Positions 1-39,589 of a stretch of 39,589 nt of DNA are shown here, in pieces. The position numbers were made by a program, and so were the translations under genes. Source of the stretch: Verrucomicrobiia bacterium (lineage in GTDB: Bacteria > Verrucomicrobiota > Verrucomicrobiia > Limisphaerales > UBA11358); NCBI GenBank assembly GCA_025451535.1, contig JANWKE010000001.1:1-39589 (forward strand), written 5' to 3'. The number at the start of each line of letters is the position of its first letter. The stretch's first letter is position 1. A model generated the notes under the pieces. It was not told the origin of the DNA. It saw only the letters and a list, made by a program, of their open reading frames with translations, and searched no databases.

Positions 1-836
1 GCAGTTACAGCTTCGCCGCCGGCAATCAGGCCCAGGCCAATCACGACGGGGCGTTTGTCTGGTCGGATGATTCGACTGCTTCCCCTTTTACGTCGGTAAC
101 GGCGAATGAATTTGCCGTCCGCGCTGCGGGGGGTGCGCGTTTCGTCACGGGCGGTGCCGGCCTGACGATAGATGGACTGCCAGCAGCAACCTACAACCAG
201 GTGACCAATCTTGACACGGCCGACATCACCAGCGGCACGCTTGACCCGGCGCGGATGCCCGCGTTGACGGGGGACGTGACAACGCCTGCCGGCAGTGTGG
301 CGACAACGCTGGCGGACACCACAGTCACTCCCGGCACTTATTCGGCAGCCAACATCACGGTGGACTCCAAAGGCCGCGTCACGAGCGCCTCGAACGGCAC
401 CGTAGGCGCGCCTTCGGGCAACTATGTCTTTGCCTACAACAATAGTGTGGAAAGCGTCGTGACCGCGAACGTGTTTCAGAATGTTACATTTGCCGCCGAC
501 GCCCAGATCAACGGCTGGTTGCATACCGCCAGCACTGCCGAATACACCAACGTCCAAGCCGGTCTTTACCTGATCCAATACAACGGGCAAGTGACGACAC
601 TGTCTGGGAATGGCACAAACGCCCAGTTGCGGGCGACGTTGAATCTGACAGAGGTCCCGGGCACCCGGTCGGTAGTGACGCTTTCTGCGTTGCGTCAACT
701 CGCTGACATGTCAAAAAGCTTCATTGCCAACGTCAACTCCAACGATGTTCTGACCATTCAGCTCACCGGCTCCGGTACGGGAATTGAGTTGTCCGGCTCG
801 CCCGGCATTTCCCTGACCATTGTTCGCATTCAATGA
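1..836 (+). CDS. Secreted beta-roll / C1q-like repeat protein, 5'-truncated
   Basis: The reading frame is open from base 3 to the stop at 836, so the gene begins before the window. The first residues (SYSFAAGNQAQANHDGAFVW) match a segment of the next gene that follows a YadA-head-like beta-roll, so the missing part is probably a similar roll. Next comes a short stretch of the kind found in phage tail fibres and bacterial fibre proteins (VTPGTYSAANITVDSKGRV). The last ~140 residues look like a compact beta-sandwich of the C1q/TNF type, as in fibre tips. It is probably a surface or secreted fibre protein. It lies 35 bp before the paralogous S74 gene and is likely co-transcribed with it. The fold assignment is inferred from pattern; no enzymatic motif is seen. 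Confidence 0.6.
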   Translation, partial: SYSFAAGNQAQANHDGAFVWSDDSTASPFTSVTANEFAVRAAGGARFVTGGAGLTIDGLPAATYNQVTNLDTADITSGTLDPARMPALTGDVTTPAGSVATTLADTTVTPGTYSAANITVDSKGRVTSASNGTVGAPSGNYVFAYNNSVESVVTANVFQNVTFAADAQINGWLHTASTAEYTNVQAGLYLIQYNGQVTTLSGNGTNAQLRATLNLTEVPGTRSVVTLSALRQLADMSKSFIANVNSNDVLTIQLTGSGTGIELSGSPGISLTIVRIQ

Positions 837-871
837 GATGACCAACCCCTGCGTTTTGAGAAAGAGAATCT

Positions 872-2713
872 ATGAAAACCAGACTCGCACTAATCACCAT
901 CTGCCAAATGCTATCGGCCATCTGCCTCTCCGCCTCCGCCCAAGGCACGGCCTTCACCTACCAGGGCCGGTTGAACGACGGCGGCAATCCCGCACACGGC
1001 AACTATGATTTTCGTTTCAAGCTGTTCGCTGATCCATTTGGAAACAACCAGGTAGGTAGTGCCGTGCTCACCAACGACCTCCCGCTGACCAACGGGTTGT
1101 TCACGGTGACCGTTGATTTCGGCGCGGGTGTTTTTAATGGCTCCAGCTACTGGCTGGAAGTGGACATCCGCACCAACGGCGCGAGCGGTTACGCCAACCT
1201 GAACCCCATGCAGGCGCTGACTCCGGCGCCCTATGCGGTTTTTGCCAACACCGCCAGCAATGTGAGCGGCACCATATCCTCGGCCGCACTTTCCGGCACC
1301 TACACCGCTCCGGTGACGTTCAGCAATGGGGGCAACAGCTTCAGCGGTGACGGCGGTGGTTTGACCGGCTTGAACGCGTCGCAATTGACCAGTGGCACGG
1401 TGCCGGCTGCGGCGCTCGCCAACGCGTGGAAAATCGCAGGTAACAGTGGGACTTCGCCGGGGGTGAACTTTATTGGTACCACGGACAACCAGCCGCTCGA
1501 ACTCCGGGTCAACAATGGGCGCGCTTTGCGCCTGGAACCGACGGCAACGAATGGGGCCGTCAACGTGATTGGCGGTTCGCCGAACAATTTTGTTTCCAAC
1601 GGCGTGGTGGGAGCGACCATTGCCGGCGGTGGGGCAGTGAGCTATGGCGGTTTAAGTCCGAGCAACTCGGTAGCGGGCGATTTTGGAACCGTGGGCGGTG
1701 GAGATGGCAATCGGGCTGCCGGCTATGAGACGACCATCAGTGGCGGTGGCGCGAACATCATCAGCAACGACGATGCGACGGTGGGTGGCGGTTTCTTTAA
1801 TGCGGCCGGCGGATATGCAGCTACAGTAGGTGGTGGCTTCCAAAATGCTGCTGACGGCGACATCGCAACTGTCGGCGGTGGCGTGGGCAACAACAGCACC
1901 GCTGAGTATGCGACCGTGGCCGGCGGTTCGGGCAACTACGCCACGGGTCTTGCGGCCACCGTGCCGGGCGGATACCTGAATATTGCCGCCGGCCCTTATT
2001 CCTTTGCGGCCGGGAATCAGGCGTATGCCGGTCATTCCGGTGCCTTCGTCTGGGCAGATTCGCAAAGCACCGCCTATTATTCGGATCGCAACGACCAGTT
2101 CAAAATCCGGGCTGGTGGTGGCATTGTGATGGATGTCTCTGGCAGTTCCGGCCTGAACCCAGCAGCGTTGCGTGTGAATTCCACTTCCACGAATGGTGTC
2201 GGCATCTTCGTAGCCCAAACAAGCAGCGATGCAACCGCCGTCTTCACCGCCGCCGGTACGGGCGACATCATGAAGGGCTTCAGTGGCGGCGGCGGCGGCA
2301 ACATGGTCTTTGAGGTGCTGAACGACGGCACGGTCAAAAGCAAGGGCGTGGTGTTGACCAGCGACTACAACGCCAAAGCCAATTTCGCTGACGTAAACCC
2401 GGAATCCGTCCTGGCGAAAGTGGCGACGCTGCCGGTGAGCGAATGGAATTATAAAACCGATCCTGCGGCACAAAAACACATCGGTCCGATGGCGCAGGAT
2501 TTCCACGCCGCGTTCGGCCTTAACGGCAGTGATGACAAACACATCTCGGTCGTGGACGAAGGCGGCGTGGCGCTGGCGGCCATTCAGGGATTGAACCAGA
2601 AGCTCAATGAAAAGGATTCCGAAATTCGGGGTTTAATACAACAAAACGAAACCCTGGAAAAGCGGTTGGAAAATCTCGAACAAATGGTAAAATCACTTAA
2701 CGACAAGAACTGA
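872..2713 (+). CDS. Secreted beta-roll fibre protein with S74 auto-chaperone domain
   Basis: 613 residues. A signal peptide (residues 1-24, ending SASAQ) is followed by an N-terminal domain beginning GTAFTYQGRL that is frequent in verrucomicrobial secreted proteins. Residues ~240-390 hold many GG-rich repeats of the type ATVGGGxxNxAxGxxA, like the left-handed beta-roll of YadA-type heads. The C-terminus from ~495 is a peptidase S74 intramolecular chaperone: S497 and K502 in SDYNAK have the spacing of the Ser-Lys dyad used for self-cleavage in phage tail spikes. A coiled coil (~580-613) follows, which suits trimerisation. Expected role: a trimeric surface fibre that releases its C-terminal chaperone after folding. 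Self-cleavage here is inferred. The gene is 7 bp upstream of the next one, suggesting one transcript. Confidence 0.75.
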   Translation: MKTRLALITICQMLSAICLSASAQGTAFTYQGRLNDGGNPAHGNYDFRFKLFADPFGNNQVGSAVLTNDLPLTNGLFTVTVDFGAGVFNGSSYWLEVDIRTNGASGYANLNPMQALTPAPYAVFANTASNVSGTISSAALSGTYTAPVTFSNGGNSFSGDGGGLTGLNASQLTSGTVPAAALANAWKIAGNSGTSPGVNFIGTTDNQPLELRVNNGRALRLEPTATNGAVNVIGGSPNNFVSNGVVGATIAGGGAVSYGGLSPSNSVAGDFGTVGGGDGNRAAGYETTISGGGANIISNDDATVGGGFFNAAGGYAATVGGGFQNAADGDIATVGGGVGNNSTAEYATVAGGSGNYATGLAATVPGGYLNIAAGPYSFAAGNQAYAGHSGAFVWADSQSTAYYSDRNDQFKIRAGGGIVMDVSGSSGLNPAALRVNSTSTNGVGIFVAQTSSDATAVFTAAGTGDIMKGFSGGGGGNMVFEVLNDGTVKSKGVVLTSDYNAKANFADVNPESVLAKVATLPVSEWNYKTDPAAQKHIGPMAQDFHAAFGLNGSDDKHISVVDEGGVALAAIQGLNQKLNEKDSEIRGLIQQNETLEKRLENLEQMVKSLNDKN

Positions 2714-2720
2714 GGCGCCT

Positions 2721-3164
2721 ATGAAAAAAATCATTCTCCTCTGTCTTCTGGCTTCTGGCCTCTGTCTTCCGGCATGGGCGCAGCAATATTCGATTGACTG
2801 GTATAAAGTCGCCGGGGGCGGGGGCGCCAGCACCGGCGGGACTTATTCCGTCAGCGGCACCATCGGCCAGCACGATGCCGGTGGACCCATGACCGGCGGC
2901 AATTATTCACTCACGGGCGGGTTTTGGGCGCTGATTTCGGTCGTTCAAACTCCCGGCGGGCCGACGCTTTACATCAGCCATTCGGGTAACACAGTGAAGG
3001 TATATTGGCAGAATGTTTCGGGCTGGACTTTGCACCAAAACGCCAGCCTAGCCAGCCCCGGCGGCTGGTCTGTCAACAGCAGTTGGACGTCGTCAAATGG
3101 CACAAATTCTCTGATCCTCACGTCGCCGACGGGAAATCTGTTCTTCCGCTTGAGCAATCCGTGA
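2721..3164 (+). CDS. Small secreted protein with verrucomicrobial C-terminal module
   Basis: 147 residues. The signal peptide is clear (MKKIILLCLLASGLCLPAWAQ). The N-terminal half contains two similar Gly/Thr-rich strands (TGGTYSVSGTIGQ and TGGNYSLTGGFW), and the last ~60 residues are the module GWxLxQNxxLASxxxW ... GNLFFRLSNP that also ends the delta-60 protein at 3483-5654. It starts only 7 bp after the S74 gene, so it is probably in the same transcript. The function is unknown; the organisation suggests a secreted or surface-attached accessory to the fibre protein. A Gly-rich DNA stretch with long G runs encodes residues 32-40. Confidence 0.6.
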   Translation: MKKIILLCLLASGLCLPAWAQQYSIDWYKVAGGGGASTGGTYSVSGTIGQHDAGGPMTGGNYSLTGGFWALISVVQTPGGPTLYISHSGNTVKVYWQNVSGWTLHQNASLASPGGWSVNSSWTSSNGTNSLILTSPTGNLFFRLSNP

Positions 3165-3347
3165 GAGGCGTTCACGCTAAGAAACCATTGCAGGCAGCGC
3201 ACGGGTTGTTTGAGGTCGCTTTCACCTTGACAATTTCATTGATTTTGAGGATAAGTAGGCCTTTAGCAACGGTTGACGTTTCGACCCGGCATCAACCTGG
3301 GCTTGGGGTCAGGCTTCAGCCGATTTAACCCAGGTAAGGGGCTCTCT

Positions 3348-3464
3348 GTGAAGAACTGCGCTCAGAAAGTGTTGGCGGCATTGGCATTGTTCCTTGGCCT
3401 CTGCCCTCAACGCTTAACCGCTGCTGCTACGCCGACCGCTGCCTTGGCCATCCCTTATTCCTGA
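3348..3464 (+). CDS. Possible 38-residue signal-peptide-like ORF or gene remnant
   Basis: The 318 bp between 3164 and 3483 hold no full gene. A GTG at 3348 is preceded at good spacing by AGGTAAGGGG and opens a 38-residue frame with a basic start, the hydrophobic core VLAALALFLGL and an Ala-rich end resembling a cleavage site. It stops at 3464, 18 bp before the next gene. This looks like a signal peptide without a mature protein. It could be the surviving 5' end of a deleted secreted-protein gene, a leader peptide for the downstream gene, or chance. Nothing else was recognised between 3165 and 3347. Confidence 0.25.
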   Translation: MKNCAQKVLAALALFLGLCPQRLTAAATPTAALAIPYS

Positions 3465-3482
3465 TCGCCATTTCTCAATTCG

Positions 3483-5654
3483 ATGAAAACCAAAACTATA
3501 TTCCTCCCGCCGGGAACCGCGCTCGGTGTGCTGCTCACAACCCTTTGCCGCCCTGAAGCCGCGCAACGGTGGGTCAATTCATTCACTCGCCTATTCTTGC
3601 TGTTAGCCGCGGCATTCAGCCTTCAGCTCGCCGGCACGGTTCAGGCCCAATTGATTGATGTTGATTTTAATACGAACAGCGCTCCTCATAGCGCTGGCGG
3701 TCCCATTATCGGGCCAACCATGTCGGGTGCGGCAGTTCTCGGGACAGCGGGCGACCAATGGAATGGGGTAGACGTCAGCAGCGGCACTGGAATTCCTTTA
3801 ATCTATGCCAACGGAAGCAACTCGCCGGTGACGATGACCTTCACATCCGGCGGTGGATACGATGCCAATAGTTATGGCGGTTCAACTCCTTTTGCCAGTA
3901 CCCCCTTGGACGCCCTGATGGAGGATTATCTCTATAGTGGTGGTGTCACCCAAACCGTCACGCTCTCGGGTTTGACGCCAAACTCGATGTATGACCTGGT
4001 TCTGTATAACGCCGCAGACGTTAGCGGGGCGGGCCGCACAACTTATTTTACAGTCAATAGCAACATGCAAAGCAGTACGTGGAACGGCTCCAGCAATACG
4101 TTGATCGCCGGTGTGGATTATCTCGAGTTCAAGTCTGCCTTGTCGGATAGTTCGGGGAACCTGGCGATTACCTGGTCTGGAAACGGCAGTGCCGAAGGCG
4201 ATCTTAATGGCTTTCAAATCCAATTCAAACCAGGCCAGTCTGCCCCCGGCTTGGACGCCAGCTTCGCCGGCAGCGGCAAAACCTTAATCAGCTTTGGTGG
4301 TGCTTGCGTGGCCTATGCGGTCACGATCCAACCGGATGGCAGGATTGTGGTGGGGGGGGTGACCAACGGCTCCCTGGGCTCCGGTCTTGCGCTGGCACGG
4401 TTGAACGCCGATGGTTCTCTCGACCTGTCATTTGGCGTGAACGGCAAGATCACCAGCTCCGCCGTGGACGACGCCAGTGCCGTGGCCATGCAAACGGACG
4501 GGAAAATAGTCGCGGCGGGCGGATACAGCGGATTTGAACTGGCGCGTTACAATGCCAATGGTTCGCTGGACACTTCTTTCGGTAGCAATGGAATAGCCAA
4601 GGCGGTGTTTGGCACGAGTAGTGGCACGGCCCAGGCGGTCAAGATTCAATCGGACGGAAAAATTGTCGTGTCTGGCTTTGCCAATGCGTCTGGGCCGGCG
4701 CAGTTTGCGGTCGCCCGGTTCAATACCAACGGCACACTGGACACCTCGTTCGGCAGTGGAGGCGAAGTCCTCACGACCATCGAAACCGGATGCGAGGCTT
4801 ATGGTGCGGGAATTCAGCCGGACGGTAAAATTGTCGCCGCCGGACTCGCAGCGACAGTCGCAACGGCGGACTTTGCTGCGGCGCGCTACAACGCCAATGG
4901 CGCGCTTGATTTGACGTTTGGCTCGCTGGGCCGAACAACCAACAACGTTGGCGGCGGGACGTTGGACGGCGCTTACGCAATGGCCATTCAACCGGATGGA
5001 AAAATCGTGCTGGCTGGCGGCGCCGGCCTCGGTAATTTGGCCGGCCCGGTGACCTCCTGGGCCAATGTGAACTGCTTTGTAGCTCTCGCGCGGTTCAACA
5101 CCAACGGCGCGCCCGACACGACCTTCGGGAACAACGGAACCGTCCTCACTGAAGTCGGCGCTTACAGTGATGTCGCCCTGGCGCTAACGCTGCAACCCAA
5201 CGGCAAGATTCTCGTATCCGGCGCGAGCCAGAGCGGAAACTACGAATGGTTCGTCCAACGTTACAATTCCGACGGTTCGACCGACTCGACCTACGGCGAC
5301 AACAGTGTCCGATTCGTCAATTTTGGCAGTGGCACCAATGAATATGCTTACGCGCTGGCGCTGGATTCGTCCGGCCGCGCTGTGGTGGCCGGAGATGCGG
5401 GCGGCCTGTTCGGCGTTGCGAGGCTTTTGCAAGACGCATCGCCCGTCTCACTCAAGATTTCCCTCACCTCCACGAACAGTGCGCTGATTTCCTGGCCTTA
5501 TCCTTCGGCCGGCTGGAGATTGCAGCAGAACAGCAATTTGGCATCCGCCAACTGGGTGACGCCGCCCGAAACGATCACCAACGACGGCACGAACAAATTT
5601 ATCGTCGTCAGTCCGCCGTCAGGGAACCTGTTCTTCCGGTTAAGCAATCCTTGA
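3483..5654 (+). CDS. Secreted delta-60 repeat (beta-propeller-like) protein
   Basis: 723 residues. A long signal peptide with a hydrophobic stretch at ~37-55 ends near VQAQ. Residues ~57-250 form a beta-rich domain that begins IDVDFN, as in many secreted verrucomicrobial and planctomycete proteins. Residues ~257-650 contain seven units of the delta-60 type, with alternating IQPDGKIVxAG and ARYNxxGxLDxxFGxxG motifs; the last unit is degenerate. Such repeats probably fold as a beta-propeller. The final ~60 residues are the module ending GNLFFRLSNP shared with the protein at 2721-3164. No catalytic residues are evident. Probable role: extracellular binding or surface protein. It is convergent with ruvB, only 14 bp away. 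Confidence 0.75.
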   Translation: MKTKTIFLPPGTALGVLLTTLCRPEAAQRWVNSFTRLFLLLAAAFSLQLAGTVQAQLIDVDFNTNSAPHSAGGPIIGPTMSGAAVLGTAGDQWNGVDVSSGTGIPLIYANGSNSPVTMTFTSGGGYDANSYGGSTPFASTPLDALMEDYLYSGGVTQTVTLSGLTPNSMYDLVLYNAADVSGAGRTTYFTVNSNMQSSTWNGSSNTLIAGVDYLEFKSALSDSSGNLAITWSGNGSAEGDLNGFQIQFKPGQSAPGLDASFAGSGKTLISFGGACVAYAVTIQPDGRIVVGGVTNGSLGSGLALARLNADGSLDLSFGVNGKITSSAVDDASAVAMQTDGKIVAAGGYSGFELARYNANGSLDTSFGSNGIAKAVFGTSSGTAQAVKIQSDGKIVVSGFANASGPAQFAVARFNTNGTLDTSFGSGGEVLTTIETGCEAYGAGIQPDGKIVAAGLAATVATADFAAARYNANGALDLTFGSLGRTTNNVGGGTLDGAYAMAIQPDGKIVLAGGAGLGNLAGPVTSWANVNCFVALARFNTNGAPDTTFGNNGTVLTEVGAYSDVALALTLQPNGKILVSGASQSGNYEWFVQRYNSDGSTDSTYGDNSVRFVNFGSGTNEYAYALALDSSGRAVVAGDAGGLFGVARLLQDASPVSLKISLTSTNSALISWPYPSAGWRLQQNSNLASANWVTPPETITNDGTNKFIVVSPPSGNLFFRLSNP

Positions 5655-5668
5655 CGGGGAGTCGTGGA

Positions 5669-6685
5669 TCAGATCAACCGCTGTTGGTTGCCGGAAGCCG
5701 CTTTCAATCCCAGTTTTTTATAACTCGATTCCGTGGCCACGCGGCCCTGGGGCGTGCGGTTGAGGTAGCCTTCCATGATGAGATACGGCTCGTAAACTTC
5801 CTCGATCGTGTCCGGCTCCTCGCCCACGGCGACGGCGAGTGAATTCACGCCCACCGGTCCGCCGCCGAATTTCACGATGATGGCTTCGAGGATGCGCTTG
5901 TCCATTTCATCGAGGCCGCTCTGGTCAATCTCCAGCATCGCCAGCGCCTTGTCCGCGACCTCGGCGGTGATGCGGCCGTCGTGACGGACCTCCGCGTAAT
6001 CGCGGACACGGCGGAGCAGGTTGTTCGCAATGCGCGGCGTGCCCCGGCTGCGCCGGGCGATCTCATGCGCGCCGGCCGGTTCGATCTCCACCTTCAACAA
6101 GCGTGCCGAACGGACAATGATTTTTTCCAGATCTTCGGCCACGTAATAATCCAGCCGTTCGCGCACGGCAAAACGCGTGAGCAACGGCGCGGTGAGCAGG
6201 CCGCTGCGCGTGGTCGCGCCGATGAGCGTGAAGCGCGGCAGGTTCAGCCGTACGCTGCGCGCGTTCGGCCCTGTATCGATGATGATGTCCAGTTTGAAAT
6301 CCTCCATTGCCGGATAAAGATATTCCTCGATGGTTTTTTGCAGGCGATGAATTTCGTCAATGAACAGCACGTCACCTTCCTCGAGGTTCGTCAGCAACCC
6401 GGCCAGGTCCCCGGCCTTTTCAATCGTCGGGCCGCTCGTGCTTTTGAGATTCGCGCCCATCGCCTTGGCCAGAATGTTGGCCAGCGTGGTTTTGCCAAGG
6501 CCGGGCGGGCCGTTCAGCAAAATGTGATCGAGCGCCTCCTTGCGTTTCTTCGCGGCGGCCACGGCGATTTCGAGCCGTTCCTTGACCTTGGGCTGGCCGG
6601 TGAACTCGGAAAAGAGCGACGGACGCAGCGTCAATTCCAGCGCCGCGTCAGGTTTGTTCAAGGTGGAAACCGGCCGTTCAGACAT
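5669..6685 (-). CDS. ruvB: Holliday junction branch migration helicase RuvB
   Basis: About 338 residues, the usual RuvB length, from ATG 6685. An in-frame ATG at 6697 and a GTG at 6766 are alternatives, but 6685 gives the typical MSERxV-like start. It is the AAA+ motor that drives Holliday-junction branch migration with RuvA. Visible motifs: Walker A GPPGLGKT (~59-66), Walker B FIDEIHR (~108-114), sensor GATTRSG, arginine-finger region [11 protein letters not shown], and a C-terminal winged helix with [11 protein letters not shown] and [17 protein letters not shown]. ruvA and ruvC are not adjacent. It diverges from the pyrophosphatase gene. I found no insertion in this protein, in contrast to recN and ligA in the same window. 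Confidence 0.96.
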
Positions 6686-6834
6686 CGCGTTGAGCATGGG
6701 AAATGCGCCGCCCGGCAGCAAGCGCGATTCCGCGGCGCCACCCTGCCTGCCGCTTTGGGTGTACACTTTTTGGTAAATTCATGGCAAAAAATGCTGGATA
6801 ACAAAGGTTGACTGCGGCAATCTGCGCCGACTTT

Positions 6835-9312
<2,478 letters not shown>

Positions 9313-9425
9313 ACCGGTAGAACAAGGCCGCTGGCTGTGGCGTCCGGATGGCGCAAGACAACTGCCGGCAATTTTGCTTCAAATAAAACTCGAAAACCGT
9401 TGTCCAGGAATTCAGATTGACGGTC

Positions 9426-10631
9426 ATGTCTGTGATTCAACGCTCCATCCAGGTCGGCTGGCAACTCCGCGTTTATTTCACCGAAGACGTTTTTGCTCCG
9501 GACAATCTCGTCTTGAAAAATGCGCTGGGTGATGCCGGTCCTCAGCGCACCGGTGGGACCTTGAACAAGGCGCTCGTCGTCCTCGATGAATCGCTCGCGC
9601 AGGCTCGCGCCGATCTCTCCCCCCGGATTGAGGATTATTTTTCTTCTCACGCCGACAGCGTGAAGCTCGTTTGTCCGCCGATGGTCGTCGAAGGCGGTGA
9701 ACGTGCCAAGAATTCTGCCATCCACGTCGCCGAAATCCATTCGCTCATTGACCGCCATCATCTCGACCGGCACTCGTACCTGATTGCCGTCGGCGGCGGG
9801 GCGTTGCTGGATGTCGCTGGTTTCGCCGCCGCCACCGCGCATCGCGGCATCCGCCACGTGCGCCTGCCGACCACGACCCTGAGCCAGGCCGATTCCGGCA
9901 TCGGCGTAAAGAACGGTATCAACGCCTTCGGCAAAAAGAATTTCATCGGCACGTTCGCGCCGCCGCATGCCGTCATCAACGATTTCAACCTGCTCGCCAC
10001 GCTCGCGCCGCGGGATAAGCGCGGCGGCTACGTCGAGGCTGTAAAGATTGCCTGCATCCGCGATGCGGAATTTTTCGTGGAACTGGAACGTGACTCGGAA
10101 AAGCTCGCGGCGTATGAACCGGCGGCGATGAAACGGTTGATCCGGCGCTGTGCCGGATTGCATCTCGACCACATTGCGACCGGCGGCGATCCGTTCGAAT
10201 TGGGTTCGGCGCGTCCGCTCGATTTCGGCCACTGGTCGGCCCACAAGCTGGAGCAGCTTTCCGACTTCCAAATCCGGCACGGCGAAGCCGTCGCCATCGG
10301 CATCGCGCTCGACGTGATTTACTCGCGCCGGGCCGGTTTGCTCGACACCCCATCCGCCGGGCGCGTTCTCGGGCTGCTCGAACAACTCGGCTTCGATCTT
10401 TTTGCCAATGAATTGCTGAATGTCGCCTCGGACGGCAATTTGCAGGTGCTCGGCGGCCTGAACGAATTCCGCGAACATCTCGGCGGTGATTTGACCATCA
10501 CTTTGCTCCGCGAAATCGGCCGGGGCGTGGAAGTCCACGAAATGAATCTGCCTCGGGTGGTTGAAGCCATCCACGAACTGCGCGAACGCCACGCGGTCCG
10601 GGCGCAAAAAATCATCCGGGCCAGCGCCTGA
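9426..10631 (+). CDS. eboD: 3-dehydroquinate synthase-like sugar phosphate cyclase, EboD type
   Basis: 401 residues from ATG 9426; an in-frame TTG lies at 9417. The protein belongs to the AroB/sugar-phosphate cyclase fold: NAD-binding GGGALLDVAGFAAATAHRG (~122-140), LPTTTLSQADSGIGVKNGIN in place of the canonical PTTLLAQVDSSVGGKTGVN, and metal ligands in EAVK, HWSAH and RHGEAVAIG. The motif variants and length match the EboD proteins of ebo gene clusters better than housekeeping AroB. The stop codon overlaps the start of the next gene (TGATG), so translation is coupled. Ebo clusters make a poorly known compound needed for export or maturation of some metabolites. Calling it EboD rather than AroB is inference from sequence style and neighbour; eboA, B, C and E are not in the window. 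Confidence 0.7.
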   Translation: MSVIQRSIQVGWQLRVYFTEDVFAPDNLVLKNALGDAGPQRTGGTLNKALVVLDESLAQARADLSPRIEDYFSSHADSVKLVCPPMVVEGGERAKNSAIHVAEIHSLIDRHHLDRHSYLIAVGGGALLDVAGFAAATAHRGIRHVRLPTTTLSQADSGIGVKNGINAFGKKNFIGTFAPPHAVINDFNLLATLAPRDKRGGYVEAVKIACIRDAEFFVELERDSEKLAAYEPAAMKRLIRRCAGLHLDHIATGGDPFELGSARPLDFGHWSAHKLEQLSDFQIRHGEAVAIGIALDVIYSRRAGLLDTPSAGRVLGLLEQLGFDLFANELLNVASDGNLQVLGGLNEFREHLGGDLTITLLREIGRGVEVHEMNLPRVVEAIHELRERHAVRAQKIIRASA

Positions 10632-12148
10632 TGAACCGGCTCGCCGTCATCAATGTTGTCGGGCTGACGGAATCGCTCATTGGCGAACACACACCGCGCA
10701 TCGCGGAATTCCGGGATCGCGGCGCGCTCGCCCAAATCGTGCCGGCGTTTCCGGCGGTCACCTGCACCGCACAATCCAATTATCTCACCGGCAAACCGCC
10801 CTCGCAGCATGGTGTTGTCGGCAACGGCTGGTGCAATCGCGAGCTGTCCGAAGTCCAGTTCTGGAAACAATCCAACCATCTGGTGCAAAGCCCGAAAATC
10901 TGGGATGAACTCCGAAAACAATCCGAAATCGTAAATCGTAAATCATCCATCGCAAATCTCTTCTGGTGGTTCAACATGCATTCCACCGCCGATTATTCCA
11001 TCACGCCGCGCCCGATGTATCCGGCTGACGGCCGGAAGGTTTTCGACATCTATTCCTGGCCGTACTCGATTCGTGCGGAAATCAAGCGCGACCTCGGCGA
11101 ATTTCCGTTCGTCGGTTTCTGGGGTCCGGCGGCCGGAATCAAAACGCCGCAAGGCGCCGCCGATTGCGCGACGCGCTGGATTGCCGGATCCGCGAAATGG
11201 ATTGAGACCAAATATCAACCGACGCTGAACCTGGTTGACCTGCCGCACCTGGACTATAATTTGCAGCGACACGGCCCGTTTGTTGTCGGAGACGAGGTAA
11301 CGAGTCTCCATTCTTCAACTCCGCACTCCGCACTCCGCATTCCGCACTTCTCAGAGCCTCCTCACCTCGGCTCCTGCAAAATCAACCCTGCCATTATTCC
11401 CGATTTGTGTGCGATTGACACCATTGTCGGCGACCTGATTGATTTCTTTGGCAAGCGCGGCGTGCCGGTGGTGCTGCTCTCCGAATACGGCATTACGAAC
11501 GTGGACACACCGGTCCATCTCAACCGGATTTTCCGGCAGCAGGGCTGGCTCGCGGTGAAGGACGAACTCGGTTTGGAAATTCTCGACGCCGGTGCGAGTA
11601 AGGTTTTCGCCGTGGCCGACCATCAGATTGCGCATATTTATCTGAATCCCGATTCCGAATCGGGACTGGAAAAATCTGTGCGCGAATTGTTAAAAAAAAC
11701 TCCCGGCGTTGGAGAAGTTTTGGGCAAGCCGGAAAAGGCGGCGGCAGGCATCGACCATCCGCGTACCGGCGACTTGATCGCCGTGGCAGCGAAAAACGCG
11801 TGGTTCACCTATTATTACTGGCTGGACGACGCCCGTGCACCGGATTTTGCGCGGACGGTAGATATTCACCGCAAACCCGGTTTTGATCCGGTGGAACTGT
11901 TTCTCAACCCGAAGATTCCACTGCTGAAACTGAAAATCGCCTGGCGGCTGCTGCAAAAGAGACTCGGCTTTCGGATGTTGATGGACGTGATTCCATTGGA
12001 TGCGACGCTGGTAAAAGGCTCACACGGCCGGCGACCGGCAGACAAAAAAGACTGGCCGGTGTTCATTACGGGCCAGCCGGGAATATTGGACACAAAGGAA
12101 ATTCAATCAACGGACGTTTTTCAAATCCTGCTGCGGCATCTGAAATAG
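10631..12148 (+). CDS. Type I phosphodiesterase / nucleotide pyrophosphatase family protein, EboF-like
   Basis: 505 residues; its ATG shares one base with the upstream stop. It belongs to the alkaline-phosphatase-superfamily phosphodiesterases: an N-terminal strand LAVINVVGLT, the nucleophile region PAVTCTAQSNYLTGKPPSQHG, ANLFWWFNMHSTADYSITPRPMYP, LPHLDYNLQRHGP, a metal site VVLLSEYGIT, and a late H (KGSHGRRP). Coupling with the EboD-like gene suggests it is the EboF phosphatase of that pathway. Two low-complexity segments interrupt the domain: residues ~97-109 (repeat at 10920-10957) and residues 219-249, which are exactly the 93-bp palindromic element 11285-11377. Homologues as I remember them run directly from DYNLQR into the helix that ends DLIDFF. 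Whether the enzyme is active with the insert is unknown. Confidence 0.68.
   Translation: MNRLAVINVVGLTESLIGEHTPRIAEFRDRGALAQIVPAFPAVTCTAQSNYLTGKPPSQHGVVGNGWCNRELSEVQFWKQSNHLVQSPKIWDELRKQSEIVNRKSSIANLFWWFNMHSTADYSITPRPMYPADGRKVFDIYSWPYSIRAEIKRDLGEFPFVGFWGPAAGIKTPQGAADCATRWIAGSAKWIETKYQPTLNLVDLPHLDYNLQRHGPFVVGDEVTSLHSSTPHSALRIPHFSEPPHLGSCKINPAIIPDLCAIDTIVGDLIDFFGKRGVPVVLLSEYGITNVDTPVHLNRIFRQQGWLAVKDELGLEILDAGASKVFAVADHQIAHIYLNPDSESGLEKSVRELLKKTPGVGEVLGKPEKAAAGIDHPRTGDLIAVAAKNAWFTYYYWLDDARAPDFARTVDIHRKPGFDPVELFLNPKIPLLKLKIAWRLLQKRLGFRMLMDVIPLDATLVKGSHGRRPADKKDWPVFITGQPGILDTKEIQSTDVFQILLRHLK
10920..10957 (+). repeat. In-frame simple-sequence repeat (AAATCGT units)
   Basis: Degenerate tandem units of the type GAAATCGTAAATCGTAAATC lie inside the EboF-like gene and are translated as roughly SEIVNRKSSIAN. 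A similar string (CGTAAATCGGAAATCGCG) occurs in the interior of the intergenic palindromic element at 22841-22987, so it may be a recurrent filler sequence of this genome rather than native coding DNA. Confidence 0.5.
11285..11377 (+). repeat. Palindromic element family A, in frame in EboF-like gene
   Basis: 93 bp (31 codons). The left arm 11285-11308 and right arm 11354-11377 are inverted copies of a 24-bp sequence whose core is GASGTRASGAGGCTC. The interior is a tandem of ACTCCGC/ATTCCGC units. The left arm is read as VxxEVTxL, the same frame as the copy in recN. The element has no stop in this frame and replaces nothing essential that I can see. Confidence 0.75.
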
Positions 12149-12168
12149 CGTCCGATTTGTGTTATCAG

Positions 12169-12330
12169 TTGTCCCAAAGGGACGACCGATAATAGCCCGC
12201 AGTTTCAACTGCGGGTACGATGCCGTGGATAATAAATCAGCCCCGAAGGGGCGGCTGACCATGCCATCATTTCAACGCTGGGGGAAATTTGGAATTGCAT
12301 AAGTTCCGAAGGAACGGCTGTATTGATTTC
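12169..12330 (+). repeat. REP palindromes upstream of transposase
   Basis: The 182 bp between the EboF-like stop and the transposase hold four small palindromes: GTCCC-AAA-GGGAC at 12171-12183, CCCGCAGTTTCAACTGCGGG at 12196-12215, CCCCGAAGGGG at 12241-12251, and GTTCCGAAGGAAC at 12303-12315. The second is the exact reverse complement of the copy at 12822-12841, on the other side of the transposase. They are typical of REP sequences served by RAYT enzymes. Confidence 0.75.
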
Positions 12331-12777
12331 ATGTCCTACGTCAGTTCTTATTTCCATTGTGTTTTCAGTACCAAGGAACGCCGCCGCCTCATCACACCGG
12401 AACTGCGCGAACGCCTCTGGCCATTCCTCGGCGGCATCGCCCGACAAAACAAAATGAAGGCCATTGAAATTGGCGGCGTGGAAGACCACGTGCACATTTT
12501 GCTTTCGCTACCGCCCACAATGGCGATTTCCAAGGCACTGCAATTGATCAAAGGCGGTTCGTCAAAATGGATTCATGAAACTTTTCCCGAACACCGGCTG
12601 TTTGCATGGCAGGAGGAATACGGTGCGTTCAGTGTCAGTGTTTCACAATTAGACAAAACCATCGAATACATCAAGGGACAGGAAGAGCATCATTGCCGGA
12701 TGACATTTAAGGAGGAATTTCTGGCGTTGCTGAAAAAACATCGCATCGAATACGACGAACGATATTTATGGAAATGA
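12331..12777 (+). mobile_element. rayT: REP-associated tyrosine transposase (RAYT, IS200-like Y1)
   Basis: 148 residues from ATG 12331; the open frame extends upstream to a TTG, but MSYVSSYFHCVFSTK is the usual family start. It is a Y1 transposase: HUH motif H53-V-H55 in VEDHVHILLSLPP, GGSSKWIHE, FAWQEEYGAFSVS, and IEYIKGQEEHH with the likely nucleophile Y113. Family members cut and mobilise REP/BIME hairpins but are usually single-copy and domesticated. Here the gene lies between inverted copies of one REP, which is the classical arrangement. It appears intact and is probably responsible for spreading at least some palindromes seen in this window. Confidence 0.88.
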
Positions 12778-12786
12778 GTTTCGGTC

Positions 12787-12980
12787 GTCCCGTCGGGACC
12801 AATCCTGTTTTGTCCCGTAAACCCGCAGTTGAAACTGCGGGCTATTTTCAAACGCCGCGTTGCGGCTCATTGCAAAACCTGGGCAGGCGTGACGTTGGTG
12901 CCGAGCGAACAAGTCGGCGGTCTGTTAAGTCTGGAGTTCACACGTCAGCGTGTTAAAAGCAACCTAAAGGTTGAACTCCA
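12787..12980 (+). repeat. REP cluster and hairpin element downstream of transposase
   Basis: GTCCCGTCGGGAC (12787-12799) and CCCGCAGTTGAAACTGCGGG (12822-12841) mirror the upstream REPs. The end, 12932-12980, is a separate 49-bp palindrome: TGGAGTTCA at the left pairs with TGAACTCCA at the right, with inner stems ACACG-TCAG-CGTGT and AACCT-AA-AGGTT. No gene is seen between 12778 and 13009. Confidence 0.7.
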
Positions 12981-13009
12981 ACAGATCGCTTCCTCTGTCT
13001 TGCCGGGAT

Positions 13010-13528
13010 TCAGCACGGGCAATCATTTCCTGTTCCACGCCCGTTTTCCAACCGGATTTGCATCACCTGCAATTCCGTTCGCAGCTTCCAGCCGGTGTGC
13101 GCCCAGAATTTCATGCCGGCTGCATTGTCGGCGAAGATGAGGATATTGCATTTTGGGATGTCAGCCTTGCGGAGTTTCGCCAGACAGGCATTGACCAGTT
13201 GCCGGCCGATGCCGCGGTGCCGATATCGTTTGGCCACCGCCAGATGATGCAGATAACCACGCCGGCCGTCGTGGCCGCACAACACGGCGCCAATGATCCG
13301 GCCATCCCGTTCCGCAACGAAACTCATGCGCGGATTGTGTCGCAGGTACGCGGCGATGGCACGGCGCGTGTCGGATTCGTTCAGCCCCACGCCTTCCGTG
13401 CGCCGCCACAAGGCAATGACCGCTCTGTAATCTTCGATGCAGAAAGCGCGGACGATGATTCCGTTGTCGCTCGGGCAACCAGGAAGTTTCTTTTTCACTC
13501 CGTTATCCCACTTCTGGCCGGATTTCAT
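13010..13528 (-). CDS. GNAT family N-acetyltransferase (YpeA-like)
   Basis: 172 residues from ATG 13528, 9 bp after the GreA-like stop; another in-frame start lies at 13561, inside the greA-like gene. The GNAT fold is clear: IIVRAFCIEDYRAVIALW at the start, MSFVAERDGRIIGAVLCGHDGRRGYLHHLAV, the acetyl-CoA loop RYRHRGIGRQLV, and the late strand NAAGMKFWAHTGWKLR. The pattern resembles YpeA/RimI-like acetyltransferases. The substrate is unknown. The residues between ATG 13528 and IIVRAF are not part of the fold, so translation may begin at GTG 13498. It is on the same strand as greA and probably co-transcribed. Confidence 0.8.
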   Translation of the reverse strand: MKSGQKWDNGVKKKLPGCPSDNGIIVRAFCIEDYRAVIALWRRTEGVGLNESDTRRAIAAYLRHNPRMSFVAERDGRIIGAVLCGHDGRRGYLHHLAVAKRYRHRGIGRQLVNACLAKLRKADIPKCNILIFADNAAGMKFWAHTGWKLRTELQVMQIRLENGRGTGNDCPC

Positions 13529-13536
13529 GGCTTGGG

Positions 13537-14016
13537 CTAGACAACCATTGTCACGCGACATTGGTTTTGGACGCCGGCGAGTTTCAATTTCAGGACGTCG
13601 CCCTGCTTCCGGCCCAGGAGCTGTTCGCCCAACGGCGATTGGGGTGTAATCACCAGTACTTCCCGCTGGTCATGCTGTACCTCCGTGCCGCCCGCCCGGG
13701 GGCCGATGAAGTAAGCCATTTTTTCCGCGTTCAATTCCAGTTCCACAAAAGCGCCGACATCAATGGGGTCGCCTGCCCCGAACTTGCGCGGGTCCAGCTT
13801 TTCGAATGCGGCAATAGCGGCCTGTATTTCCGCCGCTTGCCGGGATTGTCCGCGGGCAAGATAGGAAGCTTCGAGTCCGCGGGTGTCGTATTTGTTTTCC
13901 GCCTTGCTTTGTTCGTGCGTGGCTTCCGCGCGCGAGGCCTGGGCCGCCCGGAAATAAACCTCCAGTTCGTCCGCCAGCCGGGCAACGATCTTCCCGATGA
14001 GTGCGCGTTTGTTCAT
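13537..14016 (-). CDS. GreA/GreB-family transcription elongation factor
   Basis: 159 residues. The N-terminal coiled coil (residues ~1-75) contains EATHEQSKAENKYDTRGLEASYLARGQ, typical of the GreA-like subfamily found in proteobacteria. The C-terminal FKBP-like domain contains VLVITPQSPLGEQLLGRKQGDVLKL, the GreAB signature. Classic Gre factors insert the coiled-coil tip into the RNA polymerase secondary channel to stimulate transcript cleavage. The tip acidic pair is not obvious here, so cleavage activity is uncertain and it may be a competitor or stress-type Gre homologue. It is followed by the GNAT gene. Confidence 0.8.
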   Translation of the reverse strand: MNKRALIGKIVARLADELEVYFRAAQASRAEATHEQSKAENKYDTRGLEASYLARGQSRQAAEIQAAIAAFEKLDPRKFGAGDPIDVGAFVELELNAEKMAYFIGPRAGGTEVQHDQREVLVITPQSPLGEQLLGRKQGDVLKLKLAGVQNQCRVTMVV

Positions 14017-14149
14017 GCGAATGCCGTATGAAAGGGTGAGCCTATTCCATGGTCACACCCTTGGCCAGATTTCATGGCGCGTCTAGGTTGCAGCCACAAT
14101 CGCGTACTAGCTTCACGCACCATTTTCATTTTGCCAAATCAGATCCCAT

Positions 14150-14208
14150 CTCGTCGTGTTTATCTTAAAAATCCGTGTTCATCGGTGCCCATCTGTGGTT
14201 AGAATCTT
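14150..14208 (+). repeat. Simple-sequence leader before recN
   Basis: The 197 bp between the GreA-like gene and recN end with near-repeats of ATCNGTG (ATCCGTGTTCATCGGTG, CCATCTGTGG). Part is open in the recN frame, so an upstream GTG at 14175 could extend RecN, but this repeat-like text and the conserved MLTTLRIKNLAL favour ATG 14214. No promoter was recognised. Confidence 0.4.
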
Positions 14209-14213
14209 TGCAG

Positions 14214-15926
14214 ATGCTGACGACGTTGCGCATTAAAAATCTCGCCCTGGTGACCGACCTCACGCTGGAACTCCAGCCCGGTTGCAACGTCATCACCGGC
14301 GAAACCGGCGCGGGCAAATCCATCATCATCGGCGCGCTCAATCTCGTCCTCGGCGAACGCGCCGACCGCACGCTCATCCGTTCCGGCGAGGAGAGCTGCT
14401 CGGTCGAAGCGGTGTTCGATGTCACCAAATTGCGAACGGCCTTAAACAATTTTCTCGAAGAAAACGGCCTGGATCGGTGTGCCGACGGACAACTGGTCCT
14501 CAAGCGGACTTTTTCCAGCAACGGTGCGAACCGCCAGTTCGTCAACGGTTCGCCGACCACGCTGAACACACTGGCAACCATTGGCGAATGGCTCGTGGAC
14601 ATCCACGGTCCGCACGACCATCAATCCCTGCTCAATCCCGCGAAGCAACTTTTGATTCTGGATGCGTTTGGCCGCCTGGAAAAAGAGCGTGAAGCATTTG
14701 GCGACCTCGTTCGCCGCCGGACCGCGTTGGCTGCCGAAAAAACCGCGTTGATTGTGGATGAAATAACGTACGCCCAGCAATTGGACCTGCTGCGCTTCCA
14801 GGTCCGGGAAATCACCGCGGCGCGTTTGCAGCCGGGCGAAGACGAACAGGTCGAACAGGAATTCAACCGCGCCAGCAACGCGGCCAAGCTGCTCCAATTA
14901 AGCCAGGCGGCCGTTGATGCTTTGAGCGAACGTGAGGATTCGCTGCTTACCCAGGCTGGCGGTGTGGGCCGCGTGTTGCAGGAATTGCAGCGGGTGGATC
15001 CCGGCGCGGCGCCGCTGGCCGGGCTGCACGCGCAAGCCGTCGGCACGTTGCGCGAATTGCAAGCTGCCCTTTCACGTTATGCGGAAAAAGTGGACGTGGA
15101 TCCAGCACGGCTCGCCGAACTCGAGGAGCGCCTGGACCTGATCCACTCGCTCAAGCGCAAATACGGCGCGACTCTCGCTCAAGTCATGGCGTTCGGTGAG
15201 GAAGCACAACAGAAATTGCACTCGCTGGAAGGCCGGGACGCGGAATTGGCGCGAATCAATGCCGGATTGGAAAAGCTCGACACCGAAATTTTGAAGGCCG
15301 GACAATCCCTTTCCGCCAAACGCCAAAAAATCATTCCACAACTGGCCAGGGCCGTGGGCAAACAGCTGGCAGACCTGGGATTCAAGCAAAGCAAGTTTGA
15401 TGCGGCGCTTAAGTCTGTAGCCTCCGAGGTGACGAGGCTCAAATCAAATGAAAATCAGAGCCTCCTCACGTCGGCCGCTACCATAAAACAAACCGGTTTT
15501 GATGAAATCGAATTTCAATTCGCGCCCAATCCTGGCGAGCCGGCCAAGCCGTTGCGGGCCATTGCCTCTTCCGGCGAAATGGCGCGCGTGATGCTGGCGC
15601 TCAAGACCGTTCTGGCGGCTGAGGACGAAATTCCCGTGCTCGTTTTTGATGAAGTGGATGCCAACGTCGGCGGCGAAACGGCCTGTGCGGTCGGCGAAAA
15701 AATGAGGCAGATCGCAGCGAAGCGCCAGGTCCTGTGCATCACCCATTTGCCGCAGGTCGCCGCACCCGCGGACGCCCATTACGTCGTGACCAAGAAAAAC
15801 AAAAACGGCCGCACGATTTCAGAAATTCACCCGCTGGATAACCAGGAACGCGTCACGGAGCTGGCGCGCATGCTCGGCGGGCAGAGTGACGCCGCCCGCA
15901 AACATGCGGAAGCGTTGTTGAAGTAA
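14214..15926 (+). CDS. recN: DNA repair protein RecN, with in-frame repeat insertion
   Basis: 570 residues from ATG 14214. SMC-like ATPase of double-strand-break repair. Walker A GETGAGKS is at residues 29-36, and VDIHGPHDHQSLLNP is the RecN-specific region. Long coiled-coil arms span ~150-380. Near the C-terminus are FAPNPGEPAKPL, the signature ASSGEMARVMLALK, Walker B VLVFDEVDANVGG, and ITHLPQVAA. The signature reads SSGE rather than SGGE. Residues 402-423 (VASEVTRL ... LTSAAT) are encoded by a 65-bp palindromic element and lie just before GFDEIEFQF, where RecN proteins normally have a short loop. The gene faces glmS tail to tail with a 1-bp gap. Confidence 0.95.
   Translation: MLTTLRIKNLALVTDLTLELQPGCNVITGETGAGKSIIIGALNLVLGERADRTLIRSGEESCSVEAVFDVTKLRTALNNFLEENGLDRCADGQLVLKRTFSSNGANRQFVNGSPTTLNTLATIGEWLVDIHGPHDHQSLLNPAKQLLILDAFGRLEKEREAFGDLVRRRTALAAEKTALIVDEITYAQQLDLLRFQVREITAARLQPGEDEQVEQEFNRASNAAKLLQLSQAAVDALSEREDSLLTQAGGVGRVLQELQRVDPGAAPLAGLHAQAVGTLRELQAALSRYAEKVDVDPARLAELEERLDLIHSLKRKYGATLAQVMAFGEEAQQKLHSLEGRDAELARINAGLEKLDTEILKAGQSLSAKRQKIIPQLARAVGKQLADLGFKQSKFDAALKSVASEVTRLKSNENQSLLTSAATIKQTGFDEIEFQFAPNPGEPAKPLRAIASSGEMARVMLALKTVLAAEDEIPVLVFDEVDANVGGETACAVGEKMRQIAAKRQVLCITHLPQVAAPADAHYVVTKKNKNGRTISEIHPLDNQERVTELARMLGGQSDAARKHAEALLK
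15417..15481 (+). repeat. Palindromic element family A, in frame in recN
   Basis: 65 bp. Left arm 15417-15440 and right arm 15458-15481 are 24-bp imperfect inverted repeats with core GASGTRASGAGGCTC, separated by only 17 bp. It matches the arms at 22841-22987 and 11285-11377. It is translated in the recN frame without stops and adds about 22 residues. Confidence 0.78.
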
Positions 15927-15927
15927 C

Positions 15928-17841
15928 TCACTCCACCGTCACGCTCTTGGCCAGGTTGCGCGGCTTGTCCACGTCACAGCCGCGGGCGACAGCGATGTGA
16001 TACGCGAACAGTTGCAGCGGCACGGCGGCGAGAATTGGATAAATCAGTTCCAGCGCTTTCGGCAGGTAAATCACGTCATTGGCGACCTTTTTGATTTGTT
16101 TGTCGCCCTCGGTGGCCAGCGCGATGATGGGGCCTTTGCGCGCGCGAATCATCGCCAGATTCGCCATCGTTTTGTCATACATCGAATCCTGCGGCACGAG
16201 AAAAACCGTCGGCGTCTTCGGGTCAATCAGTGCAATCGGGCCGTGTTTCATTTCCGCCGCCGAGTAACCTTCGGCATGGATGTAGGAAATTTCCTTCAGC
16301 TTGAGCGCGCCTTCCAGCGCAATCGGGAACGTATAGCCGCGGCTGAGGAAAAAGAAATCGTCGGCCTTGACGTATTTCTTCGCGAGTTTCTTCAGCGCGT
16401 CGTTTTGCGCGAGAATGGCCCTGATTTGTTGCGGCGCGGCTTCGAGCGCGTGCAGGATTTCCCGCGCGCGATTGGCGGAAAGATTTCGCAACCGGCCCAG
16501 ATGCACGGCCAGCAAGGCCAGAATGGTAAGCGTGGAAACAAACGCCTTGGTTGAGGCGACACCGATTTCCGGGCCGGCGTGCATGTAAATGCCGCCATCC
16601 GCTTCGCGCGCGATGGTGCTGCCGACCACGTTGACGACGGCCAGCGCGCGATGACCGCGGCGCTTGGCTTCCCGCAACGCGGCGAGCGTGTCGGCGGTTT
16701 CACCGGACTGCGAGATGACGAGCAGCACGGTGTCGCGTTCCAGCGGCGCGTTGCGGTAACAAAATTCGTGCGCGAACTCGACTTCCACCGGAATTTGGGC
16801 CAGTTCTTCGATCAGATATTCGCCCACCAGCGCCGCGTGCCAGCTCGTGCCGCTGGCGGCAATGACGATGCGTTCGACGGTACGCAATTGCGCGGCCGTC
16901 AGATTGAGGCCGCCGAACTTGGCCGTGGCACCTTCCTTGTCCACCCGGCCGCGCAGGGCATTTTCTACCGTTTGCGGTTGCTCGAAAATTTCCTTGAGCA
17001 TGAAGTGCTCGTATTTGCCGCGCACGGCATCTTCCTGGTTGAACTCCAGGTGGCTGATCTGGACGTTGGCGGTGTCGGTGCCGAGATTTAAAACATCGAA
17101 ACGCTCGGGCGTGATGGTGGCCACGTCGTAATCGTTGAGGTAAACAACCTTCTTCGTGTGCGCCGCTCCAACAAAGGCGTTCGCGTCGCTGGCCAGGAAA
17201 TTCTCGCCGTTGCCAATGCCAATGATGAGCGGCGAACCGCGCCGGGCGCCGACGATGGTGTCGGGCTGGTCGGCGGAAACCACCGCCAATCCATAAGTGC
17301 CGATGACTTCGCGCAGCGCATCGCAGACGGCCTGGGTGAGCGGGTTGGAACCATTTTGGGCAGGGACGGCGCGCTGCGCCGTCCGGTCATCGCGGCGCAA
17401 TGACCCTACCTGGCTTTTCCGTTTTTCGTAATAATCCCCGATCAAATGCGCGAGCACCTCGGTGTCGGTATCGGAGCGGAATTTATGCCCGGCTTTGAGC
17501 AGTTTTTGTTTTAGCGCGTCGTAATTTTCGATGACACCATTGTGGACGACGGCGATTTTACCGGGTTGATCGAGGTGCGGATGGGAATTTCCGTCGGAAG
17601 GCGGTCCGTGTGTGGCCCAGCGCGTGTGGGCGATGCCGAGGTTTCCCGCGGCCGGTTCGGATTTCAGGAGACGCGCCAGACCTTGGTCAATCCGGCCCTT
17701 TTTCTTGCGCAGGAGCAGTCCGCCGTCATGCACCACGGCGACACCGGCGCTGTCGTAGCCGCGATATTCCAGCCGCCGCAATCCTTCGAGCAGGATGGGC
17801 GAGGCCGCTTTCTTGCCGACGTATCCAATGATGCCGCACAT
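15928..17841 (-). CDS. glmS: Glutamine-fructose-6-phosphate aminotransferase GlmS
   Basis: 637 residues. It makes glucosamine-6-phosphate, the first committed step to UDP-GlcNAc for peptidoglycan and LPS. The catalytic Cys2 follows the initiator (MCGIIGYVG), then RRLEYRGYDSAG, HTRWATHG, GNSHPH and NGVIENY of the glutaminase domain. The two SIS domains follow: IAASGTSWHA, ISQSGETADT, NVVGSTIARE, GPEIGVASTKA, and the C-terminal NLAKSVTVE. Family length is close to 610; the excess is at residues ~142-165, where a 54-bp palindromic element (17358-17411) lies in frame between the glutaminase core and AVCDALREVIGTYGLAVV. No glmS ribozyme was recognised upstream. It is likely co-transcribed after the gmhB-like gene. 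Confidence 0.95.
   Translation of the reverse strand: MCGIIGYVGKKAASPILLEGLRRLEYRGYDSAGVAVVHDGGLLLRKKKGRIDQGLARLLKSEPAAGNLGIAHTRWATHGPPSDGNSHPHLDQPGKIAVVHNGVIENYDALKQKLLKAGHKFRSDTDTEVLAHLIGDYYEKRKSQVGSLRRDDRTAQRAVPAQNGSNPLTQAVCDALREVIGTYGLAVVSADQPDTIVGARRGSPLIIGIGNGENFLASDANAFVGAAHTKKVVYLNDYDVATITPERFDVLNLGTDTANVQISHLEFNQEDAVRGKYEHFMLKEIFEQPQTVENALRGRVDKEGATAKFGGLNLTAAQLRTVERIVIAASGTSWHAALVGEYLIEELAQIPVEVEFAHEFCYRNAPLERDTVLLVISQSGETADTLAALREAKRRGHRALAVVNVVGSTIAREADGGIYMHAGPEIGVASTKAFVSTLTILALLAVHLGRLRNLSANRAREILHALEAAPQQIRAILAQNDALKKLAKKYVKADDFFFLSRGYTFPIALEGALKLKEISYIHAEGYSAAEMKHGPIALIDPKTPTVFLVPQDSMYDKTMANLAMIRARKGPIIALATEGDKQIKKVANDVIYLPKALELIYPILAAVPLQLFAYHIAVARGCDVDKPRNLAKSVTVE
17358..17411 (-). 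repeat. Palindromic element family B, in frame in glmS
   Basis: 54 bp (18 codons). Perfect 9-bp stem with 3-nt loop at 17364-17384 (GGACGGCGC-GCT-GCGCCGTCC), a second stem GGTCAT/ATGACC at 17385-17405, and near-complementary ends (GGGCAGGG at 17358, CCCTACCT at 17404). It encodes about QVGSLRRDDRTAQRAVPA in GlmS. Confidence 0.72.
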
Positions 17842-17946
17842 GTGTTGGTTAATCTGTTAAATCAGTAATTGGTTAAACGAGTTAAATAAGTCAAGGCCCC
17901 TCAACTAATTACTGATTTAACCAGTTACTCATTTAACGAACTTAAC
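17842..17946. repeat. AT-rich inverted repeat between gmhB-like gene and glmS
   Basis: An exact 14-bp inverted repeat (TTAAATCAGTAATT at 17857-17870, AATTACTGATTTAA at 17907-17920) is embedded in degenerate GTTAA-rich units. The GmhB-like stop codon lies in it, so the protein's last residues (LSSLNE) are repeat-encoded. It could act as a hairpin in the gmhB-glmS transcript. Confidence 0.6.
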
Positions 17947-18485
17947 GAACCCAAAATCCAATCCGCTGCGCCCTGCAGATCATCCACCACCACCGCGCGC
18001 GAAATTTGCTCCGGCGCTTCCCGTTCCAGTTCCGCGCCGTAACCGGTCCGGACGAGAATGCTCTTTTTTACGCCCGCGTTCCAGCCGCATTCCAGATCGC
18101 TCAGTTTGTCGCCGATCATGAAACTGTCCGCAAGGTTCAGGCCAAATTCGCCGCGCGCATCAAACAGGAACTGCGGCGACGGCTTGCGGCCGTGGCTCGG
18201 TTCGTCGGGTTTTTCCGGCGCGATATAAATCCTTTCAAACCGCACCCCGCCGCGCGCCAGTTCACGGCAGAGATGCTGGTTCACGTTTTCGACGTCGGCA
18301 AGCGTGAAGTAGCCGCGCCCGACCCCGGATTGGTTTGAGACAATGAACAGTTTGAAACCCGCGTCGCCCAGTCGTTTCAAGCCAATGGGCGTGGCCGGGA
18401 AAATCCTCACGTCTTCCGGCCGGCACAAATAATTTTTTTCCGCGATGAGGGTTCCATCGCGGTCGAGAAAAATGGCGCGGTTCAT
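17925..18485 (-). CDS. gmhB: HAD phosphatase, D-glycero-D-manno-heptose-1,7-bisphosphate 7-phosphatase type
   Basis: 186 residues from ATG 18485; upstream extension to 18548 lacks homology. HAD subclass III phosphatase of the GmhB/HisB-N type: nucleophile motif FLDRDGTL (D8, D10), NYLCRPEDVRIF, IVSNQSGVGRGYF (motif II), CRELARGGVRFERIYIAPEKPDEPSHGRKPSP, and MIGDKLSDLECGWNAG (motif IV). It should remove the C7 phosphate of heptose bisphosphate on the way to ADP-heptose for LPS. The usual zinc-binding Cys/His loop is replaced by IYIAPEKPDEPSHGRKP, which has one His and no Cys, so zinc is probably absent. The C-terminal LSSLNE is encoded by a repeat. Confidence 0.82.
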   Translation of the reverse strand: MNRAIFLDRDGTLIAEKNYLCRPEDVRIFPATPIGLKRLGDAGFKLFIVSNQSGVGRGYFTLADVENVNQHLCRELARGGVRFERIYIAPEKPDEPSHGRKPSPQFLFDARGEFGLNLADSFMIGDKLSDLECGWNAGVKKSILVRTGYGAELEREAPEQISRAVVVDDLQGAADWILGSLSSLNE

Positions 18486-18597
18486 CCCCGCAAATTGTGG
18501 TTGGAATATGGCAAGAATGGAATTGAATTCTTTGCCGCCCCCAAGCATCCTGTGGCGGTTTCCGTTTTAATCAACCATTGACACCTACGACATCCAC

Positions 18598-19884
18598 ATG
18601 AGCAGAGGCAGATTGGGAATTTTGGTCGGTGGCGGTCCGGCGCCCGGCATTAACGGCGTCATCGCAGCAGCCACCATCGAAGGCATCAACCAGGGCTACG
18701 AAGTCATCGGGTTTTACGACGGCTTCAAATGGCTCGCGGCGGGCGAGGCGCAGCATTGCAAGCCGCTGGCGATTCGCGACGTGAGCGGCATTCATCTCCG
18801 CGGCGGTTCAGTCCTCGGCACCTCGCGCACGAACCCGACCAAGTCCGAAACCAGCATGCAGAACGTGTTCAAGGTCCTGGAACAGCTCGGCATCACGACC
18901 CTGGTAACCATTGGCGGCGATGACACGGCGTTTTCCGCCAGCCAGGTGGCCAAGCGCAGCAGCGGAAAAATCCACGTGGCGCACGTGCCCAAGACGATTG
19001 ACAATGACCTGCCGCTGCCCGGCTCGACGCCGACGTTCGGTTTTGAAACGGCGCGGCATTACGGCGTGCAACTCGTTCGCAATTTGATGGAAGACGCGCG
19101 CACCACCTCGCGCTGGTATATCATCATCAGCATGGGCCGCGCCGCCGGACATCTCGCCCTCGGCATCGGCAAGGCATCGGCCGCAACGCTTTCCATTATT
19201 TCCGAGGAATTCCACGGCCGCCAGGTGACGGTGGATGAGGTCTGCGACATCATCATCGGTTCCATCATCAAACGCCGCGCCGATGGTTCGGAAAATGGCA
19301 TCGTTATTCTCGCCGAGGGCCTCATCGAGGCGATGGGCGAGCAGGGATTGATCAAGGCGCTGCCCGACGGACAACTGGAACGTTTCGGCAAGGTTTTGCG
19401 CGATGATCACGGCCACCTGCGGCTCGGCGAAATTGAATTTGGCCGCCTGATGAAGGAGCTCCTGAATCAACGCCTGGAAAAGCTCGGCATCAAAATGACC
19501 TTCATTGACAAGGACCTCGGTTACGAACTGCGCTGCGCCGACCCGATTCCGTTCGACGCCGAGTACACGCGCGATCTCGGCTACGCCGCGGTGAAATTCT
19601 TGCTGTCGCCCGAGGCCGGCAAATACGGCGCCATCATCAGTTTTGTAAACGGCAAGATGAATCCGCTGCCGTTCGACCAGATGCTCGATCCGAAGACCGG
19701 CCGGATGCAGAACCGGAAGGTGAACGTGGACGGCGAGGCCTTCGAATGCGCCTGTGCCTACATGATCCGGCTGGAGCACGAAGATTTCGAGAATGCCAAA
19801 CAACTCGCCAAGCTCGCCGCCGTTGTCAAAATGACGCCGGAACAATTCAAGGCGCGTTTCGGCTATCTGGCCGGTTTGAAGTAA
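18598..19884 (+). CDS. pfp: 6-phosphofructokinase, PPi-dependent type by key residues
   Basis: 428 residues. PFK fold: ILVGGGPAPGINGVI at the start, GGSVLGTSRTNP, GGDDT at 106-110, PKTIDNDLP at 131-139, the substrate motif MGRAAGHLALG, and VILAEGLIE. In ATP-dependent enzymes the first two sites are GGDGS and PGTIDND. Asp in place of Gly and Lys in place of Gly are the known determinants of PPi use. I therefore call it a pyrophosphate:fructose-6-phosphate phosphotransferase, a reversible enzyme of glycolysis/gluconeogenesis. Length fits the intermediate PPi-PFK/ATP-PFK group. A membrane pyrophosphatase in the same window makes PPi-centred metabolism plausible. It diverges from the gmhB-like gene. 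Confidence 0.88.
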   Translation: MSRGRLGILVGGGPAPGINGVIAAATIEGINQGYEVIGFYDGFKWLAAGEAQHCKPLAIRDVSGIHLRGGSVLGTSRTNPTKSETSMQNVFKVLEQLGITTLVTIGGDDTAFSASQVAKRSSGKIHVAHVPKTIDNDLPLPGSTPTFGFETARHYGVQLVRNLMEDARTTSRWYIIISMGRAAGHLALGIGKASAATLSIISEEFHGRQVTVDEVCDIIIGSIIKRRADGSENGIVILAEGLIEAMGEQGLIKALPDGQLERFGKVLRDDHGHLRLGEIEFGRLMKELLNQRLEKLGIKMTFIDKDLGYELRCADPIPFDAEYTRDLGYAAVKFLLSPEAGKYGAIISFVNGKMNPLPFDQMLDPKTGRMQNRKVNVDGEAFECACAYMIRLEHEDFENAKQLAKLAAVVKMTPEQFKARFGYLAGLK

Positions 19885-20014
19885 ATAGTCTCGCAATGGT
19901 TTGCGGCGGCGGGAGTCTTTCCGTCGCCGATTTTTTGTTTTTGGAACAAGCTCCGTTTTCCAGCCTCCTACTCATTAAAGTGGCGTGCGAGAGGAATGCG
20001 CGCTAACCTTTTAC

Positions 20015-21073
20015 ATGTTTCTCATCGGACTTGGCACCGCCGCGCCGGCGCAGCGTTACGCGCAACGCGAATGCTGGGACGCGGTCCAGCACACCGAACC
20101 CTACGCGCGGCTCACGTTACGCTCCCGCGCCATTCTCAAAAAAGTGCTCTGTGGTGACAACGGCATTGCCACTCGCCACCTGGCGCTCGACTCGCTGCCC
20201 GAGGTGTTCCAGCTCACGCCCGATGCGCTCCAGGCGCGCTTTACCAAACACGCGCCCGCGCTGGCCGCGGAAGCCGCGTATCGCGCCTTGCAGGATGCCG
20301 CTTGCGCGCCTTCGGAAATCGACGCCGTGCTCATCAGCACCTGCACCGGTTACTTGTGTCCCGGTCTGACGAGCTATGTGAGTGAACGGCTCGGCCTGCG
20401 CCCCGACGTCTTCACCCTCGATTTGGTCGGGCAGGGCTGCGGCGCGGCCTTGCCCAACCTGCGCACCGCCGAGGCGCTGCTCGCGGCCAACCGCGCCGAA
20501 AAGGTTTTGTCCGTTTGTGTCGAAGTTTGCAGCGCCGCGATGTATCTCGACGACGACCCGGGCGTACTGATCAGTGCCTGCCTGTTCGGTGACGGCGCGG
20601 GTGCGGCCGTGCTGACCAACAAATTGCGACCCAACCGCCGGCGGGTTGAATGGAAATTCGGTTCATCCTGCCTCGCGCCCGACAAACGCGACACGCTCCG
20701 GTTTGGCCATAAAAACGGGATGTTGCGAAACATGCTTTCATTGCAGGTTCCCCAAATTGCGGGTGATGAGGCGGCAAAACTCCTCACCGAATCGCTGGCA
20801 TCCGCCGATGTGAAACGCGAACGCGTCGCCGGCTGGATCTTGCACACCGGCGGGCGCGACGTGTTGCTCGCGTTGCGCGACAAGTTAAAATTGACCGAAA
20901 CCGACGTTCGCCATAGTGCTGCGGTGCTGCGCGAATACGGCAACATCAGCAGTCCGACCGTGTTTTTTGTGCTCGATCGCGCTCTGCATGACGCGGTGCC
21001 GGACGGGCTGTGGTGGATGTCGTCGTTCGGCGCCGGTTTCAGTTGCCACGGGGCGCTGCTGGAGGTCGGATAA
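20015..21073 (+). CDS. Type III polyketide synthase (chalcone synthase-like)
   Basis: 352 residues from ATG 20015; the GTG at 19985 is a poorer start. Thiolase-fold homodimeric ketosynthase: catalytic Cys142 in LVGQGCGAALPNL, His277 in WILHTGGRDVL, Asn310 in YGNISSPTVFF, and the C-terminal SSFGAGFSCHGALL. It condenses an acyl-CoA starter with malonyl-CoA units to a pyrone, resorcinol or phloroglucinol. It heads a three-gene operon with a methyltransferase and an FAD oxidoreductase, the same functional set as the Streptomyces griseus srsABC phenolic lipid operon. Starter and chain length cannot be read from the sequence. Confidence 0.93.
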   Translation: MFLIGLGTAAPAQRYAQRECWDAVQHTEPYARLTLRSRAILKKVLCGDNGIATRHLALDSLPEVFQLTPDALQARFTKHAPALAAEAAYRALQDAACAPSEIDAVLISTCTGYLCPGLTSYVSERLGLRPDVFTLDLVGQGCGAALPNLRTAEALLAANRAEKVLSVCVEVCSAAMYLDDDPGVLISACLFGDGAGAAVLTNKLRPNRRRVEWKFGSSCLAPDKRDTLRFGHKNGMLRNMLSLQVPQIAGDEAAKLLTESLASADVKRERVAGWILHTGGRDVLLALRDKLKLTETDVRHSAAVLREYGNISSPTVFFVLDRALHDAVPDGLWWMSSFGAGFSCHGALLEVG

Positions 21074-21101
21074 TCGTCCTCGTGTTCATCCTCGCCCCGC
21101 A

Positions 21102-21791
21102 ATGAAACGTGTGGTCCAACCGGAGTTGCTGGATGAATTGTCGCCGGACGACCCGCGGGCCCGGTGGTCCCGCCGCGACTTGCGCCGTATCAACGCCTGG
21201 ATGCGCAATCACGCCATCATGGCTGCGGCTCTGCAATCGGCCCTGAATGGGCGCGCGCCGAAACAAATCACCGACCTGGGTGCCGGGGACGGCCATTTTC
21301 TGGTGCGGGTCGCCAAAAAGATTTCTTCCCGCTGGCCGAATGTGCGTGTGACTTTGCTGGACAATCAGAAAGTCGTACGTCCGCAGGCGCTCGCGATGTT
21401 CCCTCCACTGGGTTGGCAGGCGGAATCGGTGAAAGCCGATGTTTTTGACTGGCTGTCCGGTGTGTCCGGATTGGAAGTCGTGGTCGCCAACCTGTTTCTG
21501 CACCATTTCGAGGATGTGCAGTTGGCGGAACTGTTGCGCGCCATCGCTGGCCGTGCCCGGGTATTCGTCGCGATCGAACCACGCCGGACCCCCTGGACAT
21601 TGTTTTGGTGCCGCTGGTTGTGGGCGATTGGCTGCAATTCCGTGACCCGGAATGACGCCGCCATCAGTGTGCGCGCAGGCTTTTCAGGCAACGAACTCTC
21701 GGCGCGGTGGCCCGGGGACAAGGGGTGGCAATTAACCGAAAGCCGCACCGGATTTTTCAGCCACTTGTTCGTGGCGCGGCGAATGAATTGA
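21102..21791 (+). CDS. Class I SAM-dependent methyltransferase
   Basis: 229 residues from ATG 21102, 28 bp after the PKS stop. Rossmann methyltransferase: motif I ITDLGAGDGHFLVRVA (~56-71), acidic strand end RVTLLDNQ, motif II KADVFDWL, motif IV VVANLFLHHFED, and ARVFVAIEPRRT. The N-terminal helix LDELSPDDPRARWSRRDLRRIN is shared by methyltransferases found beside type III PKS genes, as far as I can recall. It probably methylates the polyketide on carbon or oxygen. Its stop is 4 bp before the oxidoreductase start, so the three genes form an operon. Confidence 0.85.
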   Translation: MKRVVQPELLDELSPDDPRARWSRRDLRRINAWMRNHAIMAAALQSALNGRAPKQITDLGAGDGHFLVRVAKKISSRWPNVRVTLLDNQKVVRPQALAMFPPLGWQAESVKADVFDWLSGVSGLEVVVANLFLHHFEDVQLAELLRAIAGRARVFVAIEPRRTPWTLFWCRWLWAIGCNSVTRNDAAISVRAGFSGNELSARWPGDKGWQLTESRTGFFSHLFVARRMN

Positions 21792-21795
21792 AGGC

Positions 21796-22836
21796 ATGGC
21801 GGCGAAGCCCATCACGATTGTTGGCGGCGGACTGGCCGGGCTGACGCTCGGGATTGGCCTGCGTCGGCGCGGCGTACCCGTGACGGTTTGGGAGGCCGGT
21901 CATTATCCACGCCATCGGGTTTGCGGCGAATTCATCAGTGGTCACGGTCAGGAAACGCTCGCACGGCTTGGCCTGCGCGGGTTGCTCGAACGCGCCGGGG
22001 CGGTGAGCGCCAGCACCGCGGCTTTTTTTTCAACCGCGCAATCCACGCCGCCACGTTCGTTGCCCGCCCACGCGATTTGTCTTTCGCGTTTTACCATGGA
22101 CCACGCGCTCGCCGTTGAATTTAAAAAACTCGGTGGTGAGCTGCGGGAAGATCAGCGCCGGCGCGACGAAGATTTCGGCGAAGGCATTGTCCGCGCCACG
22201 GGTCGGCGCGCCCAAACCGTGGAAAATGGTTCGCGCTGGTTTGGTCTGAAGGTTCACGCGCGCAACGTTCCCCTGACGGCCGACCTGGAAATGCACGTTT
22301 CGCCGCGAGGTTATGTCGGTTTGTGCCGGGTGGATGGCGGTGCGGTGAATGTTTGCGGATTATTCCGCAGGCGGGCCGATGAGGACCGGACGCCGCAAAA
22401 CTGGGGCGAATGGCTGCGCGGTCAAACCGGTTCGCCGTTGAACCGACGCCTGGCTGCGGCAAAATTCGATGAAAACTCATTTTGCGCGGTGGCCGGCATT
22501 TCCTTGCGCCCGCACCGCGCCGCCGCCCGCGCCGAATGTTGCGTTGGCGACACCATCACCATGATTCCGCCCGTGACCGGCAACGGGATGTCCATGGCGT
22601 TCGAGTCCGCCGGGATGGCCATTGGACCGCTAGCCGCGTGGAGTCACGGGGAGATTTCGTGGACGCAAACCCGGCAAACGCTGGCGAACCAATGCGACGC
22701 CACATTCGCGCGACGGCTGGCCTGGGCGAAATGGTTGCAGCGGATAATGCTCGCGCCGTCGCTGCAAAATGTCCTCGTCCGCGTGGTCACGCACAGTGAA
22801 TGGTTCTGGCGAAGCGCCTTTGAACGGACCCGTTAA
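21796..22836 (+). CDS. FAD-dependent oxidoreductase, geranylgeranyl reductase / monooxygenase family
   Basis: 346 residues. An AAGG site lies just before the ATG. N-terminal FAD-binding ITIVGGGLAGLTLGIGLRRRG (GxGxxG at 10-15), acidic end VTVWEAG, then YPRHRVCGEFISG, which is typical of the geranylgeranyl-reductase-like branch of the PHBH family, and the second FAD motif GDTITMIPPVTGNGMSMAFESA. It likely hydroxylates or oxidises the methylated polyketide, for example to a quinone, as SrsC does in the srs pathway; a reductase role is also possible. A palindromic element begins 4 bp after its stop codon. Confidence 0.85.
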   Translation: MAAKPITIVGGGLAGLTLGIGLRRRGVPVTVWEAGHYPRHRVCGEFISGHGQETLARLGLRGLLERAGAVSASTAAFFSTAQSTPPRSLPAHAICLSRFTMDHALAVEFKKLGGELREDQRRRDEDFGEGIVRATGRRAQTVENGSRWFGLKVHARNVPLTADLEMHVSPRGYVGLCRVDGGAVNVCGLFRRRADEDRTPQNWGEWLRGQTGSPLNRRLAAAKFDENSFCAVAGISLRPHRAAARAECCVGDTITMIPPVTGNGMSMAFESAGMAIGPLAAWSHGEISWTQTRQTLANQCDATFARRLAWAKWLQRIMLAPSLQNVLVRVVTHSEWFWRSAFERTR

Positions 22837-22840
22837 AGGA

Positions 22841-22987
22841 GTAGCAGCCGACGTGAGGAGGCTCATCATTTTTGACTTGCGAATGACGATATGCGATTGA
22901 CGCGCCATGTCCCATTATTCAAAGGTCTCGTAAATCGGAAATCGCGTGTCGTAAATTTGACTGGAGCCTCGTTACCTCGGCTGCTAC
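22841..22987. repeat. Palindromic element family A, intergenic full-length copy
   Basis: 147 bp, filling most of the gap between the PKS operon and thiE. Arms 22841-22864 and 22964-22987 match as inverted repeats at 21 of 24 positions. The 99-bp interior contains ATGACGATATGCGATTGACG and CGTAAATCGGAAATCGCG simple-sequence strings. The same arms recur inside recN and the EboF-like gene. The hairpin could also end transcription of the PKS operon. Confidence 0.8.
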
Positions 22988-23024
22988 GGCGAAGACATTT
23001 TTGCGACGAGTGATCAGCCTGGAT

Positions 23025-23062
23025 TTTGTTTCGTGTATTTCGCGTCTTCCGCGGTTAAAGTT
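23025..23062 (+). repeat. Simple-sequence leader before thiE
   Basis: Repeat-like TTTCGTGTATTTCGCGTCTT and CCGCGGTTAAAG lie directly before the GTG start of thiE. The style matches the leader in front of recN, a degenerate oligonucleotide repeated with slight changes. No riboswitch (TPP box) was recognised here. Confidence 0.35.
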
Positions 23063-23067
23063 TTTCT

Positions 23068-23706
23068 GTGAAACCGCTCGCTGATTGCCGGCTCTATGCC
23101 TTCGTGGACACGGCTTATTTGCAGGGCCGCGCGCCGGAAATCGTGGCGCAACAACTCTGTGACGGCGGCAGCGATTTAATCCAACTCCGCGCCAAAAAAT
23201 CCTCACCCGATGAAATTCGCCGCATGGCCGAAACCATTTTGTCCATCACCCGGCGCGCCAATATTGGCCTGGTCATCAACGATCAGGTCGAAATCGCTCG
23301 CGACCTTGGTGCGGAATTTTGTCATTTGGGCCAGGAGGATTTTTTTGACGCCGGACACACTCATTGCTCGGAAGTCAGAAATCAGAAGCCAGAAGTCAGA
23401 ATCGGTCTTTCGACGCATTCGCCGGAGCAGGCGGAACGCGCCCTGACGGCAGGCGCCGATTACCTCGCCATCGGGCCGGTTTATGCGACCGGTACCAAGC
23501 CGACGGCGAAACCCGTGACGCTGGAATATGTCCGTTGGGCGGCGGCAAACGTGGGCGTCCCGTGGTTTGCCATTGGCGGCATCAATCTGGAGAACCTTGG
23601 TGACGTGCTGGCGGCGGGCGCAAGCCGCGTGTGCGTGGTGTCGGCCATTCTCAATGCGCCCGACGTGGCCAGGGCCTGCGCGGAATTTCGTCGGCGACTG
23701 GCATGA
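23068..23706 (+). CDS. thiE: Thiamine-phosphate synthase ThiE
   Basis: 212 residues with a GTG start. It couples HMP-PP and HET-P to thiamine phosphate. TIM-barrel motifs: LYAFVDT, GGSDLIQLRAKK, LVINDQVEIARDLGAEFCHLGQED, IGLSTHSPEQAERA, ADYLAIGPVYATGTKPTA, WFAIGGINLENL. Residues 102-112 (EVRNQKPEVRI) are encoded by tandem GAAGTCAGAAATCAGAAGCC units at 23371-23403. The loop between LGQED and IGLSTHS is about five residues longer than usual. No other thi genes and no TPP riboswitch are nearby. Confidence 0.92.
   Translation: MKPLADCRLYAFVDTAYLQGRAPEIVAQQLCDGGSDLIQLRAKKSSPDEIRRMAETILSITRRANIGLVINDQVEIARDLGAEFCHLGQEDFFDAGHTHCSEVRNQKPEVRIGLSTHSPEQAERALTAGADYLAIGPVYATGTKPTAKPVTLEYVRWAAANVGVPWFAIGGINLENLGDVLAAGASRVCVVSAILNAPDVARACAEFRRRLA
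23371..23403 (+). repeat. In-frame simple-sequence repeat in thiE
   Basis: 33 bp (11 codons) of GAAGTCAGAAATCAGAAGCC-type tandem units. It encodes a polar loop in an otherwise well conserved enzyme, so it is probably an expansion tolerated at the surface. Confidence 0.6.
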
Positions 23707-23721
23707 CGGTCACGGGCTGCC

Positions 23722-24798
23722 TTACGGATTGCCGCGCTGTTGCAGGACCCATTGCATGGCCGCGACTTCACCATAAATTTTAACCCGTTCCTGGAGGCTG
23801 ACCTGCTCCGCGTCGGTCAAAGCGGGTTTAATGGCCTCAAAATTTTTGATAAGCTGATTCAACTTGAATTCCTGTTGTTTGTTTTCGTGCAACCTTTGAG
23901 CCGGCGTCTCGCCGTCCAGGAAATCGTAACTCGTATTGGCGTCCAGGGGAGCCAGCATCATGGATTCAACGGCCATGCCGGCCAGTTGGTTGATGAGGTA
24001 ATTCCCGTTGGCCCCGCTGTTGAGCTGGTCTCCCAAAATCATTCCCATTTGCGCAAGATTTTCGGCGGAATTATTGTCGCCGACATTCAGTTCCTGTTTT
24101 TGCAGGTCGGTCATCTGGGAGGCCAGCTGTTTGAGGGTGGTCAGGCCACTGTCGGTGGCCGAACTGGCCTGAGCCGTTTCGACTGATTTCAACGGTGACT
24201 CTCCGCAAAACAATCCCAATTCCTCCGTGTCCAACTGCGATTCCAGAAGGTAATTTTCAAAATCGGGCTTGCCGGTGGCGGCCACCAGATCCTTGACCGC
24301 CGCTTCGGACTGGCCGTTCTGGAAATAGGTCTGGGCGGACAGATAATTGGCGAGCGAGTTGCTGGGCGACGATGCCTTGAACAGGTCGAGCCACTTGCGG
24401 CGGTCGTCGGGAAACGCGTTCCGCGTCAGAACCGTCAGCTCGACCCGCGGGTCGTTGGAAAAATTGGTCGCCGCCTCCTTCAGATAATTGGTGTCGTCCA
24501 GGACATGAGACGCCGCGAGCAGGCTGTCGGCGGAGCGGTGATGCAGCGTCAGCCATTCCTCGACTTTTTGGCGCAAATTTTTTTGAGCGGCGGCGGCATC
24601 CGCGGCGGATAGTTTATTCGTTTTGGACGCCGAAATAGCCGGCTTGTGGTAGGAGAAATAACCTTGTGGCTCCAGAATGATGCGGGTGGCCTTTTCCGCC
24701 TTTTGTGCGCTTTGATCGTAGAAATAGACAATGGTCCACAGGGTGACGGCCAGCAAGGTCAACGCCAGAAGCCACTTTCTGATCGAGGCGCTTTGCAT
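23722..24798 (-). CDS. Unknown membrane-anchored, helical protein
   Basis: 358 residues, not recognised. One N-terminal membrane segment (residues ~9-25, WLLALTLLAVTLWTIVYFY) is followed by a soluble, mostly helical region. A basic and Ala/Lys/Gln-rich stretch (~55-80) is followed by repeated helices with TPR-like spacing, for example DPRVELTVLTRNAFPDDRRKWLDLF and NYLSAQTYFQNGQSEAAVKDLV. The C-terminus contains LNQLIKNFEAIKPALTDAEQVSLQERVKIYGEVAAMQWVLQQ. The membrane topology suggests the bulk is periplasmic. It is convergent with thiE (15 bp apart) and divergent from the astacin-like gene. Confidence 0.6.
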   Translation of the reverse strand: MQSASIRKWLLALTLLAVTLWTIVYFYDQSAQKAEKATRIILEPQGYFSYHKPAISASKTNKLSAADAAAAQKNLRQKVEEWLTLHHRSADSLLAASHVLDDTNYLKEAATNFSNDPRVELTVLTRNAFPDDRRKWLDLFKASSPSNSLANYLSAQTYFQNGQSEAAVKDLVAATGKPDFENYLLESQLDTEELGLFCGESPLKSVETAQASSATDSGLTTLKQLASQMTDLQKQELNVGDNNSAENLAQMGMILGDQLNSGANGNYLINQLAGMAVESMMLAPLDANTSYDFLDGETPAQRLHENKQQEFKLNQLIKNFEAIKPALTDAEQVSLQERVKIYGEVAAMQWVLQQRGNP

Positions 24799-24922
24799 GC
24801 GGCGAGTGTGAGGGATTTGACAGCGGCCGTCACACCTTTTTTAAGATGCAGCCGGGGGGCAATATCTGTTTTCGCAGGTTGAGTTTCCAGCTTTCCTCAT
24901 CACTGCGGTGTATAACTTGAAC

Positions 24923-24951
24923 TTGAAAAAAACATTCACGCCGATTATACA
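24923..24951 (+). promoter_or_regulatory. Candidate sigma70-type promoter for the astacin-like gene
   Basis: TTGAAA at 24923-24928 and TATACA at 24946-24951 are 17 bp apart. Transcription would then start very close to the GTG at 24961, so the mRNA would have almost no leader. This weakens the call or implies a leaderless message. The 162-bp gap otherwise holds nothing recognised. Confidence 0.3.
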
Positions 24952-24960
24952 TATGAAGTC

Positions 24961-27825
24961 GTGAAGCAATCGGAAGGCGTTTCCCGAAGTCGTGCTTTTT
25001 CCCGGAGGCGCGTCGGGGTTTCCATCGGGCTTGTCTCCGGGCTTTGGTTACTGGCTATCGCCCGGGTTTTTGCCGGAAATTTTTATGCCGGCCTATCACC
25101 GGCGAATGTTCCCTGGCCCGGCGGGATCGTGCCGTATGCATTTACGAACACGCTGACGGCCGCGGAACAGCAAACCTACCTTGATGGCCTGCGCGAATGG
25201 GAACTGGCCGCGAATGTCAAGTTCGTCCCGCACACCACCCAAACGCACTGGATCCTCTTTACTTACAACACCAACGGTTTTGACAACGTCTCCAGTTTCA
25301 CCAATCCGCAGGTTGTCTCCGTGGCCAGCCTGAGCCGGGCGCAGGTCGGCCACGAGATGGGCCATTCGTTTGGTTTCACGCACGAAAACATCCGGCCGGA
25401 CGCGACCAATTATATTGCTGTTCTGACGAACAATATTGCCGACGAACCAACCAATATTTACTGGTTTACCATTGATCCCACCAGCGTCACGAATGGAAAT
25501 TACGATTTTGAATCCGTGATGCACCTCGGTTGGGATTTTGACTCGACCAATCGCGGCGTGCTCGCCACGCAACAACCCAGGCCGCCCTACTTTCCCCGCT
25601 ATCAATTCCGCCTGGGCAATTATGGCCTCAGCCCCGGTGACCGTGCGGCGCTGGCGTATCTCTACGGCCCGCCCACGGTGCCGCTTACCAATATCGTCAC
25701 CACCACCGCCGATGTCGGCCCCGGCAGTTTGCGGGCGGCGATTTATTATGCCACCGATCATCCCGGCACCACGATCCGCTTCGATATTCCGACGAGCGAT
25801 CCGGGCTACAGCAACAGCGTTTTCAATATCCATCTCACCGGCATGCTGCCGCCGCTGGTCGCAAATGGTACCGTGATTGACGGTTCCACTCAGCCGGGTT
25901 TTGCCGGCCAGCCGCTTATCTTCGTGGACGGTTCACAAATTCTGCCCGAAACCTTTACGTCGGACACCTTCCTGATTTACTCGGCGAACAACCAGATCAA
26001 AAACCTTTCGTTCTCGGGGTTCAACTGGAACGGCCTGACGCTGGAATACGCCGACGCGACAAACAACACCATCTCCGGCTGCTGGTTCGGTTTGGACGCC
26101 ACCGGCACCAACGCTGCGCCGAACGCTTATCAGGGGATTCTCATCTTCAACGGCGCCAGTGGAAACATCGTCGGCGGCGCCAACGCGCTGGCGCGGAATG
26201 TCATTTCCGGCAATTCACAATACGGCATTTACCTGACCAATACGACGGGCAATGTCATTTTGGGAAATTACCTCGGCGTGAACGCCGGTGGTGAAACCGC
26301 GCTGGGCAATGGGTTGAGTGGTGTTGCCCTTTTTGGCGGCACCCGGAACGTCATCGGGGCCACCGGTGCCGGCGCCGGCAATGTACTTTCCGGCAATGCC
26401 CAATACGGCATAGACATCGCCAATCCTGTTGCCAACGGCAATTCAGTCCAGGGCAATCTCATCGGTCTGGATGCCGCGGGCACCAACGGCCTCGGCAACG
26501 GCAACGGTTATGGCGGCGTCCTTCTGGACGGCGGCGCGACCAACAACATCATCGGCGGCACCCTCGCCGGCGCGCGCAATGTCATTTCCGGCAACGCCCC
26601 CGCCGGAGTTTTCTTTGCCGGCAACATGACCAGCGGCAACCTGGTTGAGGGAAATTACATTGGAACCGACATCACCGGCACCAATGCTGTCCCCAACGGC
26701 CTGGCGGGTGTCTATCTGCCGTTCGGTACGCCCGGCAACATCATCGGCGGTACCGTGCCCGGCGCGCGCAACGTTATTTCCGGCAATTACTATGGCGTTT
26801 ATCTCGCCAATCCGGCCACCAGCGGCAACGTGGTCGAGGGAAATTACATCGGCATCAGCCCGGATGGCACCCATGCAGTCGGCAGCGCTTTCGCGGGCGT
26901 TATCATCTTTGCGGGTGCAACCAATAACATCATCGGCAGCAGCGTCGCCGGAGCGGGCAATGTCATTTCCGGCTTCTTCGGTTACGGCGTCTATATTGAC
27001 AACGTCGGCACCACCGGCAATTGGATTGAAGGGAACGACATCGGGACGGACGTCACCGGCACCAATGCTTTGCCCAATGCCACCGGGCTCATCATTTTCG
27101 GCGGGGCGACCAACAATATCATCGGCCTCAAATCCGACGACTCCGGCTCCGGCAACCGGATTGCCTTCAATTATAACGATGGTGTTCTGATCAGTGACAC
27201 CAATACGGCGGCAATTTCCGTCCGCGGCAATTCCATCTTTGGCAATGGCGGCCTGGGCATTGATGTGGTGAACGGCGCCAATAACCTTCAGAATTTTCCC
27301 GTTATTACCAACGCCGTGGGCAAGGGCGGCAGCACGATTATTTCCGGCACCTTGAACAGTGTGGCCAACCAGACTTTCTCCATTGACCTCTATCGCAATC
27401 TTTCGGCCAATCCCGGCGAAGGGCAATTTTACCTGGGCGCCGCCAGTGCGACAACGGACGGCTCGGGCAACGCTTCGTTTACTTACACCAACATGGTCGG
27501 CAACTACGCCGGGCAATACCTCACCGCCACCGCGACCTCGGCCGGCGGTGACACCAGTGAATTCAGCCCCGCCGTGCTGGCCACCAATGTACCGCTGCCA
27601 TCGGTCCAATTCACCGGGCCGTATCAGTCGCGCACCAACGGCTTTGCCTTCAGCCTCACCTTGCAGACCAATTTCAGCTATCGGATTCAGGCCGCCACCA
27701 ACCTGGTTGCGCCCATGGTATGGACCGACCTGACAAATTTCACCGCCACCAGTTCACCGTTCTCGTTCACCGATCACTCAGCCACCAATTATCGTGTGCG
27801 TTTCTACCGCGTCGTGTCACCTTGA
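24961..27825 (+). CDS. Secreted astacin-like metalloprotease with right-handed beta-helix
   Basis: 954 residues from GTG 24961. Signal peptide with basic RSRAFSRRR then a hydrophobic stretch, cleaved near VFAG. The protease domain has HEMGHSFGFTHE (131-142), the HExxHxxGxxHE zinc motif, and a Met-turn SVMHLG (M187), so it is astacin/matrixin-like. After ~250 comes a long parallel beta-helix with many turns of the kind NVISGNxxYGIYxxN and GNYIGxDxTGTNAxPNG. Residues ~880-954 form the C-terminal module ending FYRVVSP. The enzyme is probably exported to the cell surface; the helix may bind polysaccharide. The substrate is unknown. The repetitive DNA is protein repeat, not a DNA element. Confidence 0.82.
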   Translation: MKQSEGVSRSRAFSRRRVGVSIGLVSGLWLLAIARVFAGNFYAGLSPANVPWPGGIVPYAFTNTLTAAEQQTYLDGLREWELAANVKFVPHTTQTHWILFTYNTNGFDNVSSFTNPQVVSVASLSRAQVGHEMGHSFGFTHENIRPDATNYIAVLTNNIADEPTNIYWFTIDPTSVTNGNYDFESVMHLGWDFDSTNRGVLATQQPRPPYFPRYQFRLGNYGLSPGDRAALAYLYGPPTVPLTNIVTTTADVGPGSLRAAIYYATDHPGTTIRFDIPTSDPGYSNSVFNIHLTGMLPPLVANGTVIDGSTQPGFAGQPLIFVDGSQILPETFTSDTFLIYSANNQIKNLSFSGFNWNGLTLEYADATNNTISGCWFGLDATGTNAAPNAYQGILIFNGASGNIVGGANALARNVISGNSQYGIYLTNTTGNVILGNYLGVNAGGETALGNGLSGVALFGGTRNVIGATGAGAGNVLSGNAQYGIDIANPVANGNSVQGNLIGLDAAGTNGLGNGNGYGGVLLDGGATNNIIGGTLAGARNVISGNAPAGVFFAGNMTSGNLVEGNYIGTDITGTNAVPNGLAGVYLPFGTPGNIIGGTVPGARNVISGNYYGVYLANPATSGNVVEGNYIGISPDGTHAVGSAFAGVIIFAGATNNIIGSSVAGAGNVISGFFGYGVYIDNVGTTGNWIEGNDIGTDVTGTNALPNATGLIIFGGATNNIIGLKSDDSGSGNRIAFNYNDGVLISDTNTAAISVRGNSIFGNGGLGIDVVNGANNLQNFPVITNAVGKGGSTIISGTLNSVANQTFSIDLYRNLSANPGEGQFYLGAASATTDGSGNASFTYTNMVGNYAGQYLTATATSAGGDTSEFSPAVLATNVPLPSVQFTGPYQSRTNGFAFSLTLQTNFSYRIQAATNLVAPMVWTDLTNFTATSSPFSFTDHSATNYRVRFYRVVSP

Positions 27826-27886
27826 TGGCTTGCGCCTGGTTTTACCGACGGTTGCCAACGGCGGCGGAATCGGCCAGAATCGGAAA

Positions 27887-29446
27887 ATGAAAACGCGCAC
27901 TTTTGCCATATTCATTTCCTTTTGTTTCCTCCTGTCGGCCGCTGCTTCACCAACTGACAAAACCGTTTTCAACGTTCGCAACTATGGTGCCGTCGGCGAC
28001 GGCACGAATCTGGACAGCCCGGCGATCAATCAGGCGATTCTCGCCGCCTTTGCTGCCGGTGGCGGAACGGTTTTTATTCCCGCGGGCACGTTTCTGTGCG
28101 GCAGCATTCATCTGACGAACAACATCCATTTGTATCTGGACGCCGGGGCGGTGATTCTCGGCGCGCCGCAGGCGATGAATGCCTATGATCCAACGGAACC
28201 GTGGCAAGGCCAGGCGTACCAGGACGGTGGCCATACCTATTTTCATAACAGTCTTATCTGGGGTGAAAATCTCACGAATATTGCCATCACCGGTCCGGGC
28301 ATGATCAACGGCGGCGGGCTGGTGCGCGACGATCGGTTGCTCGACGAGATGTGCGGGTTTTCCCGTTGGAAGCCAACCAATCGCACGCCCGTCCTGGACA
28401 CCAATTTCCCGCCTTCCCGGCTCGGCAACAAAGCCATTGCGCTCAAGCTGTGCCGCAACGTGCTGCTGCGCGACGTCACGATTTTTCACGGCGGCCATTT
28501 CGCGATCCTGGTCACAGGCTGTGACAACCTGACCGTGGACAACGTGACGATGGACACCGACCGCGACGGCATTGACATTGATTGCTGCCGCAACACGATG
28601 GTTTCCAATTGTCGCATCAATTCGCCGCGCGACGACGGGCTGTGCCCGAAGAGCACGTTTGCGCTGGGCCGGAATGTCATCACGGAAAATCTGACGATTG
28701 TGAATTGTCAGGTGTCCGGTTTTCAGGAAGGCACACTGCTCGACGGCACGATGAAACCGACCCGGGGCGGGACCGGCCGGATCAAATTCGGAACGGAAGC
28801 CAACGGCGGCTTCCGCAATGTGACCGTCGCCAACTGCACCTTTCGGAACTGCCACGGACTGGCACTGGAGGAGGTGGACGGCGGTCTGATGGAAAACATT
28901 ACCATCAACAACATCACCATGATGGATGTCATCGCCTGTCCGATTTACCTGACCACCGGCGAACGTAATCGCGGTCCGGATGTGACCGTCCCCAGCCGGA
29001 TGCGGAACATTTTCATTTCCAACGTCATCGCCACCGGCGTGGATCCGCGAGCCGGCATCGAAATCACCGGGCTGCCCGGCCATCCCATCGAAGGCGTCCG
29101 GCTCGAGAATATCCGGCTCGAATTCAAGGGCGGCGGGACCAAGGCCCAGGCCGAGCGCGTGCAACCGGAGCTCGGTCCCGGTTATCCCGAACCCGCCCAG
29201 TTCGGCGCCCTGCCCGCCTACGGACTGTTTGCACGGCACGTCCATGACCTGGCCCTGGCCAATATCCGCGAGAGCTTTGACCAGGATGACCTGCGGCCCG
29301 CCATTGAATGTGTGGATGTGGACGGTCTGGAGATTGATAATTTCAAGGCCCAGCTCGCCTCCGGTGTGCCGGCAGCGAAATTTGATTCCGTCCAAAATGT
29401 GGTGATTCGGAATTCACCAATGCTGGACGGACTCACGGCGAAATAA
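27887..29446 (+). CDS. Glycoside hydrolase family 28 (polygalacturonase-like), secreted
   Basis: 519 residues from ATG 27887 (signal peptide to ~SAAASP). Right-handed beta-helix beginning FNVRNYGAVGDGTNLDSPAINQAI, the usual start of GH28 enzymes. Active-site region: DTDRDGIDIDCC, NSPRDDGLCPKS (general acid and nucleophile Asp residues), GFQEGTLLDG in place of the usual GHG, and GRIKFGTEANGG for RIK. It should cleave pectic galacturonan or a related uronic-acid glycan; exact specificity (endo, exo, rhamnogalacturonan) is open. It follows the protease by 61 bp and may share its transcript. A terminator hairpin overlaps its stop. Confidence 0.85.
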   Translation: MKTRTFAIFISFCFLLSAAASPTDKTVFNVRNYGAVGDGTNLDSPAINQAILAAFAAGGGTVFIPAGTFLCGSIHLTNNIHLYLDAGAVILGAPQAMNAYDPTEPWQGQAYQDGGHTYFHNSLIWGENLTNIAITGPGMINGGGLVRDDRLLDEMCGFSRWKPTNRTPVLDTNFPPSRLGNKAIALKLCRNVLLRDVTIFHGGHFAILVTGCDNLTVDNVTMDTDRDGIDIDCCRNTMVSNCRINSPRDDGLCPKSTFALGRNVITENLTIVNCQVSGFQEGTLLDGTMKPTRGGTGRIKFGTEANGGFRNVTVANCTFRNCHGLALEEVDGGLMENITINNITMMDVIACPIYLTTGERNRGPDVTVPSRMRNIFISNVIATGVDPRAGIEITGLPGHPIEGVRLENIRLEFKGGGTKAQAERVQPELGPGYPEPAQFGALPAYGLFARHVHDLALANIRESFDQDDLRPAIECVDVDGLEIDNFKAQLASGVPAAKFDSVQNVVIRNSPMLDGLTAK

Positions 29447-29480
29447 AAAAAGTTGGCGCCAACGGGTCGCGCCAACTTTG
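29445..29480. terminator. Bidirectional intrinsic terminator
   Basis: Stem AGTTGGCGC (29451-29459) pairs with GCGCCAACT (29469-29477) around a 9-nt loop. It is preceded by a run of A and followed by TTT, so it can end transcription from both the GH28 gene and the convergent gene at 29515. Confidence 0.8.
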
Positions 29481-29514
29481 AATCGACTCCAATTTTCAAA
29501 AACTGCGGTTCTGG

Positions 29515-29976
29515 TCAACGAATGCTCAAGGCGACGTCGATTTCGCTGACGGCTTCGCTGATGTGCTTGCTGATGCGCGGTTGGGCTTTGACTTCGGCTG
29601 AGTTGAGCACAATTTCGAGCAGCCCCCGGGCGTCGCGCAGTTTGTCATCGGAAAGTGCCTGCTTCTGCCGGTCTTTGGCATCGCCGCCCAGATTTACCCC
29701 CAGTAATTTGGCCGCGGCTTCAATCTGGTGCATGGCCTTCACGCGGTGGCCTTTGTAATCGTGATCGCCGGTGGCCAGAATGCGATAAGCACGGGTCAGC
29801 GCCTTCGCTTCCGAAAAATTGCTCATCGCGACGGTTTGGAATTGGTACAGGCCGGTGACGCCGTCGCTTGACGTTTGTGGTGTTGACGGCGTGGCGGCGC
29901 GCAGGCTGACGCCGCAGACCAGAACAGTGACTAAAACCGCGGATTTCGCGGACGTTTTCCTGTAGTTAATTTTCAT
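29515..29976 (-). CDS. Unknown small secreted protein
   Basis: 153 residues from ATG 29976; the open frame extends further upstream but lacks a signal-like start. Signal peptide with KINYRKTSAKSAVLVTVLVCGVSLRA. The mature part is helical and charged: AKALTRAYRILATGDHDYKGHRVKAMHQIEAAAKLLGVNLGGDAKDRQKQALSDDKLRDARGLLEIVLNSAEVK, broken into helices by the Gly at LGVNLGGD. I do not recognise a family; it looks like a periplasmic helical protein. It is convergent with the GH28 gene across a strong terminator. Confidence 0.55.
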   Translation of the reverse strand: MKINYRKTSAKSAVLVTVLVCGVSLRAATPSTPQTSSDGVTGLYQFQTVAMSNFSEAKALTRAYRILATGDHDYKGHRVKAMHQIEAAAKLLGVNLGGDAKDRQKQALSDDKLRDARGLLEIVLNSAEVKAQPRISKHISEAVSEIDVALSIR

Positions 29977-30059
29977 AGTGCCGTACTTGACGGACCGGGA
30001 GTCTGGAAAGTTACACGCCAAAGTCAACGGCGGAATTCCACCGGTGGCCGAGCTCCGGA

Positions 30060-30166
30060 AGCCCGTAGGGCTGAAATCTTTGTAGTTAAAAATCCCAAAA
30101 CGAATAAAGCTCCGTCAGGAGCGACATCATCTGGAAAACGAACGGAATATGCCCCCCAACGGGGCT
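30060..30166. repeat. REP-like hairpin cluster between two minus-strand genes
   Basis: Three small palindromes: AGCCCGTAGGGCT (30060-30072), GCTCCGTCAGGAGC (30109-30122), GCCCCCCAACGGGGC (30151-30165), with the spacer AATCTTTGTAGTT. The style is that of RAYT-linked REP arrays; the transposase at 12331 is a candidate source. It lies just downstream of the deacetylase gene. Confidence 0.65.
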
Positions 30167-30189
30167 TGAGGTTTTTCGGGAAGGATCGA

Positions 30190-31449
30190 CTATTGGACCC
30201 ACTGGGCGCGGTAAAACCGGGACGCACCGGAAGCATCGACCGTAAAGTCGGCGGAGGTATCCACCAACGTGTTGCTTTGGACCGGCAACCAGCTCATCAA
30301 ATCCGTTGAGGAGTAGACTGTGTAGGTCACACCGGTTTGGCCGTTCAGCCGAAAACTCAAGCTGGCAGAAGCGGTCAGCACCGGGTTGCTGAGAGCAAAC
30401 GGCAAGACCGTCTTTGAGAGAACTATCTCCCCGCAGTTGGGTACAACGTCGAACATCACGCAATTGGTTGTATTGACGGTAACGAATTTCGCAGTTATCG
30501 GCCGGCCGTTTTGTAAGACCGCAACCGCCGGCCAGTTGGCCGGCACCGGCCGGCGTAACGTGACCGGATAGTTATAAATCAGGTTATTGAGATTGTTGGT
30601 CACCTGAACTGTAATGCTGTTTCCCGAATTGGCTGTTTCCGCAACCGACGACGCGTTGCGTTCCTGGATATAGCGAACGACATTGCCGAACGTTTCCACC
30701 CAGAATTTATTCTGATTGGTGCTCATATAATTGATGCTGGCCTGCAACGTGGCGCTCGGCAGCGGGGAATAGCCGTTATCGTTGTCCAGCGCGTGAATCA
30801 GATACACGCACCAGGCATTGGCCGACGCGGCGTTGTCGGCCAGGCTGTTAAATTGGGCCGGCGTTTGGATGGATCCCGCCGAGCCGCAAACAAACGAGCT
30901 GATATTCATGAAATCCGAGGGTGTGCTGGACACCAATTGCCCGGAACAGCCCCGGGCGGCGATGTAGTATTGTGCAACGACGGTTTCGTTGGGAACGATG
31001 CAACTGGGATAGGCCAGAGTGACGCAAAGCTCGTTGGTGATGCGATAATTGATGTTGGACTGGGAGAGCGCCAATTCGTTGGTCAGCTGCGTGGCTGACA
31101 CCGAAGTCAGGCCGGAATTGGGATGCGTCATGGTGTGGCTGGCGATTTCGTCACCGTACGCTGCGGCGGTTTGCGCCTGTGCCCAGGTGAAGGTGCCAAC
31201 CCAGGTATTGACCACAGTAAACAAGGTCATTTTGAAACCGGCGGCATGAAACATCGGAACCGCGATGGCGTACTGATTGGGTAAATTATCATCAAAGGTA
31301 TAGGAAACGGCTGCCGGGCGGAATCCCTCCCACGTTCCGATTTCATACGGGGCCGCAACCGAACCGGCAAAACCGACCGGGGAGATTACGGTTGCGATAA
31401 AGAAGATAATTGCCGGCAGTCGGAAGGACCTTAAGCGACGCTTTTCCAT
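30190..31449 (-). CDS. Secreted polysaccharide deacetylase (CE4/NodB fold)
   Basis: 419 residues. Signal peptide to ~SVA. NodB motifs: AAVSYTFDDN (TFDD, D53-D54), SHTMTHP (H105, H109 zinc ligands), then LAYPSCI in place of the usual RxPxG motif, and VYLIHALDND near the C-terminal motif. Such enzymes remove acetyl groups from chitin-like, peptidoglycan or xylan chains. From ~230 a linker and an Ig-like beta domain follow, and the last ~65 residues are the C-terminal module ending ASRFYRAQWVQ, related to those at 2721, 3483 and 24961. Upstream, the AT-rich 31450-31680 is the probable promoter region; no clear box is seen. Confidence 0.8.
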   Translation of the reverse strand: MEKRRLRSFRLPAIIFFIATVISPVGFAGSVAAPYEIGTWEGFRPAAVSYTFDDNLPNQYAIAVPMFHAAGFKMTLFTVVNTWVGTFTWAQAQTAAAYGDEIASHTMTHPNSGLTSVSATQLTNELALSQSNINYRITNELCVTLAYPSCIVPNETVVAQYYIAARGCSGQLVSSTPSDFMNISSFVCGSAGSIQTPAQFNSLADNAASANAWCVYLIHALDNDNGYSPLPSATLQASINYMSTNQNKFWVETFGNVVRYIQERNASSVAETANSGNSITVQVTNNLNNLIYNYPVTLRRPVPANWPAVAVLQNGRPITAKFVTVNTTNCVMFDVVPNCGEIVLSKTVLPFALSNPVLTASASLSFRLNGQTGVTYTVYSSTDLMSWLPVQSNTLVDTSADFTVDASGASRFYRAQWVQ

Positions 31450-31680
31450 AAGAGTTTATATGATAAGCTAATATGCTGATTCTACACAGCAAAAACTCAT
31501 GGAGAAATCGACGATTCGTACCGCTTCGCAAAACCACTGCGGCTCCGGAGACATTTCTTATTCACGGCTGGCCGAATTAAAAATGTTCCTTGGTATTACA
31601 ATCCTATCTTACATACAGGCACTGCAATTTTGGTTGCAGGATTTTTGGGATGGTTCTTTTTTGTAAAAGGCCCTAGCTCA
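31450..31680. other. AT-rich region with possible membrane-protein remnant
   Basis: 231 bp, clearly AT-richer than the secreted-protein and housekeeping genes. On the + strand a frame without an early ATG is open from about 31482 to the stop at 31833. It contains NPILHTGTAILVAGFLGWFF, which looks like a membrane helix. A different frame has ATG 31499 giving 55 codons. Neither has a good start or a known family. The region may be a decayed gene, or only the divergent promoters of the deacetylase. Confidence 0.3.
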
Positions 31681-31944
31681 TCAAAGCAGGATAAAATTCT
31701 TGAAGCCATGCGGACGCAACTCGGTGGTGGAATCATCTTCATCACCCGTGATGTAGATGTATGCAGTCCACAAATGCTTGTTGACGGGATCCGAAAACAG
31801 TTTGCCGATGATGCCCCCAGCACGACCTTTTGATGGAGCCGGATCTATTGGCACACCGAAGAAGCGCAGAACCTTCAATTGACGATTCGTGGCGGGATCG
31901 AAGTGCCAGGCAGGAAGATAGTCTTTCAATAAATATGTGCGCAT
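31681..31944 (-). CDS. Unknown 87-residue protein downstream of ligA
   Basis: From ATG 31944, preceded by TTTGAGG at good spacing, 29 bp after the ligA stop. The product starts MRTYLLKDYLPAWHFDPATN and contains LKVLRFFGVPIDPAP, GGIIGKLFSDPVNKHLWTAYIYITGDEDD; no signal or membrane segment. Not recognised. Spacing and ribosome site support a real gene in the ligA transcript, but a + strand frame overlaps, so caution is due. It lies in the same AT-rich DNA as the 3' part of ligA. Confidence 0.5.
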   Translation of the reverse strand: MRTYLLKDYLPAWHFDPATNRQLKVLRFFGVPIDPAPSKGRAGGIIGKLFSDPVNKHLWTAYIYITGDEDDSTTELRPHGFKNFILL

Positions 31945-31973
31945 CGGTTCTATCCTCAAAGCAGCGAGCCTTG

Positions 31974-34586
31974 CTACGTCGCCGATTTTGGTTCCACATT
32001 CGTTCCTAACATTTTTAGAAATTCTTGCTCCGTCAAAATTTTTACCCCCCAATTTTTTGCCTTGTCCAATTTCGAACCCGCTTCTTCTCCAGCGAGGAGA
32101 AAATCGGTGTTCTTGCTGACCGCACTGGTTACGTTTCCGCCAGCTTCACGAATCATTGCAGATGCTTCATCACGAGAAAGTGTTGGCAGTGTGCCAGTGA
32201 GAACGAAAGTCTTACCTGTAAGTGGTGTCGTCTCAATCTGTGTTCTTTTAGACGACGATTCGGTTGGGTGAATGTCAAGTGTGTGGAGGCGTTTAAGGAT
32301 TTTCTTTCCGATTGGAGTCTCAAAAAAACGGAGCAAATTGCGAGCACCCTCCAATTCAATATCCGCAGTGACTTCTAGAACTGGCGGAGCCAATTCTTTG
32401 TTTTTCTTCTTCTGCTTTTCCTTTTTTCCGACCTTTAGAACAACGCCAGCTTTTTGAAGATTTGCGACAAGTTCTTCAATCTGATTATTTACTCTGGTCT
32501 GTTGTTCAATTCGTTGCCTCCACTCTTCCTTTTCTTGCGCGGATAATCGCTCAATTTCAGCTTTCAATTGTTGCCGCTTCACAACATCTGTTTCGGAATC
32601 CAGTATTTTCTCTTTAGCGATCCGCTCTTTTCGAATCGGTCCCATGTTAATCATCGAATCTGGGCTCAGTAATTTTGCTTCCTCTACTTTCTCATAAAGC
32701 AGGAGAGACTGTTTCAAAATCTCAGAGCGAGAGATTTCCTCAAGGTCTCTGTGGATTTGGGCTATTTGATATGCAGTTGTTTCTCCAACACTAGGTACTC
32801 CAAGAGCTAAGAGCCAGCGGGAGAGCGGCGCGGTTTTGGCGCGCTGGAGCGCTTCCAGAACTTTCGTCGTATTTTTCTCACCGAACACGCGCGGCTCATC
32901 CTCCGTTCCGAGATTCAGTTTGGCGAGTTGCTCCAGTTTCAAATCGAACAGGTCGAGCGGTTCCTTGACGAGACCGCGTTCGACGAGTTTTTCGGCGACG
33001 ATGCCGCCGAGCGACTCGATGTCGAGGGCCTTGCGGTGCGCGAAATATTCGACGCGCCGGGTTTGCTGTGCCGGGCAGCCGGCGATGTTCTGGCAACGCC
33101 AGGCAACTTCTTCTTCTCCATTCGGAGGGACGAGCTCCACGAGTCCCTGACTTCCCGATTTTAATTTGGGACTCGTGTAACTCGTCCCTCCGATTTCGGC
33201 AGCGCGCGACGATTTTAATTTTTCCTTCGCAATCGGCCCGCCGCACGCGGGACATTTGCCATCGACAAATTTGAACAAATCAAATTCCTTCGCGCCGGGC
33301 GGACGTTTGGTTTTCACCACCTCGGCCACTTCGGGGATCACCATGCCGGCCTTGCGGATGACCACGGTGTCGCCGATGCGGATGTCTTTGCGGCGGATTT
33401 CGTCCTCGTTGTGCAGCGTGGCGCGCGAAATCGTCGAGCCTTGGACAAAGACCGGTTCGAGTTCGGCCACCGGCGTGAGTACGCCGGTGCGTCCGACCTG
33501 CACGGTGATGGCCTTGAGCACGGTTTCGGCGGGCGTGATCCACGGCACGGGTTTGTGGACGATGGCCCAGCCCGGCGCGCGGGCACGGCCGGGAACGCGT
33601 GCCCAATCGGCGAGGGTGTTGACCTTGAGCACAATGCCGTCGATCTCATACGGCAACTGCCGGCGCAGGTCTTTGTCCTCATCGTAATGCGCGACGACCT
33701 TTTCGCGATAGATTTTCAAAACCTCCTCGATGCCGTTGCAGACCCACCAGAGTTTTTGCGTGGGCAAACCAAATTGAGCGAGCGCTTCCAACATTTCGGA
33801 ATGTTTATTGAACTCAATGCCTTCCACCTTGCCGGTCGCGTAAAACACGGCGCGAATCGGGCGTTGCGCAACCAGCTTCGGGTCGAGTTGCTTGAGCGTG
33901 CCAGCGGTGGCGTTGCGGGCATTGGGGAACGGTTTTTCCCCTTCGGCTTCGAGTTTCTTGTTGATGGCGTCGAATTCCTTTACCGGCATGTAAGCTTCAC
34001 CACGCACTTCGAGCAGGGCAGGGGGATTCTTCAACTTTAATTCCAGTGGAATCGCGCGGACCGTTTTGAGATTCGTTGTGATGTCATCGCCTTCCGTGCC
34101 ATCACCGCGTGTGACGCCAAGGGCGAATTTACCATTTCGGTAATGGACGCTGATGGATACGCCGTCCACCTTCGGTTCCATGATGTATTGAATCCGGTCG
34201 CGTCCGAGATGTTTGCAGAGGGTTGCATCCCAGTCACGTAGTTCGGCCAACGTGTTTTCATCCTGTTGGCGATTGCGTTCGTCGCGATTCGGTACCTCGA
34301 CGCTGGTCGGATGTTCGGCGGCTTGGACTTTGTCGAGCGAGAGCATCGGGACGAGATGTTTGACCCGGACGAACTTCTCGCTCGGCGCACCGCCGACGCG
34401 TTGTGTCGGTGATTCGGGCGTAACGAGCCCGGGAAATTGTTTCTCCAAGTCCTGCAATTCCTTGAAGAGCTCGTCGTATTCGCGGTCGGTGATGAGTTGC
34501 CGGCCTTCGACGTAATAGGCGTGATCGTGTCGCCGGATTTCGTCGGCGAGTCGGGCGTGGCGGGCTTTGGCTTCACGGAGTGCCAT
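31974..34586 (-). CDS. ligA: NAD-dependent DNA ligase LigA, enlarged by three insertions
   Basis: About 870 residues from ATG 34586, against ~670 for typical LigA. A TTG at 34643 would add 19. Present: YYxG/ITDREYDELF, PMLSLD, the adenylation motif EPKVDGVSISVHYRNG (nucleophile K139), TRGDGTEGDDITTN, NPRNATAG-like NARNATAGTLKQLD, the OB domain, a zinc finger CPAC/CQNIAGC, HhH helices with GVPSVGETTA, and a C-terminal BRCT (GKTFVLTGTLPTLSRDEA). Extra segments: ~23 residues after PMLSLD, ~34 inside the zinc finger (the 70-bp palindrome 33123-33192), and a charged ~100-residue coiled coil in the HhH region. Joins DNA nicks in replication and repair. Confidence 0.92.
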   Translation of the reverse strand: MALREAKARHARLADEIRRHDHAYYVEGRQLITDREYDELFKELQDLEKQFPGLVTPESPTQRVGGAPSEKFVRVKHLVPMLSLDKVQAAEHPTSVEVPNRDERNRQQDENTLAELRDWDATLCKHLGRDRIQYIMEPKVDGVSISVHYRNGKFALGVTRGDGTEGDDITTNLKTVRAIPLELKLKNPPALLEVRGEAYMPVKEFDAINKKLEAEGEKPFPNARNATAGTLKQLDPKLVAQRPIRAVFYATGKVEGIEFNKHSEMLEALAQFGLPTQKLWWVCNGIEEVLKIYREKVVAHYDEDKDLRRQLPYEIDGIVLKVNTLADWARVPGRARAPGWAIVHKPVPWITPAETVLKAITVQVGRTGVLTPVAELEPVFVQGSTISRATLHNEDEIRRKDIRIGDTVVIRKAGMVIPEVAEVVKTKRPPGAKEFDLFKFVDGKCPACGGPIAKEKLKSSRAAEIGGTSYTSPKLKSGSQGLVELVPPNGEEEVAWRCQNIAGCPAQQTRRVEYFAHRKALDIESLGGIVAEKLVERGLVKEPLDLFDLKLEQLAKLNLGTEDEPRVFGEKNTTKVLEALQRAKTAPLSRWLLALGVPSVGETTAYQIAQIHRDLEEISRSEILKQSLLLYEKVEEAKLLSPDSMINMGPIRKERIAKEKILDSETDVVKRQQLKAEIERLSAQEKEEWRQRIEQQTRVNNQIEELVANLQKAGVVLKVGKKEKQKKKNKELAPPVLEVTADIELEGARNLLRFFETPIGKKILKRLHTLDIHPTESSSKRTQIETTPLTGKTFVLTGTLPTLSRDEASAMIREAGGNVTSAVSKNTDFLLAGEEAGSKLDKAKNWGVKILTEQEFLKMLGTNVEPKSAT
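33123..33192 (-). repeat. Palindromic element family C, in frame in ligA zinc finger
   Basis: 70 bp. Arms 33123-33147 and 33168-33192 match as inverted repeats at 23 of 25 positions (outer CGGAGGGACGAG, inner CACGAGTCCC). The 20-bp interior holds CGATTTTAATTT, which also occurs at 33210-33221, 18 bp beyond the right arm. It is read in the ligA frame as about EIGGTSYTSPKLKSGSQGLVELVPPN, between the two cysteine pairs of the zinc finger. Confidence 0.78.
34242..34331 (-). repeat. Candidate in-frame insertion in ligA after PMLSLD
   Basis: Between PMLSLD and LRDWD this protein has 30 residues where LigA usually has about 7. The extra segment (AAEHPTSVEVPNRDERNRQQ) is polar and low in complexity. 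I do not see strong inverted arms, so calling it a mobile repeat is tentative. Confidence 0.35.
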
Positions 34587-34687
34587 CGCGGGAATTTTGC
34601 TACGAGGCCCCGCCCCAAGGATAGTTTTTTCGTGAGGCTGCAAGCAGCCTGTTCAGGCCATAAAATCGTTCCGAAGCCAGCTGCTGA

Positions 34688-34867
34688 TTAATGGGTCAGC
34701 GGATAATAGATCAGTCCGGCAATGCACGCGAGGAAGCACAGAAGGATGACGACGATAATGGTGCTATCGAGCGTGCCGAATCTGGCCTGTTCGGAACGGT
34801 TGGCAGGAACGACCGCGGTGCGTACGACATTACCGCTTTCGCTCTCGCTGTAAGCGATCTTAGTCAT
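34688..34867 (-). CDS. Small membrane protein, 59 residues
   Basis: ATG 34867 is preceded by GGAAGATCGACT, a good ribosome site, and the frame runs 59 codons to TAA at 34688. The product has a polar N-terminal half (MTKIAYSESESGNVVRTAV) and one strongly hydrophobic segment STIIVVILLCFLACIAGLIY, ending YPLTH. It is a single-pass membrane protein of unknown role, about 100 bp upstream of ligA on the same strand. The overlapping + strand frame of 115 codons has no such features. Confidence 0.65.
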   Translation of the reverse strand: MTKIAYSESESGNVVRTAVVPANRSEQARFGTLDSTIIVVILLCFLACIAGLIYYPLTH

Positions 34868-35030
34868 AGTCGATCTTCCAGCATGGCTCGGGCCATGTTA
34901 TACCAACCGGACAATGACCTGAAACGACCAGGTTCGGAACGCACAGTCCTGAGATTTGACACCTCCACCGCGTCGGAACGCGTGAATTTCACGCCTTGTC
35001 TCAAAACCGGCACAGTCCTACGCTGGGCTC

Positions 35031-35891
35031 ATGCGTGAAAATCTGGCAAAGGCGTTTGCGTTGACGGACACGCAGATATTTCGCCGCGCGCCGTTGCCAA
35101 AATCCTACTCGGATTTTCTAGGCCGGAAATTGTTCCTTTTTTTACTGACCTTGCAGGGGCTGGTGGCGTTCGCGCTCATCACGCTGGGGGTGATTTTGCG
35201 GAAATCCCGCACAGCCCGGAACGTGATCAGGCCGCGGATCCGGCGGGAAATTGCCCGGGCGGGCGTGGCGCTGTTGCCCATGTTCCTGTTCGTGGCGCTG
35301 GCGCTGGGATTTCTCGTCATTGGCCAGACGGTTTCGGCCCTGGCGCGGGTCGGGGCCACCGGTTATCTCGGTTCGACGATGGTGATTGTGGTGGTGCGCG
35401 AACTGGGGCCGTTGTTGGCGGCCATGCTGGTGCTGGCGCGTGTGGGCACGGCGCACGTGATCGAACTCGGCACGGCGCGGGCGATGGGCGAAGTCGAGGC
35501 GTTGGAAGCGCTGGGCATTGACCCGGTGCATTACCTGATTGTGCCGCGCGTCCTTGGCATGGCCGTGGGCGTCTTCGCGCTGACGGTTTATTTGATCATT
35601 GGCGCGCTGGCGAGCGGCTATCTGTTCGCGTTTTTGCAGGACGTGCCGCTGACGCCGGGCGATTATTACAAGCAGATCACCGAGGCGCTCAACTGGCTGG
35701 ATTTTGTGTTGCTGGCACTAAAGACCATTGCGTTCGGATTCTTTATTGCCATTGTGACGTGTTATCACGGCCTGGCGCAGCCATTGCGGCTGGATGACGT
35801 TTCACGCGTTGCGGTGCGCGCCGTTACACAAGGCGTCATTGTGTGTGTCCTGATTGATACGTTGTTCATCCTGCTTTACCTCGTCACATGA
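35031..35891 (+). CDS. mlaE: MlaE-type lipid ABC transporter permease
   Basis: 286 residues. The MlaE/YrbE permease family: a cytoplasmic N-terminal helix, a connecting stretch with RREIARAGVALLPM, the motif REL-GPLLAAMLVLARVGTAHVIELGTARAMGEVEALEALGIDP (coupling helix region), then membrane helices with LPR-like VPRVLGMAVG, and the C-terminal LDDVSRVAVRAVTQG. It forms the inner membrane core of a phospholipid or glycerolipid transporter. Its stop overlaps the start of the ATPase gene, which is followed by the MCE gene, so the three form the core EFD part of Mla. The start ATG 35031 was chosen over any further upstream frame. Confidence 0.88.
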   Translation: MRENLAKAFALTDTQIFRRAPLPKSYSDFLGRKLFLFLLTLQGLVAFALITLGVILRKSRTARNVIRPRIRREIARAGVALLPMFLFVALALGFLVIGQTVSALARVGATGYLGSTMVIVVVRELGPLLAAMLVLARVGTAHVIELGTARAMGEVEALEALGIDPVHYLIVPRVLGMAVGVFALTVYLIIGALASGYLFAFLQDVPLTPGDYYKQITEALNWLDFVLLALKTIAFGFFIAIVTCYHGLAQPLRLDDVSRVAVRAVTQGVIVCVLIDTLFILLYLVT

Positions 35892-36673
35892 GCGAAACCG
35901 AAAACGCGGCAGTGATTGAGATGCGCGAGGTGAGCGTCGGCGCCATGCGCGACATCAGTTTCGTCGTGCTGGAAGAGGTAAGCTGGACGGTGGCACCGGG
36001 GGAATTCTGGACGGTGGCCGGCCAGCCATACGCGGGCAAAAGTGATTTGCTGATGCTGACCGCCGGGCTGATGGCACCGGTAAAGGGCGAATGCAAACTG
36101 TTCGGGACGGATACCCGGATGTTCGGTGAAGCAAAACTGGCGGAACGTTTGCGCGTCGGCCTGGTTTTTGCCGGTGGCCAGTTGTTCAATCAACTCACGA
36201 TTCGGGAGAACGTGGCGTTGCCGCTGCAGTATCATCGCGATTTGACGCCCGCGGCGGCGGCGCAGGCAGTCGAAACGTTGCTGGAACTGCTGGAATTGGC
36301 GCCCCTGGCCGACCTGGCACCGACGAGTGTCAGCGACAACTGGCGCCAGCGGGTGGCCCTGGCGCGCGCGTTGATTCTCAAACCTCAAGTGTTACTGCTG
36401 GACAATCCGCTGGCCGGTCTGGGCACGCGGCACCTGCATTGGTGGTTGCGGTGTCTCGACCGGTTAGCGCGCGGACACGATTGGTGTGACGGCCGGCCGA
36501 TGACCGTGGTGGTGACGACCGATGACTTGCGTCCTTGGCGGAATGCGGATCGAAAATTCGCGCTGCTGCGCGACAAAAAATTCTTTCCCCTTGGCGGTTG
36601 GAACGATGTAGAATCCGCGAACGACCCGGTGGTGAAAGAATTGCTGGCCGTCCCGCTGGAAACAACAATCTGA
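35888..36673 (+). CDS. mlaF: MlaF-like ABC ATPase with degenerate catalytic motifs
   Basis: 261 residues; the start overlaps the permease stop by 4 bp. ABC ATPase fold: Walker A GQPYAGKS (45-52), an A-loop-like start, LVFAGGQLFNQLTIRENVALPL as in MlaF (FxxGALF), a signature region VSDNWRQRVALARAL, Walker B VLLLDNPLAGLG, and VVVTTDDL. But the Q-loop Gln is Ala95, the signature LSGGQ is VSDNW, the catalytic Glu after D172 is Asn173, and the H-loop His is missing. It can probably bind nucleotide but efficient hydrolysis is doubtful. Operon position makes an Mla role likely. See findings. Confidence 0.85.
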   Translation: MSETENAAVIEMREVSVGAMRDISFVVLEEVSWTVAPGEFWTVAGQPYAGKSDLLMLTAGLMAPVKGECKLFGTDTRMFGEAKLAERLRVGLVFAGGQLFNQLTIRENVALPLQYHRDLTPAAAAQAVETLLELLELAPLADLAPTSVSDNWRQRVALARALILKPQVLLLDNPLAGLGTRHLHWWLRCLDRLARGHDWCDGRPMTVVVTTDDLRPWRNADRKFALLRDKKFFPLGGWNDVESANDPVVKELLAVPLETTI

Positions 36674-36685
36674 AGCGATCGAACC

Positions 36686-37933
36686 ATGGCACTGCAAGAC
36701 CTGACCCCGCAACTGCGCACGCGCCTGAGCCGCATGGAACGCGCGGTGGGCTGGTTTGTTTTTGTGGCGACGGCGCTGCTGTTGTTCGGTTTCGGCTATT
36801 ACATCTACCACACGGCGGAGCGCAAAGGCTGGTTCGTCATCAAGGCCAAATTCCATACTTACGTCCAAAGCTCGGCGGGTTTGAATGTGGGCGACCCGGT
36901 GCTCATGATGGGATTTCAAGTCGGGCAAATCACGCTCATCCATGCGATGCCTCCGCGCGATGCCCACAATGTGCGGGTGGAATTCGAAATCCTGGACCCG
37001 TATTTCCATTATCTCTGGACCGGTGGTTCGTATTTGAAAGTGAATGCGGCGGATTTTCTCGGCAAACGGCAGCTCGAAGTGACGCGGGGAACAAACGGAT
37101 ACGCGCTGGTCGTCACGCAACCCGTCTCCGTGAAGACCGTTGACGACCTGAAACAACTGGTTTCGCAGGAACCCGGCCAGTGGCAGCTTTCGCAAGAAAT
37201 CCTTGACGCGAATTCCAATCTGGTCTTCGGCGCTTACACGATGCTGGACGAATCCAATTTGCAGGTCCTCGCGGGGATGAATCTCGAATCCAATTCCGTC
37301 TATGCCTACAACAACCAGGAAAAAGACAGGCATTCCATCGTGGCATCGTGGAACGGACGCTTGCACCGTTATAAAATTTTCACGCCCGGCGATGACAGCG
37401 CCTGGATACACGCCGTGGAATCGCCGCCTGTTTCCGACCAGTTGCAGGCCATGATCTTGCAGGTGCAACAGGCCTTGCCGAATGTCCTGGCACTGACGAA
37501 TAAGATTGCCGCGGTGTTGGACCACACGGCGGACGCTACTTCGAATCTCAACGTCACGGTTGTTGAAACGCGGCCGTTGCTGACAAATTTCGCCGTGCTT
37601 GGCGCGCAACTGCGTGAACCCGGCGGCCTCGGCGTCTGGATGCTCGGCACCAACGGCGCGCAGCAGACGCAGTCCGTAGTTGCCAATGTGGATACCAATT
37701 TACTCCTCCTGTCCCTGACGTTGGATCATCTGGCCGATATCACCAGCAACCTCAACGCGCAGGTCCAGGCGAACACGAATATGCTGGGGGTCGTCTCCAA
37801 AACCGTGGGTGATGCCGACGATTTTGTTCAGGGACTGAAACGGCACTGGCTCTTTCGTTCCGCGTTTAAAAAGGAGAACAAGGGAACCACCAACGCGCCG
37901 CCGAGAAATTCGCTTCCGCCGAAAATGCGTTAA
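36686..37933 (+). CDS. mlaD: MCE-domain lipid transport protein, MlaD type
   Basis: 415 residues. One N-terminal membrane helix (~20-43) is followed by the MCE domain (~46-135): FVIKAKFHTYVQSSAGLNVGDPVLMMGFQVGQI, VRVEFEILDPYF, then GSYLKVNAADFLGKRQLEVT. The region ~250-380 is helical and repetitive, probably a coiled coil with STSNLNxxVxxT-like units, giving an extended tunnel or needle. The C-terminus is basic. In Mla systems such hexamers span the periplasm and carry phospholipid between membranes. No MlaC or MlaB follows; the next gene is convergent. Confidence 0.88.
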   Translation: MALQDLTPQLRTRLSRMERAVGWFVFVATALLLFGFGYYIYHTAERKGWFVIKAKFHTYVQSSAGLNVGDPVLMMGFQVGQITLIHAMPPRDAHNVRVEFEILDPYFHYLWTGGSYLKVNAADFLGKRQLEVTRGTNGYALVVTQPVSVKTVDDLKQLVSQEPGQWQLSQEILDANSNLVFGAYTMLDESNLQVLAGMNLESNSVYAYNNQEKDRHSIVASWNGRLHRYKIFTPGDDSAWIHAVESPPVSDQLQAMILQVQQALPNVLALTNKIAAVLDHTADATSNLNVTVVETRPLLTNFAVLGAQLREPGGLGVWMLGTNGAQQTQSVVANVDTNLLLLSLTLDHLADITSNLNAQVQANTNMLGVVSKTVGDADDFVQGLKRHWLFRSAFKKENKGTTNAPPRNSLPPKMR

Positions 37934-38514
37934 GCCGGCTGGCCCAGGAACCGGCGCAGGCGGTTCAGCATCGTCGAAGCGAAGCGTTCGTAAGGCATGA
38001 GCACGCGGCCGTGAACCTTGATTTCGTCAATGGCCGCCAGCGTCATGGCAAAATCCAGATCGTGAAAGGCGCGGCCATGCCTGACCCGGCGCAACCAGCG
38101 GCTCAAATCGGTGATTTCCTCGATTTCGTCTGCCTGGCCGGGATGAAAGGACACGCGCCATTCGTCGTGGCGTAGAAAACCGTCGGCTTCGCCTTTGTTT
38201 TCAAACCACGGGTCGCACAACAGAACACAAATGGATTTTCCCAGATTGTTACCCAGCCGGTAGAAAACAATGCGCTTGTCAGCTTCACAAAAGTGTTCGA
38301 ACGCGAGGTCCAGCGCGTCCTCGGGCGGCGGCGAGAATTTGGTCTGGAAACCGAGGTGAAAACCGCCTTGCGCGGCGCGTGATTTCTCGAAGCAAAGATT
38401 TTCCTCGAAAATCCAGCGCATTTCAGCGCCCAGACCGCGCGCCGTGAGCAATTGTTTCCAGGCGTCCAGCGCCTCGTTCAGGGTTGGCCGATTAAACGAC
38501 GTTGGTAAACTCAT
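37930..38514 (-). CDS. Unknown conserved-looking protein
   Basis: 194 residues. No signal or membrane segment. Motif-like stretches: GLGAEMRWIFEENLCFEKS, GGFHLGFQTKFSPPPEDALDLAFEHFCEADKRIVFYRLGN, SICVLLCDPWFENKGEADGFLRHDEWRVSFHPGQADEIEEIT, and the C-terminal VLMPYERFASTMLNRLRRFLG. I do not recognise the family. Its stop overlaps the MlaD stop (TTAA), and its start is 15 bp from the epimerase stop, so it may be co-transcribed with that gene. Confidence 0.6.
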   Translation of the reverse strand: MSLPTSFNRPTLNEALDAWKQLLTARGLGAEMRWIFEENLCFEKSRAAQGGFHLGFQTKFSPPPEDALDLAFEHFCEADKRIVFYRLGNNLGKSICVLLCDPWFENKGEADGFLRHDEWRVSFHPGQADEIEEITDLSRWLRRVRHGRAFHDLDFAMTLAAIDEIKVHGRVLMPYERFASTMLNRLRRFLGQPA

Positions 38515-38529
38515 GACGGAGACAGTCTA

Positions 38530-39480
38530 TCACTGATTTTGGCGAAACCAATCTACAAATTTGGGGATACCCTCCTCGATTTTGACGCGGGGCCGGTAGT
38601 CGATCAGCCGTTGCGCCTTGGAAATGTCCGCGTAGGTACGGGGCACGTCGCCGGGCTGAGCCGGCTGGCGGTCAATCATGGCTTTTTTGCCGAGCGCGGC
38701 TTCGAGCAATTCGATGAGCCGGCTCAATTTCACGGTCTGCGACCCGCCGAGATTGAAAATTTCGTAACCAAACTTCTTTTGCGTGCAGGCGATGACACCG
38801 TCCACGATGTCGCTGATGTAGGTGTAATCGCGCTCCGTGGAGCCGTCGCCATAAACCGGGATCGGTTTGCCCGTGTGGATGAGCTTGGCGAATTTGTGAA
38901 TCGCCAGGTCCGGCCGCTGGCGCGGGCCGTAAACGGTGAAAAATCGCAGCATCACCACGTCCATCCGGTAAACGTAATGATAGACGTGGCCGAGGGCTTC
39001 ACAGGCCAGCTTGCTGGCGGCGTACGGCGAAATGACTGAGAACACCGGGTCGCTTTCCGCGAACGGCACCTTGGTGTTCACGCCGTAAACCGAGGAGGAA
39101 GAGGCGAGCAGGGCCTTTTTCACCCCGTGCCGCCGCGCCGCTTCCAGCACATTGACCGTGCCCTCGACATTGACCTGCTGGAAAAATTCCGGTTCATCCA
39201 GGCTGGGCCGGACGCCGGCACGGGCGGCGAGATGGATGACCTGGTCAAATTGGACCTGGCCGAACAGATTTTCCAGGGCCCGGATGTCGGACAAATGCTT
39301 GGAAAGAAAGGTGAACGGTTTGCCGAGCGCCGAGATTTCCTTGAGATTTTTTTCCTTGATGGCCGGGCTGTAGAACGAGTTGAGGTCATCCAGGGCCCAG
39401 ACCGCGTGGCCATCGCCCAGCAGCCGCTCGCAGACATGGGAGCCGATAAAGCCCGCGCCGCCGGTGACCAGAACGTTCAT
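38530..39480 (-). CDS. NAD-dependent UDP-sugar epimerase (UDP-glucuronate 4-epimerase type)
   Basis: 316 residues. Short-chain dehydrogenase of the extended type: GGAGFIGSHVCERLL (NAD site, 7-21), DDLNSFYSPAIKEKNL, HLAARAGVRPSLDEP, SSSSVYG (catalytic Ser), SPYAASKLACE (YxxxK), RFFTVYGPRQRPDLAIHKFA, ERDYTYISDIVDGV, YEIFNLGG. The FYSPAIKEKNL and PRQRPDLAIHKF motifs fit UDP-glucuronate/galacturonate 4-epimerases used for surface polysaccharide. A GalE-type function is less likely. It is the last complete gene on the right. Confidence 0.86.
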   Translation of the reverse strand: MNVLVTGGAGFIGSHVCERLLGDGHAVWALDDLNSFYSPAIKEKNLKEISALGKPFTFLSKHLSDIRALENLFGQVQFDQVIHLAARAGVRPSLDEPEFFQQVNVEGTVNVLEAARRHGVKKALLASSSSVYGVNTKVPFAESDPVFSVISPYAASKLACEALGHVYHYVYRMDVVMLRFFTVYGPRQRPDLAIHKFAKLIHTGKPIPVYGDGSTERDYTYISDIVDGVIACTQKKFGYEIFNLGGSQTVKLSRLIELLEAALGKKAMIDRQPAQPGDVPRTYADISKAQRLIDYRPRVKIEEGIPKFVDWFRQNQ

Positions 39481-39569
39481 GGCCGAACGCTAACAATCGG
39501 AAGGCGGGCTGTCGAGTGCGAGTGGGCATGCACAATCAAACGACAGTCCAGTTACTGCTTATTAGTGTC

Positions 39570-39584
39570 GGGAGACTTTCTCCC
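39570..39584. repeat. Small hairpin at window end
   Basis: GGGAGA-CTT-TCTCCC is a perfect 6-bp stem. The remainder to 39589 (TCTCC) looks like the start of a CTCTCCC-type repeat array that continues outside the window. Confidence 0.45.
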
Positions 39585-39589
39585 TCTCC

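Follow-up and report, generated by a model that had tools for sequence, protein, structure and literature searches.

REPINs, attributed to Bertels and Rainey in 2011, reportedly consist of a pair of inverted REP units separated by a variable spacer, occur in many copies per genome, and are associated with RAYT genes. Intragenic REPs, which are GTAG- or CGTC-tagged palindromes often occurring as dimers, lie in frame within genes, many of which function in DNA synthesis and repair (Rocco, De Gregorio and Di Nocera 2013; PMC3733652). In the parts of that paper drawn on here, GTAG cases are most numerous in the verrucomicrobium Opitutus terrae, in which both uvrA genes and a DNA ligase carry inserts; CGTC-tagged REPs have a terminal CGTC, an 8- to 9-bp stem, and a loop of usually 4 to 5 bp; flexible linkers or loops are favored by the authors as sites; and different REPs at the same site are reported in one case, recB of two Xanthomonas (PMC3733652). 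The classical case is that of the Rickettsia palindromic elements (RPEs), which, in the sections of the sources used here, lie in frame in many unrelated proteins (PMC10969869, PMC3733652).

The window analyzed here, a 39,589-nt stretch of a Verrucomicrobiia genome (phylum Verrucomicrobiota, inferred order Limisphaerales; contig JANWKE010000001.1 of assembly GCA_025451535.1), carries a palindrome of a repeat family, family A, inside ligA. Judged against the same parts of these papers, family A resembles intragenic REPs in being palindromic, two-unit, and in frame inside genes, but its consensus lacks GTAG and its arms measure about 24 to 26 nt. RPEs are about 150 bp long and belong to another phylum with another sequence, whereas family A is about 70 bp long and is one of several families found in one loop. 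Like REPINs, family A has inverted units, a variable spacer, and a high copy number; unlike them, it was found with no closely flanking RAYT gene in the loci examined. Intragenic palindromes, including one in an O. terrae DNA ligase, are already published, and in the literature searched no report was found of one loop occupied by many different palindrome families across species, beyond the recB pair (PMC3733652). The data presented below make it probable that non-autonomous mobile palindromes are tolerated in permissive loops, which are refilled repeatedly by different families.

Palindrome in the zinc finger of LigA

The ligA gene (positions 31974 to 34643, minus strand) encodes an NAD-dependent DNA ligase of 889 amino acids with a TTG start and is the single ligA match in the assembly. 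An inverted-repeat search delimits the left arm of the palindrome, TCGGAGGGACGAGCTCCACGAGTCCC (33122 to 33147), a sequence that recurs across the genome, and its right arm, GGGACTCGTGTAACTCGTCCCTCCGA (33168 to 33193), on either side of the spacer TGACTTCCCGATTTTAATTT (33148 to 33167). The arms are 26 nt each, 92% complementary, and 20 nt apart, and they form the longest and strongest of the five inverted repeats that the search settings returned for the window, as well as the window's sole copy of family A. The first-pass annotation had described the same element, one base shorter at each end (70 bp, 33123 to 33192), as splitting the zinc finger of LigA. This description holds, as the repeat-derived insert, with arms recurring genome-wide, lies between CPAC (33243 to 33254, minus strand), which is zinc cysteine pair 1 (Cys464 and Cys467), and CQNIAGC (33075 to 33095, minus strand), which is pair 2 (Cys517 and Cys523). 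The coding strand reads ...KEKLKSSRAAEI-GGTSYTSPKLKSGSQGLVELVPP-NGEEEVAWRCQN... across the element, which encodes 23 residues in frame, and the four zinc cysteines are invariant in 34 aligned LigA sequences. The Pfam C4 zinc-finger model matches only with positions 13 to 27 of 27 (24.1 bits against a cutoff of 25.8), and this confinement to the second half is expected from a finger split by an insert. Relatives without the insert exist, and most have a loop of 18 residues compared with 47 here, a difference of 29; in an alignment with PDB 2owo, the query runs from 472 to 510 over a stretch in which the chain runs from 416 to 419, giving about 35 extra residues. The first-pass annotation had given about 34. 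A further inverted repeat (19 nt, 95% complementary, AT rich) lies between two ORFs at positions 17856 to 17921 of the window.

In an AlphaFold2 model built from 34 rows, LigA residues 476 to 512 have pLDDT values below 50, and the strands on either side (470 to 476 and 512 to 517) are kept; the model, which contains no zinc, is fair overall (mean pLDDT of 73 and pTM of 0.44), with a poor OB region as well. The insert, previously described as probably structured as a loop, is thus predicted to be a disordered loop between two kept beta strands. As ligA is single in the assembly, the insert is likely translated and the host protein is likely working. It is unlikely that the insert has been recruited for a function, such as regulating the ligase or forming a hairpin in ligA RNA or DNA. 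Its DNA identity between this genome (G000) and the congener G022, 93.1% (5 of 72 bases differ) versus 87.0% in the 420-codon N-terminal part, would agree with recruitment, with no preference of the changes for third codon positions (2 of 5); however, five differences are too few for inferring constraint, and young age would look the same. In addition, the loop of other species holds different sequences, most LigA proteins have no insert, and the added residues are predicted to be disordered. The insert probably persists because the loop is permissive, in that the added residues would form a disordered surface loop while the four cysteines and the flanking strands are predicted to remain.

The 12-mer CGATTTTAATTT occurs both in the spacer (33156 to 33167) and in the flank (33210 to 33221), and it had been thought that this repeat may mark the insertion event. 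The flank copy is instead native sequence of the loop edge, its codons AAA TTA AAA are found again in the LigA loops of relatives, and it is altered in G022 despite the same insert. Spacer-to-flank similarity exceeds permutation in 32 copies of this genome (P values from 0.03 to 0.001, depending on window and score), and no excess is seen in another 40 copies, of which five other genomes supplied 39 (P values of 0.42 and 0.34); with all 72 copies pooled (P values of 0.04 and 0.002), the copies of this genome drive the signal. Since the excess was not reproduced in the other 40 copies, the repeat was rejected both as an insertion scar and as a sign of spacers being copied from the neighborhood.

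Copies and architecture of family A

The 4.4-Mb assembly is fragmented, with an estimated completeness of 97.9% and contamination of 4.8%. A search with the element yielded at least 61 matches at an E value of ≤0.001 (40 of 66 candidates scored), which represent 38 places after the strands were merged by hand. The exact pattern GGAGGGRCGAG N30-60 CTCGYCCCTCC occurs at 25 places, versus none for the reversed control, and two of these fall outside the 38, giving at least 40 family A places in the genome. Exact copies are also present in 12 of 58 relatives (13 of 59 genomes with this one included), and the reversed control had no match in all 59. The genome search for the arms proposed in the first-pass annotation thus revealed many further copies, and no relative was found with the same insert and no repeat similarity elsewhere. 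A fragmented assembly with some contamination could produce an artefact, and an inverted repeat could arise by chance, but either origin is extremely improbable for the LigA palindrome given the genomic places without control matches, the same insert in the independent G022 assembly, and the kept frame; the repeat census rules both out.

Family A consists of two inverted units flanking a variable spacer, and in the inverted pair and high copy number it is like REP and REPIN sequences. The arms and the ends, TCGGAGGG and CCCTCCGA, are conserved, and the spacers, ranging from 11 to 30 nt, differ from copy to copy. In 144 ends, the +1 base is G in 99% and the +2 base is A in 86%. The GTAG end motif is not present in the ends or consensus of family A; CGTC is found inside the arms (CTCGTCCC) rather than at the terminus, and the stem and loop sizes are unlike those of CGTC-tagged REPs. 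A target site duplication, the mark of a classical MITE, was not detected in 72 copies (offsets of 0 to 4 and lengths of 4 to 5 gave 0 to 1 matches versus shuffled means of 0 to 0.5), and no Rfam family matched at the ligA palindrome. These features are those of a putative non-autonomous mobile palindrome with REP-doublet architecture, which would move without target duplication.

RAYT proteins were considered as the mover of family A. The window carries an ORF for a RAYT-type Y1 transposase (12289 to 12777, plus strand), which is flanked by repeats of another family. It is one of three strong RAYT genes of the genome, whose flanks hold other repeats and, within about 1.5 kb, no family A arms with up to one mismatch. 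Among 37 RAYT-domain loci from seven genomes, none is closely adjoined by family A, and the single two-arm copy lies at a distance of about 0.8 kb (L218). RAYT was therefore rejected as the mover because of this lack of linkage in the genome and in the 37 loci. The Rfam Acido-Lenti-1 RNA (RF01687) has 16 matches in the genome, 6 of them above the cutoff. It flanks the strong RAYT genes on both sides on contigs C1 and C122 and on one side on C97, and in the window it lies at 12170 to 12215 and 12822 to 12867, around the RAYT ORF; Acido-Lenti-1 may really be the RAYT-associated REP repeat.

Family A in other proteins

From the 38 places, 36 loci were fetched, and 21 had a long open frame that was translated across the element. 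All three reading phases are used (4, 8, and 9 loci for phases 0, 1, and 2, respectively). The element lies within Pfam-defined extents in 13 of the 21 (LigA included), and the others are outside a domain (3 loci), have no Pfam match (4 loci), or have a match below the cutoff only (1 locus). The hosts with the element inside such an extent include valyl-tRNA synthetase (ValRS), ArgRS, RsmA, IspG, an ABC-F protein, a helicase, a polyketide synthase, aminotransferases, and a methionine-synthase-like protein. Of six proteins aligned with PDB structures, four (LigA, ValRS, RsmA, and a class-III aminotransferase) have extra residues where the element lies; ArgRS has only about 9, and the IspG alignment is uninformative. 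Like RPEs, family A is inserted in frame in conserved proteins.

Diversity of inserts in the LigA loop

A sample of 110 LigA loci, composed of 30 loci plus the best 80 of 567 and thus not random, gave 108 parsed loops. The 88 distinct loops comprise 60 short (12 to 22 aa) and 28 long (34 to 71 aa) ones, and 25 of the long loops are palindrome-type inserts or likely remains thereof. Folding z scores are −2.5 or lower in 18 of the 28, compared with a mean of −0.12 and a minimum of −2.1 in the 60 short loops. Of the 10 long loops above −2.5, L046, L114, and L119 were judged by eye to be non-palindromic, L119 having a long loop with no palindrome. The long zinc-finger loops of L046, L084, and L114 have extra CxxC motifs and no palindrome, and these motifs perhaps represent a second zinc ribbon.

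The congener G022 carries the same family A insert in ligA with 5 differences in 24 codons. A family A copy in the ligA of G005 lies several codons closer to the first cysteine pair than that of G000 and G022, and there is therefore no fixed nucleotide target. The palindrome in the LigA loop was correctly recognized in the first-pass annotation, which missed the different palindromes in the same loop of other species. Family B (TCGCGCGAAG...) has five sequences, family C is CCCTCACCC...CTCTCCCC, family D is GGGCCGAGCTGCC..., another group has the ends GACGCCTGTCC/GTCTCGCCTG, and further palindromes occur besides. BLAST grouped the 28 long loops into 11 clusters. Because composite loops bridge C, D, and others into one of these clusters, the claim is limited to at least five families rather than 11. 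In a search of 12 genomes for copies of their own ligA inserts (40 candidates scored in all but one; counts are among the matches listed), the insert is clearly a repeat of its own genome in seven (G001, G017, G045, G060, G061, G062, and G063), with 15 near-full-length copies in G001, about 25 in G045, and two near-full-length copies and several halves in G017. Among the matches listed, G009 has one short piece and G064 one partial copy, and no further home copy appears for G002, G006, and G059; matches to the G006 insert do occur in G001, G002, G009, and G017.

A LigA tree was built from the part before the loop with 88 rows (L069, being too short, was omitted), and its support is weak in much of the tree. 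Filled and short loops are intermixed on it, with at least 18 changes when all long loops are counted and at least 15 filled/empty changes on the best 85-row tree, from which the three non-palindromic long loops had been removed; the well-supported branches alone give 4 independent filled/empty pairs. The filled loops are not one clade. G000 and G022 group with L052, which is short, and L093, which has a different palindrome. A fully supported six-member clade contains the composite loops L120, L122, and L124 and the short loops L141, L127, and L138. L120 consists of D plus C, L122 of another palindrome plus C, and L124 of the non-C palindrome of L122 with a remnant-like tail; their edges agree, and they have modules in common pairwise (68 nt at 91% and 29 nt at 93%). 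This pattern matches what stacking and loss would leave.

A first tree, made from the loop and 160 residues beyond, misplaced the LigA of this genome because its C-terminal part is mosaic, and it was replaced by the N-terminal tree. From about residue 600 (31974 to 32830 of the window), this LigA is closest to L046, L061, and L069 (up to about 85 to 88% per 40 residues versus 5 to 60% for others), and the upstream part is closest to G024 and G022. This suggests recombination within ligA.

The insert is shared with G022 in position and frame, and a copy would have entered ligA in their putative ancestor. The landing frame is free of stops, the insert has a frame-keeping length, and the site is the tip of the hairpin joining the zinc-finger halves. 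In related lineages, different palindrome families have probably occupied the same loop on repeated occasions, and the composite loops outline how occupants are replaced, with a new palindrome stacking and the old one being lost, the molecular steps of which we infer.

Other loops that hold palindromes

A second LigA loop, which follows IPLEL in the adenylation domain, is 15 aa long in 52 and 31 to 44 aa long in 8 of the 61 LigA sequences with both anchors, and 7 of the 8 long ones (e.g., L054, L066, L073, L094, and L096) have codon-shuffle z scores of −3.5 or lower. LigA inserts of at least 12 residues outside both loops are found mainly in the variable C-terminal part. In ValRS, 25 loops parsed from 30 loci are 19 aa (9 loops), 30 aa (2 loops), or 42 to 71 aa (14 loops) long, and 13 of the 14 long ones have z scores of −3.2 or lower. 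A single clade of the 14 filled ValRS sequences was rejected by the AU test (P = 3.8e-7), on a tree of 25 rows in which 5 of 22 inner branches have full support and three branches are long. Most ValRS palindromes share outer arms, and so this slot shows less diversity than that in LigA.

At the sites of other family A hosts, the ValRS site holds other palindromes in G022 and G045 (the G024 stretch, L205, was left out for poor alignment), the PNP-like site holds other palindromes in G022 and G024, and the aminotransferase site keeps family A in G022 and is short in G024. In G022, about 25 more places match its ValRS insert, and in G024, more than 15 match its PNP insert; the ValRS insert of G045 and the PNP-like insert of G022 have matches in pieces. 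The ArgRS loops of G024 and G022 (L208 and L207) contain a different repeat-like stretch, CATTCAACATCCAACGTTCAACATT.

Loop edges and turnover of the inserts

A KExK-like start (with K, N, or Q; one row was set by hand) is present in 20 of 24 filled LigA loops versus 1 of 61 short ones. In ValRS, the loop start CVEQ is found in 11 of 14 filled versus 0 of 9 short loops, or in 14 of 14 versus 0 of 9 when variants are included by a rule widened after inspection. This covariation of edge and filling does not fit simple independent insertion, and the edges are either part of an exchanged cassette or adapted to the long loop. One explanation, which we regard as possible but doubtful, is that each site is old and persistent, with edges inherited or exchanged between lineages by homologous recombination and the palindrome replaced, through gene conversion or template switching, with repeats of the respective genome, which implies fewer independent landings than the tree suggests. 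It accounts for edge residues that track filling whatever the palindrome, and it agrees with the mosaic nature of this LigA and with outer arms (GGAGCGC...GCGCTCC) that, by eye, are common to at least 10 of the 14 long ValRS loops with different interiors. Of the LigA columns most strongly associated with filling, in statistics whose shuffles ignore the tree and whose filled set includes the duplicate row L084 (a non-palindromic long loop), the majority also lie no more than 8 residues from the loop. However, L051, L090, L094, and L096 are filled and lack the edge, some weaker associated columns lie 25 to 53 residues downstream, those at 43 to 53 residues indicating that simple relatedness is part of the signal, and the gene-conversion step is putative.

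Repeated filling of permissive loops by mobile palindromes remains the preferred reading. On the strength of the edge pattern, we tentatively extend it to the conceivable view that certain loops of essential proteins (the LigA zinc-finger loop, the IPLEL loop, the ValRS loop, and others) serve the order as long-lived docking slots, in which the edges persist, the filling flips, and the palindrome is swapped for that of whichever repeat family is active in the genome concerned by stacking, deletion, or conversion.

Implications

The LigA insert shows how a mobile palindrome can spread within a gene that is normally essential, and apparently present once, and leave that gene intact. Loops that different repeats have occupied and vacated again and again serve as natural replicates, and two questions become testable, namely, what moves palindromes that lack their own transposase and whether protein loops evolve by the capture of such DNA. 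If the docking-slot view is true, repeats would have a habitat in protein loops, and the occupant of each loop would record the recent repeat history of its genome.
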